Part shown: positions 1 to 64,000 of the stretch, in pieces
Numbering within the stretch: the stretch's first letter is position 1
Layout: each line of letters opens with the position of its first letter
Assembly: GCF_027925305.1 (NCBI RefSeq)
Contig: NZ_BSDR01000001.1
Span: forward strand, 3,552,501 to 3,616,500
Length of the DNA: 64,000 nucleotides
Source of the DNA: Desulforhabdus amnigena
GTDB taxonomy: Bacteria > Desulfobacterota > Syntrophobacteria > Syntrophobacterales > Syntrophobacteraceae
Direction of reading: 5' to 3'
The notes under the pieces: generated by a model
What the model was told of the DNA's origin: nothing
Database searches by the model: none
Seen by the model: the letters and a program-made list of their open reading frames with translations, nothing else
Position numbers and translations under genes: made by a program

Positions 1-2630
<2,630 letters not shown>

Positions 2631-2703
2631 AAGGCAACCGATTGAAACCAGGAAGAGCTTCTTAAATAAAACCCCTGTTCAGTTGTAAGCTTCCCCATAT
2701 TGG

Positions 2704-2820
2704 GGCGGTGGCTAGAGCGAGGAGGATACACCCGTTCCCATCCCGAACACGGTCGTTAAGCTCCTCTGCGCCGATGGTACTGCGTGGGTGACTGCGTGGG
2801 AGAGTAGGGCGCTGCCGCCC
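2704..2820 (+). rRNA. rrf: 5S ribosomal RNA
   Basis: About 117 nt, 73 nt downstream of 23S, so the usual 23S-5S order. It carries the conserved CCCATCCCGAACACGG loop and closing GGCGG/CCGCC ends. A short T-run follows at about 2826. Ends are accurate to a few bases. Confidence 0.95.
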
Positions 2821-3150
2821 CATCCCCTTTTTTACCCCTCCATTCCTTTCTCTTTTGTTCCCTCACCTCTATGGTTTCTTTGCAAATGTCTTCTTTTCCC
2901 CAAAAAACAGCCGGCGCTCAGGCAAGCGTTTTTTGGTTGTAGTAAAATTCTGTCGTAGCTGGAAGCCGTCCCCTTAGAGAGAAAATGATTTCTTCTCGCT
3001 CAATTGGAGTTCCCGTTGGGTCAAGGAGGCCGCATTGAAAAACGATCTCATTCTTGATTCCCGAACTTATGAATCCTACCACGGATAGTAACGAGCAGGA
3101 GCAGCAGGCTCTGATCGGAATTTTCATCAAGACGGTGGAACATTTCTTCG
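2821..3150. other. Intergenic region after the rRNA operon
   Basis: No supportable gene. The minus-strand open frame here has no recognisable protein signature. It lies where the missing C-terminal third of the decayed alcohol dehydrogenase would be, but does not resemble it. Confidence 0.5.
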
Positions 3151-3918
3151 TTAGTTTCCAGAAGATGCCCATTGAACCTGGGTCCGCGCCTCCAGATCAT
3201 TTCCATCGGCAATGGCTTTGGGGCCCCATTCTATGGCAGTGAGGATGACGCTCTCGGCGAACCGGTCCTGAATGGGGGTGCCGTCAACGCCGTTGAAGTA
3301 GGCTTCGGTCACGTGAGTGAGCAGGTCGCAAACCCCATAGGCGGTCTGATTCTTTGGTACGCTCACCGTGAGTTCGGGGTCCACCATGGCAACCTTGGGA
3401 TATAGACATTCGGCCTTGGACAAAGGATTTTTCCTTGGTCTCCTGGTTTGAAATAACCGCTCCCATGTTCATTTCAGAACCGGTGGCAGCCAGGGTCGGT
3501 ACGGTGATGATGGGCAGTGCGCGGGCCGGGATGTATGGATGGGGCTGACCGTGGTAGATCATGTCCCAGGGATCGCCGTCATAGTAAAAGGCGGCGGCCA
3601 TGACCTTCGATGCATCCATGGTGCTGCCGCCTCCCAGCGCGATGATCACGTCGCAGCGCTCGTCCCGTGCGAGCTGGGCGCCACGCCTCTGACCGTCGTG
3701 ATGCGTGGGTTGGGCTCGACGCCGGAGCACTCAACCACCGAAACGCCGGCCGCCTTCAGACTGGTGACCGTGCGGTCGAACACACCGCTTTTCTTGACGC
3801 TGCCGCCGCCCGTGACAAGCAGGGCGCGCGTTCCGTGCGTACGCACGACCTCGCCGAGGCGAGAAAGCGTTCCGGCGCCAAAGATGATGCGTGTTGGATT
3901 GTGGAATTCGAAATTCAT
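3151..3918 (-). pseudogene. Decayed iron-containing alcohol dehydrogenase (YqhD/BdhA type)
   Basis: Remnant of an Fe-dependent alcohol/aldehyde dehydrogenase, a family of about 385 residues. The first frame starts at 3918 with an N terminus like YqhD (FHNPTRIIFGAGT, then TGGGSVKKSG). The reading must shift near 3690, after EPNPRITTVR, to continue with the nucleotide-binding GGGSTMDASK and ATGSEMN. It shifts again near 3420 to reach YPKVAMVDPEL and IQDRFAESVILTAIE. Similarity then stops at the WAS motif near 3160, so the C-terminal metal-binding histidines are missing. Two frameshifts plus truncation make it non-functional. It is divergent from an AraC regulator, the same arrangement as E. coli yqhC-yqhD. 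Confidence 0.85.
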
Positions 3919-4133
3919 GATTTCCTCCTTTGTTGTGGGTCCTTCTTCCTGAACTTTGTTTTCGTTTTCAACCGTTTGACGACCGGATCATAATTCCGGC
4001 AGGACCCCGCCCGGTAGACCGATCCTGCGAGATTCTTGCCTGATTCTCCAAAGATGAGGACAAATGAGTTGTCCACCGAGACATGATTCCGCTAAAATCG
4101 TGAAAACTTAGAATGGCGACGAGGAGAACTTCA

Positions 4134-5066
4134 ATGAATCGACAGTACGCGGTTCCAACGCGAAGGGCCGATAGCCTGACGGTTGCGCAGGCAGAACTGG
4201 CGGGAAGTATCGCCAGATGGATCGGGGAGAATAACCAGCTGACCACTGCGATCCTGTCACTGACTCTTTGCCGGTGGGAAACGACCACGGAACCCACCAG
4301 CTACATGCACCCGCCAAGTATTTGCCTGATCGCCCAAGGGTCCAAGCGTGTGATGCTGGGAGAGGACGCATACTTGTATGATGCGAACCATTTTCTCATA
4401 ACCTCTGTCGACCTGCCGGTCGTGGCGCAAATCATCGAGGCGAGCAGGGAGAAGCCTTACCTGGGATTAACGTTGGAGCTCGATCAGCGAACAATCGCGC
4501 AGTTGTTGGTGGACAGCCGCCAGCCATTGCCCCGCAAACCGGAAACAGGACGGGCCATGGCAGTCAGCGAGGTGCCGTTGCCGTTGCTCAACGCCTTCCA
4601 ACGGTTGATCGATTTGCTCGACGCGCCGGAGGACATCCCGATACTCGTCCCGCTGGTCCTGCGGGAAATCTTTTATCGCCTGCTCGTGGGCGAACAGGGG
4701 GCACGCCTGCGACAGATTACAACTGTGGGGAGCCACAGCCATCAAATAGCGCGGGCAATCGACTGGCTAAAGGACAACTTCAACCAGCCGCTGCGTGTGG
4801 ATGACCTGGCGGCTTACAGCGGGATGAGCACTTCGAGCTTTTATCATCACTTCCGGTCGTTGACAGCCATGAGCCCTCTCCAATTTCAGAAGAGACTGAG
4901 ACTGAATGAAGCAAGGCGGTTGATGCTCACGAAGCGTCTGGATGCGGCGACTGCCTCGTTCCAAGTCGGCTACGAGAGCCCCTCACAGTTCAGCCGCGAG
5001 TACCACCACTTGTTCGGTGCGCCGCCGCTTCGCGACATCAAGAATTTGCATCAAGTCTCTGCATGA
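4134..5066 (+). CDS. AraC-family transcriptional regulator (YqhC-like)
   Basis: Cytoplasmic activator of about 310 residues. The N-terminal half matches the AraC_N ligand/sensor domain (HPPSICLIAQGSKRVMLGED, then YLGLTLELD). The C-terminal roughly 100 residues hold two helix-turn-helix motifs (LRVDDLAAYSGMSTSSFYHHF, then FQVGYESPSQFSREYHHLFG). The start at 4134 is chosen because GAGGAG lies 7 nt upstream; an in-frame ATG at 4113 has no such site. It is divergent from the broken Fe-alcohol dehydrogenase. In E. coli YqhC activates yqhD in response to aldehydes, so this regulator has probably lost its main target. The effector is unknown. Confidence 0.9.
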   Translation: MNRQYAVPTRRADSLTVAQAELAGSIARWIGENNQLTTAILSLTLCRWETTTEPTSYMHPPSICLIAQGSKRVMLGEDAYLYDANHFLITSVDLPVVAQIIEASREKPYLGLTLELDQRTIAQLLVDSRQPLPRKPETGRAMAVSEVPLPLLNAFQRLIDLLDAPEDIPILVPLVLREIFYRLLVGEQGARLRQITTVGSHSHQIARAIDWLKDNFNQPLRVDDLAAYSGMSTSSFYHHFRSLTAMSPLQFQKRLRLNEARRLMLTKRLDAATASFQVGYESPSQFSREYHHLFGAPPLRDIKNLHQVSA

Positions 5067-5493
5067 GAAAGGGTATGGTTCCCTGCCAATTCATGCGATG
5101 GATACTGAGAAGACTTCAACGTGGCAAGGGGGCCTGAAAGCTACCATCCTCACATCCATAAATCCTTATAGTCGGCACCAGAATGAGTGCACATGGGATA
5201 GCCGTATCTTCAAGCCGGGATCAACTGCATTGAACGCCATGAGAGCACTTTTTGAGCTGGTTAGTTCTACTGGATCTTCACTTCTGAACCAATGCCGGAA
5301 TTGGCCGAAGGGGACGAAAATTGACCCAGAAATCACATTCTTTTTTATTACCACATGGGACTTGATGGGTGGAGGTTCTGATGCAATGCAAGGGCAAAGC
5401 GAGAGGCAGGTGTGAGGCAAGATCCTGTTGAAGGTTTCCTCCTTGCCCTTTTTTGCAGGTGAAGGAGGAAACCTTATTCTCTTGCAATACATT
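5067..5493. other. Intergenic region
   Basis: Open frames on both strands here lack ribosome binding sites and family signatures. I see no RNA gene or repeat. It separates two convergent genes. Confidence 0.45.
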
Positions 5494-8109
5494 TTAGCGA
5501 GAAGTAAAGGGATTTCCTTGTGCGTCCAATTGTTCCTGCTGTGTTTTTTGTTTATTTCTCTTGCGTTCCTGTATCTCCTCCGTGTTTCTTTGATACCGTC
5601 GTTGCTGCATATCGGATAGTGCCTGGTTGCCGGAGTTGCCGTTTTGCTCTTGGATTCTTCTCTGATTGCGGCGCTCCTGATTGCTTTGGAACGACTGAAC
5701 CGAATCAGGCGACTGTCTGTTCATCCTTTCAAGTCTCCGGTTTTGCCGTTCCGCTTGAACGGTGGAGTTTTGTCGATCCAATTCGTCGGTCAAGGTGGCT
5801 TGCTGTCTGTCCCGCTGCTTCTTGAAAGTGCGTAAATCATTCAACGATGAGTCTTCAGAGCCTGTATTTCCCTGCTGGAGTTCTCTTCCCGGCTTTGTAG
5901 GTCTGATCCTCCTGCCTTCTGCGGTCGAGGGATTGATCTGTTCGTTGTCCTCCTGCTGGAGTTCTCTTCCCGGCTTTGTAGGTCTGATCCTCCTGCCTTC
6001 GGTGTTGGAGGAATTGATCTGTTCGTTATCCCCCTGCTGGAGTTCTCTTCCCGGCTTTGTAGGTCTGATCCTCCTGCCTTCGGTGTTGGAGGAATTGATC
6101 TGTTCGTTATCCCCTTGCTGGAGTTCTCTTCCCGGCTTTGTAGGTCTGATCCTCCTGCCTTCTGCGGTCGAGGGATTGATCTGTTCGTTATCCCCTTGCT
6201 GGAGTTCTCTTCCCGGCTTTGTAGGTCTGATCCTCCTACCTTCTGCGGTCGAGGGATTGATCTGTTCGTTGTCCCCCTGCTGGAGTTCTCTTCCCGGCTT
6301 TGTAGGTCTGATCCTCCTGCCTTCTGCGGTCGAGGGATTGATCTGTTCGTTATCCCCTTGCTGGAGTTCTCTTCCCGGCTTTGTAGGTCTGATCCTCCTG
6401 CCTTCTGCGGTCGAGGGATTGATCTGTTCGTTGTCCCCAGGGTGAAGTTCCCTGGCGGGCCTTCTCCGCATTCCTTCCAGATCCTGGGGCTGACTGTCAG
6501 TGCCTTGCCTTTGTAATCCCTGTTTCCTTTTCAACTCTCTCTGCTCGAATCGCACTTCAGAGCTCGGTTTATTGACCGAGTCGACATTGACAAAGCGATT
6601 TGAAACTCTGGGTGGTTGAATCTGCCCTGACTGTTGCACTTTCCTTGGACGAATTCTTTCTACATCTCTTTCTATTGCACGTGCATTTACTCTGGTGGCC
6701 TGTTGCGCAATCCTTTGATTGCGTTCGATTCTTCCGATGACGGTCTGGTGAGGTTTTCTGGTGACCTGGGTGTTGGTAAAGTTGTATCTTTCCTTGATAC
6801 TTGTGTAATTGTTTATGATCCTTTGGTTCACAACAGGGGCTGGACGATAATTGTTGATGATCGTGGTCTTGTTGATGTTTGTGATCCTCACATTTCGATA
6901 GTCGTTAACGCGGTAAAAATCGCGATGATTCACCACGACCGCCCGGTCGATGTATCTAAAACGGTTGATGTTCACTGTGGTGATGTTGATATCGTTGACG
7001 ACTATCGAACGAGGTCCCCAGCGCCTGTGACCATAGTAGACTTCGGTGGGAGCGAGAGGAACCCAGCCGATGTGAGTATCCGCATGGATCCAGCCTACTC
7101 GCCCGGGATACCATGAAAAGCCGATGCCAACCGCCGGAGCCACGTTCACTACTCTAACCCGGCTGACGGGAGGGGCCCAATACCAGCCTGTGCCAGCATA
7201 GACCCAGTTCCCATAATGGTGGGTCACATAACCGAATGGCTCATCGGGGATCCAGCAATTGTCACCATAATAAACGGTCCACCTTCCGGCGCTGAAAGGT
7301 GTCCATCCTACCGCTACTCGTGTGGGACGCCAAAAGGTGTGATATCCCCCGTCGTAGTAGACTTTCTCCCAGGTACCATTGTCCTCCAATTCATAAGCCT
7401 CATCTCTGAGACCTTCTGGAAGATAACGGACGGAGTCGCCTTTTACTGCAATCCGTTTGTTCCAAATGTCATCACGCTGCTGATTCCAGTCATCCCAATC
7501 CCCATCTACGGTTCCCTCTCCGGAGGACACGTCGCGACTGTCGGCGATGAGAGAGGGGGCACCTGCGCTAACGTCATAACGTGCTTCATCCCCTTCGTGG
7601 ATAAAATCCACGGTTCCTTTGAGCGGGATGACTTCTACCGAATTGTCTCCGACATAGAGATCGAAAGTGCTGCCTACCGGTGCAGCAACATATCCAAAGG
7701 GAGTCGTTACTTTGATGATGCTATTGGGACTCTTGTTGTAAAAGCGTGCGATACCTGTTGCCACATCAATCTCGGTGACTTCCTCCTGGAGGGCGATCAG
7801 TTGGATCTGAGTATCGCCGTCTATTCTTATCCATGTGCCATTAGGCATAATGAATTCCGCCTTTGCATTCTCATCCGAATACAAAGCATCATTCAGGCCG
7901 AAAGGGGCATCTTTTACCGTTGCAACCCAGTCTTTTTCCTCAGGAACATACCGCATCAATTCTCCCTCCACATGCGATATGCGTCCTACAAGGACGGTAT
8001 CATTCTCGTCCCCATCGTTCGCTGGCTCCTGGGAACGGGCTGAAGCCAAAGGTGCCGCCATGATGCACAGTATGAACGTGAGCAAAAGCAGCCTACTCAT
8101 TTTTCCCAT
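5494..8109 (-). CDS. Secreted FecR-domain protein with 27-residue tandem repeats
   Basis: About 871 residues, exported by a Sec signal (hydrophobic LLLLTFILCIMAAPLASA near residues 6-23). Residues 35-200 resemble a FecR-type beta domain (VTTPFGYVAAPVGSTFDLYV and PLKGTVDF). Residues 230-370 are rich in Trp/Tyr/Gly with repeated W-P motifs (GYVTHHYGNWVYAGTGWYWA), as in FecR-associated DUF6600-type proteins. A basic, Gln/Asn/Arg-rich tail follows, including seven near-identical 27-residue repeats. The start at 8109 is set by AAAAGGAG six bases upstream; an in-frame codon at 8151 has no such site. No transmembrane anchor is visible after the signal. Function is unknown; a surface or periplasmic matrix role is only a guess. 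Confidence 0.85.
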   Translation of the reverse strand: MGKMSRLLLLTFILCIMAAPLASARSQEPANDGDENDTVLVGRISHVEGELMRYVPEEKDWVATVKDAPFGLNDALYSDENAKAEFIMPNGTWIRIDGDTQIQLIALQEEVTEIDVATGIARFYNKSPNSIIKVTTPFGYVAAPVGSTFDLYVGDNSVEVIPLKGTVDFIHEGDEARYDVSAGAPSLIADSRDVSSGEGTVDGDWDDWNQQRDDIWNKRIAVKGDSVRYLPEGLRDEAYELEDNGTWEKVYYDGGYHTFWRPTRVAVGWTPFSAGRWTVYYGDNCWIPDEPFGYVTHHYGNWVYAGTGWYWAPPVSRVRVVNVAPAVGIGFSWYPGRVGWIHADTHIGWVPLAPTEVYYGHRRWGPRSIVVNDINITTVNINRFRYIDRAVVVNHRDFYRVNDYRNVRITNINKTTIINNYRPAPVVNQRIINNYTSIKERYNFTNTQVTRKPHQTVIGRIERNQRIAQQATRVNARAIERDVERIRPRKVQQSGQIQPPRVSNRFVNVDSVNKPSSEVRFEQRELKRKQGLQRQGTDSQPQDLEGMRRRPARELHPGDNEQINPSTAEGRRIRPTKPGRELQQGDNEQINPSTAEGRRIRPTKPGRELQQGDNEQINPSTAEGRRIRPTKPGRELQQGDNEQINPSTAEGRRIRPTKPGRELQQGDNEQINSSNTEGRRIRPTKPGRELQQGDNEQINSSNTEGRRIRPTKPGRELQQEDNEQINPSTAEGRRIRPTKPGRELQQGNTGSEDSSLNDLRTFKKQRDRQQATLTDELDRQNSTVQAERQNRRLERMNRQSPDSVQSFQSNQERRNQRRIQEQNGNSGNQALSDMQQRRYQRNTEEIQERKRNKQKTQQEQLDAQGNPFTSR
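5874..6444. repeat. Seven 81-bp tandem repeats within the FecR-domain gene
   Basis: Seven full units and a partial eighth encode a 27-residue module: RELQQGDNEQINPSTAEG followed by RRIRPTKPG. Most differences are point changes; two adjacent units share SSNTEG in place of PSTAEG, suggesting recent internal duplication. The period is a multiple of three, so copy-number change keeps the frame. Confidence 0.95.
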
Positions 8110-8695
8110 TCTTTTCTCCTTTTCTAGGGGGGACTGCATAATAGAGATCAAATTCTTATAACTTTTTAAATAGCATTACAAATCTTGAATGAGTTTTGAA
8201 TACAATGATTCTTCCCCTGCAACTCGAGTGGTGATTGACATTTGGCCACCTCATTGCGATGTAATCCGCAAGATGCTGATCGAAATGCTTGGATTGCAAA
8301 TTTTAGCAATAATTGCGCCAAATGATTAATATTTTGAAATGCCGACCAAAAATTAAACCTCACCTTTTCATTTAAAAGAAGTCCGAACGTGAGAGTTACA
8401 TTTTTTGCACAGACGATTACGATTCCTACCCCTCGACAAGGGGCTTGAGAACCGACCTGAAACTCGGTGAAATAGAGAAAGTCGGATGAATAGCTCTTGT
8501 CTTCTCGAGGAACATCCTGTGCCGCTCACGAAACAGATGTGTTATAAAAGCATATTGATCGGGCAGGAGCAAAGAGGCTCAGTCCAATTTGGCGGTAGGC
8601 CAAGAAATGGGCATTCGAGTATTCTCCGAGCCGCTCCCTTTAATTTTTATTGGGGGCAAGTGCCTTGGGAAGTACGTTTTCAAAGGAAAGCGGGA
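8110..8695. other. Intergenic region upstream of the split Rad50 operon
   Basis: An in-frame upstream extension to 8486 exists for the next gene, but it has no family similarity and no ribosome binding site. Small hairpins occur near 8430-8475 (CCCC-TCGACAA-GGGG, then ACCGA...TCGGT), without a match to a riboswitch I know. TTGACA at 8235 could be a -35 element, but the spacing to a -10 is poor. Confidence 0.4.
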
Positions 8696-10513
8696 ATGAT
8701 CAGGCGCATCACCATAGAAAACTATATGGCTCACAAATCCACCACGCTGGATCTGGCTCAGGGAGTGACCGTAATCACGGGTCCCAACAATACGGGAAAA
8801 AGCGCCATCGTAGAGGCGATCCGGTCGATTGCCCAGAATCCTCCCACCAAGAATTCCATTCGCCATGGCGCCAAAAGCGCACTGGTCCGCATGGAACTCG
8901 ATACAGGAGAAACCATTGAATGGGTGCGCACGGACAAAAGCGCCCTCTACAATCTCACCCGAACCGATCCCACCGGTAACGAAGGAACTCCCCAAACGGA
9001 AACTTTTGCTAAGTTTGGAAGGACTCCGCCTGAAGCCATTCGGCAACTGTTGCGCCTCGATCCCGTGGAAACTGAAACAGGTGCCGTGGACATTCACATC
9101 GGCAACCAGAGATATCCCATCTTTCTGCTTGATCAGGCGGGTTCCCAGGCGGCAAGTTTTTTTGCCGCTTCCACGGAAGCGGAATATCTGTTGCGCATGC
9201 AGCAAGCCCTGAAGCGACGGACCGACCGAACCAGGTCACGGCGCAAGGAGCTGCTTCAAGAGTGCGAACGGGACGAGAAGAAACTGGAGCGTTTCGCTCC
9301 GTTGGGAGAAATCGCATCCTTGTTGTGTGAGGCTGAAAGCCTCTATGAGAAAATCGGAAAGGCTCGAAAAGATCTTCCCGCCATGCAGGATTTTCTCGAT
9401 GCGTTCGAAGGGATTCTCGCTGGCTATCGGCTGAAGTCGGTTGACGCCGAAGTCCTTGAATCTTTGACCGTACCGCCGAAACCGTACGCACTTTTACCCA
9501 TGGAGTCCCTTTGCCGGGAAATCGCAGCAGCCGTTCATTTGCTTGAAACCTGTCACAGCAGGCTCGAAATCTTTTTTTCTTTGAAAACGCCTCCAGTTGC
9601 TCATGAGGTCCCTGCGCTTGAAGAGCTTGTGCACCGCATCGAGAATGCTTGCATCAGACATGAAGCGGCTTTCAAACAGGTAGAAGTGCTCCAGCGCATT
9701 CTTTCTCCCCCGCAGCTTCAAGATGCAGCATTTTTGAAAGAGATCGTCGGTAAGCTCCAAAGGACAGCGAACGCAAGGGATGCCGTTCTGGGTACGGCAT
9801 TCGTTCTGCAACCCCTATCACCGCCTCCCGCCTTGCTGGACATTGGAATTTTGGAGCGCATCACGGACAGTATCGAAAAGGATGTAAAATTCTTGAGCGC
9901 CCGCCAGGAGGTAGCAGACCTTTTAGAGCCTTTGACGCCTCCTCCGGTACTCGAGGAAGTTCTGGACCTGGAATCCGTCATTCGAGTTTTCGAAACTCAT
10001 CTCGAACATCACCGCCTGGCAGCTAAAAAAGATCATGTACTCCAAGGAATTGACTTCCCGCCCGATTTGAAGAGCCTTGAAGGGTTGAAAAATATTATAG
10101 CCGAACTGGAGAACTGCGGCATCAAATTGAAACAGAGCATTGAGCAGGAAGGAATTCTCCAGGATCTGCGTGTTCTCCCGGCCCTTCAGAAGTTGGGGGA
10201 TTTGGATGCGCTTTTGGATGTTTTCGCCTCTCTGGCGGTGCAAATGGAGAAAGTGGAAAGGGGGAGCAGACTTTTCGGCGCACTGATTGTTCCGCCCCTT
10301 CTGAATGATGTTCAGGATATGAGAGATATCGTTGAGCAAATACATCAACTGGAAAGAGGGATCAGCGAAAACGAAAAAATTCGGGCCACTCAGCAAGATC
10401 GATTGATGAAAAAGCGACAGGAACTGGAAGAGACCCTTCTTCAGGCTGGAGCGTGCCCGCTGTGTGGGCATCCCATGGATATAGATCATTTCCTTGGAGG
10501 AATGCATGCCTGA
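8696..10513 (+). CDS. Split Rad50/SbcC-like ATPase, N-terminal half with Zn hook and 39-residue repeats
   Basis: 605 residues. Residues 1-150 form the N-terminal lobe of a Rad50/SbcC/RecF-type ATPase: IRRITIENYMAHKSTTLDL, Walker A GPNNTGKS at 29-36, and a Q-loop-like GNQRYPIFLLDQ near 136-147. Charged helix follows to about 220. Residues 258-530 are seven consecutive repeats of exactly 39 residues (pattern PPxL...L..II..LE...VLQ.L), with an eighth beginning at 531. The protein ends with a zinc-hook-like CPLCGHPMD (587-595). There is no Walker B, signature or returning coiled coil; those motifs lie in the gene at 11847. The start at 8696 has AAAGGAA 9 nt upstream. First gene of a four-gene operon, overlapping the nuclease gene by 8 nt. 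Expected role: DNA end recognition or recombination with the nuclease. Confidence 0.85.
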   Translation: MIRRITIENYMAHKSTTLDLAQGVTVITGPNNTGKSAIVEAIRSIAQNPPTKNSIRHGAKSALVRMELDTGETIEWVRTDKSALYNLTRTDPTGNEGTPQTETFAKFGRTPPEAIRQLLRLDPVETETGAVDIHIGNQRYPIFLLDQAGSQAASFFAASTEAEYLLRMQQALKRRTDRTRSRRKELLQECERDEKKLERFAPLGEIASLLCEAESLYEKIGKARKDLPAMQDFLDAFEGILAGYRLKSVDAEVLESLTVPPKPYALLPMESLCREIAAAVHLLETCHSRLEIFFSLKTPPVAHEVPALEELVHRIENACIRHEAAFKQVEVLQRILSPPQLQDAAFLKEIVGKLQRTANARDAVLGTAFVLQPLSPPPALLDIGILERITDSIEKDVKFLSARQEVADLLEPLTPPPVLEEVLDLESVIRVFETHLEHHRLAAKKDHVLQGIDFPPDLKSLEGLKNIIAELENCGIKLKQSIEQEGILQDLRVLPALQKLGDLDALLDVFASLAVQMEKVERGSRLFGALIVPPLLNDVQDMRDIVEQIHQLERGISENEKIRATQQDRLMKKRQELEETLLQAGACPLCGHPMDIDHFLGGMHA

Positions 10514-11492
10514 AATGCTTTCGAGCGCATCGGAATTCCATTCCATAGAAGACCGGGAATACAATGGGATTCTCTTTGTGGGTGACCCTCATGTGTCTGC
10601 TTTCCCTCCAGGCCATCGGCTGGACGATTACCCACGAACCATCCTGGGCAAGCTCGGGTTTTGCCTGAATCTGGCAAAAGAAAGGGGTTGCCTGCCCATC
10701 ATTCTGGGAGACCTCTTTCATGTGCCGAGAAACAATCCCAATTTCCTCCTGGTGGATCTCATTGAACTTTTCAGGGAGACGCGTCCCTGGGTGCTTGTGG
10801 GAAATCACGACAAATACGAGGCACGCCTTACGCGTGATGTTTCCCTGTCGGTTCTGAATGCCGCAGGAGTGATGCGGCTCATAGACCAGCCGGGAAAAGT
10901 CGATTCCATTTGCGTCAAAGGCGCCAAAGTCCTGGTGGGCGCTTCCCCCGACTGGACTCCGATTCCCGGAGAAGTGGTCCGTGAAGGCCATGATTTCGTG
11001 ATCTGGGTGACGCATCATGACCTTGTTTTTCCCGGATATGAAAGCGGGCGCTATCAACTGAAGGAAATTCCCGGTGTGGATCTCGTCGTGAACGGCCACA
11101 TCCATACCCCCAAACCCTCGCAGCGTTGCGGCCGGACCCTCTGGACCAATCCCGGCAGCATCGTGCGTATCACTCGAAGCCATTATACAAAGGCAATCAA
11201 GCCTGCGGTTGCCCTTTGGACCCCGGAAAGGGAAGATCTCGAGATTTTGGAAATCCCTCACAATGCCTTTGATGAGGTATTTCCACCTCTTGAAGAAATG
11301 GACGATCTCCAGGAAGAGGTCCTTGACGAATCTCTCTTCATCAAGGGACTGGAAAATCTCGCTCTCCGCAGAACGACGGAAGGAGTGGGGCTTAAAGCCT
11401 TTTTGGAAGCCAACCTGAATCCGGATGATCCTCTGGATGGAATCATTTGGGAACTTTATGAGGAAGTGATCGAGGATGGAAAAGAAGAATAA
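10506..11492 (+). CDS. SbcD/Mre11-like metallophosphoesterase (nuclease)
   Basis: 328 residues, calcineurin-like phosphoesterase fold. Metal ligands in order: GDPHV (Asp27, His29), GDLFH (Asp69), GNHDKYE (Asn100, His101), WVTHHD (His170) and GHIH (197-200), followed by NPGSIVR, typical of SbcD/Mre11. A roughly 100-residue acidic, helical C-terminal tail could bind the partner ATPase. The start at 10506 has GGAGG 5 nt upstream and overlaps the previous gene by 8 nt; a TTG at 10494 is less likely. It sits between the two halves of a Rad50-like ATPase, which strongly suggests an Mre11-Rad50-type complex. By family it should be a Mn-dependent DNA exo/endonuclease; substrate is unknown. Confidence 0.9.
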   Translation: MPEMLSSASEFHSIEDREYNGILFVGDPHVSAFPPGHRLDDYPRTILGKLGFCLNLAKERGCLPIILGDLFHVPRNNPNFLLVDLIELFRETRPWVLVGNHDKYEARLTRDVSLSVLNAAGVMRLIDQPGKVDSICVKGAKVLVGASPDWTPIPGEVVREGHDFVIWVTHHDLVFPGYESGRYQLKEIPGVDLVVNGHIHTPKPSQRCGRTLWTNPGSIVRITRSHYTKAIKPAVALWTPEREDLEILEIPHNAFDEVFPPLEEMDDLQEEVLDESLFIKGLENLALRRTTEGVGLKAFLEANLNPDDPLDGIIWELYEEVIEDGKEE

Positions 11493-11808
11493 TGTGTCTG
11501 ACGAAACTTTTTCTCAAAGAGATATGCTGGTTCAGCAAAAGCTGGAGCGGTTGCGGATTGAATACGGCAAGCTCCATGAACAGAAAATTGCCACGGATCG
11601 GGATAGAAAAAATCTCGAAGAGCAGCTTCGAATTTTGAGGGAGAAAGCTGAAAGGGAATATGGAACCAGCGATATCGAGCAGCTCAAGGCCCTTCTCGAG
11701 CAGCGCCGCCTCGAAAATGACCGGATGGTGGAAGAATATGAAAAGCACATTGAAGGAATCAAACAAGGACTTGCTGCGGTGGAGAAAGGCGAAACGAAAG
11801 AAGTTTGA
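11476..11808 (+). CDS. Small coiled-coil protein of the split Rad50 operon
   Basis: 110 residues, nearly all predicted helix with heptad-like spacing and high Lys/Glu/Arg/Gln content (QQKLERLRIEYGKLHEQKIA, LEEQLRILREKAERE). No catalytic motif. It overlaps the nuclease stop by 17 nt and ends just before the C-terminal ATPase half, so it is translationally coupled to both. An in-frame ATG at 11524 is a possible alternative start. No homologue recognised. It may supply coiled coil missing from the split ATPase, which is inference from position and composition. Confidence 0.75.
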   Translation: MEKKNNVSDETFSQRDMLVQQKLERLRIEYGKLHEQKIATDRDRKNLEEQLRILREKAEREYGTSDIEQLKALLEQRRLENDRMVEEYEKHIEGIKQGLAAVEKGETKEV

Positions 11809-11846
11809 CTTGCTTCGATAACTCTGAGGAAGGTGGAAGAATCTGC

Positions 11847-12551
11847 ATGAACGAGCCTGGGACGACTGAAACCGATGCCTTGCACAACCTCCCCGAACCA
11901 TCGGAAATGCGGAAGCGTTTTGATGCGCTCCGCTGGGAAGAAAAAATGGTTCGCGAGCGTCTTGAAGAAAACCGGAAGGTCATTTCCCATTTAGACGCTT
12001 TTCTGGAGAATCAGCCCAAGGTAGCGGCTCGCCTTGAGTTTCTCTGCCAGAGTCTTTTCGGTGAAATCCTGGATGAAGTGCAGCGCAATCTGACTTATGC
12101 CTTGAGGGAAGTCCTTGCGCAGGATCTCAAGGTCACTTCCACACGGGAAGTTCAGAGAGGCAAAGTGGCCATCACTTTCGGTATCGAAAGGGACGGGCAA
12201 CCCGAAGATATCCTCACCGGCCAGGGAGGCTCCGTTTGTAATATCATTTCTGTGGGGCTGAGGCTCATTGCCATGTCCCAATTGGATGAAAAGGAGCACC
12301 GACGCTTTCTTATTCTGGATGAGCAGGACTGTTGGCTGAGACCGGACCTCGTTTCGCGTCTCATGTTCATCATTTACACGATCGCTCATCGTATGGACTT
12401 TCAGATTCTGGTCATCAGTCACCACGATATCAATTATTTTAGAGAATATGCCGACCGCATTTACCGGATTCTTCCAGAAACCGGAAAAGGGAAGGGGGTG
12501 AGCCTCGAAATGTTGGAGCAGGTTCCCACGAAGCGGGAAGATCCCGGGTGA
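11847..12551 (+). CDS. Split Rad50/SbcC-like ATPase, C-terminal half
   Basis: 234 residues. Residues 20-95 are charged helix. Then come the C-terminal lobe motifs of an SMC/Rad50 ATPase: GQGGSVCNIISVGLRL (125-140) in place of the usual LSGGE signature, Walker B RRFLILDEQDCWL (152-164), D-loop-like LRPDLV, and a switch histidine in VISHHD. There is no Walker A; that is in the gene at 8696, so the two polypeptides should combine into one nucleotide-binding domain. The start at 11847 is preceded by GAGGAAGGTGG; an in-frame TTG at 11805 would overlap the previous stop. Last gene of the operon, about 210 nt before a bidirectional terminator. Confidence 0.83.
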   Translation: MNEPGTTETDALHNLPEPSEMRKRFDALRWEEKMVRERLEENRKVISHLDAFLENQPKVAARLEFLCQSLFGEILDEVQRNLTYALREVLAQDLKVTSTREVQRGKVAITFGIERDGQPEDILTGQGGSVCNIISVGLRLIAMSQLDEKEHRRFLILDEQDCWLRPDLVSRLMFIIYTIAHRMDFQILVISHHDINYFREYADRIYRILPETGKGKGVSLEMLEQVPTKREDPG

Positions 12552-12761
12552 AACGAGTTTTGAGCCGGCAGTTTTTCATGTAACGAATCATGAGCCCCTT
12601 TCCTGGTGTTTTTGAGAAGCGCAGGAGTTATTTTGCTGAAAAATAAAGATTCCGCAGATATTTGAACAAAACAGGCAAAATGTCCGGCTCCAGATAAAAG
12701 GTTTCTCGATCTGCGAAAATCTGCGCAATCTGCTTGAAATTGAGGAATTGATGCATGCCGA

Positions 12762-12795
12762 GCCGCAGAGGCGTGGTGTGACGTGCCTCTGCGGC
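12762..12795. terminator. Bidirectional terminator between convergent genes
   Basis: Perfect 11-bp stem (GCCGCAGAGGC/GCCTCTGCGGC) with a 12-nt loop, followed on the plus strand by ATTTT. It lies between the split Rad50 operon and the convergent chemoreceptor gene; the T-run is short. Confidence 0.65.
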
Positions 12796-12845
12796 ATTTT
12801 CCGAAAGTGAAAGGTTTTTTGCCTCGCCAGGACCTTCGCGGGGCC

Positions 12846-14780
12846 CTAAAATTCCTCGAAGCTCTTTTCATCCAAGGGGATGATTTGCTGTGACCGCAAT
12901 GGGGAAATATTGGAATATTTCTGTTTCCCAGCGTTCTTTTCTCCAGGAACGATGGATTTCACCTTGGAGAGTGAAGGTATTTTTTGTGAGTGTTTTTGGA
13001 GGCTGCTCTTCTCGGAGCGACGCCCATTGTCATGGGTTGCGCCCACGAGTGCAGCGAGCCCTTTCACGAATTCCCGCATCTGCTCGGCCTGAGCGTTCAA
13101 TTCTTCCGATGCTGACGCCGATTCTTCCGCGTTTGCCGCATTCTGTTGTATGACTTTATCCATCTCGCCTACGGCGCGGTTGACCTGTTCGATTCCTTGA
13201 GCCTGTTCCGTTGAAGCCGCCGAGATTTCCCCTATGAGCTCGCCAATTTTTTGAGCGCCTGTCTCGACTTTGGCGAATGCGTCGTTTGCTTTTACGAGGA
13301 GCTGGCTGCCTTCCTTCACTCGCTTGATCGTATCTTCGATGATGCCGGAAGTGCTTTTTGCAGCTTCGGCAGCCCTCATGGCCAGATTGCGGACTTCGTC
13401 GGCAACGACGGCAAACCCCGCCCCTGCTTCTCCCGCCCGGGCGGCTTCAACCGCTGCATTCAGAGCCAGGAGGTTGGTCTGAAAAGCAATTTCATCAATG
13501 GTTCTAATGATTTTTTGTGTCTCTTCGCTTGTTTTACTGATTTCCATCATGGAGTGAGTGAGGGTCTTCATGGAGTGATTCGCCTCTCCTATGTCTTCAC
13601 TGGAAATGGCTACAAGCTGCTGGGCCCGTACAGCGTTCTCCGCGTTTTGTTTCGTCATGGAAGACATCTCTTCCAGAGCCGAAGAGGTTTCTTCAATGGA
13701 TGCCGCTTGTTGCGAAGATCCTTCAGCCAGTTGCTGGCTTGCTGCCGAGACTTGTGATGAGGCCGCAGCCACCTGCTCGGATCCTTCGTTGAGGCCGGAA
13801 ATAGCATTTGTGATGGGTTTGGAGATGCTCCTGCCGAAGAGAATGATCAGGGCGGTTATGATCACAAGGAAGATGGAGCCGGAAAGGATCATCATGTTTT
13901 GAATAGCGTAAACGGGGGACATGAACTCTTTTACCGGCTGAGTTACCGCAATGCTCCAGCCGGTTGCTTCAACCGGAGCATAGCCGGCTATTTTGTCCAT
14001 TCCTTCGTACAGATAATTCTGAACCCCCGTTTGCTTGGCGCTCATTGCTTCGGCGATGGATTTCATCCCTTGAAGGGTTTTGATGTTGAGCTTGAGGATC
14101 AACTCCTGTTTGGGATGGGCCGTGATGTTGCCATCCTCGTCCGCCATGAATGCGTATCCGGTTTCGCCTATCTTGATTTTTTTGATCTGTTCAACAAAAA
14201 AATCCGTTTTGAGAACGACGGTGACCGTTCCGACGACCTCTCCCGATTCGGAGAAAATGGGGCCGCAAAGGGGCACGACGGGTTTTCCCGTTTTTTGGGA
14301 TAGAATCACATTTCCGATGGTTGGTTTTCCGTTTTTGGCGGATTTGAAGTAGGGGCGCTCGCCTATGGACATGCCCCTGCAAGTTCCTCCTTCGCTGTCT
14401 GCGTAGATGGTTCCGCTATTGTCCGTCACGAAAATCACTTCATAATTGTGGCCGACGTTTTTCTTGGCGCTTATCAGTTTGCGTGAGAGCTTTTGAACCT
14501 CGTCCTGGACGCTTGCCGTTCCTTCCCTGGCGACCGTAGTTCCCACGTCGATCGTTGTATTTCCTACGGTGATTTCTTTAAGCATATTGAGTTCTTCCAT
14601 GATCGCCACATGAACCATCTCCGAGAGCCCCTGGGCGGTGACAAGCGCTCTATTCTCGGCAATGGCCTTCAATGCATCGGATGTTCTCGACGTGGAAAGA
14701 ATTCCCATGGTCAAAAATGGAACCAATGAAAGAAGTATTCCTCCCAAAACCAGTTTTTTTGTCAGTGTCATATTTTTCAT
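12846..14780 (-). CDS. Methyl-accepting chemotaxis protein with Cache sensor domain
   Basis: 644 residues, inner-membrane chemoreceptor. Transmembrane segment near 8-28 (VLGGILLSLVPFLTMG), then a periplasmic sensor of about 250 residues of Cache type (YADSEGGTCRGMSIGERPYF, GKTGKPVVPLCGPIFSESGE and GYAFMADEDGNI). A second membrane span (IFLVIITALIILFG) and a short ISKPIT HAMP start come next. The cytoplasmic tip carries the conserved hairpin IDEIAFQTNLLALNAAVEAA. The C terminus SFEEF resembles the pentapeptide that tethers CheR/CheB. The start at 14780 is backed by AAAGGAA seven bases upstream. No che genes lie nearby, so this is an orphan receptor; the ligand is unknown, though Cache domains often bind amino or organic acids. 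Confidence 0.93.
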   Translation of the reverse strand: MKNMTLTKKLVLGGILLSLVPFLTMGILSTSRTSDALKAIAENRALVTAQGLSEMVHVAIMEELNMLKEITVGNTTIDVGTTVAREGTASVQDEVQKLSRKLISAKKNVGHNYEVIFVTDNSGTIYADSEGGTCRGMSIGERPYFKSAKNGKPTIGNVILSQKTGKPVVPLCGPIFSESGEVVGTVTVVLKTDFFVEQIKKIKIGETGYAFMADEDGNITAHPKQELILKLNIKTLQGMKSIAEAMSAKQTGVQNYLYEGMDKIAGYAPVEATGWSIAVTQPVKEFMSPVYAIQNMMILSGSIFLVIITALIILFGRSISKPITNAISGLNEGSEQVAAASSQVSAASQQLAEGSSQQAASIEETSSALEEMSSMTKQNAENAVRAQQLVAISSEDIGEANHSMKTLTHSMMEISKTSEETQKIIRTIDEIAFQTNLLALNAAVEAARAGEAGAGFAVVADEVRNLAMRAAEAAKSTSGIIEDTIKRVKEGSQLLVKANDAFAKVETGAQKIGELIGEISAASTEQAQGIEQVNRAVGEMDKVIQQNAANAEESASASEELNAQAEQMREFVKGLAALVGATHDNGRRSEKSSLQKHSQKIPSLSKVKSIVPGEKNAGKQKYSNISPLRSQQIIPLDEKSFEEF

Positions 14781-14885
14781 CTCTTTCCTTTCACATGCCT
14801 TGCGTTTCAAAATTGGATCGGTTGTTCGATTACGTGAAAACTCTATACACAGATGTCGCAGATGAGGGGAACGCAGCCGGTTTTT

Positions 14886-15067
14886 GAACTTCCTTGTTCT
14901 CTGTGCTCTCTGCGGTGAACGGTTACGCAAATTCTATATCGGCATGGTCGTAAAAAAAGATGAAACCGAATGAGTGTTCTTATGTAATCTGTGTGTAAGT
15001 TTATGATTTCATTTGATTCATAGTTGAACTTCCTTGTTCTCTGTATCCTCTGCGGTGAACGGTTACT
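14886..15067. repeat. Two copies of a short dispersed repeat (TCTGCGGTGAAC type)
   Basis: Copies at 14886-14927 and 15026-15067 share GAACTTCCTTGTTCTCTGT, then TCTGCGGTGAACGGTTAC. They resemble half-sites of the CACGGAG repeat family seen at 29368, 32655, 46197 and 52600. The remainder to 15418 has no gene I can support. Confidence 0.6.
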
Positions 15068-15418
15068 TTTGTGAATGCAATTTGAGAAATTGCAAAAGCA
15101 CATGGTCCACTCTGTTCCGCCTGCGCTTATTTTAAAACAATCTCTTGCTCAAGTATCTTTACGGGAAAGCCGATATTTGCCTATGAAGCCCTAAGAAAAA
15201 TTTTGTTTTATTTCAAGCATCCCATATGTTCTCCATGCTGTAATATAAAAACGCTCGTTCGCCCTGAGGGGGGTATTGAGGATATGTCCTGAGCGTGTCG
15301 TAATGAGGATGCGCCAGGTTCATGTTCCGTTGTGTTCCTTTGGAGTATGTGGGGCGATGTCACTTGATTGAAAGAATGTCGGTGGGTATTGGATCATGCC
15401 AATAGGAAAGTTGTTTTT

Positions 15419-18268
15419 ATGACAATCAAAACAATGATGTTGTCTTTATTCATGATCGTGAACATAGGGTTCATACCGGCTTTCGAAACTTCTCTCGACG
15501 CCCGCCGGCCCGAATCATACAAAAAACTCAAGCTCACCGTCTCGGGAGATTATCATTATCCGCCTTATGAGTTCCTCGACGAGAAGGGTATTCCCACCGG
15601 ATGGAATGTGGACATTTTCAAAGCTGTGGCCGAAGTCATGGGGCTTGATTTTGAAATCAAGCTCGGACCCTGGGAACAGGTGCGGAAATCTCTCGAGATG
15701 GGGGAAATAGACGTTCTCCTGGGGATGTATCGTTCAGAGGAAAGAGACCGTTTAGTCGATTTTTCCATGCCTCACCTCACCGTGCATCATTTGATCTTTG
15801 TACGGCAGGGCTCGCCGATAAAATCAAAAGAAGATATTCGCGGCAAAGAGATTATCGTCCAACGTAGTGATATCATGCATGATTACTTGAAAGCCAATGC
15901 TCTGACGGATCATATCGTAGAGGTGGAAACTCCGGCGGATGCCCTTCAGTTGCTTGCTTCCGGCAAACATGACTGTGCCCTGCTGGGTAATTTGCAAGGC
16001 CTTTTCCTAGTACACAAGCTCAAACTCTCCAACATCTCGATTGTGGAACCTCCGCTGCTTTCAACCCATTACTGTTTCGCCGTCACCGAAGGCAATGCGG
16101 ATCTTTTGGCCACACTCAACGAAGGCCTGAGTCTTTTGAATGCCACCAAACGTTATGGAGAGATTTACGACAAATGGTTTGGAGTCGTCGATTCTCCCGG
16201 GATTCCTGTGCATGTGCTGGCTCAGTATGCCGCCATCATTTTGGCTCCTCTGCTGTTGCTCTTTGTCGGTTCGCTCATATGGTCCTGGTCTCTCAAGAAA
16301 AAAGTCGCACAAAAAACAGAAGAGCTGCAAAGGGAACTGCTGGAGCGTAAGCAAGCGGAAGAGGCTCTTCACGAAAGTGAAGAAATATTCAGGTTGTTCA
16401 TGAAGTACAGTCCCATTTATGTCTTTTTCAAGGATGAGCAAATCAGGTCCATACAATTGAGTGAGAATTATGAAAAAATGCTCGGAATGCCGATAGATGA
16501 AATCCTCGGCAAAACCATGGATGAGCTTTTTCCTTCCGAACTGGCCAGGAGCATGATTGAAGATGACTTGAGGGTCATGAGGACGGGCCGGCCGATCGAA
16601 ATAGTGGAGGAGTTGGATGGGCGCACGTATACGACCATAAAGTTCCCGATTATGAGGAATGGCAAACCGACGTTTCTGGCCGGCTTTACAATCGACATTA
16701 CGGAAAAAAAGCAGATGGAGGAGGCGCTGCGGGAAAATGAGCGAAGGTATCATGCCCTTTTTGAATCTGCCAACGACGCCATATTTCTTATGGATGGAGA
16801 AATCTTCGTCGAGTGCAATTCGCAGGCACTGGTGATGTTCGGTGTGAACCACAGAAATGAAATTCTCGGCCGTAGCCTGATGGAATTTTCTGCTCCGAGG
16901 CAGTCTGATGGCTTGAGTTCGGAGGAAAATGCACAGAAATGGTTGGATACCGGTTTACATGGCGATACCCGGAAATTCAACTGGCTGCACAAACGCAAAG
17001 ATGGGGCTCTTTTTGAAGCCGAAGTTTCGTTGAATAACCTTGCTCTCAATGGCAGGAAATATATCCAGGCCATTTTGAGAGATATCAGCGAACGGAGGCG
17101 GGCGGAAGAGGAAAAGAGGCTGCTGGTGGAGCAGTTGCATCAGATGCGGAAGCTGGAGGCCATCGGTCGTCTGGCCGGTGGAGTGGCGCATGATTTCAAT
17201 AATATGCTTGGTGTCATTCTTGGGTACGCACAATTGCTCAAGTCTTCACTGCCCGTCGGAAATTCCATGTATAACGATGTCCTGGAGATCGAGAAGGCGG
17301 CCATTCGTTCCCGGGATATCACACGCCAGCTCCTGGCTTTTTCCCGGAAACAGGTGATCGCTCCCAGGGTGGTTGATCTCAATTCAATGATCGATGAGAT
17401 GCGAAAAGCTCTCTCCAGGCTCATTCGCGAGGATATCGAGCTGCGTTTTACTCTTGAAAAGAATCTCTGGAAAGTCCGGATCGATCCTTCCCAGATTGAC
17501 CAGATCCTCGTCAACCTGGCGGTCAATGCCCGGGATGCCATGCCCGACGGAGGAGTGCTTTCCATCGAAACCCGCAATGTCCACCTCGATGATTTTTATT
17601 GCGGGGAGCATCTCGGAATGAAGCCCGGACAGTTTGTCATGTTGTCGGTGAGCGATACCGGCGTGGGGATGGATGAACATACCCGGTCCCATATCTTCGA
17701 GCCCTTTTTCACCACCAAGGAACTGGGCAAAGGCACCGGGCTCGGGCTTGCCACGCTTTATGGCATCGTCAAGCAGAACGACGGATGGATCAACGTTTAT
17801 AGTGAACCGGGCCAGGGGACGATGTTTAAAATTTATATCCCTCGCATGAAGGAAGACCTGCAAGGGGAAGAGCAGCCCGAAGCCGTTGAAATCCCTTCCA
17901 GGGCCGGGACGATTCTGGTGGTGGAGGATGATGAAATGATGCGTGGAATGGTTACGGCCATGCTCAAAACGATCGGCTACAAAGTGCTGAGCACAAAAAC
18001 TCCTCAAGAGGCTCTCTCCCTTTTCGAGAAGGGGGAAGTGCACGTTGACCTTCTTTTGACCGATGTGATTATGCCCGGATTGAGCGGCAAGGAATTGGCG
18101 GATAGGGTCAGATCTATGCTGCCTGAAACCAGGGTGCTTTTCATGTCCGGATACACATCGAATGTTATTGCTCACCGCGGGGTGTTGGAGGACGGAATGC
18201 ATTTCATACAGAAGCCGTTCAGCATGAGCGAGCTCGATCGAGTGATCAGTGAAACCCTGTGTGATTAA
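15419..18268 (+). CDS. Hybrid sensor histidine kinase with periplasmic solute-binding domain
   Basis: About 949 residues. Order: signal-like hydrophobic N terminus, periplasmic SBP_bac_3 domain ([20 protein letters not shown] through KWFGV), membrane span near 260-285, two PAS domains (about 320-560), HisKA with phospho-acceptor His near 590 ([12 protein letters not shown]), HATPase_c ([22 protein letters not shown] and [11 protein letters not shown]) and a C-terminal receiver with Asp near 881 (LLTDVIMPG). This should sense a small solute, probably an amino-acid-like ligand by family, and phosphorylate its own receiver. No DNA-binding partner is adjacent. The start at 15419 is preferred over a TTG at 15368 because it directly precedes the hydrophobic signal. 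Confidence 0.92.
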
Positions 18269-18455
18269 GGCAGGTGGTATTTGCAGGGAAAACTCAAGGG
18301 GGGGCCGCCGCAATGAGATTCCACGGTTCGCCTGGTGTTGCAATAAAGATTTGTAAAAAAACTGTTTCCCGGTTTTTCTTGGATTCCGGCTTTCGCTGAG
18401 ATCCAGGCTTTTTTGAAGAGATACGGAACTTGTTTCTTTGGTGGATGGACATGAA

Positions 18456-18530
18456 GAGCCGTGTGAATCGAGAGGTTCACGTACGGATCTGTGAGATCGT
18501 GAGGGTGAGATTCCCCTGGGTTATTCGACT
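18456..18530 (+). mobile_element. 3' fragment of a group II intron (domains V and VI)
   Basis: GAGCCGTGTGAATCGAGAGG then TTCACGTACGGATCTG is the conserved domain V hairpin of bacterial group II introns, and the following GAGGGTGAGATTCCCC reads as domain VI. There is no intron-encoded protein upstream, so only the 3' tail is left. It abuts the GNAT cassette 3' end. The preceding 18269-18455 shows nothing else. Confidence 0.7.
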
Positions 18531-18561
18531 GGAGGGTGGGAGAAAACCCCCCGTTACCCGA

Positions 18562-19074
18562 TTAGCCATCCGCCTTGAATCCATCGTGAAAAGTGACGGT
18601 GCCCTGCGGAGTATGCCCGTCGAAAGACAGAGCGAAGAAGACCTCTTGTGGTACTCCCTCATGCACAAGGCCGGGTACATTTTGGAACCCGAACTTCCTG
18701 TAGTAATCCGGATGCCCCACGAGACAACATCCTTGAGCCTTCATATCTTTCAGTCGTGATAGCCCTTCCCGTATCAGGGTTTTGCCGATGCCTCGGCGCT
18801 GGTACGATGGCAATACCGAAACAGGCCCAAGGCCGTACCAGTTCCGGGTGCCGTCCGAAAGGGTCAGGGGAGAGAAGGCAATATGCCCTACCACACGGCC
18901 ATCCACTTCTGCGACAAGCGATATCGTGAGAGCCTTGGCGGCGCGTAGTGCTGCTATGATAAATTGCTCAGTGTGATTGCTGATCTCCAGAGTCTTAAAT
19001 GCGGCGGCAGTCACCTCGGTTATTGCGCCCACATCGGCATCGGTTTCGCTTCTGATTACGATCTTCAGATCCAT
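18562..19074 (-). CDS. GNAT-family N-acetyltransferase (YhbS-like), cassette gene
   Basis: 170 residues. Acetyl-CoA-dependent transferase fold: VVGHIAFSPLTLSDG (beta4), GLGPVSVLPSYQRRGIGKTL (motif A with the R/QxxGxG/A pyrophosphate loop) and GHPDYYRKFGF near the C terminus, as in the YhbS branch. Substrate is unknown. The start at 19074 gives a standard-length protein; the upstream extension is low-complexity and overlaps the repeat-like sequence at 19109. It lies on the minus strand, one attC-like site downstream of higBA, which fits an integron gene cassette. The cassette's own attC at its 3' end seems replaced by the intron fragment at 18456. Confidence 0.88.
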   Translation of the reverse strand: MDLKIVIRSETDADVGAITEVTAAAFKTLEISNHTEQFIIAALRAAKALTISLVAEVDGRVVGHIAFSPLTLSDGTRNWYGLGPVSVLPSYQRRGIGKTLIREGLSRLKDMKAQGCCLVGHPDYYRKFGFQNVPGLVHEGVPQEVFFALSFDGHTPQGTVTFHDGFKADG

Positions 19075-19161
19075 GGGTTTCTTCTTTCTCTTTCTTGCTG
19101 GCCAATCGCGGCGCTCACCTGGCGGAGCGAAGCGCAGCCAGCCGAACACGGGCCATCACCG

Positions 19162-19250
19162 GCCCTAACAACGCCGTCGATGAGCTGTGGACAATACCAA
19201 CCAAATGCGTCCTGCGTGGTTCGGGTTCGGGTGCATGGCCTCGTTAGGGC
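19162..19250. other. attC-like site (59-base element) between higA and GNAT cassettes
   Basis: An 89-nt imperfect palindrome bounded by inverse core GCCCTAAC and core GTTAGGGC, matching the RYYYAAC...GTTRRRY rule. It lies 75 nt after the higA stop on the minus strand and about 90 nt before the GNAT start, the position expected of a cassette recombination site. Inner arms pair only partly, as is usual for attC. No integrase gene is in the window. Confidence 0.7.
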
Positions 19251-19324
19251 CTGTTGCGATCCAAAGAGCCGCCCGCCTGCAGGGCAAATCAACTCTGGCA
19301 TGCAAGTCACTGAGCGTGTGGTCC

Positions 19325-19612
19325 CTATGCTGCAGAGAGTCGTTTGACTCGCAGTTCGCCCCTGCGCTGTTCAGCCTGCCAAAGATCGTACTGCACTTGC
19401 TGGTTTAGCCAGCTTTCTGGGGTGGTATCAAAGGCAATCGAAAGCCTGATAGCCATCTCAGGACTTATCCCGGTATGGCCATTGAGAATGCTCGATAATG
19501 TTTTGCGGCTTACCCCCAAAGCCTTAGCCGCTTCCGTTACTGATAGATCGAGTGGCTCAAGGCAAAGCCTCTTTATGATTTCTCCTGGATGGGGAGGATT
19601 ATACATCTGCAT
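19325..19612 (-). CDS. higA: HigA-family antitoxin
   Basis: 95 residues. Begins [19 protein letters not shown], the signature of HigA/VapI-type XRE antitoxins, followed by the helix-turn-helix [20 protein letters not shown]. Located 8 nt downstream of the toxin gene in toxin-first order, as usual for higBA. GAGGTGA precedes the start. It should neutralise HigB and autorepress the pair. Confidence 0.93.
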
Positions 19613-19620
19613 TTCTCACC

Positions 19621-19899
19621 TCAGTGATAGTCTTCGTAATCAACCACGTCGGCATCTTTGCCGACGAAACGAAAGGTGACACGCCAGTTGCCGCTCACTT
19701 TCACTGCCCAATCATCTTGGCGGTCACCGCTTAACTCATGAAGATCCAAACCAGGGAGACTCATATCCTGAGGGCAGGTGGACGCCTGAAGGCGGCCCAA
19801 GATGAGGCGCAATCGTTCAGCATGCTTTGGCTGTATACCAGCTTTGCTACCAGTTGTAAAAAAACGCTCCAATCCCTTGTGTTTGAATCCTATGATCAT
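19621..19899 (-). CDS. higB: HigB-family toxin (RelE superfamily)
   Basis: 92 residues, RelE/HigB mRNA-interferase fold. Features seen: FKHKGLERFFTTGSKAGIQP, LPGLDLHELSGDRQDDWAVK and the terminal VSGNWRVTFRFVGKDADVVD YEDYH-type end of the HigB family. By family it would cleave mRNA on the ribosome. The start lies about 36 nt after the core of an attC-like site, so higBA forms a compact cassette of about 0.7 kb. Toxin-antitoxin cassettes are commonly held to stabilise cassette arrays. Confidence 0.93.
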   Translation of the reverse strand: MIIGFKHKGLERFFTTGSKAGIQPKHAERLRLILGRLQASTCPQDMSLPGLDLHELSGDRQDDWAVKVSGNWRVTFRFVGKDADVVDYEDYH

Positions 19900-19935
19900 G
19901 TCTGCAATGTAACATGGGTGGTTACGGGTTACAAG

Positions 19936-20018
19936 GCGCTAACGCCCAAAATCAACGGCGGGCGGTCACGGACTTGAGAATACAGCAACACGCTTCCCCG
20001 CCCGTCCGGTGCATTTTG
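19936..20018. other. attC-like site interrupted by a group II intron
   Basis: Starts with inverse core GCGCTAAC and has inner arms CGGCGGGCGG and CCGCCCGTCCG. The right core is completed only after removing the intron: GCATTTTGT joins TAGCAC at 21182 to give GTTAGCAC. This is the insertion pattern known for group IIC-attC introns. Confidence 0.62.
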
Positions 20019-21181
20019 TGTACGCCCGGCATGGGCGTGAACTCATGGGGTGCAAGCCCCCTGTACGTGAATCCTGCAAGTGTGTTTCACGCTGGCACAA
20101 GTACTAGCTGAAGGTAAGGGCGGAACCGCGAGGGACCGTCCGGAGGAAGCCGGAGTACAAAGAGGTGACCGGGCAAAAGTCAGCCGAGGTCATACTAGCC
20201 AAACGCCTCCCGTAATGGGGAGGACACGGTGAAGGACCGAACACAGAGAAAGGAGTTGGAGTCTCCATGAGTTCCCATGACACGTTGAGTCCGACCGGAG
20301 GAGTGACCGTGGGGCACAGTGTGGAATCAGCCAACCCGGATGAAAACCTGCTGGAGCGGATTCCCTCCCGGGAAAACCTGCTGCAGGCGTGGAAACGGGT
20401 CAAAGCGAACAAGGGAGCGGACGGAGTGGACGGCATGTCCATCAAGGCCTTCCCCGATTACACCCGTGACCACTGGGAAGAAATCCGTGACTCGCTATTT
20501 GCAGGTACCTACCAACCCTCACCGGTCCACAGGGTGGAGATTCCAAAAGCGACGGGCGGGAGAGCGGGTAATGCGAAGCGTTCAACGCTTTCTCAAGCGT
20601 ACCCTCAAGCTCCGGGTCAACCAGGAAAAGAGCCGGGTGGCGCCTACCGATCAAGCTACCTTCCTTGGCTTCACCTTCCGAGGGGTCAGCATCCGCTGGA
20701 CCGACAAAGCCTTCCGGGAATTCAAGCGTCGTGTCAAGGAGCTCACATGCCGAAGCTGGTTCGTCTCAATGGACTACCGGTTCCAGAAGCTCGCACAGTA
20801 TCTGCGCGGCTGGGTGAACTACTTCGGGATCGCCGACTACTATCGGCCGATCCCCGAGATCGACCACTGGATCAGACGTCGCGTGCGTATGTGTTACTGG
20901 AAGCAGTGGCGCCGGCCCCGCACGAAAGTGCGCGAACTTTTCAGGCTCGGCACCTCGCTTTCAGCGTCCATTCCTGTGGCAATGAGCCGTAAAGGACCCT
21001 GGCACCTGGCTCGCACTCTCGCTACCCAGACCGGCATGACCAACAAGTGGCTCAAGGCTCAGGGGCTTCTGGCTGTCAAAGAGCTGTGGGTGAACATCCA
21101 CTACCCGGCTCCGGCCCGGTAGACTCTATGAACCGCCCCGTGCGGACCCGCAAGCGGGGTGGTGCGCCATGAGTGCAAGAT
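20019..21181 (+). mobile_element. Group IIC-attC intron with internal deletion
   Basis: About 1.16 kb, compared with roughly 2 kb for intact relatives. The 5' part (GTACGCCCGGCATGGGCG, then GCAAGCCCCCTGTACG) and the 3' domain V (GAACCGCCCCGTGCGGACCC followed by GCAAGCGGGGTGG, near 21130-21163) frame a deleted reverse-transcriptase gene. It lies inside an attC-like site and is oriented opposite to the cassette genes, as described for this class. The exact 5' boundary is uncertain by two bases. Confidence 0.75.
20267..21122 (+). pseudogene. Group II intron reverse transcriptase/maturase, internally deleted
   Basis: The N-terminal part (20267 to about 20560) carries RT domain 0/1 sequence (KANKGADGVDGMSIKAFPDY, SPVHRVEIPKATGG). 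It then joins, in a different frame, the end of the RT and the maturase domain (QEKSRVAPTDQATFLGFTFR, LRGWVNYFGIADYYRPIPEI, ending at 21122). RT motifs 2-6, including the YADD active site, are missing: about 180-200 codons deleted plus a frame change. It cannot encode an active RT; the intron could move or splice only with help in trans. Confidence 0.88.
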
Positions 21182-21188
21182 TAGCACG

Positions 21189-21466
21189 TAACTGTACAGG
21201 AGATGGGGGATGGTCCCCCGATGTCGGCTTGCAGGAGCAGGCATCAAACCACCGTAAGCTGCGTCGGTTAAGAACCGGGGTGGTGAGCATTACGGAAAAG
21301 GCGTAACATGATTATGTCAGGTGTGGGATAAGAAGGCGAGTGAAAACGAACCACTGAGGACGTGTCGAAAGCATGACGATGGCATCAAAAGCGGGGTCGC
21401 ACCACTGCTCCGTGATAAGTTCGGGAGAAACCTGTTTACTGCCTGAATGGTGCCCGGCATAAAGGT
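21189..21466 (+). mobile_element. Probable 5' fragment of a second group II intron
   Basis: The segment with GATAAGAAGGCGAGTGAAAA, GTGTCGAAAGCATGACGATG and GGGAGAAACCTGTTTACTGC, ending CCCGGCATAAAGG, resembles the structured domain I leader of bacterial group II introns. No RT gene follows; an IS4-type transposase lies next. It may belong to the same intron type as the domain V fragment at 18456, but with the order reversed. Confidence 0.42.
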
Positions 21467-21585
21467 TTTAATTGACTCATTTTCTTACACTTACCTTACT
21501 TCTTTTCGACACGTAATTCTTAAACCTTGCTTATAATTGGGTATATAAGCCATATGTCCTTATAAATTAATAAGTTATCAGACAC

Positions 21586-22842
21586 TCATGCTGCAAGAGC
21601 CTCTTTTAACTGGTTTTTCTGTTTCTCTACCCCGTTGATCTGAGTCAACCGCTGAAGAAGATTGGCTTTTTCCTTATGCTCAACAACTCTCATAACATAG
21701 CTCTGCCTTTCGTGCAGGGTTCTTGCCGAGGATGGCACACCGGGAAGCTGTGCATGGAGCAGGATGTAGGCACAGTAGACCCAATGTACATGAGAGATCA
21801 CGGAATCAAAGGATGTGGCGGCGATATCCTCAAACCCCAGATGCATCTTTACGGATTTGTGAAAAAGTTCCACCGCCCACCTCAGAGAGTACCCAATCAG
21901 GATCTGTCTGGGCTGGAGTGTAAGGTGCGAGCAGGCAAAGTATTTGCGCTCTCCTCTGGGAGCACGCTTTCTTTCCGAGCATACCAGTTGAACCGGTGCA
22001 ACATTTTTGAGCCAAACGATGGTATGTCTGATGCGGAACTCCTTCCGCCTTTTTCCTGGTCCGTTCGCAGTGAGACGAACAGTTTCCCATCCAAGCCTGC
22101 GCTGAGCCCTGAAAAAATCCTGGATTTGGCCCCAGCCCTCTTTGGAACTGGTCTTGAGGTACTGAGCATTGGATTTAACGGATCTTCTTTTCTTTACAGC
22201 CATGATGAAATCCCATCCTCTGGAGAGGATGACTTTTTGAATTCGCTTATCATCGTAGCCGGAGTCAGCAAGCACAACCACTTCCTCGGGTTTGTAGTTT
22301 TCGATGTATTCCGAAAGATCCAGCGACTGGAGGTAGTCTATGACCCTTTTGTGCTCGCTCTTGTACTCCAGATTCTTCTGTCTGCAGTAATTCCTGCTCA
22401 GGAAGGCAATCGGAAGCAGAGGAATGATCATGTCATTTATCAGCAGCACGATGTTGGTCCATTGATGGCCAACAAAGTATCCCTTGCCGTGATTGTGCCT
22501 CTGGACATTTTCAGAGTGCAGGCTGGATCTGCCCTGGCCGGTCAGATCAACCAGCATGGCCACCTTCCATGGGAGTTTTCCCAATGTCTTCATAGCCTTG
22601 GAGTATTTCTTTCCTTGCCGCCTGGAAAGATCCTTGAGTGTGTAGATGGTCGTATCCGGATGCTCCTTGAGCAACCGACTGAACTGAGAACTGTTCTTTC
22701 CAGAAATTGCAGAGGCATGCTCCAGAGAGTGCTTTCGAGTGGTTATCATAAGGGAGATGATGTACCACAGGCAGATCCTCTGCAGGCGTTTGCTCACGTT
22801 GAGTTTTTTGAGCAACCAGTTTCTAAAAATGTAGAACCGCAT
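21586..22842 (-). CDS. IS4-type transposase
   Basis: 418 residues, DDE transposase. Acidic residues are placed as expected: AMLVDLTGQGRSS (first Asp), EVVVLADSGYDDKRIQKVIL (second Asp) and the Y-(2)-R-type SLRWAVELFHKSVKMHLGFE (Glu). It reads as full length and open. I could not find convincing terminal inverted repeats, so the element's ends are undefined; they probably lie within about 21470-21585 and 22843-22943. It seems to have separated the intron fragment on its left from the small gene on its right. Confidence 0.88.
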   Translation of the reverse strand: MRFYIFRNWLLKKLNVSKRLQRICLWYIISLMITTRKHSLEHASAISGKNSSQFSRLLKEHPDTTIYTLKDLSRRQGKKYSKAMKTLGKLPWKVAMLVDLTGQGRSSLHSENVQRHNHGKGYFVGHQWTNIVLLINDMIIPLLPIAFLSRNYCRQKNLEYKSEHKRVIDYLQSLDLSEYIENYKPEEVVVLADSGYDDKRIQKVILSRGWDFIMAVKKRRSVKSNAQYLKTSSKEGWGQIQDFFRAQRRLGWETVRLTANGPGKRRKEFRIRHTIVWLKNVAPVQLVCSERKRAPRGERKYFACSHLTLQPRQILIGYSLRWAVELFHKSVKMHLGFEDIAATSFDSVISHVHWVYCAYILLHAQLPGVPSSARTLHERQSYVMRVVEHKEKANLLQRLTQINGVEKQKNQLKEALAA

Positions 22843-22943
22843 TTCCTTTCCTCCGCTGTAATAAAGATGGGCATACCTTTAAAATATGGCGGAGGAATCC
22901 GCTCTACAAACAGTTCTGCAAAAAAACTAACAATCTATGGTTC

Positions 22944-23330
22944 TTACACTCTCGCTCGCCTCCAAAAGCTTACCCACTGCGGCTTTGTGGGCAGACGGGA
23001 AGATTTGGCGCAATGTTTAAGTAATTTATTGCAGTTCAAGAGATGCAAGCATTTTAATGCCTTACCACCTTTTTCTTGTATCTTTTCGATCAACTCCTTG
23101 GCTTCTATGAAACTATCCCCGACGAACTCCAGCAAGTATTCAGCATATGTTCCTGTGCCAGCCTCAACCAAATCAAAGCTGCCTTTGACACGTCCGCCAT
23201 GTCCCTTTTCTTGGTTCTTATGTACTTTGATCCTGAGTCCTCGATTAAGTTCTTGCTCTTTTACGCCGATGAGAAAGTCGCCAGCAGATGCCCCTGAATC
23301 CTTAACGGTACCGAATGGTGTCCTCGACAT
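22944..23330 (-). CDS. Small protein of unknown function, 3' end possibly altered by the IS
   Basis: 128 residues. An excellent ribosome binding site (AAGGAG, 6 nt from ATG) supports the start. The first 95 residues have a coding-like composition (SGASAGDFLIGVKEQELNRG, VKGSFDLVEAGTGTYAEYLL). The last 30 are Lys/Leu/Cys/Trp-rich and look like read-through beyond the original end. The transposase begins 100 bp away, so truncation of an earlier C terminus is plausible. No family recognised. Confidence 0.55.
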   Translation of the reverse strand: MSRTPFGTVKDSGASAGDFLIGVKEQELNRGLRIKVHKNQEKGHGGRVKGSFDLVEAGTGTYAEYLLEFVGDSFIEAKELIEKIQEKGGKALKCLHLLNCNKLLKHCAKSSRLPTKPQWVSFWRRARV

Positions 23331-23629
23331 AGTTGCTCCTTGAGTAAGGTGATTATAATTTTCTTCGACTTCACTGTTCGTTTGGATGGTTTGTTATCTG
23401 AGAAGTTATCTGGGAGTAGGCTGTCCGCGCATTAGTAAGTCCAACACACAGATCACTGTGACAAACACAGTAATTGTAGCAAGAATTTTCATTGTAGCAA
23501 GAATTTTCATGCAAAGGACTCGGCTTGGTCCCCCTTTCTCGTCAAGAAGGAAGCCATTCTCGTGATTACGTAAACACCGAACATCAAACCAATTTCCGAT
23601 ATCATTCTCCACTCTTCCTTTCAACCTCA

Positions 23630-23728
23630 TAATCGCGGCGTTCACCTGCGGAGCGGACGGCAAGCCGAAGGCTTGACGAACGAAGTGAGCGCCGCGATTC
23701 CCCCGGAGGCGCGAAGCGCGTCCGGGGG
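23630..23728. repeat. Two adjacent strong hairpins in a gene-free stretch
   Basis: The first element (23630-23698) has inverted ends AATCGCGGCGTTCAC/GTGAGCGCCGCGATT enclosing a smaller hairpin CAAGCC-GAA-GGCTTG. The second (about 23700-23728) is a near-perfect stem CCCCCGGA...TCCGGGGG. A partial copy of the first lies at 19109 (AATCGCGGCGCTCACCTG), just before the GNAT start. No gene can be supported in 23331-24045. Confidence 0.65.
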
Positions 23729-24045
23729 AACAAGTGATTGAATAGTTTCCGCATATCACTATATACAGAAAGCTTAAACACAAAATCCTTCATGGTGCCT
23801 AGCCGGAACACAAGAACGGAAGAATCGAATAATGGGTGCCCGAGCAGACGAAAGCGTTCACAGGTCAAAAAGACCATCTGATTTTATGCTCCCGCAATAT
23901 AATCCTTGTCAATCAGGAGCTTCCTGATTTTTTAACGTTTTTCTGAAACGGGATTTTTTAAGGAGTGATCAGAGAGGGGGGAGAGTGGGTTGTTTGATAT
24001 TCGAAAAAATAGATTGGTCCGAAAATTGGTCCGGATTGAAGCAAA

Positions 24046-24076
24046 TAAAAAAGCCCATGAAGATAATTTCATAGGC
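24046..24076 (-). terminator. Terminator of the tRNA-Ser pair
   Basis: On the minus strand, stem GCCTATGAA/TTCATGGGC with loop ATTATC is followed by TTTTTT. It lies 15 nt beyond the tRNA-Ser(GCU) 3' end. Confidence 0.85.
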
Positions 24077-24090
24077 TGACTTACCGGATA

Positions 24091-24184
24091 TGGCGGAGAG
24101 AGAGGGATTCGAACCCTCGGTACCCCTTTACAGAGTACACTCGCTTAGCAGGCGAGCGCCTTAAGCCGACTCGGCCATCTCTCC
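24091..24184 (-). tRNA. tRNA-Ser (anticodon GCU)
   Basis: 94 nt including an encoded CCA. The acceptor stem GGAGAGA/TCTCTCC is intact, the anticodon loop reads CTGCTAA, a long variable arm is present, and the T-arm has GGTTCGAATCC. Serine class with long extra arm, serving AGC/AGU codons. Cotranscribed with the upstream tRNA-Ser(UGA). Confidence 0.96.
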
Positions 24185-24206
24185 AGTGTGTTCATTTCTT
24201 TGTTGA

Positions 24207-24292
24207 TGGCGGAGGGAGTAGGATTCGAACCCACGGAACTTTCGTTCAACGGTTTTCAAGACCGCCGCCTTAAACCACTCGGCCATCCCTCC
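24207..24292 (-). tRNA. tRNA-Ser (anticodon UGA)
   Basis: 86 nt with encoded CCA. The acceptor stem GGAGGGA pairs with the 3' strand TACTCCCTCC, the anticodon loop is CTTGAAA, and the T-loop is GGTTCGAATCC. Located 22 nt upstream of tRNA-Ser(GCU) on the same strand, both ending at one terminator. Confidence 0.96.
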
Positions 24293-24394
24293 ATCTATTT
24301 GTTCCCCGCGATGGAGTGAGTGAATCTAGCATCCGCCCTTTATCCTGTCAAGAGTTTCTGTTACAGGCCAGCAATTCTCATTTTGAAAAACCTA

Positions 24395-24490
24395 CACCCC
24401 CCTGCCCCTCCCTCGAGGGGGGAATTCGGTGTCGTACCGGTATCTTATTTCCCGAGAGACCCCTGTCCCCCCTCGAGGGGGGAATTCTTA
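24395..24490. repeat. CCCCTCGAGGGGGG dispersed repeats, two copies
   Basis: Two direct copies of CCCTCGAGGGGGGAATTC, cores near 24410-24427 and 24470-24487. The palindromic core matches the CCCCTTGAGGGG core of the elements at 46047, 53783 and 59320. The stretch 24293-24957 has no supportable gene. Confidence 0.6.
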
Positions 24491-24772
24491 GGATAAAATC
24501 CTCTTTTGAAGGGGAGATCAGGGGGAATGTCGGAAATGCCAATATCATGAGAGGCATCCAAAATGAGAATTGCTGTTATAGGCTACAAAGTGACAGTGAT
24601 CGCGGGCGAGCTTCGGAGCATGAGGCTAAATATTGCTTGCTCCGTGCAATCGAACAAAAGTAAAATTTAATTTTTTTAAAGCTCTTGACCCTTTAGCGAC
24701 TGCAAAATTACAATGCAAGTCGTATGGAATGTTAGTATGAAAAAAGGCTCATGGCTCATGGCTCATGATAAC

Positions 24773-24822
24773 ATCGCTTTTCAAGAGCGTTTCCCGCTTT
24801 CCATATTGGCTTGCATCTCTTT
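24773..24822. repeat. 50-bp dispersed repeat, copy 1
   Basis: Begins ATCGCTTTTCAAGAGCGTTT and ends TTGCATCTCTTT. It matches 34591-34640 with only a few differences. Preceded by GGCTCAT repeated three times. Confidence 0.7.
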
Positions 24823-24957
24823 GCCTTTTTCATTTTTCGTTGTGACCGTTCCGGTCATGGGAGTTAATGAAAACGGTTGTATGAGTGAATCGTTTTGGAT
24901 TTTTTTTAAGAGCCGGTCAGGCGGGGGATGATGGCTCCTTTTCTATGAAAGCGTAGA

Positions 24958-26130
24958 ATGAAAATAGCGTATTTTGATTGTTTTTCCGGAATCAGTGGCG
25001 ATATGGTCCTGGGAGCCCTCCTGGATTTGGGGGTCCCTGAAAAAGTGCTTCTTGAAGCGTTGGAGCGTCTTCCCGTCAAAGGATACTCCTTTCATGTCAC
25101 TCAAGAAAAACGTGGCGCCATCGCCGGGACAAGAGTCCGCATAGAGATCGATCATCAGCCTTCGCGGACTTTTTCAGACATTGAAAGCCTCATTCTCAAG
25201 AGCGACCTGGACGATCCCGTAAAGGAAATGAGCCTGGATATATTCAGGCGTCTGGCCGAGGCGGAGGCCCGGGTGCATCAAATGCCCATGGATCAGGTCC
25301 ATTTTCACGAAGTGGGGGCCCTGGATTCCATTTTGGACGTGGTGGGGACGGCCATCGGGTTGCATGTTCTAAGCATTGACAAAGTCTATGCCTCGCGCAT
25401 TCCGCTCGGAGGTGGTTTTGTTCACACTCACCACGGGGTTTTGCCGGTGCCTTGCCCGGCGACAGTTTTGCTCCTGAAAGGGGCTTCCGTTTATGACAGC
25501 GGCATCAAGAGGGAGTTGGTGACCCCCACCGGAGCGGCCATCCTCGCCGCTTTGGCGCAATCCTACGGCCCGATGCCGGACATGACATTGCAGGCGACGG
25601 GTTATGGTGTGGGAAGCCACCCCGCCTCCGATCCCCCGAATCTCCTCAGAATCCTTTGCGGGACGGCCCCGGTTTCATATCTCCAGCGGCAGCTTCTCAT
25701 GGTAGAAACCCATATCGATGATATGAATCCCGAGTTTTACGGATATGTTTTGGATCAATTGTTTGCGCTGGGAGTGCTCGATGTCGCCCTGGTACCCATA
25801 CAGATGAAGAAAAACCGTCCAGGGACTTTGCTCCGCGTGTTGCTCGAACCAGCCCTCGAGCCTCGCGTCCTGGAACTTCTCTTCAGGGAGACAACCACCC
25901 TTGGGGTGCGGGTGCAAGAGGTGAAGCGCGTTGAACTGGTCCGTGAAATCAAGGAGATTGGGACACATTATGGCTTGTGCCGCGTCAAATCCGTGATTCT
26001 GCCGGGAGGAGAGCGGCAAATCCTCCCGGAATATGAAGAATGCAAACGGATTGCCGAGGTTCACGGATTGCCCCTTCGGAAAGTATACGAAGAAATTTTT
26101 CACGCATCCCGGTCGGCAAGGGATGGCTGA
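24958..26130 (+). CDS. larC: LarC-type nickel insertion protein (nickel-pincer cofactor synthesis)
   Basis: 390 residues, full length for LarC (DUF111). It opens with MKIAYFDCFSGISGDMVLGA, typical of the family. It also has HFHEVGALDSILDVVGTAIG, HTHHGVLPVPCPATVLLLKG and a VETHIDDMNPEFYGYVLDQL motif at the start of the C-terminal domain. LarC is a CTP-dependent cyclometallase that inserts Ni into the pyridinium-thioacid cofactor used by lactate racemase and other enzymes. larA, larB and larE are not adjacent. The presence of a D/L-lactate locus 16 kb away makes lactate racemisation a plausible use, but other Ni-pincer enzymes are possible. Confidence 0.93.
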   Translation: MKIAYFDCFSGISGDMVLGALLDLGVPEKVLLEALERLPVKGYSFHVTQEKRGAIAGTRVRIEIDHQPSRTFSDIESLILKSDLDDPVKEMSLDIFRRLAEAEARVHQMPMDQVHFHEVGALDSILDVVGTAIGLHVLSIDKVYASRIPLGGGFVHTHHGVLPVPCPATVLLLKGASVYDSGIKRELVTPTGAAILAALAQSYGPMPDMTLQATGYGVGSHPASDPPNLLRILCGTAPVSYLQRQLLMVETHIDDMNPEFYGYVLDQLFALGVLDVALVPIQMKKNRPGTLLRVLLEPALEPRVLELLFRETTTLGVRVQEVKRVELVREIKEIGTHYGLCRVKSVILPGGERQILPEYEECKRIAEVHGLPLRKVYEEIFHASRSARDG

Positions 26131-26238
26131 TGCAGGATAATTCGTTATAATAACAAATTTAATGGGATGGCTGTGAGTGGAAAGAAGATTTGATGCGATC
26201 GGGTGTTGAGCGTTGTAGTGAAAAGGGGTAGGCCTGCC

Positions 26239-27498
26239 ATGTCGAATACACAAAAAACATCGGAGATCGTCGGTTCCCTGCTCACCATTGGAGACGAGAT
26301 CCTTTTGGGAGACATTGCCGACAGCAATTCGCATTATATCGCATGGGAATTGCGCGCCAGGGGGTTTCGACTGGGACGGATCATCACGGTGGGGGATCAG
26401 GTGGAAGAGATCGTCGAAATGATTTCCCACTGCCTGCTGAAATCCCGTTTTCTCATTGTGACCGGAGGGCTGGGACCGACCGATGACGACAAAACCAGTG
26501 CGGCCTCTGCAATCGCTCTGGGGGTGCCTCTGGTGACCCATCTCGATTACAGGAAATGGCTGGAAGAGCGCCTCGCTCAACGGGGCCGGGACCTTTCTCC
26601 GGAAGTGGCCAGGATGGCGGATCTGCCGGAAGGCGCTGTTAAGTTGGGACAGGGGATGGCGGGATTTTTCATCGAGCACCAGGGAATTCCCTGCTACTTT
26701 CTTCCGGGTGTCCCACATGAGATGAAAACGCTTCTCGCCGAACTGGTGATCCCGGATCTGGAGAAACGGTTTCCCCTCCGTACCCGGTGTATGAAACGGG
26801 TGATTCGAGTTCAGGGACTTTTGGAATCCGAAATCAACCAGAGATTGAATGACCTGGATGCACGGGAAATGGCCGTCGAGATAGGGTATTATCCTCAGGG
26901 GCGTGAGAATTGGGTCACCCTTTTCAGCACGGGGGAAAGTGAAAAGGATTGTCTCGAGCGAATCGATGCCGCGGAAGCGAAGGTCGTCGCCCGGTTGGGC
27001 GCGGAGCGGATCAGTGGTCGCAATGAGGAGACGATCGAAAAGGTTATCGGACGGCAACTGCTTGCAAAAAAATGGAAACTGGCTGTGGCTGAATCCTGCA
27101 CCGGGGGATGGGTTGCAAAAAGAATCACGGCCGTCGCCGGAGCTTCCGATTATTTCGATCGAGGTTTCATCACTTACAGCAACCGGGCCAAGATGGAGCT
27201 TTTGAAAGTGCCGGGGGATCTCCTGGAAAGCCACGGGGCCGTGAGTGAGCCTGTTGCCCGCGCCATGGCTGAAGGAGCCCGTCTCCAGGCGGGAGTGAAT
27301 GTCGCTCTGGCCATCACGGGTATCGCCGGCCCCACGGGTGGAACCCCTGAAAAGCCGGTGGGAACGGTCTTCATCTCCTGCGCCACCCCTGAGGAAACGC
27401 TGGTGGAGAAACATTTTTTCAGGGGAAGCCGGGAAGTCATCCAGGAGAGTGCGGCCCAGACCGCTCTGGTATTGCTTTGGAGGACATTGAGCAAATGA
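26239..27498 (+). CDS. cinA: CinA family protein (NMN deamidase / ADP-ribose pyrophosphatase family)
   Basis: 419 residues. N-terminal MoCF/COG1058 domain (GSLLTIGDEILLGDIADSNS, TGGLGPTDDDKTS, PGVPHEMKTLL) and C-terminal CinA deamidase domain (VAESCTGGWVAKRITAVAGA, GITGIAGPTGGTPEKPVGTV type). Members recycle NAD metabolites by deamidating NMN. The start at 26239 gives a normal N terminus; an upstream start at 26203 adds 12 non-conserved residues. It overlaps thpR by 4 nt (ATGA) and heads the conserved cinA-thpR-recA block. Confidence 0.93.
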   Translation: MSNTQKTSEIVGSLLTIGDEILLGDIADSNSHYIAWELRARGFRLGRIITVGDQVEEIVEMISHCLLKSRFLIVTGGLGPTDDDKTSAASAIALGVPLVTHLDYRKWLEERLAQRGRDLSPEVARMADLPEGAVKLGQGMAGFFIEHQGIPCYFLPGVPHEMKTLLAELVIPDLEKRFPLRTRCMKRVIRVQGLLESEINQRLNDLDAREMAVEIGYYPQGRENWVTLFSTGESEKDCLERIDAAEAKVVARLGAERISGRNEETIEKVIGRQLLAKKWKLAVAESCTGGWVAKRITAVAGASDYFDRGFITYSNRAKMELLKVPGDLLESHGAVSEPVARAMAEGARLQAGVNVALAITGIAGPTGGTPEKPVGTVFISCATPEETLVEKHFFRGSREVIQESAAQTALVLLWRTLSK

Positions 27499-28058
27499 TC
27501 CGTACATTCATAGCCTTCGATCTCCCCGTTAATGTTCAGGAGTCGCTGCAAAGATTGCAGAGCGAACTCAAGAAAACAGAGGCTCATGTGAGTTGGGTGA
27601 AGCCGGAGCGGATTCACCTGACGTTAAAATTTCTTGGCGATGTTTCGCCCGAGCAGATTCCCGCCATTCAATCGGCGCTTGAGGTCATTGCGGCCTCCAC
27701 GCGATCCTTCAGGCTGAAGGTGGCCGGGTGCGGCGCATTCCCGACGATCAAGCAAATGCGGGTCGTTTGGGTAGGGATTCGAGGGGATGAAGCCCCCCTG
27801 AAGGAACTGCAGGGCCAGGTGGAGCAGGCGATGGTTCCCTTGGGCTTCAAAGCGGAGGATCGCCCTTTCAAGGCTCACCTGACATTGGGGCGCGTGAAGG
27901 GGCGGCAGCGTTTGAGATCGCTCCAGGATGCCCTGATGACATATCATGCCTTTGAGGCGGAAGATTTTGACGTTACGGAGCTTGTATTGTATAAGAGCGA
28001 GTTGAGGCCGGAAGGGGCCCGTTATACTCCGTTATTTCGATCATCATTCAAACAGTGA
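27495..28058 (+). CDS. thpR: RNA 2',3'-cyclic phosphodiesterase (2H family)
   Basis: 187 residues, two-histidine phosphoesterase (ThpR/LigT). Both catalytic H-x-T-x motifs are present: RIHLTLKFLGDV and KAHLTLGRVKG. It begins MIRTFIAFDLP, typical for the family, with the start codon overlapping the cinA stop. It lies between cinA and recA, a conserved neighbourhood in many bacteria. It hydrolyses 2',3'-cyclic phosphate RNA ends. Confidence 0.94.
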   Translation: MIRTFIAFDLPVNVQESLQRLQSELKKTEAHVSWVKPERIHLTLKFLGDVSPEQIPAIQSALEVIAASTRSFRLKVAGCGAFPTIKQMRVVWVGIRGDEAPLKELQGQVEQAMVPLGFKAEDRPFKAHLTLGRVKGRQRLRSLQDALMTYHAFEAEDFDVTELVLYKSELRPEGARYTPLFRSSFKQ

Positions 28059-28268
28059 ACTGGTTGTTTCATATAGCGGTGTTCAGTTGGCAGTGACTGG
28101 AGAGAAAATTCCGTGATCACTGACCGGCTTTCGGCAATGTTCTTTTGGAGGTAGATTGTTCGCTGGGTATTTTCCTGCAACGAGTGACTCGTATCTGTCC
28201 TCTTCACTCCCCTCTGACCACTGCCCTCTATTATCACGGACTATTATTTATTGAAGGAGGCCCTTTTT

Positions 28269-29309
28269 ATGGGAGCCACAGACGACCGGCAGAAGGCCGT
28301 GGATGCGGCCATGTCTCAGATTGAACGCATGTGTGGAAAGGGTGCGATCATGCGCCTGGGAGAGGGGGCTCCGCATGCTGAAATTCAAGTTATTCCCACA
28401 GGATGTCTCTCTCTCGACCTGGCTTTGGGAATTGGAGGGGTTGCCCGCGGGCGCATCATTGAAATTTTCGGCCCCGAGTCCTCGGGAAAGACCACTCTGG
28501 CGCTGCACGTCATTGCAGAGGCTCAGAAAATGGGAGGATTGGCGGCTTTCATCGATGCCGAGCACGCTCTGGACGTCGGTTATGCACGCAAGTTGGGGGT
28601 CCAGGTGGAGGACCTGCTGATCAGCCAGCCCGATTACGGGGAGCAGGCTCTCGAGATTGCCGAAATCCTGGTGCGAAGCAACGCCATCGATGTCGTCGTG
28701 ATCGATTCGGTCGCGGCGCTGGTGCCCAAAGCGGAAATCGAAGGGGAAATGGGAGACCCTCATGTAGGGCTGCAGGCGAGACTCATGAGCCAGGCTCTCA
28801 GAAAACTCGTTTCCTCCATCAGCAAATCCAGGACCTGCGTCATTTTTATCAATCAGATTCGAATGAAGATCGGAGTGATGTACGGTTCGCCCGAAACGAC
28901 CACGGGTGGAAATGCTCTCAAGTTTTACGCCACTATGCGGTTGGATATCCGGCGCCTCGGTCCCATCAAGGAGGGCCAGGAAATCATCGGCAACCGGACC
29001 CGCGTGAAAGTGGTCAAAAACAAGATCGCTCCTCCATTCAAGGAAGTCGAATTCGATGTGGTCTACGGTCGTGGAATATCCAAAGAAGGAGACGTGCTGG
29101 ATCTCGCGGTGAATGCCAATCTGGTGGATAAGGCGGGCACATGGTATTCCTACAACGGGGAGAGGCTGGGGCAAGGTCGTGAAAACGCCAAGACTTTTCT
29201 GAGAGAGCATCCCGACCTGCTCGTCGAGATCGAAAACAAGATACGGGAGATTCACGATCTGAAATTTCCGCTGACCGCAGAGGAAGCGGCTGCCGTTGCA
29301 GAAGCATAA
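28269..29309 (+). CDS. recA: Recombinase RecA
   Basis: 346 residues. Walker [10 protein letters not shown], Walker [17 protein letters not shown]1 loop [21 protein letters not shown]2 region [20 protein letters not shown], and the C-terminal domain are all complete. The start at 28269 is fixed by AAGGAGG 9 nt upstream. Central recombinase and SOS coprotease. I did not find a convincing LexA operator in the 200 bp upstream; TGTTCAGT near 28079 fits only part of known deltaproteobacterial boxes. Confidence 0.98.
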
Positions 29310-29367
29310 AAAGAAGTTTTTGGATAGGGCACCTGGGGAGTGAGTCGTTCTTGAAATCCCCATTTTC

Positions 29368-29437
29368 CATGGAGGCACAAAGATCACAGAGGAATTCCTT
29401 AAGAACTCCAAAAATCTTCTCCGTGTCTCCGTGGTGC
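29368..29437. repeat. CACGGAG-type dispersed intergenic repeat
   Basis: Inverted halves CATGGAGGCACAAAGATCAC and TTCTCCGTGTCTCCGTGGTG lie between recA and alaS and could form a long imperfect hairpin. Same family as 32655, 46197 and 52600. Confidence 0.6.
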
Positions 29438-29554
29438 ATAACGGGATATTGTGAAATCCGCCAGTTCCCTTAGAGAAAGCCTGACAAATGTGTATCTGAA
29501 TGTCAGATATCCAAAAAAAATAATGAAGCACCTAACCCGAGGAGACCTTACTTG

Positions 29555-32215
29555 ATGAAAGCCAGCGAAATCCGCAAGGCGTTTTTAGATTTCTTTCAAG
29601 AAAGAGGCCACACTACCGTTAAGAGTTCGTCGCTCATCCCTCACGACGATCCGACCCTCCTTTTTACCAATGCCGGAATGGTCCAGTTCAAACGCGCATT
29701 TCTGGGAGAGGAACGGCGTCCTTATTCGCGGGCGACCACGAGTCAAAAATGCATGCGTGCCGGGGGTAAGCACAACGACCTAGAAAACGTGGGTCGCACA
29801 GCCAGGCATCATACTTTTTTTGAGATGCTGGGGAACTTCTCTTTTGGGGATTATTTCAAGAGGGAAGCCATAGAGTATGCCTGGATTTTCCTGACGGAAG
29901 TCATGGGGCTTCCCAAAGACAAACTGTACGCGACCATCCATGAGGGGGACAGCCTCATGAATCTGGGTCCCGACGAAGATGCGCGGGAATATTGGAAACG
30001 TTATCTGCCGGCGGAGCGTATCCTCACTTTCCCCACCAAGGACAACTTCTGGTCCATGGGAGATACGGGGCCTTGCGGTCCCTGTTCGGAAATACTCATC
30101 GATCAGGGCGAAGCCATGGGATGCGGGAGAGCCGATTGCCGGCCCGGATGTGACTGCGACCGCTATCTCGAACTCTGGAACCTGGTTTTCATGCAGTTCA
30201 ACCGTAAAGAGGATGGAACGCTGGAACCCCTGCCCAAGCCGAGCATCGATACGGGCATGGGGTTGGAACGGATTGCGGCCGTTATCCAGAAGGTGCCTTC
30301 CAATTACGATACGGACCTTTTCGCTCCCATGAGAACCCGAATCGCGGAATTGAGCGGCTACCACTATGGAACGAAAGCCGAAAAGGATGTTTCCGTCAAG
30401 GTCATTGCGGACCATAGCCGGGCTGCGGCATTTTTAATCGGAGACGGCATATTGCCGAGCAACGAAGGGAGGGGCTACGTACTCCGGCGGGTCATTCGCC
30501 GCGCTCTGCGCCACGGGCGTTTCCTCGGTCAGGATAAGCCTTTTCTCCATGATGTCGTTGTGTCCGTGATGGAGGCGATGCGGGATGCCTATCCCGAGCT
30601 TCTGGAAAACAAGAGCTACATCACCCGGGTCATCCTCAATGAGGAAGAGCGGTTCAATGAAACCCTCGATCACGGTCTGGGACTCCTGCAAAATGAGATC
30701 AAACAGTTACAGCAGGAAGGGAAAAAGACGATTCCCGGGGCCCTGATCTTTAAACTCTATGATACCTTTGGGTTCCCCATAGATATCATCACCGATATGG
30801 CGCGGGACCTCTCCCTCGAAGTGGATGAGGCGGAATTCCAGCAGCTCATGGAAAAGCAAAGAGAGCAATCGCGCATGCACTGGAAGGGCAGTGGGGAGCG
30901 GGAAGTTTCCGAAGCCTATCGGCACTTGTCGGCTCAAGGGGTCACCGTTCGTTTTCTGGGGTACGAAAGCCTCGATGCGGAATCGCGGGTCCTGGCCCTG
31001 GTGCGGGAAGGCAAATCGATCCAGGAAGCCGAAGCGGGATCGACGATTGAAGTCGTAGTTGCGGAGACGCCGTTTTACGGTGCGGCCGGCGGCCAGGTAG
31101 GAGACGTTGGGGAAATCGCCTTCCCCTCGGGGAGGGTTGTGGTTTCAGATACATTGAAGCTTCCCGGAGACCTCATCGTCCATGTGGGGAAGGTAGAAGG
31201 GGGCTCTTTGAAAGTGGGGGAACAGGTCCGGCTCAAGGTGGACAGTGTCGCCCGCAAGGATACGGCTTTGCACCATACCGCCACACATATTCTTCATGCC
31301 GTGTTGCGTTCCGTGCTCGGCGATCATGTCAAGCAGGCGGGTTCCTTGGTGGGGCCTGACCGGCTTCGCTTCGATTTCACTCACTTCACCGCCGTAACTC
31401 CGGAAGAACTGGCTGAAATCGAAAAGCGGGTCAACGACGAAATTCGCACCAATGAGGACTTGCAGGTCCATGTGATGGATCTCGAGGAAGCACTCAAGAC
31501 CGGAGCCATGGCTCTTTTTGAAGAGAAGTACGGAGATCGTGTGCGGATGGTGGAAATTCCGGGTTTCAGCCGGGAACTCTGTGGAGGTACGCACACCCAT
31601 CGCACGGGCGATATTGGACTCTTCGTCATTGTACAGGAAATGGGCATTGCGGCGGGAGTCCGAAGGATCGAGGCCCTGGCGGGGCGGCACGCCTTGGCGT
31701 ATCTGCGAAAGCATAGGGGCATCCTGCAGGATGTGGCCGGGTTGCTCAAGACGAGTCCTGCCGATGTTGCAGAACGTGTGGAAAAGCTCATTGCCCAACA
31801 AAAACAGCTGGAAAAGGAATTGGAAGCCTTCAAAGCGTCTCTGGCGAGCAAACGGTCTGCGGATCTTCTGGAACGGGCGGAAGATGTCGGTGGAGTGAAG
31901 GTGCTGGTGACGAGGGTGGAAACAGACAACCCCAAGGCCTTGCGGGATCTAAACGATCGGTTCAAAGAGCGTTTGAAAAGTGGCGTGATTGTTCTGGGTG
32001 CAGCCCAGGGAGGAAAGGTTTTTCTGTTGGTGGGAGTGACCCAGGATACAACATCCCGTATTCATGCTGGAAACTTGATCAAGGAAATCGTCAAGGTGGT
32101 GGGAGGAAGCGGCGGCGGACGGCCGGACATGGCGCAGGCAGGCGGTAATCAGCCTGAAAAATTAGAAGATGCTCTGGATCTCGCTGCAAAATTGATTCGA
32201 GAAAAACTTGCCTAA
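29555..32215 (+). CDS. alaS: Alanine-tRNA ligase
   Basis: 886 residues, full length. Class II aminoacylation domain (FTNAGMVQFKRAFLGEE, GAGGKHNDLENVGRT type, EILIDQGEAMGC), editing domain (HHTATHILHAVLRSVLGDHV and CGGTHTHRTGDIGLF, with the zinc/editing His and Cys residues) and C-terminal DHHA1-like domain (GGSGGGRPDMAQAGG). GAGGAG lies about 10 nt upstream of ATG 29555. The recA-alaS order is common in this phylum. A stem-loop follows the stop. Confidence 0.98.
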   Translation: MKASEIRKAFLDFFQERGHTTVKSSSLIPHDDPTLLFTNAGMVQFKRAFLGEERRPYSRATTSQKCMRAGGKHNDLENVGRTARHHTFFEMLGNFSFGDYFKREAIEYAWIFLTEVMGLPKDKLYATIHEGDSLMNLGPDEDAREYWKRYLPAERILTFPTKDNFWSMGDTGPCGPCSEILIDQGEAMGCGRADCRPGCDCDRYLELWNLVFMQFNRKEDGTLEPLPKPSIDTGMGLERIAAVIQKVPSNYDTDLFAPMRTRIAELSGYHYGTKAEKDVSVKVIADHSRAAAFLIGDGILPSNEGRGYVLRRVIRRALRHGRFLGQDKPFLHDVVVSVMEAMRDAYPELLENKSYITRVILNEEERFNETLDHGLGLLQNEIKQLQQEGKKTIPGALIFKLYDTFGFPIDIITDMARDLSLEVDEAEFQQLMEKQREQSRMHWKGSGEREVSEAYRHLSAQGVTVRFLGYESLDAESRVLALVREGKSIQEAEAGSTIEVVVAETPFYGAAGGQVGDVGEIAFPSGRVVVSDTLKLPGDLIVHVGKVEGGSLKVGEQVRLKVDSVARKDTALHHTATHILHAVLRSVLGDHVKQAGSLVGPDRLRFDFTHFTAVTPEELAEIEKRVNDEIRTNEDLQVHVMDLEEALKTGAMALFEEKYGDRVRMVEIPGFSRELCGGTHTHRTGDIGLFVIVQEMGIAAGVRRIEALAGRHALAYLRKHRGILQDVAGLLKTSPADVAERVEKLIAQQKQLEKELEAFKASLASKRSADLLERAEDVGGVKVLVTRVETDNPKALRDLNDRFKERLKSGVIVLGAAQGGKVFLLVGVTQDTTSRIHAGNLIKEIVKVVGGSGGGRPDMAQAGGNQPEKLEDALDLAAKLIREKLA

Positions 32216-32237
32216 TCTCTCCCTTCCTTTTCAAAAT

Positions 32238-32279
32238 ACTCCGGGGGGCAGGGCTTCATATAGCTCTTCCCCTCGGAGT
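32238..32279 (+). terminator. Possible terminator after alaS
   Basis: Stem ACTCCGGGGGG against CCCCTCGGAGT with a loop of about 20 nt, 22 nt after the alaS stop. No clear T-run follows, so it may only protect the mRNA end. Confidence 0.4.
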
Positions 32280-32356
32280 GTCAAAATGATCTTCTGTTAA
32301 GAAAAAAGACATCCCAACAAGTGGATCTCATTCGACGGCTGTGTTTTCAAAACCCA

Positions 32357-32524
32357 TCAAATGCGATCGATCCTGCATCGGGACAGCTGCTCTTCCAATT
32401 CGTCCGTCAGGCTTTCAGGGAGTTCTTCCAGAGCATACGAAGCGCCGCATTCCCGGCAGCGCCAGAAAACCCGGCGTCAGGAGCGAATAAAAGCCAAATC
32501 GCTTTTGCATTTGGGACATTCCAA
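32357..32524 (-). CDS. Small zinc-ribbon protein with an in-frame UGA codon
   Basis: 55 codons on the minus strand if the UGA at 32477-32479 (codon 16) is read through. The start is TTG at 32524 with AAGGAG 7 nt upstream. The reading gives (L)ECPKCKSDLAFIRS-UGA-RRVFWRCRECGASYALEE and ends at TGA 32357. Two CxxC pairs, one on each side of the UGA, form a complete zinc ribbon, so the frame is clearly real on both sides. The UGA is either a nonsense mutation or a selenocysteine codon; the sequence just 3' (CGCC...GGCG) could fold into a small stem-loop. It has no linked operon partner: alaS is convergent, and the next gene diverges from it. Confidence 0.6.
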
Positions 32525-32654
32525 AGGGATTTCTCCTTTTTTGAATCTCAACAAAAAGGTTCTTTATTCATAGTCGCTTTAGCGATGCTCACATATAAGG
32601 TTTTTTAAATTTTTTGGCAACCGGCAGTCTGTCCCTCCTGGTCGAAACGTAACT

Positions 32655-32722
32655 CGACATTGTCAGATTTCATCTGAATCACGGAGGACACGGAGATTTC
32701 ATTTGAAGGCCTTTCTCCGTCC
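32655..32722. repeat. CACGGAG-type dispersed intergenic repeat
   Basis: GACATTGTCAGATTTCATCT, then CACGGAGGACACGGAG and CTTTCTCCGT. Closely matches the copy at 52600-52676 over about 70 bp. Confidence 0.7.
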
Positions 32723-32801
32723 CATCGGATGGATGCAGGGCCCTCCTTGAGCTTTAAACTCCTGCAAAACCGGTGATTTTTGGGGAAGACCGGAAAAACA
32801 T

Positions 32802-34565
32802 ATGATGAAAAATGGGAAAATAGGAGCTCTGATATTGGCTGCGGGGTGTTCCTCGCGAATGGGCGCGCTGAAGCCTCTGCTCCGGATCGGACCTGCCACG
32901 TTATTGGAAATGGCTGTGACTTTGTTCCGAAAGGCGGGCATTCAGGATGTGCATGTAGTGGTGGGACACAGGGCAGAAGAGATCATCCCTTTTCTGGATC
33001 GCCTGAAAGTCAAATGGGTTTTCAATGAACATTATGACAGGGGGATGCTCTCATCGATTCTAGCAGGAGTGCAGAGTTTCGATCCTCATGTCGAGGCTTT
33101 TTGCCTGCTGCCGGTAGACATTCCTCTGGTAAAACCAAGAACGATAAATGAACTTGTCAGCGCGTATCGAAACGGTCAGGCAAAAGTCATTTATCCCTGT
33201 TTTCGAAAAAAGAGGGGCCATCCGCCCATCATCTCCACTATCTGCATGAGAGGGGAACTCGCCTGGGACCATCCCGGGGGGCTGAAGAGCTTTCTGGAAC
33301 GCTTCGACGAAGAGGCTCAAGACGTGGAGGTCCGGGATGAGGCGATCCTCATGAACTGCAATACTCCCCAAGATTTCCGGATGCTGGAAGATCATTATCT
33401 TAGAGGGGATATTCCCACGATCCAGGAATGCGAAGCTCTGTGGGAGCGGTTTGATGTTTGCGAGAATGTGAGGGCCCATTCCCGCGTGGTTGCTGAACTG
33501 GCACGGATTCTGGCCGTGTATTTGAACCGGGTGGGCCTCAACCTGGACCTTGACCTGGTCGTTGCTGCGGGATTCCTCCACGATCTCGCCAAAGGGCAGA
33601 AGGACCATGCTGCGACTGGTGCAAAAATATTGAAAGAAATGGGCTATCGGCGGGTAGGGGAAATTGTAGCTTTGCATATGGATTTGGGTTCCCCAAAACA
33701 GTTCCTGGATGAATCGGATCTTATTTATCTCGCTGATAAATGTGTGGAAAACGATCGATTGCTCAGTCTTGAAGACCGGTTCCAACGGCCCCTGGCACGT
33801 TATGTGGAAGGGGATGAAATTCGAAAGGCCGTTATGAAACGGCTGGAAGATGGAAAAGCCGTCAGAAAGCGCATTGAACATCTCCTGGGGATTTCTTTCG
33901 ATCGCATCATCGAGAGGTACGAACGAGGCATACGGGCCGCTTCAGCGAGGGGGCGGAGAGAAATTTACCTTGTCCGGCACGGGGCCATTCGATTGCCGGG
34001 ACGAGGAAAGCAATATATCGGCCAGTTGGATCTATGCCTCAGTGAAGAAGGTTTTGGGCAGGCTCAAAACCTCGCGGAAAGATTGAGCCATATCCAGCTT
34101 GCGGGTATTTACTGCAGTGACTTGGCGCGGTCGGTAAAAACGGCGGAGATCATAGGAAAGCCTCATGGCCTCGAGCCTGTCAAGCTGTCGAATTTTCGTG
34201 AAATATACCTTGGAGAATGGGAGGGGCTCTCTTTTGATGAAGTCTGCTGTAAGTACCCTGAGGAATACGAAAAACGGGGAAGGGATGTGGTTCACTACCG
34301 CCCGCCCTATGGGGAGAGCTTCCTGGATTGCTCCTGCAGGGTCATTTCGTCTTTCTATGAAGCATTGCAATCGACTCGCGGCAATATCCTCATCGTTGGC
34401 CATGCGGGTGTGAACCGCATTATCCTATGCCAGGCGATGGGCAAATCTCTTGAAAGCCTGTTTGAAATCCATCAGGATTATGGGTGCCTGAACGTTATCG
34501 AGTGCAAGGATTTCGGGTTTGAAGTCAAAACGTTGAATGAGACAGTCATGCGTGACCCACTTTGA
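32802..34565 (+). CDS. Fusion: MobA/MocA-like nucleotidyltransferase, HD hydrolase, histidine phosphatase
   Basis: 587 residues with three enzymatic domains. Residues 1-195: NTP-transferase like MocA (ALILAAGCSSRMGALKPLLR, LLPVDIPLVKPRTINELV). Residues about 225-370: HD phosphohydrolase (RAHSRVV, GFLHDLAKGQKDHA, with distal ALHMDL and DKCVENDR). Residues about 385-570: histidine phosphatase of the CobC/PhoE type (IYLVRHGAIRLPGRGKQYIG, SDLARSVKTAEIIG, REIYLGEWEGLSF and IVGHAGVNR). The first domain suggests cytidylyl transfer to molybdopterin; the other two suggest nucleotide or phosphate-ester removal. The combined role is unknown. No molybdenum genes are adjacent. All catalytic motifs I checked are present. 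Confidence 0.88.
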   Translation: MMKNGKIGALILAAGCSSRMGALKPLLRIGPATLLEMAVTLFRKAGIQDVHVVVGHRAEEIIPFLDRLKVKWVFNEHYDRGMLSSILAGVQSFDPHVEAFCLLPVDIPLVKPRTINELVSAYRNGQAKVIYPCFRKKRGHPPIISTICMRGELAWDHPGGLKSFLERFDEEAQDVEVRDEAILMNCNTPQDFRMLEDHYLRGDIPTIQECEALWERFDVCENVRAHSRVVAELARILAVYLNRVGLNLDLDLVVAAGFLHDLAKGQKDHAATGAKILKEMGYRRVGEIVALHMDLGSPKQFLDESDLIYLADKCVENDRLLSLEDRFQRPLARYVEGDEIRKAVMKRLEDGKAVRKRIEHLLGISFDRIIERYERGIRAASARGRREIYLVRHGAIRLPGRGKQYIGQLDLCLSEEGFGQAQNLAERLSHIQLAGIYCSDLARSVKTAEIIGKPHGLEPVKLSNFREIYLGEWEGLSFDEVCCKYPEEYEKRGRDVVHYRPPYGESFLDCSCRVISSFYEALQSTRGNILIVGHAGVNRIILCQAMGKSLESLFEIHQDYGCLNVIECKDFGFEVKTLNETVMRDPL

Positions 34566-34590
34566 GCGATTTTGCTCTTTTCAGCCCGTC

Positions 34591-34640
34591 ATCGCTTTTC
34601 AAGAGCGTTTCGCGCTTTCCCTATCGCCTTGCATCTCTTT
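34591..34640. repeat. 50-bp dispersed repeat, copy 2
   Basis: Same 50-bp sequence as 24773-24822, here lying directly against the hutH 3' end. Confidence 0.7.
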
Positions 34641-36170
34641 CTACAATAATTTCCCTATATTTTTTTGCACCTGTGAGAGAATTTTTCCCGAATACATCAA
34701 TTTGACCATGGTTTCGATGTCTTTGGACAGTATGCGATCGTTTTCCAGGTGAGGTACCGCATCACGGATCATCTGATAGGCCACGCGGCTACCGTTGCCC
34801 GCCTTCAGGTTGGTGAAAAGGTCCATGCCCTGGGCTCCGCACAGGAATTCGATGGCGATGACGTAATATGCATTCCTCGTGATTTCACGGAACTTTCGCG
34901 CCGAAATGGGGGCCATGGGCACGTGGTCTTCCTTGTTGGCCGATGTCGGAATGGAATCGACGCAGGCGGGATGTGAAAGGATTTTGTTTTCTGAAACCAG
35001 AGAAGCTGCAGTGTACTGGGCTATCATGAAGCCGGAATTGAGCCCCCCGTCTTTTACGAGAAAAGCGGGGAGTCCGCTGAGTTTGGGATTTACGAGGCGT
35101 TCGATGCGGCGTTCCGATATATTGGCCAGCTCGGAAATGGCCATACAGAGAAAATCCATTGCCAGGGCCAGGGGCTGGCCATGGAAATTCCCGCCCAGAA
35201 GGAATTCCTCCGTCTCGTGAAAAATGAGGGGGTTGTTCGTGGAGGAATTGATCTCTGTTTCCACCACTCTTTTCGCATAATGGAGGGCGTCTTTGGTGGC
35301 CCCGTGGACCTGAGGGGAACACCTTAGGGTATAGGCATCCTGGATGCGGGAACAGTCCCTGTGTGAGGAGACGATTTCACTGTTTTGAGTCATGCGGCGC
35401 ATGTTGTCGGCGGATGCCGCCTGTCCGGGATGGGGCCGCACCGCATGAATCCTCGGATCAAATTCCATGCGGCTGCCCATGAGCACTTCGAGGCTCATGG
35501 CGGCAGCGATGTCGGCCATCTTGGAAAGCTGCAAAGCATCGTAGAGCGCCAGAGCACCGATGGCATTTGTCATTTGGGTGCCGTTCACGAGTGAAAGCCC
35601 TTCACCCGCCTCCAGTTGCCAGGGAGTCAGACCGCATTGTCTCAAGGCCTCCGCACCGGGGATCCTGCGTCCTTCCTGAAAGGCTTCACCCTGCCCCATG
35701 AGTACAAGGGCCAAGTGCGCCAGGGGCGCAAGATCGCCGCTCGCTCCGACAGACCCTTTTTCCGGAACCAGGGGGTAAACCTTGCGGTTGAGGAGTTCCA
35801 TCAACCTTTGAACGGTCTCCAGTCGTATGGCCGCATGTCCCCTGGCAAGGTCCTTGATGCGAAGAGCCATGATGCCCCGAACGGTTTCCTCGTCCAGGAA
35901 ATTTCCCACGCCTGCAGCGTGGCTCATGAGAATATTTTCCTGCAGGCGTCGAGTGTCCTCTCTGGAAATGATGACATCGCTCAAGGCGCCAAACCCGGTC
36001 GTGATGCCGTAAATGATTTTCTCTTCCTTGAGCCACTTCTGGACCAGGTTCCAGGTATTGCGGATGCGTTCCTCGGATTCTCGAGTCAGCCGGACCTGTG
36101 CCCCATCTCTGGCAATGGACACCAGGTCGTCCAGGGTCATGCCGTCCATGCCCAGAAGAATTTCTTTCAT
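34641..36170 (-). CDS. hutH: Histidine ammonia-lyase (aromatic amino acid lyase family)
   Basis: 509 residues, normal length. The MIO prosthetic group forms from Ala143-Ser144-Gly145 in GSVGASGDLAPLAHLAL. Other active-site features: Tyr54 in YGITTGFGAL, and Ser83-His84 in LMSHAAGVG, which favours histidine rather than tyrosine or phenylalanine as substrate. Further family blocks include VNGTQMTNAIGALAL and STNNPLIF. It would deaminate histidine to urocanate. The start at 36170 is preceded by GAGGGGAAG. No hutU, hutI or hutG lies nearby; the neighbours are signalling genes, 14 nt upstream on the same strand. Confidence 0.92.
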   Translation of the reverse strand: MKEILLGMDGMTLDDLVSIARDGAQVRLTRESEERIRNTWNLVQKWLKEEKIIYGITTGFGALSDVIISREDTRRLQENILMSHAAGVGNFLDEETVRGIMALRIKDLARGHAAIRLETVQRLMELLNRKVYPLVPEKGSVGASGDLAPLAHLALVLMGQGEAFQEGRRIPGAEALRQCGLTPWQLEAGEGLSLVNGTQMTNAIGALALYDALQLSKMADIAAAMSLEVLMGSRMEFDPRIHAVRPHPGQAASADNMRRMTQNSEIVSSHRDCSRIQDAYTLRCSPQVHGATKDALHYAKRVVETEINSSTNNPLIFHETEEFLLGGNFHGQPLALAMDFLCMAISELANISERRIERLVNPKLSGLPAFLVKDGGLNSGFMIAQYTAASLVSENKILSHPACVDSIPTSANKEDHVPMAPISARKFREITRNAYYVIAIEFLCGAQGMDLFTNLKAGNGSRVAYQMIRDAVPHLENDRILSKDIETMVKLMYSGKILSQVQKNIGKLL

Positions 36171-36184
36171 CAGGAAACTTCCCC

Positions 36185-36580
36185 TCAAACACATCCCTCG
36201 TTTATTTCCCGGTGCGCCAGCTTCTGAAAAGCCGTTTCAGCGGCACGCAGCAGCGTCTTGAGGTCCGTCGGCTTGGTGAAACAGTCTTCGAATCCCCATT
36301 CTTCCCCACCCATTCCCTCACCCGGATCTGCGTATCCCGTGACCGCATAGGCAATGCTGCAGGGATTGTCCTTCCTCATGTGACGGCATAGTTCGATTCC
36401 GTCCATTCCCGGAAGGCTCAAATCCAGAAAGAACACAGGATATCGTTGCTGTCTGGCAAGGGCAAGAGCTTCCTCGGCATTTGCGGCAGTTTGCACCTCA
36501 TAACCGGCTCTTGTGAAGACACACGTCATTATGTCGCGGATGGCCGCCTCATCATCCACCACCAAAATTCTTTTTTCCAT
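36185..36580 (-). CDS. Single-domain response regulator
   Basis: 131 residues, one CheY-like receiver. Acidic pocket DDE in LVVDDEAAIRD, phospho-acceptor Asp in FFLDLSLPGMDGIELC, Thr in AVTGYADPG and Lys in CFTKPTDL. No output domain. The start at 36580 removes a 23-residue upstream extension lacking conservation. It lies between hutH and another receiver gene, in one minus-strand cluster with the hybrid kinase at 37293. Confidence 0.9.
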   Translation of the reverse strand: MEKRILVVDDEAAIRDIMTCVFTRAGYEVQTAANAEEALALARQQRYPVFFLDLSLPGMDGIELCRHMRKDNPCSIAYAVTGYADPGEGMGGEEWGFEDCFTKPTDLKTLLRAAETAFQKLAHREINEGCV

Positions 36581-36599
36581 TATGACCTGTTCTTTCTGT

Positions 36600-37289
36600 T
36601 CAACCTCTGGTTTTTTCCACTCCAATAGCCCCTGAGGATGCTCCTTCAATATCCACGATAGTGTGCCGTCCCCCCAGGTAGTCTTTGGTTCGGTATTGTG
36701 TGATATTCATGATTTTCCTCGTGAGCTCCCCGATTTTTTGAACCTCCGCATGGATTGCACGCAGCACTGCAGCGTGAGGATCGTTTTCGTCGGAATCCAG
36801 CAGTAGAAGCTCGGAATACCCGGACACAGCCTGCAAAGGCTGGTTCAATTCGTGGCAGACGGCTCCAGCCATCTCCAAAACGCCCTGCAGTTTCTGGCGC
36901 CGGGCCACTTCAGCAAGCAATTCCAGGATGCGCCGTCCCACGCCGATCCTGGCAAGCAATTCCCCGTTGTCGTAAGGTTTGGCAATGTAGTCGTCGGCGC
37001 CTGCTTCCAACCCCTGCACAATGTTGTGCTGTTCTCCCCGGGAGGTCAAAAGAAGAATATAAAGAGGATCATCCCGGCCTTGAGCGCGCAGCTTCCGGCA
37101 GAGAGTGAGTCCATCCATGCCCGGCATCATCCAGTCGAGGAGTATGAGCCGAGGGGCATCCAGCTGCTGCAGGACCGTCCACGCCTCCTCACCGTCTGCA
37201 ACGCTCGTCACTTCATAGCCGCACTTGCTCAACACCGCCTGCAGCATGAGGCGTGACGTGAGATCATCCTCTGCAATGAAAATTTTCAT
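36600..37289 (-). CDS. Response regulator with histidine phospho-acceptor domain, no ATPase
   Basis: 229 residues. Residues 1-120: receiver (FIAEDDLTSRLMLQAVLSKC, LILLDWMMPGMDGLTL, AKPYDNGELL). Residues 135-200: HisKA-like dimerisation helices with AGAVCHELNQPLQAVSGYSE. No HATPase_c follows, so it cannot phosphorylate itself. It may act as a phosphotransfer partner of the hybrid kinase whose gene ends at 37293, four bases upstream. A secondary loss of a C-terminal kinase domain is possible. Confidence 0.85.
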   Translation of the reverse strand: MKIFIAEDDLTSRLMLQAVLSKCGYEVTSVADGEEAWTVLQQLDAPRLILLDWMMPGMDGLTLCRKLRAQGRDDPLYILLLTSRGEQHNIVQGLEAGADDYIAKPYDNGELLARIGVGRRILELLAEVARRQKLQGVLEMAGAVCHELNQPLQAVSGYSELLLLDSDENDPHAAVLRAIHAEVQKIGELTRKIMNITQYRTKDYLGGRHTIVDIEGASSGAIGVEKTRG

Positions 37290-37292
37290 GGA

Positions 37293-40232
37293 TTACTTCT
37301 CTCCGGTCATGGCTTGTTTGAGCAAGTCAAACTGTCGGTCCAGTAGGGGGAATCCATCCTTCAGCCTCTCCAGATCCCCGGCAAGGGCGGCCTGCTCCAT
37401 GGCATGCGCTACACTTGCGAGGGCCGCTCCCGTCACATTCCCCGCAGCCCCTTTGATCTTGTGTGCCAGCTGCTCCGCCATGTGGAGGTCTCCCGCTGCG
37501 ACGGACGAGCGCAAAGCATCCAACTGGTCGGTGATATCTGCAAGGAAGGCTTCGATAATGGTTTTTACCAAATCTTCATCCCCCATCAAGCGTTTTCGAA
37601 GTAGGGACTCATCAAAAACATCGCTGCCGTGCACCGTGCACACATCCGGGAGAACATCCCCTTCTTCATTTTGTGCTCCCTTCAGGAAAGCGTCATGCGC
37701 CGCCGGCAGCCATTTTTCCAGAAGCTCTGCCAGTTCCTCGGGATGGACCGGCTTGGCCAGGTAATCGCTCATTCCCGCCTCCAGGCATTTCTCCCGGTCT
37801 CCCTTCATGGCATGGGCCGTCATGGCGATGATGGGAATCATGGGGTCAAAGACTCCCGAGTCCTTTTCACGGATGCGACGGGTCGCCTCATATCCATCCA
37901 TCTCCGGCATCTGGCCGTCCATCAGCACCAGGTCGTAGGGAATCGTCCGCAATGCATGAAGAGCCTCCCGGCCATTGGCTACGGCATCGGCGCGGTAACC
38001 CAGTTTTTTCAGGATGCTCAGAGCCACCTGCTGATTGGTGATGTTGTCTTCCGCCAGCAGGATGCGTTTATGATGTTTGACTGATTCGACGTCTATCTGC
38101 CGCGTGACGATGCTGCCCGAAGGACTCTCATCGAAGCGGCATCCCCATGATCGTGGAAGCGTGGCCGCCGGAAGCCGGTTCGATTCGTTGTCGTCCACGG
38201 CGAGTGGATGGGTTTCCTGGAGGCCGACACAGCGTTCGCGGGCGACGGCATCTCCTTCGGGCTGTTTTTCGAACACGGAGGTGAACCAGAAGGTGGAGCC
38301 TTTACCTTCCGTGCTCGTGACGCCAATGCTCCCTCCCATCAGCTCCGCCAGTTGCTTGGAGATGGCAAGCCCCAGTCCGGTGCCTCCGTATTTGCGCGTG
38401 GTCGAACCATCCACCTGTGTGAAGGGCGAAAAGAGGATATCCAGGCGGTCCTCCGGGATGCCGATCCCCGTGTCGGAGACAGAAAAGCGCACGGTGACGC
38501 TGTGTTCATCTTCGCTTTCGAGGCTCGCTCGAATGGAAACTTCTCCTCGTTGGGTGAATTTCAGGCCATTCCCCACAAGATTGATGATGACCTGGCGCAA
38601 ACGCCCCGGATCTCCCCGCAGCCGCGACGGTACGTCGGGTTCCACCATGCAGGTCAGTTCCAGACCTTTCTCATGGGCTCTGCCTGCAAGCATTTCCGCA
38701 GTATCCGCCAGAGTGGTGCGCAGGTCAAAGTTGAGGGTTTCCATTTCGAGCTTACGGGCTTCGATCTTGGAAAAATCCAGGATATCGTTCAGGATGCGCA
38801 AAAGAGCTTCACTACTGGTCCGAACGATCTCCGCATATTTACGCTGTTCACGATTCAGCCCCGAGTCCAACAGCAATCCGGTCATGCCGATGATGCTGTT
38901 CATGGGGGTGCGGATCTCGTGGCTCATATTGGCCAGAAACTCACTTTTGGCGGCATTGGCCGTCTCCGCCTGTACAGCCATTTCCTCCGCCCGCGCAGCA
39001 GCTTCCTGCAATTGCCGGTTGGTCTCCCAAAGGACATCTTCTACCCGCTTGCGTTCAGCGATGCTCCAGACGGAATCCATCAGCAGGGACAATTGCTGAA
39101 CATCGGCTTCATCGTAATCGCTCTCCTTGTTGGCCACCCCGACCACTGCGATGATGTTGTCCTCTGAAAAGACGGGGATCGTGAGATACCTGAGGAGTTC
39201 CACATGCCCTGGGGGAAGTCCCTTTTTTAGAGGATTTGTCGCTTTGAAATCATTGACTATGATGGGTTTGCGCTGACGTACGGCCTCCCCCCAGAGGCCC
39301 GTCTTGTCCAGTGTATAGACGGTTTGAGGCTCCGCGATAGTGCATTCCCTCATCACATCTTTTGACCATGTGTTGAGGATGAAAAGCTTCCTTTCTTCAT
39401 CGTACCAGTAAATATACCCGATCTTGCTTGCCGTCAGGATGATGGCCTCATGAAGGGCATAGTCCAATAGCTCCTGAATATCCCTGGACTTGTGTTGAAA
39501 GATGTTCAAAAGGCTTTGCAGCCTGGCTTCGTTGGTCCTGGACTGCCCCTCGGCACGCTTACGCTCGGTGATGTTCCGCACAATGCCGACGGCGTTCCAT
39601 TGGCCGTTGATCGGAACGGCCGATAGGGACAATTCCACGGGAAACTCCGTTCCGTCCCTGTGCAGGGCGGTCTGCTCCGTCACGCGGTTTATGAGCGGTC
39701 CTTCACTGGAATGTTGAAACTGCGCGAATCTCCGGGCATGCATCTCGCGATTCTGCTTGGGAACAAGCAGCTGATGAAGATTCCTTCCTATTACTTCATC
39801 CGTTGGGTAACCGAACATCTCGGCGGCTGCAGGGTTCCAGAAGGTGATGTTGCCCTCGCTGTCTATCATGATGATGGCGTCCAGGGCGGCGAAGGCAATG
39901 GCTCGAAACCGTGCTTCATTTTCCCGCAGTTCGGAGGTACGGCGCCATACGAGCTGCTCCGCTCGCTGCCTGCCGCTATGAAGAACATATGCCAGTCCTG
40001 TGAGGGCGGCTGTCAGGCCGAGTCCGGCAAACAGGATCAGCCATGGCATACGGAGCGGATGGCCGGCAAAAAAAGGCGGCATGGCAATGCACACAAGGGA
40101 GTAACACCTTCCCAAAAATGACACTGAAGCCAGGCCACCCAGGATGATAAGGCCCAGCAAAGCTGGAAGGGCAAGGAAAGATGCGTAAGCCGGGAGCTTG
40201 CCGTTCCCGGCTGGAGGACTATCCGGTTTCAT
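37293..40232 (-). CDS. Membrane hybrid histidine kinase with PAS, GAF, receiver and Hpt domains
   Basis: 979 residues. Two membrane spans (about 17-50 and 62-85), PAS (105-225), GAF (235-395), HisKA with His438 (ANMSHEIRTPMNSIIG), HATPase_c (VGNGLKFT, DTGIGIPE, KYGGTGLGLAIS), intact receiver 723-840 with Asp772 (LVLMDGQMPEMDG), and Hpt with the acceptor His near 923 (QLAHKIKGAAGNV). Between ATPase and receiver lies LAVDDNESNRL...LPRSWGCRFDESPSG (677-706), the beginning of another receiver that lacks its phospho-acceptor half, apparently an internal deletion that kept the frame. Full phosphorelay capacity otherwise looks intact. Signal unknown. Confidence 0.92.
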   Translation of the reverse strand: MKPDSPPAGNGKLPAYASFLALPALLGLIILGGLASVSFLGRCYSLVCIAMPPFFAGHPLRMPWLILFAGLGLTAALTGLAYVLHSGRQRAEQLVWRRTSELRENEARFRAIAFAALDAIIMIDSEGNITFWNPAAAEMFGYPTDEVIGRNLHQLLVPKQNREMHARRFAQFQHSSEGPLINRVTEQTALHRDGTEFPVELSLSAVPINGQWNAVGIVRNITERKRAEGQSRTNEARLQSLLNIFQHKSRDIQELLDYALHEAIILTASKIGYIYWYDEERKLFILNTWSKDVMRECTIAEPQTVYTLDKTGLWGEAVRQRKPIIVNDFKATNPLKKGLPPGHVELLRYLTIPVFSEDNIIAVVGVANKESDYDEADVQQLSLLMDSVWSIAERKRVEDVLWETNRQLQEAAARAEEMAVQAETANAAKSEFLANMSHEIRTPMNSIIGMTGLLLDSGLNREQRKYAEIVRTSSEALLRILNDILDFSKIEARKLEMETLNFDLRTTLADTAEMLAGRAHEKGLELTCMVEPDVPSRLRGDPGRLRQVIINLVGNGLKFTQRGEVSIRASLESEDEHSVTVRFSVSDTGIGIPEDRLDILFSPFTQVDGSTTRKYGGTGLGLAISKQLAELMGGSIGVTSTEGKGSTFWFTSVFEKQPEGDAVARERCVGLQETHPLAVDDNESNRLPAATLPRSWGCRFDESPSGSIVTRQIDVESVKHHKRILLAEDNITNQQVALSILKKLGYRADAVANGREALHALRTIPYDLVLMDGQMPEMDGYEATRRIREKDSGVFDPMIPIIAMTAHAMKGDREKCLEAGMSDYLAKPVHPEELAELLEKWLPAAHDAFLKGAQNEEGDVLPDVCTVHGSDVFDESLLRKRLMGDEDLVKTIIEAFLADITDQLDALRSSVAAGDLHMAEQLAHKIKGAAGNVTGAALASVAHAMEQAALAGDLERLKDGFPLLDRQFDLLKQAMTGEK

Positions 40233-40341
40233 TGTGCGAAATCACCCGCTTCAGCACCGTCCGCAAGTTATCCATGATGTAGGGCTTCTGAATGAAGCCG
40301 GCCAGCCCCTTGCGGCCGGCACCTCTTAATGCATAAGGCTT
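40219..40341 (-). pseudogene. C-terminal remnant of a receiver domain
   Basis: A 40-codon open stretch ends with GLAGFIQKPYIMDNLRTVLK, then RVISHNE, the last strand and helix of a CheY-like receiver (the K-P motif is plain). It is closed by a stop upstream at 40342 and its own stop lies inside the start of the hybrid kinase, in another frame. It looks like the end of a deleted upstream gene. The rest to 40500 is featureless. Confidence 0.65.
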
Positions 40342-40500
40342 CTAGTCGCGCGAACTTTCTAAACAACTCCGCCACAAAAGGGGACCATTTCTATTCCCAC
40401 GTTTTGATCCCGATGGTACGGGTTAGCAAAGTTTATGCGAATAGCGGTATTGTGTGCCGGTTTTTGAAGAAAAAATGTCGTATCTATTGCTGAACTTCTG

Positions 40501-40665
40501 ATGTCGCGCCTCAAAAACGGGAAGGCGGAATTTACCGAAGTGAAAGAGACGGTGGAAAAGTGGGGAAAAGCCGCCTGCATCGCCAATCTGCTTTTGCAGG
40601 CGGATCTTTACATGAGCGATGAGGCATCGCAAAAAAGAAGGCCTATTCCCTTTCTCGCTCCCTGA
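40501..40665 (+). CDS. Possible small ORF, helical, unknown
   Basis: 54 codons with coding-like composition (KAEFTEVKETVEKWGKAACI, NLLLQADLYMSDEAS), open upstream to 40468. No ribosome binding site was seen, and it overlaps the 3' end of the convergent GntR gene. It may be the tail of a lost gene. Not recognised. Confidence 0.3.
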   Translation: MSRLKNGKAEFTEVKETVEKWGKAACIANLLLQADLYMSDEASQKRRPIPFLAP

Positions 40666-41362
40666 AGAAATCCATGACAAAAGTGATGTGTTTTCGCATG
40701 GCCTCGTATGCTTCCTCGGGGTCGCGCTTTCGTATGGCGTTTACGATGGCTTCATGCTGTTCAATGACTCTGTCCAAGTTGGCGGGGTCCGTATAGAGGT
40801 GTTGCAGATTTTCTTTGATTCCAAAGAAAAGCAGATCGTAAAAGCTTCTCATGATGTGGATTTGGACCGTGTTCTTTGTGGCATAAGCAATGGCCATGTG
40901 AAAGGAAAGATCTGCATCGCTCCCGAGGCCTTCCTCGTGTTTCTCTATTTCCGCGATCATCTGTTCCAGGCATTTTTCCAGTTCCAGGATATCCTCTTCG
41001 GTAGCGCGCCGGGCCGCCAGGGCCACGGCGTTGCATTCCAGTCCCAACCGGACTTCGAGCAAATCCTGGAGGCTGACGTCATGGCCGTTGATGACGGCTG
41101 CCAGCGGATTTCTCTGAGCGTCATCGGCAGGGGAATTCACGAAGGTCCCCTGTCCCTGCCGATGTTCCAACAGTCCCATCGCCACAAGCTTATTGATGGC
41201 CTCTCGCACTGTAGGACGGCTTACGCCCATGCTCTGAGCCAGTTCTCGTTCGGTCATCAGCTGATCGCCCGGTTTGAGCTGCCCCTTGAAGATGAGATCT
41301 TTCAACTGCTCGAAAACCTGGTCGGATACCCGCTTGGGTTTAATGGGCTTTAACGTAATCAT
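40643..41362 (-). CDS. GntR-family regulator, FadR/LldR subfamily
   Basis: 239 residues. N-terminal winged helix (QVFEQLKDLIFKGQLKPGDQ, LAQSMGVSRPTVREAINKLV) and C-terminal FCD domain with metal/ligand-binding Asp and His residues (DLLEVRLGLE, DLSFHMAIAYATKN, VIEQHEAIVNAI). It overlaps the glcF stop by 4 nt, so it is the last gene of the glcD-glcF-gntR operon. Family members sense lactate, glycolate or other carboxylates. Two TGGTNNNACC-type palindromes in the glcD/lctP divergent promoter region are likely operators. Confidence 0.92.
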   Translation of the reverse strand: MITLKPIKPKRVSDQVFEQLKDLIFKGQLKPGDQLMTERELAQSMGVSRPTVREAINKLVAMGLLEHRQGQGTFVNSPADDAQRNPLAAVINGHDVSLQDLLEVRLGLECNAVALAARRATEEDILELEKCLEQMIAEIEKHEEGLGSDADLSFHMAIAYATKNTVQIHIMRSFYDLLFFGIKENLQHLYTDPANLDRVIEQHEAIVNAIRKRDPEEAYEAMRKHITFVMDFFRERERE

Positions 41363-42660
41363 TTTTTATCCAGTGACTCCGCGTAAATCTCGATGGCATG
41401 TTTGACTTCCACTCGATCCCCCGCCTGCGAAAGCATGTCGGAGATCTGCAGCATGCAGGCCGGGCAGCTCGTGGCCACCACGGAACATCCCGAATCCACG
41501 ATGTTGTCGCGCTTATGCTTGCCGATGGCCGATGAGAGATCGTAGTACTGCAGATTGAAGCTTCCGCCGCAGCCACAACACTTGTCGGCCTCTTTCATTT
41601 CCTTGAACCTGTAAGAGGGATTGGCCTGAATGACGGTGCGGGGTTGAACCGCAATTCCCAGAGACTTCTTTAAATGGCATGGATCATGGTAGGTGATCAA
41701 GGTTTTTTCTCCGGTTTCCCCTGCCGCCTCCGGTTTCACCCCCACTTTTTCCACCAGGAACTGGGAGATGTCCATGGTCTTTTCCGCCAGGGCTTTTACG
41801 CGGTCGAGTTCTCCGGGTGTGAGTTCCTCGGCCATGGTGGGCCACAACTTTTTGATGGTGGAAGTGCAGGTCGCGCAGGCCGTAACGAGATAATCGAAAT
41901 TCCGGGAACCGAAGCCCTTGAGGTTATGAAGAATGAGTTTATTGAAGGTATCCGTATCTCCGGAGGAGAGGGCCGGAATGCCGCAACAACCCACTTCCTT
42001 CGGAATGAAGACTCCCACTCCGTGATGTTTCAGTGTGCGCAGTGCGGCAGTACCGATCCTCGGGAAAACCTTGTCGATGACGCATCCCGTGAAAAAGGCC
42101 ACTTTGAGTCCCGAGGCACCGGCGGGAGTATCGAGAGAGGGGACCATGCGGTGAAAGGGTTCGGGAGCGAGAGAGCTGAAGTGGCGGTCTCCGAGGGGGG
42201 AGACGAAGCGGGCGCACGAAGTCCCCAGCAGGTCGTCCACGGGTTTTACGAAAATGCCTTGAAATTTGGATCCCCATTCCAGAAGCCGGTCGAACAGCTC
42301 CGGCTGGGAGAGCATTTTGCGAAAGATGATCTTCTTCAAGGGGCTGAGCCCAACATAATTCGTGATGATGGCGCGTGCCTTGATGAAGATATCGAGAACC
42401 TTGACTCCGCTCGGGCAGTTGGCGGCGCAGGAGCCGCAGAGGAGACACCGGGAGAGGCGGTCTTGCACTCCCGTGGGGTCCTTGAACATCTCCTGCAGAA
42501 GTCCGTCCAGAAGGGCGAGCTTCCCGCGGGCGACATCCGATTCCCGGCCCGTTTCAGCAAAAACGGGGCATACCGACTGGCACATTCCGCAGCGCATGCA
42601 GACGACCAGCTGGTCTTCCACCTCTTTGAGGAGTTGAGCGAGTTTTTTCATATCCTGCAT
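41359..42660 (-). CDS. glcF: D-lactate/glycolate oxidase iron-sulfur subunit (GlcF-like)
   Basis: 433 residues. Two 4Fe-4S ferredoxin motifs near the N terminus (CMRCGMCQSVCPVF; CLLCGSCAANCPSG) and two CCG (heterodisulfide-reductase type) domains (GCCGIPALSSG; KCCGCGGSFNL). It should carry electrons from the GlcD flavoprotein towards the quinone pool or another acceptor. The start at 42660 is 3 nt after the glcD stop with AGGAG within the glcD end, so the two are translationally coupled. Upstream in-frame codons run through glcD and are not used. Confidence 0.92.
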   Translation of the reverse strand: MQDMKKLAQLLKEVEDQLVVCMRCGMCQSVCPVFAETGRESDVARGKLALLDGLLQEMFKDPTGVQDRLSRCLLCGSCAANCPSGVKVLDIFIKARAIITNYVGLSPLKKIIFRKMLSQPELFDRLLEWGSKFQGIFVKPVDDLLGTSCARFVSPLGDRHFSSLAPEPFHRMVPSLDTPAGASGLKVAFFTGCVIDKVFPRIGTAALRTLKHHGVGVFIPKEVGCCGIPALSSGDTDTFNKLILHNLKGFGSRNFDYLVTACATCTSTIKKLWPTMAEELTPGELDRVKALAEKTMDISQFLVEKVGVKPEAAGETGEKTLITYHDPCHLKKSLGIAVQPRTVIQANPSYRFKEMKEADKCCGCGGSFNLQYYDLSSAIGKHKRDNIVDSGCSVVATSCPACMLQISDMLSQAGDRVEVKHAIEIYAESLDKK

Positions 42661-42662
42661 CG

Positions 42663-44045
42663 TTATTCTCCTATGATTTTCCCGGGGTTCAGAATGCCCT
42701 TGGGGTCCAGGGCGGCTTTGATGCGGCGGGAAAAGAGAATGGTGCCTTTGCTGGTTTCTTTTTCCAGGTAGCGTGATTTTGCCATGCCGATTCCATGTTC
42801 GCCCGAAAGTGTCCCGCCCAATCCCAGGGCTTTGTCGAAGATGGCATCGATGGCCGCTTCGACCCGGTGCCACTCTTCCTTGTTTCTCTTATCCGTGAGT
42901 ATGGTGGGATGAAGGTTTCCGTCGCCGGCGTGCCCGAAGGTGCCGATGGTCAGATTGAACCGCCTGCTGATCTCCTCCAGAGCTTGAATCATTGCCGGGA
43001 TCTTGCTCCGGGGTACGGTAGCGTCTTCCAGCACTACGGTGGGTTTGAGCTTTGCCAGGGCGGAGAGGGCGGCGCGGCGGGCCTCCCAGACCTTGTCTCT
43101 TTCCGCCGCGTCCTGGGCCACACGGATTTTCATGGCGCCCATTTCCCTGCAGATGGATTCGACTTTGGCTGCGTCTTCTTCCACCTGGGCCGGGTGTCCG
43201 TCCACTTCTATGAGGAGAAGTGCGGCGGCATCGGTGGGAAGCCCCACGCGGCTGTAGTCTTCCACGGTGCGAATAGTGAAATTGTCCATGAATTCCAGGG
43301 TGGCGGGCACGATGCGATGAGCGATGATGGCGGCAACGGTTTCCGAAGCTTTGATGACGTTATCGAAAATGGCCATCATGGCTTTTCTGCCTGTCGGCAT
43401 GGGAATGAGCTTTAAAATGATCTTGTCGAAAACGCCGAGCGTTCCTTCAGATCCCACCATGAGGGCTGCCAGGTTATATCCTGTCACGCATTTGACAGTT
43501 CTTGAACCCGTTTTGACGATCTCTCCATTCACATCGAAGAATTCCAGCCCCATCACATAATCGCGGGTAACCCCGTATTTGAGGCCTCGAAGGCCGCCGG
43601 CATTTTCAGCCACGTTGCCGCCCAGCGTCGAAACGGCCTGGCTGCCCGGGTCGGGAGGATAAAAAAGCCCTTTGGCTTCCACTGCCGCAGCGAATTTTGC
43701 GGTGACCACACCAGGTTGAACGATCGCATACAGGTCTTCTGTGTTGATTTCGAGGATCTTGTTGAGGGCATTGGTGAGGACGACCGCGCCCCCTTTCTTG
43801 GGGATGGTGCCGCCGCTGAGGTTGGTGCCGGCGCCGCGAACGGTGAGGGGAATGGAATTTTCATTGCAAATTCGAACCAGCCTGCCGAGCTCTTCACTGC
43901 TTGTAGGTCTCAGAACCACGGAGGGGAGCACCGGTTCCAAGACCGCCGCATCATAGGAATACGTGTGCCTGTCCGTTTCATCCAGAAACACCTTCTCCTT
44001 GCCCAATATCCTTTCGAATTCCTTGATTACCGCCTGGCTGATCAT
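42663..44045 (-). CDS. glcD: FAD-linked D-lactate/glycolate dehydrogenase (GlcD-like)
   Basis: 460 residues. FAD-binding PCMH domain (VVLRPTSSEELGRLVRICNE, VRGAGTNLSGGTIP, PGSQAVSTLGGNVAENAGG) and C-terminal FAD-oxidase domain (GTFGHAGDGNLHPTIL, GGTLSGEHGIGMAKSRYLEK). It oxidises 2-hydroxy acids. The lactate permease and Lut genes next to it favour D-lactate over glycolate. AAGGAGG lies 6 nt before ATG 44045. First gene of the minus-strand operon, divergent from lctP, with a perfect TGGTAATACCA operator 50 bp upstream. Confidence 0.92.
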   Translation of the reverse strand: MISQAVIKEFERILGKEKVFLDETDRHTYSYDAAVLEPVLPSVVLRPTSSEELGRLVRICNENSIPLTVRGAGTNLSGGTIPKKGGAVVLTNALNKILEINTEDLYAIVQPGVVTAKFAAAVEAKGLFYPPDPGSQAVSTLGGNVAENAGGLRGLKYGVTRDYVMGLEFFDVNGEIVKTGSRTVKCVTGYNLAALMVGSEGTLGVFDKIILKLIPMPTGRKAMMAIFDNVIKASETVAAIIAHRIVPATLEFMDNFTIRTVEDYSRVGLPTDAAALLLIEVDGHPAQVEEDAAKVESICREMGAMKIRVAQDAAERDKVWEARRAALSALAKLKPTVVLEDATVPRSKIPAMIQALEEISRRFNLTIGTFGHAGDGNLHPTILTDKRNKEEWHRVEAAIDAIFDKALGLGGTLSGEHGIGMAKSRYLEKETSKGTILFSRRIKAALDPKGILNPGKIIGE

Positions 44046-44096
44046 AAAGGCCTCCTTCAGTGAAACATCATGGGGGTTGTTGTTTTTTTTGGTGAA

Positions 44097-44107
44097 TGGT
44101 AATACCA
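44097..44107. promoter_or_regulatory. GntR/FadR-type operator upstream of glcD
   Basis: TGGTAATACCA is a perfect palindrome matching the FadR-subfamily consensus TNGTNNNACNA. It lies about 50 nt upstream of the glcD start, where repression or activation would be effective. Confidence 0.6.
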
Positions 44108-44218
44108 ATAATTTATTTTATCAAGTATTTTTTGTTTCGAAACATTTCATTCTATGCTCCCTAATATAAAGCAATATTATTTATTATATTCAAGAAAAAT
44201 GATCATGTATTTTTTGGC

Positions 44219-44247
44219 TTGACTTTTTAAATTCATTTTGGATTAAT
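44219..44247 (+). promoter_or_regulatory. Candidate sigma-70 promoter of lctP
   Basis: TTGACT and ATTAAT separated by 17 nt in a very AT-rich stretch, about 105 nt upstream of lctP. The operator-like site at 44260 falls just after the expected transcription start. Confidence 0.5.
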
Positions 44248-44259
44248 TAGTCTCAGCAT

Positions 44260-44272
44260 AAGGTCTGACCAA
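44260..44272. promoter_or_regulatory. Second GntR-type operator, at the lctP promoter
   Basis: On the minus strand TTGGTCAGACCTT contains TGGT-CAG-ACC, one mismatch from the TNGTNNNACNA pattern. Its place directly downstream of the predicted promoter suits repression. Confidence 0.5.
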
Positions 44273-44354
44273 TATTTTGAGGTTGGATATTGAATATAAG
44301 GATGCGCAGCAGGTCTTACCCCTAAGGAAACCTTTTGAAAAAAGGAGTTCAAAG

Positions 44355-46048
44355 ATGCCTCTCGGATTGTTGGCCCTTATTGCGTTACTTCCCATCGCCC
44401 TGGCCCTGGTGCTCATGGTCGGCATGCGCTGGCCCGCCACCAAGGCCATGCCCCTGGCCTGGCTCGTCACCGCTCTCGCGGGGGTTCTCGTCTGGAAAAT
44501 GCCCCTCGGTTTCGTCCTTGCCTCCACCCTCAACGGATTCGGCGGAGCGGTCAACGTGCTGATCATCGTCTTCGGCGCCATCCTCATCCTCTACACCCTG
44601 AGGGACAGTGGCGGCATGGAGACCATCAACTGCGGATTTTACGGGATCAGCCGGGACAGGCGGGTACAGGTGATCATTATCGCCACCGTCTTTTCCGCCT
44701 TTCTCGAAGGAGCGGCCGGTTTTGGAACACCGGCAGCCATCGCGGCGCCCCTTCTCCTGAGCCTCGGATTTCCAGCCCTGGCTTCGGCCATGGTCTGTCT
44801 GATTCTTAACTCGTTTCCCGTCTCTTTCGGCGCCGTGGGTACCCCCATCTGGTTCGGCCTCAAAAACCTGAAACCCCAAGTGGAGGCGGCCATCGCCGCC
44901 AGCCAGGCTGGAGACATCACCTCTTTTGCCATGTTCCTGAAAACCATCGGCCAGTGGGCTTCCATCCTGCATCTTCCCATGGTTTTCATCCTCCCCCTCT
45001 TCGTCAATATGATGATGACCCGCTTTTTCGGCCAGAACAAATCCTGGAAGGAAGGTTTGGGTGCCTGGAAGTTCTCTCTTTTTGCCTCCGCCTGTTTTGC
45101 AGTTCCCTATGTGGCCACGGCTTTTCTCTTCGGCGAAGAATTTCCCACTCTTCTAGGGGGGCTCATCGGCACCGCCCTGGTGGTGGGAGCGGCCAAAAAG
45201 GGCTTTCTTCTGCCAAAAGAATCGTGGGACTTCGGCCCCCAGTCCGGGTGGGAAAAAGAGTGGACCGGAGACATCCCCACTACGGACAAGTGCGACTTTT
45301 CAAGCCATATGAGCCAGTTGCGAGCCTGGATGCCTTACATCCTCATCGGACTCATCCTGGTGCTCACCCGACTCAACGACCTGCCTTTCAAGGGCTGGGT
45401 GAACGCATGGGAGATCAGCATTCCCAAAATCCTCGGCTATGAATCGGTCAGCTTCTCCATGAAGCCCCTTTACCTTCCGGGCACCATTCCCTTCATGCTG
45501 GTGGCCATCCTGACCATCTTCATTCACAACATGAAGGGCGAGAAAGTGAAAGCCGCATGGACGGATTCCTTCAAGCGGATGAAAAACCCCACCATCGCCC
45601 TGCTTTTCGCTGTAGCCCTGGTGGAAATTTTCAAGCAATCCGCCCATAACGACCTGGGAATTCCTTCCATGCCTCTTTCCATGGCCAAGGCCACAGCAGC
45701 CATCGCCGGCCAGTCCTGGCCCCTCTTCGCTTCCTTCGTTGGAGCTCTGGGCCCTTCATTACCGGATCCAACACCGTTTCTGACCTCCTTTTTGCCGAAT
45801 TCCAGTACGGCATCGCCACGCAGTTACAGATTCCCCACCTGATTGTTGTGGCCCTGCAGGTCGTGGGCGGAGCCATGGGCAACATGGTCTGTATTCACAA
45901 TATCGTGGCTGCTTCGGCCACGGTCGGCCTGGCGGGTATGGAGGGGATGCTCATCCGCCGCAACTCGGTTCCCCTGCTTCTCTACGGAACGGTGGCTGGA
46001 GTCATGGGGCTGATTTATACTTATATTTTATTTCCGGGGATCTTTTAG
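44355..46048 (+). pseudogene. lctP: L-lactate permease with a C-terminal frameshift
   Basis: Lactate/glycolate:H+ symporter family (LctP). AAGGAG precedes ATG 44355. Multiple membrane segments and family blocks are present (TVFSAFLEGAAGFGTPAAIA, SFPVSFGAVGTPIW). Near 45750 the frame breaks after FVGALG. The expected continuation, FITGSNTVSDLLFAEFQYGI and VVGGAMGNMVCIHNIVAASA, lies in another frame and runs to 46048. A single missing base (GGC-CCT where GGC-GCC-T is expected) explains it. Unshifted translation stops at 45842, losing about 95 residues and the final membrane segments. Either a real mutation or a sequencing error; the intact downstream frame argues for a recent event. The stop codon lies inside the left end of a MITE-like repeat. 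Confidence 0.85.
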
Positions 46049-46188
46049 AGGCTGTCTGAAAATTCCTCTGCTTGGGAGCCGAACCTGCTTCGATTCCCCC
46101 CTTGAGGGGGGCCAAGGGAGGTGTTTTTCTGGTTCACGAAATCTTGCCCCCCTACCCCCCTCAAGGGGGGAATTTTCAGACATCCTCT
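46047..46188. repeat. MITE-like element with 20-bp terminal inverted repeats
   Basis: 142 bp. Left end AGAGGCTGTCTGAAAATTCC and right end GGAATTTTCAGACATCCTCT are inverted with one mismatch. Inside are two oppositely oriented CCCCTTGAGGGGGG-type cores. The left end overlaps the lctP stop codon. Similar ends occur at 53783 and 59320. Confidence 0.75.
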
Positions 46189-46196
46189 TAGTGTGG

Positions 46197-46304
46197 CGTT
46201 GTCACATTGACCAGAGAGACACGGAGAACACAAAGGTTTCATTCGAAAGTCCTTTCTCTGTGCCCTCCGTGTCTCCGTGGTTCAGATGAGATATGACAAT
46301 GTCC
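46197..46304. repeat. CACGGAG-type dispersed repeat, full inverted copy
   Basis: Halves GAGACACGGAGAACACAAAG and CTCCGTGTCTCCGTGGTTCA are inverted, with GACAATGTC at the right end matching, in inverse orientation, the GACATTGTC ends of the copies at 32655 and 52600. Confidence 0.7.
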
Positions 46305-46370
46305 AGTCATTATGCCGCGGCGGAAGTCATCACCCTGCTTGGAAGGTTTTGAAGGGAAGGAAAAGAGTCC

Positions 46371-46937
46371 ATGCTAAAGCAAGATTTGAAAGAAATGATG
46401 AAGGAGAAGGCGCAAGCGGTCCAGAGCATTGTCTGCGAGATCGGCTCCATTGAGGAAGCCTTCCAATATGCAATCGACATCACACGCAAACAGGGCGGAA
46501 CCGTTCTGGCCGCCCCGGGGTTAGGGAGGCAGGATCCTTCCGCCTTTGCGGCGTTTAGGGCTTTGTGTGAACAAAACGGGGTGGCTCTGGTCAAGGAGGG
46601 CCTCAGGGCAGAGATCGGTAAACTGCACACGGGTTTCACTGTCGCGGATTATGGCATTGCCGAGACGGCGACCATCGTCCAGGATTCGAGTTCCGAAGAT
46701 CTTCGCATCGCCACCATGCTGAGCGAAATACACGTGGCCGTCCTGCCCGTTTCGCGCATCAAACCGGATGCCATGACCCTTGAAAATGAACTGAAGGGCT
46801 ACATGCAATCGCCCCCCAGCTATGTGGCCTTCATCAGCGGAGCCAGCCGCACGGCGGATATCGAGCGTGTGCTCACCATTGGAGTCCACGGGCCTCAGGA
46901 ACTGCACATCCTCATCCTCAATGAGCGTGAAGCCTGA
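46371..46937 (+). CDS. lutC: LUD-domain lactate utilization protein (LutC-like)
   Basis: 188 residues, LUD domain. Features: GGTVLAAPGLGRQDPSAF, the typical TGFTVADYGIAETATIVQDS glycine/acid-rich loop, and ISGASRTADIERVLTIGVHG PQELH near the C terminus. LutC works with LutA and LutB in oxidising L-lactate to pyruvate. It is followed after 65 nt by the fused lutBA gene and preceded by lctP on the same strand, so it belongs to the lactate locus. Confidence 0.92.
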   Translation: MLKQDLKEMMKEKAQAVQSIVCEIGSIEEAFQYAIDITRKQGGTVLAAPGLGRQDPSAFAAFRALCEQNGVALVKEGLRAEIGKLHTGFTVADYGIAETATIVQDSSSEDLRIATMLSEIHVAVLPVSRIKPDAMTLENELKGYMQSPPSYVAFISGASRTADIERVLTIGVHGPQELHILILNEREA

Positions 46938-47002
46938 TTCCGGCGTTTTTCATGCTCGATGCCCCGGCCATCGGTGCTTTCCACCTTCAAGGAGAATAGA
47001 AC

Positions 47003-49168
47003 ATGATCACCACCCCCCATAATGTGAAGGAATACAGAGGCCATCTCAAGAAGGCCCTGAAAAACGAATTTCTGGGAACCACTCTGGACAACTTTGCAAC
47101 AGCTTACAAAGCTTCCCGGGCCAAGGCGTTTGAAGGGATAGACCTGGAAAATCTCATTCAGGAAATCGCCCAGGGGAAGGATGCCTCCATTCCCTATCTC
47201 GAAGAGCTTTTTGTTCTCTTCAAAACCAGGGCGGAAGCGGCGGGCGTAAAAGTCCATGTGGCTCACACGGCTACTGAAGCCAATGAAATCATTTCCTCCA
47301 TCGCCAGAGCCAACGGAGTCCGAAAGATCGTCAAGGGAAAGTCCATGACGGCGGAGGAGACCTTCCTCAATACTCACCTGGAAAAAGAGGGGTACCAGGT
47401 CACGGAAACCGACCTGGGGGAATGGATCATTCAGCTACGCCACGAAGGGCCTTCGCACATGGTGATGCCCGCCATTCATCTTTCACGGCAGCAGGTGGCG
47501 GAACTCTTCACCAAAGTGACGGGCAAACACCAGGATCCCGACGACATCGACGGCATGGTGAAAGTAGCCCGCCGTGAACTGCGCCAGGCTTATTTGGAAG
47601 CGGACATGGGCATCACGGGAGCCAACTTCGCCATCGCTGAAACGGGTACCATCGGCCTGGTGACCAACGAAGGAAATGGGCGGCTCGTGACAACCCTGCC
47701 GCGTGTGCACGTGGCCCTGGTGGGTTTTGACAAACTCATTCCCGACCTCAAATCGGCCCTGCGCATCTTGAGGGCCCTTCCCCGCAATGCCACCGGGCAG
47801 GCCATTTCCACTTATGTGACCTGGATCACGGGCGCCAACGAGTGTGTTCCCGGTCCCGATGGCCGCAAGGAAATGCATATTGTCTTCCTGGACAACGGGC
47901 GGCTGGCCTTGGCCAAAGACCCTGTCTTTTCCCAGGCCCTGCGCTGCATCCGGTGCGGCGCCTGCGCCAACGTCTGCCCCATCTACAAGCTGGTGGGCGG
48001 ACACAATTACGGCCATGTCTACATCGGAGCCATCGGGCTCATATTGACTTACTTCTATCATGGGCGCGAAAATGCCCGTGCCATCATCAAAAACTGTCTC
48101 AACTGCCAGGCATGCAAATCGGTCTGCCCCACAGGAATCGATCTTCCCCATCTCATCAAGGAAGTCTATCGTACGGTGCTCGAGGTGGAAGGCAAGAAGC
48201 CGGTGAAGAATGTGCTTCTGAACAGGGTTCTCAAGGACCGGCGCCTCTTTCATTTTCTTTTGCGCCGGGCCTACCTGGCTCAGAAACCTCTGGCGGGAGG
48301 GGGAGATCTCATTCGGCATCTGCCCCTCTTCTTCTCCAAAGAGCACGGGTTCCGCAGCCTCCCTGTCGTTGCCAAAAGGCCCTTGAGAGACGCGTGGGAT
48401 CGCATCAACCCGCGCCTGCAAAATCCCCGCTACCGTGTGGCGCTCTTTGGCGGATGTCTGGTGGATTTCGTCTATCCGGAACAGGCCGAAGCGCTCCTGA
48501 AGCTTTCTGGGGAATACAACGTGCAGCTCGAATATCCCATGGAACAGACCTGCTGCGGGCTCCCGGCCAAGATGATGGGAGAGAATGAAACGGCAAGAGA
48601 GGTGGCCATTCAGAATTTGAAGGCGATAGATCCGGCGGATTACGACTACATTCTTACCCTGTGTGCTTCCTGCGGGTCGCACCTGAAGGAAAACTACGCC
48701 AAGCTGCTGGCCGATGACGCCGGTTTGCAGGTGAAGGTGCGGCAGTTGAGGGATAAAGTCATCGATTTCAGTTCATTCATGCAAAACATCCTCAAAGTGA
48801 GTCCGGAAAAATTTGTGGAAAGCCATAAAAAAGTGGCATACCATTCCCCGTGCCACCTGTGCAGGGGATTGCACGTGACGAAAGAACCCCGTGACCTCAT
48901 GAAGACAGCGGGCCTGGAATATGTTCCGGCCAAGGACGAAGATGTCTGCTGTGGCTTCGGTGGATCCTTTTCCATAGACTTTCCCGAGCTCTCGGCGGAG
49001 CTTCTCAAACGCAAGCTGGATAACGTGGAAGCGACAGGGGCCGAAGTCCTGGTGACGGACTGTCCGGGCTGTGTTCTGCAGCTTCGAGGTGGAATGGACA
49101 AGAGAGGCTCCGGAAAAATCAAGGTAAAACACATTGCCGAAGTGGTTGTCGAAAACCTGAAGAAGTAG
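47003..49168 (+). CDS. Fused LutB-LutA type L-lactate oxidation iron-sulfur protein
   Basis: 721 residues. Residues 1-300: LUD domain as in LutB/LldF (GMVKVARRELRQAYLEADMG, ITGANFAIAETGTIGLVTNE). About 315-385: two 4Fe-4S motifs (CIRCGACANVCPIYK; CLNCQACKSVCPTGIDLP). About 480-710: two CCG domains as in LutA/LldE (TCCGLPAKMMG, CASCGSHLKENY; HSPCHLCRG, CCGFGGSFSIDFPELSAELL, DCPGC). In Bacillus LutA and LutB are separate; here they are one polypeptide. AAGGAG lies 8 nt before the ATG. Together with LutC it should oxidise L-lactate to pyruvate. A terminator-like stem follows. Confidence 0.92.
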   Translation: MITTPHNVKEYRGHLKKALKNEFLGTTLDNFATAYKASRAKAFEGIDLENLIQEIAQGKDASIPYLEELFVLFKTRAEAAGVKVHVAHTATEANEIISSIARANGVRKIVKGKSMTAEETFLNTHLEKEGYQVTETDLGEWIIQLRHEGPSHMVMPAIHLSRQQVAELFTKVTGKHQDPDDIDGMVKVARRELRQAYLEADMGITGANFAIAETGTIGLVTNEGNGRLVTTLPRVHVALVGFDKLIPDLKSALRILRALPRNATGQAISTYVTWITGANECVPGPDGRKEMHIVFLDNGRLALAKDPVFSQALRCIRCGACANVCPIYKLVGGHNYGHVYIGAIGLILTYFYHGRENARAIIKNCLNCQACKSVCPTGIDLPHLIKEVYRTVLEVEGKKPVKNVLLNRVLKDRRLFHFLLRRAYLAQKPLAGGGDLIRHLPLFFSKEHGFRSLPVVAKRPLRDAWDRINPRLQNPRYRVALFGGCLVDFVYPEQAEALLKLSGEYNVQLEYPMEQTCCGLPAKMMGENETAREVAIQNLKAIDPADYDYILTLCASCGSHLKENYAKLLADDAGLQVKVRQLRDKVIDFSSFMQNILKVSPEKFVESHKKVAYHSPCHLCRGLHVTKEPRDLMKTAGLEYVPAKDEDVCCGFGGSFSIDFPELSAELLKRKLDNVEATGAEVLVTDCPGCVLQLRGGMDKRGSGKIKVKHIAEVVVENLKK

Positions 49169-49188
49169 AACGCCGGGAAACGGGTTCA

Positions 49189-49222
49189 GCCGGGTGGGCA
49201 TGCTCTTCAATACCCACCCGGC
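49189..49222 (+). terminator. Stem-loop after the lactate operon
   Basis: Perfect 10-bp stem GCCGGGTGGG/CCCACCCGGC with a 14-nt loop, 21 nt after the lutBA stop. It lacks a T-run, so it may be a weak terminator. The AT-rich stretch to 49450 has no gene. Confidence 0.5.
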
Positions 49223-49450
49223 ACTGGATTTCGACCCAAATGGAGCGAAGGGGCGACTTTTTCAGTTTCTAAATTTCTGCTAATTTGAATTCGAAGTTCT
49301 TGTCGCCGGAGCGCGGGGAATACGTCTTCCACGAAGCTGTCCAGCTGCTTTCGTGGAAACGGTCAAAAGGTTCATCTTTTTTTACCTTTGAAAAAGAATT
49401 TTAAAAAAATGCAACGCTCTTAACATATCGGTCCATGAGGAGATGGATAC

Positions 49451-50965
49451 ATGCCCAAAATCAACGGATATCCCAAACTGACCGCTCAGGAGGCCGCCGA
49501 AAGAATTCCGGATGGTGCAACGGTCGCCTTCAGCGGATTTTCCAACGCAGGAACAGCCAAAGCGATTCCCCGCGCCCTCGCCGTGCGCGCCCGAACCCTT
49601 CACCAATCGGAGGTGCCTTTCAAAATTCGAGTCCTCACGGGAGGGGCCTGCGGAGGGAGCGTGGATGAACTGCTCGCCCAGTCCGAGGCCATTTCATGGC
49701 GCGCGCCGTATCAGAGCGCGCCCACTCTTCGCAAGCAGATCAACCAGCAGAAAGTCGAATACCTGGACATGCACCTCTCGGGGGTCGGGCGGACGGTGCT
49801 CTCGGGGTTTTTCGGCAAGCTGGATGTCGCCGTCATCGAGGCGACGGATGTGACGCCGGACGGCCGGGTCTATCTTTCTTCTTCCATTGGGGTTTCCCCC
49901 ACTTTCCTGCGGTGCGCGGAGCACGTGTTGATCGAGCTCAACAGTTACCATTCCCGGCGGCTTCCGGAAATGCATGATATCGTCATCATGGATCCTCCCC
50001 CGCGACGTCAACCGACTCCCATCCATGATCCCTTGACCAGGATGGGATTTCCCTATGCCGTTGTCGATCCCAAGAAAATCATCGGAATCGTGGAAACCGA
50101 TGAACCGGACCACATCCCGTCTGTCAGCGTTCCCAGTGCGGTGAACTATAAGATCGCGGAGCACGTGGTGCAGTTTTTTCTGAAGGAGATGGAAACCGGG
50201 CACATTCCCAAAGAATTCCTCCCCCTGCAGGCGGGAGTGGGAAAAACGGCCAATGGAGTGATGGAAGCCCTCGGGAGTCATCCGGACATTCCACCCTTCA
50301 AGATGTATACACTGGCCATCCATGACTGGCTTGTCCGTCTCATGGAACAGGGGAAGCTGCTCGGAGCGAGCGCCAGCAGTTTGAGCCTTACCCCGGCCAT
50401 GTTGAACCGGGTCTATGAGAACATGGATTACTTTGTGTCGCGCATTGTGTTGCGTCCCCAGGAAATTTCAAACGACCCGGGAGTCGTGCGGCGCCTGGGC
50501 GTGATTGCCATGAATTCCGCCATTGAAGTGGATATCTACGGGAATGTCAATTCGTCCCATGTTTTCGGGACGGACATGGTCAATGGAATCGGCGGCAGCG
50601 GCGAATTCACCCGCAACAGCTTTCTTTCGGTCATGATGGTTCCCTCCATTGCAAGGGGAGGCAGGATCTCCAATGTGGTGCCCATGTGTCCTCACATCGA
50701 CAGCAACGAGCATTCGGTGCAGATTATCGTGACAGACCAGGGATTGGCGGACCTCCGCGGCTTGGGCCCCATGCAGCGGGCCAAACGCATCATCGAAAAC
50801 TGTGCACATCCGGCCTACCGTGAGTACCTGTTTAAATATATTGAGCAATCAAGGTCCGGCCATATCCGCCACAACCTGGATACGTGCTACGAACTGCACA
50901 TCAACCTGATGGAACATGGCGCCATGCTGCCGGATCTGGACCTTTCAACCATCAGCGAGAATTGA
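49451..50965 (+). CDS. Acetyl-CoA hydrolase/transferase family CoA-transferase, copy 1
   Basis: 504 residues, class I CoA-transferase of the succinyl-CoA:acetate CoA-transferase/Ach1 group. Motifs: GATVAFSGFSNAGTAKAIPR, LPLQAGVGKTANGVMEALG, RIVLRPQEISNDPGVVRRLG (with the probable catalytic Glu), VDIYGNVNSSHVFGTDMVNG and GGSGEFTRN. It would exchange CoA between acetyl-CoA and another acid, so it could release acetate made from lactate-derived pyruvate. GAGGAG precedes ATG 49451. A close paralogue follows after 97 nt. The exact acid partner cannot be read from sequence. Confidence 0.92.
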   Translation: MPKINGYPKLTAQEAAERIPDGATVAFSGFSNAGTAKAIPRALAVRARTLHQSEVPFKIRVLTGGACGGSVDELLAQSEAISWRAPYQSAPTLRKQINQQKVEYLDMHLSGVGRTVLSGFFGKLDVAVIEATDVTPDGRVYLSSSIGVSPTFLRCAEHVLIELNSYHSRRLPEMHDIVIMDPPPRRQPTPIHDPLTRMGFPYAVVDPKKIIGIVETDEPDHIPSVSVPSAVNYKIAEHVVQFFLKEMETGHIPKEFLPLQAGVGKTANGVMEALGSHPDIPPFKMYTLAIHDWLVRLMEQGKLLGASASSLSLTPAMLNRVYENMDYFVSRIVLRPQEISNDPGVVRRLGVIAMNSAIEVDIYGNVNSSHVFGTDMVNGIGGSGEFTRNSFLSVMMVPSIARGGRISNVVPMCPHIDSNEHSVQIIVTDQGLADLRGLGPMQRAKRIIENCAHPAYREYLFKYIEQSRSGHIRHNLDTCYELHINLMEHGAMLPDLDLSTISEN

Positions 50966-51062
50966 GCAGCGGTTTTCGTCGAGGATATCTCTCACGATAT
51001 TGCCGTTTCCGACCTCTCCCTTGACGAGGGATTGAGTGCTGTTGAAATAAGGAGATAGAATA

Positions 51063-52571
51063 ATGTCCATTGTGAGTGCATTTCCCAGGCTGAGTCCGGA
51101 GGAAGCCGTCGCGGAGATTTTCAATGGAGCGACCGTCGCCTTCAGCGGGTTCACCAACGCCGGTGCGGCCAAGGCCGTGCCGAGAGCTATTGCAGCCAAG
51201 GCTCACCAACTGCATGATCGTGGAGAACCCTTTAAAATACGCGTATTGACCGGAGCGTCGAGCGGTGAAAGTATCGATGAGCCATTGGCCGAAGCCGAGG
51301 CCATTTCATACCGCGCTCCCTACCAGAGCGGTCCCACACTGCGCAAGCAAATCAACCGGCAGGAAGTCGAGTACGTGGATATGCATCTGTCGCACTTGCC
51401 GCAGACCGTCCTGGCCGGTTTTCAAGGAAAATTGGATTTTGCCGTTGTGGAAGCCACGGAAATCACGCCGGACGGTAGAGTCTACCTGACCTCATCCATT
51501 GGGGCATCTCCGAGCTACCTCCAGTGTGCCGACCGGGTCATCATCGAGGTCAACCGGTATCATTCCAAACGGTTGCGTGAGATGTCCGACATCATGATTC
51601 TGCCTCCGCCGCCTCATCGCAATCCCATTCCCCTTCGGGAGCCCATGACCAAGGTCGGTTATCCCTACGCTGTAGTGGACACCAGGAAAGTCATCGGCGT
51701 CATAGAGAACGATGAACCGGATCACGTTCCCACTTTTGCCGCTGCGGACGCACGCAGCGAAAAGATTGCCGAACATGTTCTGCGTTTCCTGCTCGAGGAG
51801 ATGAGTAAGGGGCGTATTCCAAAGGAATTCCTGCCGTTGCAGGCCGGAGTGGGAAACGTGGCCAATGGAGTGATGGCCGCTCTTGGGCGGAGTCCCGAAA
51901 TTCCCCCCTTTAAGATGTACACGGAGGTGTTTCAGGATTCTCTTGTGGATCTCATGGAACAGGGGAAGCTTCTTGGGGCGAGCACCACCAGTCTCACGGT
52001 GACACCGGAAGTTTTGAAGCGCATCTACGACAATATGGACTTTTTCGTCTCGCGCATCGTTCTCAGGCCCATGGAACTTTCAAACAATCCGGGAGCCGTT
52101 CGACGTCTGGGGGTGATTTCCATGAATACAGCTCTTGAAGTGGACATTTATGGAAATGTCAATTCGTCCCATGTTTTTGGAATGGACATCATGAACGGAA
52201 TCGGTGGCAGCGGAGAGTTTACGAGAAACAGCTACCTCTCCATTTTCATGTGCCCCTCCATTGCCAAGGGAGGGAAGATTTCCGCAGTGGTGCCCATGTG
52301 CCCTCATATCGACAACAACGAACATTCCGTCCAGATTATCGCCACCGACCAGGGATTGGCGGATCTCCGAGGGCTTGGCCCCATGCAGCGGGCACAGGCC
52401 ATCATTGAAAACTGTGCCCACCCGGCCTATCGGGATTATCTCTACCGGTATATCGAACGGGGAAGAGTCGGTCACATCCGGCACGATCTTCGTACGGCCT
52501 TCGAACTCCATCGCAATCTTCTGAAGCATGGCGCCATGCTGCCGGACCTGGACCTTTCCCAAGTCTCGTAG
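51063..52571 (+). CDS. Acetyl-CoA hydrolase/transferase family CoA-transferase, copy 2
   Basis: 502 residues, colinear with copy 1 along its entire length and very similar (IGASPSYLQCADRVIIEVNR, LPLQAGVGNVANGVMAALG, RIVLRPMELSNNPGAVRRLG, GGSGEFTRNSYLSIFM). The candidate catalytic Glu is kept but its context changes from PQE to PME, and the acid-pocket side differs at several places, hinting at a different CoA acceptor. A tandem duplication followed by divergence is the simplest origin. AATAAGGAGATAGAATA precedes the ATG. No phosphotransacetylase or acetate kinase lies in the window. Confidence 0.92.
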   Translation: MSIVSAFPRLSPEEAVAEIFNGATVAFSGFTNAGAAKAVPRAIAAKAHQLHDRGEPFKIRVLTGASSGESIDEPLAEAEAISYRAPYQSGPTLRKQINRQEVEYVDMHLSHLPQTVLAGFQGKLDFAVVEATEITPDGRVYLTSSIGASPSYLQCADRVIIEVNRYHSKRLREMSDIMILPPPPHRNPIPLREPMTKVGYPYAVVDTRKVIGVIENDEPDHVPTFAAADARSEKIAEHVLRFLLEEMSKGRIPKEFLPLQAGVGNVANGVMAALGRSPEIPPFKMYTEVFQDSLVDLMEQGKLLGASTTSLTVTPEVLKRIYDNMDFFVSRIVLRPMELSNNPGAVRRLGVISMNTALEVDIYGNVNSSHVFGMDIMNGIGGSGEFTRNSYLSIFMCPSIAKGGKISAVVPMCPHIDNNEHSVQIIATDQGLADLRGLGPMQRAQAIIENCAHPAYRDYLYRYIERGRVGHIRHDLRTAFELHRNLLKHGAMLPDLDLSQVS

Positions 52572-52599
52572 CCTCTCCAAATACGGAAGATCTCAACTT

Positions 52600-52676
52600 G
52601 ACATTGTCGGATTTCATCTGAACCACGGAGACACGGAGAACACAGAGATTTCATTTGGAGGTCTTTCTCCGTTGCA
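52600..52676. repeat. CACGGAG-type dispersed intergenic repeat
   Basis: GACATTGTCGGATTTCATCT, GAACCACGGAGACACGGAGA, then CTTTCTCCGTTGC. Nearly identical to 32655-32722. Confidence 0.7.
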
Positions 52677-52803
52677 AACCGGAAACAGCTGAGCAAAACC
52701 CAACATGAAGCCCGTCTTCTCGTTGGGTTTTGCTTGGGGACATGCAATCGGCAGTTTCCATATACATGCTCGATCAACCTGCTGATTGCATATGGTTGTG
52801 TGA

Positions 52804-53337
52804 TTATCTGACGTCGACACAGATGACGGAAAGCGAAGCATCCAGAACAGCGGCGTTGGAATCGGACTCTGAAACCTTTCTTCCCAGCAAATAGAAAGTA
52901 TGCAAACCCGTTCCCCCCGTGCCATTGGTGTTTCTGAGGTTGGTGAAATGCCGTGTCGTGCTGACGGGCTTGGAATCCGGGTCATTCACTTCGGGATTAT
53001 CTATGAGCGACACACGGCGCTCCGACCCGGTATCCGTAGCAGGATTTATCTTGTTGCGGGTCAGGACAAACAGATATTGATTTTCAGTATCAGATGGCCC
53101 AGCAAAATCCATATCCGCACTTGCGGTAACCACGCAAGCGTGATTCTCATTATCATCGGCAGCGATGGTTACGGTCGCGCTCCGTATAATGGTCCAGTTG
53201 TTGGCGCTGTCCAGGACCACATTGGCATTGGAATTGGAGCCCCTGACGTAATTGCTCGCCAATGCCTGGCCGGCAAAAATCAAAAGCCCTGCGATGATTA
53301 CAACGGAGATCCCACAATACAGAATTCTTCTTTTCAT
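52804..53337 (-). CDS. Secreted protein of unknown function
   Basis: 177 residues. A clear Sec signal (CGISVVIIAGLLIFAGQALA, cleavage after ALA near residue 27). The mature part is Asn/Ser/Thr/Asp-rich and beta-like (WTIIRSATVTIAADDNENHA, TENQYLFVLTRNKI, LHTFYLLGRKVSESDSNAAV), with two Cys that could form a disulfide. AAAGGAGG lies 9 nt upstream of the ATG. No family recognised. It stands alone, 233 bp after the CoA-transferases on the opposite strand. Confidence 0.78.
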   Translation of the reverse strand: MKRRILYCGISVVIIAGLLIFAGQALASNYVRGSNSNANVVLDSANNWTIIRSATVTIAADDNENHACVVTASADMDFAGPSDTENQYLFVLTRNKINPATDTGSERRVSLIDNPEVNDPDSKPVSTTRHFTNLRNTNGTGGTGLHTFYLLGRKVSESDSNAAVLDASLSVICVDVR

Positions 53338-53782
53338 GGATGATCCTCCTTTCGGCTTACGGTCCAGTCGAATCTGAATCCCCTACATTTTCCCTGTCCC
53401 TTGAGACATCGAGTTTTTGATTCTTTTTGTTTTTTCAGGGTGGATGGTTTCGCAAAAAGTCCCGAAAAGAGCTGCGTCGCCATTTTGGAGAAAGTAGGAA
53501 TCAAATATTTTCAGCGGCTTACAAAACTGTTGCTCCCTGGGTTTTCACCAGGATAATGGCTTTTTACGAATCCATCAAGGTTGAAGAGATCAATATTTTT
53601 CAAAAAACTAAGAATCGGCAATCCGGTTTTCAAAAGGTCGGAGGAAAATACTCCGATACTTTGGTTACTCCAGCAACTTCAGCAATCGGAACTCGGCATG
53701 GCTTCTTGCGTAGGTAGGTAATGAATTATTCACATGCTGCGCTAAGACTTCACAAATGCTCTCGATCTGGTTGCTGAGATCA
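53338..53782. other. Gene-free stretch
   Basis: A plus-strand open frame at 53427-53717 has no ribosome binding site and low-complexity translation. I see no RNA gene. Confidence 0.4.
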
Positions 53783-53862
53783 TTAAGAGCCTATCCGAAA
53801 ACCTTCCTCGGCAGCAGACACCCCCCCTTGGTCCCCCCTTGAGGGGGGACCAAGGGGGGGTC
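53783..53862. repeat. MITE-like element, one end recognisable
   Basis: Left end TTAAGAGCCTATCCGAAAACC matches the termini at 46047 and 59320. The core CCTTGGTCCCCCCTTGAGGG GGGACCAAGG is a near-perfect palindrome. No matching right end was found, so it is truncated; it marks the 3' break of the beta-helix pseudogene. Confidence 0.55.
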
Positions 53863-53869
53863 GCAAAGT

Positions 53870-54208
53870 CTGAGGGACGAGCCACTCCCCTCCCCATTCT
53901 CGAAAATAAATCCAAATCGGCTATCTCCACCCCCGTCAATGATGCACCGGTATGGACCATTCTCCGAGCGCACCGTGATGGCTTTCCCTTTGAAATTAAT
54001 GTCGCTGTTTCCCTCGCCCGAGTACCTGCCGTCCTTTACGATGACAATATCACCGGCTACCGCTGCATCGGCCGGCCTGGATGGTCTGATACTTCTCCCC
54101 GTTTCCCACATGGAGCGTTGCGGTATATGCTGCCGGAGGACTCAAGAAGAGAGACAAGAGTACGATCAAGATAAAAATCCCAATAGATACGCGTTGTGCT
54201 TGCTGCAT
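53870..54208 (-). pseudogene. Broken secreted beta-helix (pectate-lyase-like) protein, N-terminal part
   Basis: ATG 54208 has AAGGAGG upstream and begins a signal peptide (VSIGIFILIVLLSLL). The frame then shifts to read SPPAAYTATLHVGNGEKYQT IQA, and shifts again to AVAGDIVIVKDGRYSGEGN, then FKGKAITVRSENGPYRCIID, the first coils of a right-handed beta-helix of the kind found in secreted deltaproteobacterial proteins. After FIFENGEGSG the sequence runs into a MITE-like repeat. Two frameshifts and a truncated 3' end indicate a dead gene. Confidence 0.7.
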
Positions 54209-54296
54209 GTGAGTCCTCCTTCTTCGATGGAATTGGCCTAATTCTTCTCATCTCCCTGTGAGAAAATCTAACTGGCGGGAAAATAGAAATCACTGC

Positions 54297-54917
54297 CTAC
54301 TTGCCGGATTCCTCCCCGGCTTTGAAGCCCAGCTCAAAAGCCTTCCGGTTCACTTCCAGGATGCGCCCGGGAAGGATCTTTTTCAGCGCACCCTGCCAGC
54401 TCTGTTTGGAGATGGGGAGGCATCCGGTTCCTGCCAGAATTCCCACCATCACGATGTTGGAAGCCCTGTCCGATCCCGCCTGTTTGGCCAGGGCCATGGC
54501 ATCCACCCAGAGGAGGCGGCCGACCTTTTCTTCCGTCATCTTGCGGAGCTCTTCCACATCCGGGTAGGTGCTCTGCCCCGTGGCCACGGTGAAGGGAACG
54601 AGGGGAATCGTGCTGGATATCACCATTGTTTTGGGATTGCATTTGGGGAGAGCCCGCACCGCTTCCAGGGGTTCGAACGCCATGAGAATATCGGCTTCCC
54701 CATCGGGGATCGTCGGGCTGAAAACATCTCCCACCACCACGGAAGATTCCACGACTCCACCGCGCTGAGCCATTCCGTGGATTTCGCTCATGGCGACTGA
54801 AAGCCCCTCTTCAAGGGCCGCTTCGCCCACCAGGCGCGTGGCCAGAAGCGTTCCCTGGCCGCCTACCCCTGTAAAAAATATCCGCATGGCTTTGAATGCC
54901 TCTTTTGCCTGTGTCAT
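54297..54917 (-). CDS. iorB: Indolepyruvate:ferredoxin oxidoreductase, beta subunit
   Basis: 206 residues, gamma-type POR domain. FTGVGGQGTLLATRLVGEAA is the family N-terminal motif, followed by EIHGMAQRGGVVESSVVVGD and the central ADILMAFEPLEAVRALP. With IorA it catalyses the reversible, ferredoxin- and CoA-dependent decarboxylation of aryl-pyruvates to aryl-acetyl-CoA. Its ATG overlaps the iorA stop (TGATG). Last gene of the long minus-strand operon starting at livK. Confidence 0.94.
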   Translation of the reverse strand: MTQAKEAFKAMRIFFTGVGGQGTLLATRLVGEAALEEGLSVAMSEIHGMAQRGGVVESSVVVGDVFSPTIPDGEADILMAFEPLEAVRALPKCNPKTMVISSTIPLVPFTVATGQSTYPDVEELRKMTEEKVGRLLWVDAMALAKQAGSDRASNIVMVGILAGTGCLPISKQSWQGALKKILPGRILEVNRKAFELGFKAGEESGK

Positions 54918-56800
54918 CACTCGTTTCCTCCCTTGCCCTCACCGACCCGCTTGGGCTTGATGGATTTACAGATTTGAGAACAAACGCTGCATCCGCTGCA
55001 GAGGGACTCATTGATCCGGATACATTCTTGCCCCGACGCGGAACGTTCCCAGACGAAAGCCGGGCATCCCAGTTCCGTGAGACACCTTTTGCACAGATCG
55101 CAGGAGGATGCATCCACCTGGAAGACGACTTTGGTTTTCTTGTGCAGCATGCGGTTTTCATAGAGAGGGCAGGGGCTCTTGGAGATGAGAACCGATACTC
55201 CGGGTTCTTTCATGCTTTCACGCAGGTTTTGAAGCACATCCTGGGTTTTCTGGACCTGCAACGGATTCACCGTGAAGACACGTTCCACTCCGCATCCCCG
55301 CACCAGGTTTTCCAGGCTGACCTTGGGAGTGATTTTACCCTGGGGGGTCAGTTCGATTCCCGGATGCGGCTGGTGGCCCGTCATGGCGGTGGTGCCATTG
55401 TCCATGATGACCAGCAGGAAGCGGTGGTCATGGGAAACGGCATTCACCAGGCCCGTGATACCGCTGTGAAAGAAGGTGGAATCCCCGATGAAGGAAACGA
55501 CGGGTTGATCCAGCACCTTGCTGAAGCCACCGGAAGAGGAAACGCCCGATCCCATACAGATGAGAAAATCGGCCATCTTCAGGGGAGGCAAAACGCCGAG
55601 GGTGTAGCACCCGATGTCCGAAGGATAAATGGCATCTTCCCCGAAGACCTTCTTCACGGAATAGTAGGTGGCCCGGTGAGGGCAGCCGGGGCAAAGGTTG
55701 GGCGGGCGCATGGGAAGCTGAGGCACGGCAAAAACCTGGGGCGGCTCATAGCTGACGCCGAAAAAGGACTGCAGTGCGCGCTTCACTTTGACGGCATCCA
55801 GTTCGAAGGCGCGAGGGATCAGCTGTGCTCCCTTGCCCGCGACCTCAACCGGCAATCCGGCTTCCTGGGCCGTCATCCGAACGGCCTCTTCCAGGAAGGG
55901 TTCCAGCTCTTCCACGACGAGCAACTTGTCCAGCCCTTCCAGGAAGTTGCGGATGAGTCCCTTGGGATGAGGGAAGGTGAATCCCAGCTTGAGGATCTTT
56001 ACCTTGTCTTCGATGCCGAGATCGCGCACCGCGTCTTTCACATAGAGGTAGGATACGCCGCTGGTGATGATGCCCCATTTCCCCTGGCCCTCGGTGAAGT
56101 TGAACGGGCTTCGGTCCGCTTCCTCCTGGAGCTTTGCGACCTTCTCCAAAAGAGCCAGCCTCAGTTTGCGTCCCACCATGGGGATGACCACCAGGTTGAA
56201 GGGGTCTTTTTTGAATTCCCCACTGGGCGCATCGGTGGGGAGGTCCCCCAGGGTGACGGGGCCGCGGCAGTGGTTGACTCGCGTGGTCGTTCGCAGCATG
56301 CAGGGGATCTGGAATGTTTCCGAAATTTTCAGGGCTTCCAGGGTCATCTTCCTGGCTTCTTCGGGAGTGGTGGGTTCCAGCATGGGGACATTCCCCATTT
56401 TGGCGTAATAGCGGTTGTCCTGTTCGTTCTGGCTGGAATGGAGGGAAGGGTCATCGGCGACGACCATCACCATTCCGGCCTTCACTCCCACATAGGCGAG
56501 AGTCATGAAGGCGTCCGCGGCCACATTCAACCCCACATGTTTCATGGAGCACAGGCTCCGCACTCCGGAGACGGCGGCGGCGCCGGCCGTTTCCACGGAA
56601 ATCTTTTCATTGACGGAATATTCCACATAGACCCCGGCATCGGGTCCTATCTGGTAGAACCGGTCAATGATTTCGGAAGACGGGGTCCCGGGGTAAGCCG
56701 CTACAAAACGCACATTGCCTTCCAGGGCTCCGCGAACGATGGCTTCGTTGCCCAGAAGCAGGTGTTTCTCCCCGCTTTTGGGCGTCAGTAGTTCATGCAT
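54917..56800 (-). CDS. iorA: Indolepyruvate:ferredoxin oxidoreductase, alpha subunit
   Basis: 627 residues. Pyrimidine-binding domain (GNEAIVRGALEGNVRFVAAY PGTPSSEI-type start), TPP-binding domain with GDSTFFHSGITGLVNAV and MDNGTTAMTGHQPHPG, and C-terminal 4Fe-4S clusters (CDLCKRCLTELGCP; CSGCSVCSQICKSIKP). Complete. The reaction is aryl-pyruvate + CoA + oxidised ferredoxin = aryl-acetyl-CoA + CO2 + reduced ferredoxin, and is reversible. It lies directly downstream of paaK, which makes aryl-acetyl-CoA from the free acid; operon-level control by a Phe/Tyr leader suggests the biosynthetic direction. Confidence 0.95.
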   Translation of the reverse strand: MHELLTPKSGEKHLLLGNEAIVRGALEGNVRFVAAYPGTPSSEIIDRFYQIGPDAGVYVEYSVNEKISVETAGAAAVSGVRSLCSMKHVGLNVAADAFMTLAYVGVKAGMVMVVADDPSLHSSQNEQDNRYYAKMGNVPMLEPTTPEEARKMTLEALKISETFQIPCMLRTTTRVNHCRGPVTLGDLPTDAPSGEFKKDPFNLVVIPMVGRKLRLALLEKVAKLQEEADRSPFNFTEGQGKWGIITSGVSYLYVKDAVRDLGIEDKVKILKLGFTFPHPKGLIRNFLEGLDKLLVVEELEPFLEEAVRMTAQEAGLPVEVAGKGAQLIPRAFELDAVKVKRALQSFFGVSYEPPQVFAVPQLPMRPPNLCPGCPHRATYYSVKKVFGEDAIYPSDIGCYTLGVLPPLKMADFLICMGSGVSSSGGFSKVLDQPVVSFIGDSTFFHSGITGLVNAVSHDHRFLLVIMDNGTTAMTGHQPHPGIELTPQGKITPKVSLENLVRGCGVERVFTVNPLQVQKTQDVLQNLRESMKEPGVSVLISKSPCPLYENRMLHKKTKVVFQVDASSCDLCKRCLTELGCPAFVWERSASGQECIRINESLCSGCSVCSQICKSIKPKRVGEGKGGNE

Positions 56801-56944
56801 TCCAAACCTCCTGAATTATGAAGTGATCCGTAAAATGAATGATCGGTGGTAAATTGTCGTGTCCAAAAATAGCGACAGCATCGGATGAAATAACCGAACC
56901 GTGTCGTCAATGGAAGTGGCCGCGTCTTTACGGAGCCCCGGCAC

Positions 56945-58264
56945 TCAGACTTCGCCGGTCGCGGAATTTCTGAGATCCACGAAGAGCTTGACCCTTCCAT
57001 TTTCTCTTTCGAGGGAGCCTTTTTCCACGAGTTTGATGCTGGGGTGGATGCCGATGAAGTTGGCCACCTTCTGTCCCATGATTTCCACCAGGGCCCGCTG
57101 TTCCCTCATTTTATCGAAGAAAAACTGTTCCGTGATTTCCACCCGGATTTCCAACTGGTCCCGGTGCCCGTGGCGGGTGGCAACGAGCTGATAGACCGGG
57201 CGCTCTCCCTTGATCTGTTCCAGGACATCTCCGATGCGCTCGGGGATGATATTGATGCCTTTGATCACCACCACGTTGTCGCAGCGTTGCAGGATGCGTC
57301 CGATACGCCGGAAAGTCCGCCCACACCCGCATGTATCGGGAATGATGCGGCAGAGGTCTCCCGTGCGGTAGCGAATGACGGGAAAAGCCTCTTTGGTGAG
57401 AGTCGTGATGACCAGCTCGCCTTCTTTTCCCGGTTCCAGGACTTCGCCCGTTTCGGGATCGATGGTCTCGGCGTAGAAATGGTCCTCCTGGATGTGCATT
57501 CCCCGCTGTTCCAGGCATTCGCCTGCGACTCCGGGCCCCATGACCTCGCTGATGCCGTAGTTGTCCGTGACTTTGACAAAGAGCCGCTCTTCGATTTCCC
57601 GCCGCATGTTTTCTGTCCAGGGTTCGCCTGCGCAGATGCAGTACTTGAGGGAAAGACGCTTGGGATCGATCCCCATTTCCTGAAGCTTGTCGGCCACCAC
57701 GAGCGAATAGGAGGGAGTGGAAGCCAGCACGGTGGTCCGAAAGTCCTGCATGATCTTGATCTGCCGTTCCGTGTGGCCGACCGATGTGGGCAGAACGGAA
57801 GCACCGATGCGTTCTGCGCCGTAATGGATCCCCAGACCTCCGGTCAGAAGGCCGTATCCGAAGGTGACCTGAATCACGTCGTCTTCCGTGACCCCCCCGG
57901 CACTGAGGATACGCGCCACCAGAGCGCTCCAGTTCTTGAGGTCTTCCCGGGTGTACCCCACCACCCGCGGGTTCGTCATGGTGCCCGACGAAGAGTGGAC
58001 ACGCACCACCTCGCGCAGGGGCACGGCAAACATTTCATAGGGGTAGCTGTCGCTTACGTCCTGACTGGTGGTGAAGGGCAATCGCTGCAAATCCTTGAGT
58101 TCCGTCAGGTCATCTTCGGGACGGAAGTCAATTTCCTTGAAACGGCGATGGTAGAAAGAGACGTTCCGGTAGACCCGGTTCAAAGTGGCCTGCAGCCGCT
58201 CCAATTGGAGCTGCTCCAGTTCGTCTCTCGACATACATTCCTTGTCCGGTTCCCAAATGGGCAT
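56945..58264 (-). CDS. paaK: Phenylacetate-CoA ligase (aryl-acid:CoA ligase)
   Basis: 439 residues, PaaK family of the adenylate-forming enzymes. ATP-binding loop VHSSSGTMTNPRVVGYT, YGLLTGGLGIHYGAERIG, CICAGEPWTENMRREIEERL, YGISEVMGPGVAGEC and RTGDLCRI are in place. The C-terminal domain has GRILQRCDNVVVIKGINIIP. It activates phenylacetate or related aryl acids with ATP and CoA. It sits between the transporter genes and iorAB, all on one strand, so its product or substrate is shared with IorAB. Confidence 0.94.
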   Translation of the reverse strand: MPIWEPDKECMSRDELEQLQLERLQATLNRVYRNVSFYHRRFKEIDFRPEDDLTELKDLQRLPFTTSQDVSDSYPYEMFAVPLREVVRVHSSSGTMTNPRVVGYTREDLKNWSALVARILSAGGVTEDDVIQVTFGYGLLTGGLGIHYGAERIGASVLPTSVGHTERQIKIMQDFRTTVLASTPSYSLVVADKLQEMGIDPKRLSLKYCICAGEPWTENMRREIEERLFVKVTDNYGISEVMGPGVAGECLEQRGMHIQEDHFYAETIDPETGEVLEPGKEGELVITTLTKEAFPVIRYRTGDLCRIIPDTCGCGRTFRRIGRILQRCDNVVVIKGINIIPERIGDVLEQIKGERPVYQLVATRHGHRDQLEIRVEITEQFFFDKMREQRALVEIMGQKVANFIGIHPSIKLVEKGSLERENGRVKLFVDLRNSATGEV

Positions 58265-58467
58265 GGTGTATTCCCTCGGAATAGCTCATGGTTTATGTGT
58301 CATAGACCACAGCTCATGTTTTTTGACTCACGGCTTGAGGCTTGAACGCCACTGGAACAATGATCTACGGCCCGGCGGCAACAAGTCGTTTTTTTATGAG
58401 CCATGAGTTATGAACCATTCAGCCATGAGCTACAATGGGTGGAAGCCTGGTCACTTTTCCGGCGCCA

Positions 58468-59199
58468 TCAGGCATCCACGATCTGCCTGGCGCCCTTTCC
58501 GAAATACGCTCTCTGCACTTCCCGGTGTTCCAGCAGCATGGCCCCCTCGCCCTGGAGCACCACTTTTCCCGTTTCCAGAACATATCCCCGGTCCGCGATC
58601 TGGAGGGCCGCGCGTGCATTTTGCTCGATCAGCAAAATGGTTCGGCCTTCCTTGCGCAGTTCCTGGATGATCTTGAAAATCTCCTTGATGACAAGAGGGG
58701 CCAGCCCCATGGAGGGTTCGTCGAGCACCAGGAGTTGAGGCCGGGACATGAGGGCCCGGCTGATGGCGAGCATTTGCTGTTCTCCACCGCTGAGGGTCCC
58801 CGCCAGTTGAGTGCTCCGCTCCCGCAGGATGGGAAAACGCTCCAGCATACGGGCCATGTCATCTCTGAGCTGCCGGGAATTGCGGCGATGGATGAACCCC
58901 CCCATTTCCAGGTTGGCTTCCACGGAAAGGGTCGAGAAAATCTGTCTCCCCTCGGGGACGAGAGCCACGCCCCGCTGCACGATATCTTCCGGTGAAAGCC
59001 CTTCAATGGCCTGTCCCTGAAATTCTATCGTGCCCTTTTGAGCCCGGTTCAACCCGCAAATGGTATTGACCAGAGTGCTCTTCCCCGCGCCGTTGGCTCC
59101 AATGAGAGCCACCATTTCCCCAGCTTTCACATGGAGAGAAACCCCTTTCAGGGCATGAATGTTTCCGTAATAGGTATGAACACTTTTAACTTTTAACAT
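58468..59199 (-). CDS. livF: Branched-chain-type ABC transporter ATP-binding protein LivF
   Basis: 243 residues. Walker A GANGAGKSTLV, signature LSGGEQQMLAISRALMSRP, Walker B LLVLDEPSMGLAPLV, and switch His in ILLIEQN context. The LivF subtype is shown by the short C terminus and VSLHVKAGEMVALIGANGAG start. Fifth gene of the operon. In this context the cargo may be aromatic or branched amino acids, or aryl acids. Confidence 0.95.
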   Translation of the reverse strand: MLKVKSVHTYYGNIHALKGVSLHVKAGEMVALIGANGAGKSTLVNTICGLNRAQKGTIEFQGQAIEGLSPEDIVQRGVALVPEGRQIFSTLSVEANLEMGGFIHRRNSRQLRDDMARMLERFPILRERSTQLAGTLSGGEQQMLAISRALMSRPQLLVLDEPSMGLAPLVIKEIFKIIQELRKEGRTILLIEQNARAALQIADRGYVLETGKVVLQGEGAMLLEHREVQRAYFGKGARQIVDA

Positions 59200-59319
59200 G
59201 AATATCGCTTGACCATATGTATGGATGAGACTTCGTCGATGACTTCACCACGTCACCACGTGTTCATTCGTTCGTTCGGGTTGAAGCCGCTGATCCCTAT
59301 CGGATTTGCGCCGCTTAGC

Positions 59320-59425
59320 GCCTATTCTAAAAACTCCTCAATAGCCCGACACCCCCCTTTTATTCCCCCCAAGGGGGGTGAGGGGGTTGTTTCGATGACA
59401 CTGCGAGTTTTTGGATAGACTCTTA
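59320..59425. repeat. MITE-like element between livG and livF
   Basis: Ends CCTATTCTAAAAACTCCTC and GAGTTTTTGGATAGACTC are imperfect inverted repeats; the core is CCCCCCAAGGGGGG. The right end includes the livG stop codon (minus strand TAA at 59425-59423), mirroring the element at the lctP stop. Confidence 0.65.
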
Positions 59426-60211
59426 TATCCCCTCGCCGAGATACGCCTCGATGACGGCGGGATTCTCTTTGATCTCCTCGGGAGTCCCCGTCGCCAGAGG
59501 TTCCCCGTAGTAGAGCACCAGGATGCGGTGGGAAATGTCCATGATGAGGTTCATGTCGTGTTCCACGAGCATGACCGTAATGCCCCGCCCGCAGATGCGT
59601 TGAACCAGTTCCCCCAGTTCTTCCGTTTCACGCATGTTGAGCCCTCCCGCCGGTTCGTCGAGAAGGATTAACCGGGGTTCCGTGGCCAGGGCTCTCGCGA
59701 TTTCGAGAATTTTCTGCTTGCCGAGGGGAAGTGTGCCCGCGGGCAGTTGCGCCTCCGCGGCGAGTCCCACGAATTCGAGATGCGACAGGGATTCTTCCCT
59801 GATGTGCTTTTCTTCGCGGCGCATGCCGGGGAAACGAAGCCCCGTGGACCAGAAGCCGCTTCGAGTCTTGGGGTGGCGTCCGACCATTATATTTTCAAGA
59901 ACACTCATGGACTTGAACAGGGCGACATGCTGAAAGGTGCGGGAGATCCCGTAGCGGGCGATCTGGTGAGGCAGCGATCCGTTGATTTCCCTGCCGTCGA
60001 AGCGCACCTGCCCCGCAGTCGGAGTGAGCAGCCCGCTGATACAGTGGAAGAGGGTGGTTTTTCCTGCGCCGTTTGGGCCGATCACCGCCTGAATGATTCC
60101 CGGGGGAACGGAGTAGTTGATGCCTTTGAGAGCGGTGATGCCTCCAAACTGCATCTGGATGTCCTGGATCTCCAGCAGAGGAGCCGATGATGGAGTTGAA
60201 TTCTCTGTCAT
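59423..60211 (-). CDS. livG: Branched-chain-type ABC transporter ATP-binding protein LivG
   Basis: 262 residues. Walker A GPNGAGKTTLFHCISG, the LivG-type long insert after it, GISRTFQHVALFKSMSVLEN (Q-loop region), signature-equivalent LPLGKQKILEIARALATEPR, Walker B LILLDEPAGGLN, and VEHDMNLIMDISHRILVL. Overlaps livM by 4 nt (ATGA). Its stop codon is contributed by the terminus of the MITE-like element. Confidence 0.95.
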   Translation of the reverse strand: MTENSTPSSAPLLEIQDIQMQFGGITALKGINYSVPPGIIQAVIGPNGAGKTTLFHCISGLLTPTAGQVRFDGREINGSLPHQIARYGISRTFQHVALFKSMSVLENIMVGRHPKTRSGFWSTGLRFPGMRREEKHIREESLSHLEFVGLAAEAQLPAGTLPLGKQKILEIARALATEPRLILLDEPAGGLNMRETEELGELVQRICGRGITVMLVEHDMNLIMDISHRILVLYYGEPLATGTPEEIKENPAVIEAYLGEGI

Positions 60212-61191
60212 GAGCCACCTTCCTTCATTGCGGAAGCACGGGAATTTCGGGAACCGATCGCGAGGGGAACGAGGGAGATCAACCCCTTGGGCAAAAAGAG
60301 CGCCACGATGAGAAGGATAGCGCCATAGACCAGGATTTCAAAGTCGGCGAAAACCTGCAGCCATTCGTTGCCGATAAAGGTGAGGAGAATCGTTCCAAGG
60401 ACAGCTCCCCAAAGACTCTGCATGCCGCCGACCATGACCATCAGCATGAAGCGGACGGACCACATGAGGTTGAACGAACCGGGATTGAGAAAGGTCACAT
60501 AATGGGTGTAGAGGCTCCCCGCCAGGGATGCGAAGACGGCCCCAAGCACGAACACCTGGACCTTGTAGCGGGCCGTAGGAACACCCATGGCTTCGGCTGC
60601 CGTCTCTTCTTCATGAATGGCGCGCAGCGCCCGCCCCACACGGGAATGCAGTATATGAAAGCAGAAGAGGAGCCCCAGAAAGACAATCCCCCAGATGAGA
60701 TAATACCATGCGATTTCACTGGTGATTTTCCAATTTGCGATGCTGAGCCCCGGAATGTCCACCATTCCGGACGGCCCTCCTGTCCATTCGATCTCCTCGT
60801 TGAGGATGATATGCACGATGACCCCAAAGCCCATCGTCGCCATGGCCAGGTAGTGTCCCTTGAGGCGCAGAGCGGGAATGCCGAGCATCCACGCCACAAA
60901 GGCGGCCAAGCAGGCTCCGACGGGCATCGCAGCCCAGGGATTCATGTCGAAATGCCCCGTCAAAATGCCGGAGCTGTAAGCGCCTATACCGAAAAAGGCG
61001 GCTTGTGCCAGAGAAATCTGGCCCGCATAACCCATGAGCATGCTCAGACCCAGGGTCACGAGGGTGAAAATCCCGGCGAAAACCATGACATCTATGTAAT
61101 GGGAAATCGCTCTGACGGGCTGGACCAACCAGGGGAAAACAGCTATGAACAATCCAAATCCCAGGAAGATCCACCATTCTTTCTTACTCAT
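60208..61191 (-). CDS. livM: Branched-chain-type ABC transporter permease LivM
   Basis: 327 residues, polytopic inner-membrane permease with about eight to ten hydrophobic segments. Family motifs GLSMLMGYAGQISLAQAAFF and GRALRAIHEEETAAEAMGVP (EAA-like loop) are present. The ATG at 61191 lies 13 nt after the livH stop; a longer in-frame extension to 61368 would lie inside livH and is rejected. Confidence 0.95.
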   Translation of the reverse strand: MSKKEWWIFLGFGLFIAVFPWLVQPVRAISHYIDVMVFAGIFTLVTLGLSMLMGYAGQISLAQAAFFGIGAYSSGILTGHFDMNPWAAMPVGACLAAFVAWMLGIPALRLKGHYLAMATMGFGVIVHIILNEEIEWTGGPSGMVDIPGLSIANWKITSEIAWYYLIWGIVFLGLLFCFHILHSRVGRALRAIHEEETAAEAMGVPTARYKVQVFVLGAVFASLAGSLYTHYVTFLNPGSFNLMWSVRFMLMVMVGGMQSLWGAVLGTILLTFIGNEWLQVFADFEILVYGAILLIVALFLPKGLISLVPLAIGSRNSRASAMKEGGS

Positions 61192-61204
61192 CTTGAAAAC
61201 CTTC

Positions 61205-62107
61205 TCAGAATTTTTTGAGCTTCGCCGCCTCGCCGCTTCCAAAGAGCCCTTCGGGTTTGAAAAAGAGGGCCAGCAGGAGCAGGACCAGGGCCACGGCATC
61301 TTTGTAACCGGAAGAGAGATACCCCGCGCAAAAGGATTCGGCCAGGCCCAAAAGGGCTCCAGCCACAAGAGCTCCGAAGAAATTGCCTAGACCTCCGAGG
61401 ACCGCCGCTCCAAAACCTTTCAATGCCAGGAGCGCCCCACGATCGTACTGCATGAGGGAGATGGGAGTGATGATCACTCCGGCGGCAGCTCCGATGGCGG
61501 CGCTCAGCACGAAAGAAAGCAGCACCATCTGGCGAACGGGAATGCCCACCATGCGGGCTGCGTTGGGGTTGTCGGCACAGGCGAGCATGGCCTTCCCGTA
61601 GACGGAGCGCTGGAAGAACACCGTGAGGCAGACGACTACGAGGGCGCTCACGCCGAGAACCCACAGTGCCTGCGGCTGAATGGCCGCCCCACCGACCATG
61701 ATGGGGCCTCCCGAACTGAAGGCGGGCAGGCTGTAAGGGTCTTTTCCCCACACGTACATGGCGGAACCCTGGAGCAGGATGGAAACCGCGATGGTGATGA
61801 TGATGAGGGAGAGAACACTCGAGTCCCTGGTTCGGCGGATCACGAACCGCTCCATGGCATATCCGACGATCCCCGTCATGAAAACGGCCGCAAAAAAGGC
61901 GATGAAAATGGGCAGATGAAGCGTTCCCACAAAAAAAACGGCAAATAAGCCGCCCAGCATCACAAATTCGCCCTGCGCAAAGTTGATGATTTCCGTGACG
62001 TTGTAGATGATATTGTAACCGATGGCCACCAGCGCATAGATGACCCCGATGGTGAGCCCGCTCACCGTGTATTGTAATAAATCCGTGCCCAACATGAACC
62101 CATCCAC
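61205..62107 (-). CDS. livH: Branched-chain-type ABC transporter permease LivH
   Basis: 300 residues, polytopic. Motifs: LTIGVIYALVAIGYNIIYNV, EIINFAQGEFVMLGGLFAVF and the EAA-like loop MLACADNPNAARMVGIPVRQ. The start may be 62107 or 62095; AAGGAG is 16 nt from the first. It follows livK after a 316-nt gap holding a large perfect inverted repeat, a common place for differential expression of binding protein and permease. Confidence 0.94.
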   Translation of the reverse strand: MDGFMLGTDLLQYTVSGLTIGVIYALVAIGYNIIYNVTEIINFAQGEFVMLGGLFAVFFVGTLHLPIFIAFFAAVFMTGIVGYAMERFVIRRTRDSSVLSLIIITIAVSILLQGSAMYVWGKDPYSLPAFSSGGPIMVGGAAIQPQALWVLGVSALVVVCLTVFFQRSVYGKAMLACADNPNAARMVGIPVRQMVLLSFVLSAAIGAAAGVIITPISLMQYDRGALLALKGFGAAVLGGLGNFFGALVAGALLGLAESFCAGYLSSGYKDAVALVLLLLALFFKPEGLFGSGEAAKLKKF

Positions 62108-62317
62108 TGTTACCGCAGTCTCCTTGGTTTTTCCAGGTCTCTATGGATCCGCCCCCCCCCCCGCAAAGGCGCAAATCTAAATTCCACAAGGATCGGCTGT
62201 CTCCCGCCTTCACTGTATGCCGAACCTCTGTCTCTTACCAGTCATTGGGAAGTTCAGTCCAGAGGAATTTGAAGGAAATATGCTTTTTCATTCAAGGGAT
62301 AAAAAGGGGGGCCTGTC

Positions 62318-62364
62318 GATCCCTGCCCGATCCCCCTTTGGCAAAGGGGGATCGGGCAGGGATC
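62318..62364. repeat. Perfect 23-bp inverted repeat between livK and livH
   Basis: Left arm 62318-62340 (starts GATCCCTGCCCGATCCCCC) and right arm 62342-62364 are perfect reverse complements separated by one base. A very stable hairpin with no T-run; it could stabilise the livK mRNA 3' end. Related to the CCCC-rich repeats elsewhere only in base composition. Confidence 0.85.
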
Positions 62365-62423
62365 TGCCGGAAAAGTCTGCTGAACTTCAAGGCAATGTGC
62401 AAGGGCAGTGAGACGCCCGATTC

Positions 62424-63605
62424 TTACCAGGGAGCCAGGGCCCAGTTTCCGTCTTTTACGATGACCATTTCCAGGTCTTCCTTGCTCAAGCCGTTGTGGT
62501 CCTGAGGCGAGAAGTTGAAAATTCCGTGCATTCCGATAAAATTTTTAGTGTTTTCAATGTGATCTCGGATCTTGGCCGGGTCGGGGCCCACGGCCTGCAG
62601 TGCGGCGAGAGCAAGCTGAGTGGCGTCCCAGGCGTGCCCGCCGAAAGAAGAAATGGGTTCTTTGTACTTTTCTTCATAGGCCTTGGTGTATTCCATGATG
62701 ACCTTCTTCTGGGGTTGATCGTCCGCCAGCAGGGGGCCGACGTTGACGCGGGCGAGAGGCAACAGGACCCCCTCAGCGGCCTTGCCGGCCAGTTCCAGGT
62801 TTTTCAGACTGCCGAAGCCGTGGCTCTGGTAGAGGGGGATGGCATCCATGCCGAGATCACGCCAGTTCTTGATGGCCAGGATCTGCGTGGGGCCGACGGA
62901 CCAGTTGACGATGGCCTGGGGCTGTGTGCCGCGGATTTTCGTGAGCTGGGGAGTCAGGTCCGTATCCTGAGGGCCGAAGCGCTCGTCTGCCACGATGGTG
63001 ATGCCGTATTCGGGTGCGAGTCCCAGCAGTTCTTCCCGCCCGCTCGCTCCGTAGCCGGTGGAATCGGTCATGATGGCGACTTTTTGAATGCCTTTGGCCT
63101 TCATGTAATCATAGAGTTTTCCAACCACGTGTTTGTCGGAACCGGCAACTTTGAAGATCCATTTGCGGCTTTCGATGGGAGTGACAATTTTATAGCTCGT
63201 GGCGCAGGAAATGAGGGGAATCTGGGCCTCTTCCGCAACGCTCAGGACGGCGAGGCTCTCACCGCTTCGGGTAGGTCCAATGATAACAGGTACTTGATCC
63301 CGCTTGATGAGCTTTTTTACCGCGAGATTGCATTTGGTGGCGTCGCTCTCGTCGTCATACACGATGAGTTCGATGGGATGCCCGTTGATGCCGCCCTTCT
63401 TGTTCACTTCTTCCACGATCATTTCCGCGGTCTTCTTCTCGGGTTCTCCCAGGAAGGACGCCACACCCGTGATGGAAAAGACTGCCCCGATCTTGTAGGG
63501 CTCCGCACCTGCCCATACGCTGGAACTGCAAGCCACGTTCAAAACAGCTCCCAACAGGAATGAAAAGGAAAGCGTTACCCCAATCCATTGCTTCAAGCGT
63601 CTCAT
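62424..63605 (-). CDS. livK: LivK/LivJ-type periplasmic substrate-binding protein
   Basis: 393 residues. N-terminal signal (IGVTLSFSFLLGAVLNVACS; the NVAC could be a weak lipobox), then type I periplasmic-binding fold (YKIGAVFSITGVASFLGEPE, KVAIMTDSTGYGASGREELL, GHAWDATQLALAALQ). GAGGAG lies 5 nt before ATG 63605. First structural gene of the operon, 48 nt after two tandem terminators. LivK-type proteins bind branched or aromatic amino acids and, in several cases, aryl carboxylates; the ligand cannot be decided by eye. Confidence 0.93.
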   Translation of the reverse strand: MRRLKQWIGVTLSFSFLLGAVLNVACSSSVWAGAEPYKIGAVFSITGVASFLGEPEKKTAEMIVEEVNKKGGINGHPIELIVYDDESDATKCNLAVKKLIKRDQVPVIIGPTRSGESLAVLSVAEEAQIPLISCATSYKIVTPIESRKWIFKVAGSDKHVVGKLYDYMKAKGIQKVAIMTDSTGYGASGREELLGLAPEYGITIVADERFGPQDTDLTPQLTKIRGTQPQAIVNWSVGPTQILAIKNWRDLGMDAIPLYQSHGFGSLKNLELAGKAAEGVLLPLARVNVGPLLADDQPQKKVIMEYTKAYEEKYKEPISSFGGHAWDATQLALAALQAVGPDPAKIRDHIENTKNFIGMHGIFNFSPQDHNGLSKEDLEMVIVKDGNWALAPW

Positions 63606-63652
63606 GGTTACTCCTCTCGGTAAGTTAGAATCCACTCTTTTCCCTCAGCCAT

Positions 63653-63682
63653 AAAAAAAAGCCGTGGATGCAAAACCACGGC
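63653..63682 (-). terminator. Second intrinsic terminator in the liv leader
   Basis: On the minus strand GCCGTGG-TTTTGCAT-CCACGGC is followed by eight T residues, just before the livK ribosome binding site. A back-up attenuator or an independent control stem. Confidence 0.85.
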
Positions 63683-63692
63683 TTCAGACAAT

Positions 63693-63736
63693 AAAAAAAG
63701 CCGCGGGCGAATCCCTTTTTGCGGTCCGCCCACGGC
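63693..63736 (-). terminator. Attenuator terminator (segments 3:4) of the liv-paaK-ior operon
   Basis: On the minus strand GCCGTGGGCG (3) pairs with CGCCCGCGGC (4), 10 bp with one G-U, followed by TTTTTTT. Segment 3 also belongs to the antiterminator at 63721-63774. Confidence 0.88.
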
Positions 63737-63774
63737 CTCGATTTCAAAGGCATAAGGATGCAGGGGCAGACCGC
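63721..63774 (-). promoter_or_regulatory. Antiterminator (segments 2:3)
   Basis: GCGGTCTGCCC (63774-63764) can pair over 11 bp, one G-U, with GGGCGGACCGC (63731-63721), which would hide segment 3 from the terminator. Segment 2 can instead pair with GGGCGGAACCG at 63841-63831 (segment 1, one bulged A), so the three structures are mutually exclusive. Confidence 0.8.
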
Positions 63775-63830
63775 CTGAGGTAAGCGTAATAGAAGCAATA
63801 AAAGACTCTTTCGAACGTTTTCCGGCCCAT
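63744..63830 (-). CDS. Phe/Tyr-rich leader peptide of the attenuator
   Basis: 28-codon ORF beginning MGRKT, then FERVFYCFYYAYL, with three Phe and four Tyr within 12 residues, ending in TGA between segments 2 and 3. The control codons lie between segments 1 and 2, as attenuation needs: a ribosome stalled there leaves segment 2 free to form the antiterminator, while a ribosome reaching the stop covers segment 2 and lets the terminator form. The AAAGGA site is 13 nt upstream, a rather long spacing. A second frame from 63843 encodes six Leu codons in a row, but has no stop before the terminators and is judged less likely. Confidence 0.75.
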   Translation of the reverse strand: MGRKTFERVFYCFYYAYLRRSAPASLCL

Positions 63831-63887
63831 CGGTTCCGCCCATCCTTTTGTCTCGATTGTTTGTTGATTGAATTGTGAGTGAAATTT

Positions 63888-63917
63888 CTTATAAAAAGAT
63901 CGTTCTCCTTTTGTCAA
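63888..63917 (-). promoter_or_regulatory. Sigma-70 promoter of the liv-paaK-ior operon
   Basis: TTGACA (63917-63912) and TATAAG (63893-63888) are 18 nt apart, or TTATAA at 17 nt. The predicted start near 63881 gives a leader of about 275 nt before livK. Confidence 0.8.
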
Positions 63918-64000
63918 GGGAAAAGGATGCCTTGATTTTTGTTGTAAGGGATTTTCGGTTTGTGATAAAAAATGATCTTATCTCAGGCGCCTGGGTGGTG

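Follow-up and report, generated by a model that had tools for sequence, protein, structure and literature searches.

A likely tyrosine-sensing attenuator with a six-segment relay upstream of livKHMGF-paaK-iorAB in Desulforhabdus amnigena

Leader codons tell which amino acid an operon supplies. In Desulforhabdus amnigena, a Tyr leader precedes a first liv-paaK-ior operon and a Phe leader precedes a second operon, and both gene sets are annotated for aromatic transport and degradation. How is the first of these operons controlled, and in which direction do its enzymes run? The leader examined here lies on the minus strand of the window (the whole stretch of 64,000 nucleotides that was analyzed). 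In our judgment, livKHMGF-paaK-iorAB is likely controlled by a ribosome-mediated attenuator that responds to charged tRNA-Tyr (or, in the related family f3, to tRNA-Phe) by means of a six-segment relay, the operon itself most likely serving salvage.

A conserved leader and its tyrosine codons

The leader begins with a putative sigma-70-type promoter, TTGACA-18 nt-TATAAG (63888..63917; TTGACA at 63917-63912, TATAAG at 63893-63888), from which a transcription start at ~63880 is predicted. A generic promoter scan did not flag this promoter, probably because the second hexamer ends with G instead of T; the proposed assignment stands on the hexamers and on their recurrence in relatives, where TTGACA...TATAA-like pairs are similarly placed 5' of the leader. 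The leader peptide ORF, MGRKTFERVFYCFYYAYLRRSAPASLCL (63744..63830; ATG at 63830, TGA at 63744; 28 codons), is backed by orthologous Tyr-rich leaders, a frame test and its codon pattern, and contains a run of Phe and Tyr residues at FERVFYCFYYAY (63803-63780).

Six segments of this RNA can pair. Segment 1, GGGCGGAACCG (63831..63841), pairs with segment 2, GCGGTCTGCCC (63764..63774), in the MFE fold of the untranslated leader. Segment 2 lies within the leader ORF and pairs either with segment 1 or, as antiterminator 2:3, with segment 3, GCCGTGGGCGGACCGC (63721..63736). The partner of segment 3 is thus either segment 2 or segment 4, TTCGCCCGCGGC (63711-63700), which with the T7 that follows it (63693..63711) makes terminator 1; segments 2 and 3 flank the leader stop codon. 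Segment 5, AAGCCGTGG (63676..63684), pairs with segment 6, CCACGGCTT (63667-63659, followed by T8 to 63653; 63653..63667), as terminator 2, or alternatively with segment 4 as a candidate relay antiterminator. Both terminators, 3:4 with T7 and 5:6 with T8, are GC-rich hairpins, and they end 48 nt 5' of the livK ATG (63605). An earlier sequence-only reading of this DNA had described the promoter, the 28-codon ORF, the Phe/Tyr cluster and segments 1-4, with the stop codon between segments 2 and 3; all are present. Terminator 2 falls within the range covered by that reading and is missing from its description, as is the ability of its 5' arm to pair with segment 4.

The leader RNA folds with z = -3.3, none of 200 shuffles being equally stable. 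A scan of both strands of the 64 kb returned a single site where a Y/F-rich mini-ORF is followed by two terminators, and 12 first-order Markov simulations returned none. The minus-strand leader and attenuator layout at 63653-63917 is confirmed as real, and the evidence that we would hold decisive for the leader being real is its conservation in dozens of genomes.

LivK relatives were taken from 60 genomes and their upstream regions were read. The same leader layout precedes livKHMGF-paaK-iorAB in members of the family, the order and the class, the relatives compared including Syntrophobacteraceae genomes, Desulfacinum infernum, D. hydrothermale and Desulfoferrobacter suflitae; examples of their leaders are MISMFLRKLYYYYYYTYFGRSAPVPL, MVTPREYYLYIYFGRSVPVHL, MIGAAANSDRYYYYYYYYNVLPTAAQ and MAFSTRQTVRQSYYYFFYYYNGEGSVH. 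Where the contig is long enough, the gene order is kept together with the leader, with few exceptions such as L105 (G021:C30), in which a Tyr leader and livK are followed by no livHMGF, paaK or ior in the next ~8 kb. Leaders of family f3 are rich in Phe (MTGLKRSFRGFFFCFFRKGEPAMGQKLYP), and at one f3 locus (L098, G035:C80) livK is present twice in tandem, an attenuator preceding each copy: the first leader is of the Tyr type, KNYYYYYYV, and the other of the Phe/Tyr type, MFYFYFYFFT. No leader precedes an orphan livK that lacks the operon (L020/L112), the leader at L008/L104 is decayed, and a scan found none upstream of the livK relatives (~54-62% identical) of Desulfobacteraceae/Desulfobacterales genomes. 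A covariance model of the leader (R1), also used for the genome and phylum searches below, matches 37 of 39 genomes in the order (E<=1e-3) and 42 of 56 in the class (E<=1e-7). The sequence-only reading would have been undermined by a leader ORF or pairings that are not conserved in relatives; both are found class-wide, and its attenuator interpretation is supported.

The amino acid that is sensed depends on the frame. A start codon is within reach of the Tyr frame in 38/38 leaders, of the Leu frame in 8/38 and of the third frame in 5/38. A leucine-sensing attenuator would fit a liv operon, and the +2 frame of the same nucleotides does read SLLLLLLRL and is open here with an ATG (MGGTDGPENVRKSLLLLLLRLPQ); moreover, UAY runs always give YUA (Leu) codons two bases on. 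Yet, besides the rarity of its start codon, this frame has a stop within the run in many relatives, and homologous RNAs precede aroG/tyrA/pheA (Tyr/Phe) and trpE/trpB (Trp). The frame test over 38 leaders led us to reject the leucine reading, which is hardly credible. Among the leaders that can be aligned, Tyr occupies two codon positions in 21/21, with both TAT and TAC in use, and differences peak at third codon positions (811 vs 549 and 573). As expected of an attenuator, the leader is thus a short ORF, conserved in relatives, in which the codons for one amino acid cluster. The conserved and presumably regulatory residue is Tyr, Phe taking over in f3 only, and the Phe/Tyr leader proposed from the sequence alone keeps its Tyr part, Phe being dominant only in f3. 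That the attenuator senses Tyr is, all told, highly likely.

Alternative pairings and a candidate relay

The antiterminator and an intrinsic terminator are mutually exclusive and overlap the end of the ORF. The 2:3 pairing comprises 11 bp in 18/22 aligned leaders, and 4:5 in this leader comprises 9 bp (-13.7 kcal/mol). In the 22 leaders of livKHMGF-paaK-iorAB, 96.7% of the cells of 3:4 and 5:6 are paired and six pairs show double changes, values that exceed those of all 500 shuffles. For 2:3 and 4:5 in the same leaders, the paired share of cells is 93.6% and covariation is slight, because the sequence is highly conserved; interlocked pairings would explain such strong conservation. Across the phylum, 99 leaders were aligned with a model fitted to 3:4 and 5:6 alone, so that the test of 2:3 and 4:5 is free of bias towards them, and were compared with 300 shuffles. 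Over these leaders, 4:5 is paired in 97.1% of cells (top shuffle 94.7) with 31 double changes (top shuffle 15), and 2:3 in 85.4% (top shuffle 82.7) with 29 double changes (top shuffle 20), counts that are inflated by kinship and set against shuffles that keep relatedness, so that the pairings are supported, short of proof. The non-predicted pairing 3:6, taken as a control over the 99 leaders, is paired in 91.3% of cells (top shuffle 90.7) with 20 double changes (top shuffle 16); it exists solely through the likeness of the two terminators and is weaker than 4:5. A typical change runs across the whole chain of segments 3, 4, 5 and 6, from GCCGTGG/CCACGGC to GCCATGG/CCATGGC. The 4:5 pairing is therefore conserved and covarying, as expected of a his-type relay, with moderate strength.

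Folding of the nascent RNA yields both states. When a ribosome occupies the Tyr codons, 2:3 is the first to form, and after segment 5 has been made the minimum contains both 2:3 and 4:5; when the ribosome sits at the stop codon, or when the leader is untranslated, the fold is 3:4 with 5:6. For the full-length RNA, the MFE state with 3:4 and 5:6 is more stable in every case, even with segment 1 masked, and the antiterminated state would therefore be kinetic and timing-dependent, as in other attenuators. The comparison with the classical pheA/trp geometry made in the sequence-only reading holds for segments 1-4 and fails for a four-segment layout, since there are six segments and two terminators that follow the logic of the his leader.

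Given the anatomy, conservation, reading frame, covarying alternative pairings and gene context, we infer ribosome stalling, the ligand and the direction of regulation as follows. When Tyr is plentiful, the ribosome would pass through segment 2 and block 2:3, so that 3:4 and 5:6 would form and transcription would end at one of the two tandem terminators. An untranslated leader would form 1:2, with the same terminating effect. When Tyr is scarce, the ribosome would stall on the early Tyr codons and cover segment 1; 2:3 would then form, segment 4 would be freed and would take segment 5, and a single decision of the ribosome would thus prevent both terminators. The six-segment relay is proposed because the operon would be uninducible unless terminator 2 were also prevented at Tyr shortage. 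The opposite logic, in which high Tyr or Phe arrests the ribosome in the manner of TnaC and induces a catabolic operon, would suit genes that are usually annotated as catabolic. It is very improbable, since long codon runs, the 1:2 protector and intrinsic terminators that overlap antiterminators mark a sensor of starvation, and the leader sequence outside the Tyr run varies freely, unlike that of an arrest peptide.

A more serious objection, though still an improbable one, is that the tandem terminators are merely redundant, segments 1-4 acting alone as the switch and 4:5 being a side effect of the likeness of the two terminators. GCCGTGG is common to segments 3 and 5, and part of the 4:5 complementarity could come from it, and a comparison of duplex energies, which alone is not decisive, finds 4:5 stronger than 3:6 in 34/52 leaders but weaker in 17. 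Against redundancy, an unregulated terminator 2 would stop read-through when the operon is induced, and 4:5 covaries above the shuffles and above 3:6. Furthermore, terminator 1 lacks its U-tract in leaders of two families (L024 and L026 in f6; L034 and L099 in f3) that keep terminator 2 and the 4:5 pairing; control there must therefore pass through 4:5, since the ribosome can reach the one remaining terminator only by way of 2:3, 3:4 and 4:5. Finally, only four sites in the genome have GCCGTGG-N3..18-CCACGGC, and these leaders account for two; the motif is thus no general habit of terminators. Taken with the covariation, these patterns make the 4:5 relay likely.

Operon content, regulon and the case for salvage

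All genes of the operon lie on the minus strand. The substrate-binding protein LivK (62424..63605; Pfam Peripla_BP_6) is followed by the permeases LivH (61205..62107) and LivM (60208..61242, start codon uncertain) and the ATPases LivG (59423..60211) and LivF (58468..59199), in an order that is conserved in relatives. Next come a paaK-like gene for an AMP-forming aryl-CoA ligase (56945..58264), which matches TIGR02155 (8e-151), a score that falls under the NCBIfam equivalog cut-off, and in the PDB the phenylacetate-CoA ligases 2y27 and 2y4o; iorA, for the alpha subunit of indolepyruvate:ferredoxin oxidoreductase (IOR; 54917..56800; TIGR03336, 766 bits, exceeding the cut-off of 651); and iorB, for its beta subunit (54297..54905, start uncertain; TIGR03334, 204.6 bits vs a cut-off of 205.8). 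Gaps of 140-320 nt between several of these genes may leave room for internal promoters. Between livK and livH, a perfect 23-bp inverted repeat with a 1-nt center (62318-62364; GATCCCTGCCCGATCCCCCTTTG / CAAAGGGGGATCGGGCAGGGATC) looks like a repetitive extragenic palindrome.

In a PDB sequence search, the best solved relatives of LivK are 3sg0, 4dqd, 3uk0, 3tx6, 3ukj, 4jb0 and 7ylt (132-160 bits), among which we count aromatic-acid binders of Rhodopseudomonas palustris and a Variovorax binding protein; the Leu/Ile/Val binders of E. coli reach 43-49 bits only. The LivK of the second operon, paaK-ACT-liv, has 7ylt as its top match. LIV-type binding proteins of R. palustris bind aromatic acids (PMC3223731), and the iad binding proteins of Variovorax belong to the B-III aromatic subcluster, one of them binding indole-3-acetate (PMC10374108).

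The attenuator on livKHMGF-paaK-iorAB is not isolated, as the same RNA stands ahead of aromatic biosynthesis genes in this genome and in the phylum. Five covariance-model matches at E<=1e-3 were found in the genome, all with Y/F leaders and all before aromatic amino-acid or paaK-liv operons. Besides the leader described above, they precede DAHP synthase (MVQLIFSGLFGYYYFYYYTTRLPEVR); 3-dehydroquinate synthase II (aroB') and chorismate mutase-prephenate dehydratase (pheA), followed, as read by eye, by aroD, aroE and aroA-like genes (MTGQAFFDYYFYYYFPASGELR); prephenate dehydrogenase (tyrA; MRTLHACYYCYYCSGSYRGVRGARSD); and the second operon, paaK-ACT-liv, with its Phe leader (MFDWFFRFSRSQFFGGFFFGRPACGGAK). 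At C1:82401, where the genome has a third livK/paaK operon, inspection showed no Trp leader. In related families, Trp leaders precede DAHP synthase and trpE.

At the scale of the phylum, 116/297 genomes have a match at E<=1e-6. Sixty matches from outside the class were read, and Tyr/Phe/Trp-rich leaders were present in the top 20/20 and in 34/40 further matches; the genes behind them, identified by eye, include aroA'/aroB', DAHP synthase, trpE, tryptophan synthase beta (trpB), aminotransferases and LIV-type binding proteins. Among the six others, at least three (L200, L220, L222) show the same architecture before acetolactate synthase, and the RNA family may extend to branched-chain amino acids. 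Aromatic leader attenuators of this RNA family also precede N-acetyltransferase-like genes, an unexpected target assigned by eye, at L176, L195 and L207. In f5/f6, a Phe-containing leader of the same RNA family precedes a TPR-like gene (L225, L226, L228, L229), and in G041, G045 and G047 a LivK paralogue lies ~3 kb downstream.

The homologues DAHP synthase, aroB'-pheA, tyrA and trpE all make the amino acid of their leader; liv-paaK-ior does so only under salvage. The direction of the enzymes that we infer, from regulatory logic and gene content, is as follows: arylacetates such as 4-hydroxyphenylacetate would be imported and activated by PaaK to the CoA ester, reductive carboxylation by IOR would then give the arylpyruvate, and transamination would yield Tyr or Phe. 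Since the switch would open on Tyr shortage, the operon is most likely a salvage operon, and since it would do so within a regulon that includes aroG, tyrA and pheA, a route of Tyr/Phe supply is the simplest account. Salvage of aryl acids towards Tyr and Phe is, on balance, the probable direction, and liv-paaK-iorAB is more likely to serve it than catabolism.

Biochemically, AMP-forming PaaK favors thioester formation, and IOR can oxidize arylpyruvates. The latter capacity, the frequent transport of amino acids by LIV-type transporters and the generic branched-chain labels given to LivK by Pfam and NCBIfam would suit an operon that, under the same attenuator, imports aromatic amino acids, paaK and ior being oxidative or by-products of operon structure. 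We regard this as unlikely, if the least so of the alternatives weighed here: the closest solved relatives of LivK are aromatic-acid binders, a degradation switched on at Tyr scarcity would be futile, and the second paaK-ACT-liv operon has a Phe leader. For salvage, a precedent is provided by Methanococcus maripaludis, in which, according to work cited in PMC4162585, aryl acids are the substrates of a second route to the aromatic amino acids with IOR, and IOR can run in reverse in the assimilation of aryl acids by methanogens. With slightly better than even confidence, we further propose that a phylum-wide family of double-terminator relays coordinates aromatic amino-acid synthesis and salvage, the two liv-paaK operons, annotated as degradation, being arylacetate-to-amino-acid salvage operons with reductive carboxylation by IOR. 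If true, it becomes directly testable which way PaaK and IOR run in syntrophic and sulfate-reducing bacteria, and many anaerobes would make protein from arylacetates released by amino-acid fermenters.

Relation to known attenuators

Leader-peptide attenuation itself is already known. The enterobacterial trp and pheA attenuators likewise combine a short ORF with many codons for the amino acid under control, the 1:2, 2:3 and 3:4 alternatives and an intrinsic terminator, and starvation opens the operon. In contrast, the present leader has six segments, two terminators, a stop codon 3' of segment 2 and Tyr instead of Trp/Phe, and its target is a transporter with an aryl-CoA ligase and IOR. The six-segment relay logic is shared with the his leader, in which A:B, C:D and E:F compete with B:C and D:E (PMC10989985). 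There, U residues follow E:F only and the last hairpin alone is a terminator, whereas here the equivalent of C:D, 3:4, has a U-tract and is also a terminator, as in most relatives. Attenuators were predicted in 2005 ahead of tyrA operons, including aroA'-aroB'-aroQ-pheA-aroF-tyrA of Desulfovibrio vulgaris (PMC1173090, Table 7). These predictions likewise put aromatic biosynthesis under attenuation in bacteria of the same broad group, and the available part of that paper describes no leader peptide, relay, shared RNA family or liv-paaK-ior target. The M. maripaludis route shares aryl-acid precursors and IOR as a key enzyme; it is archaeal, and the portion of PMC4162585 at hand gives no attenuator and no link to LIV transporters or PaaK.

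A literature search limited to open-licence papers, and as such weak evidence, returned no description of Tyr leader peptides, paaK-ior attenuators or attenuation in sulfate reducers that matches this system, in agreement with the sequence-only reading, which had known of no such attenuator for this gene set. No earlier description appears to exist of the target operon, of a relay with two terminators or of the RNA family, which spans the phylum and is absent from Rfam, and the salvage reading of liv-paaK-ior is new as far as our searches show. At gathering and relaxed thresholds, Rfam returned no match to a Phe, Trp, His, Leu or Thr leader family or to a T-box. As an RNA family absent from Rfam, these leaders would allow the amino-acid regulons of a whole phylum to be annotated, and they would offer a natural system in which a single ribosome decision controls two terminators. 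Elsewhere in the window, three Rfam group II intron matches (RF00029, RF01998 and RF01999) lie on the + strand at 18454-21322.
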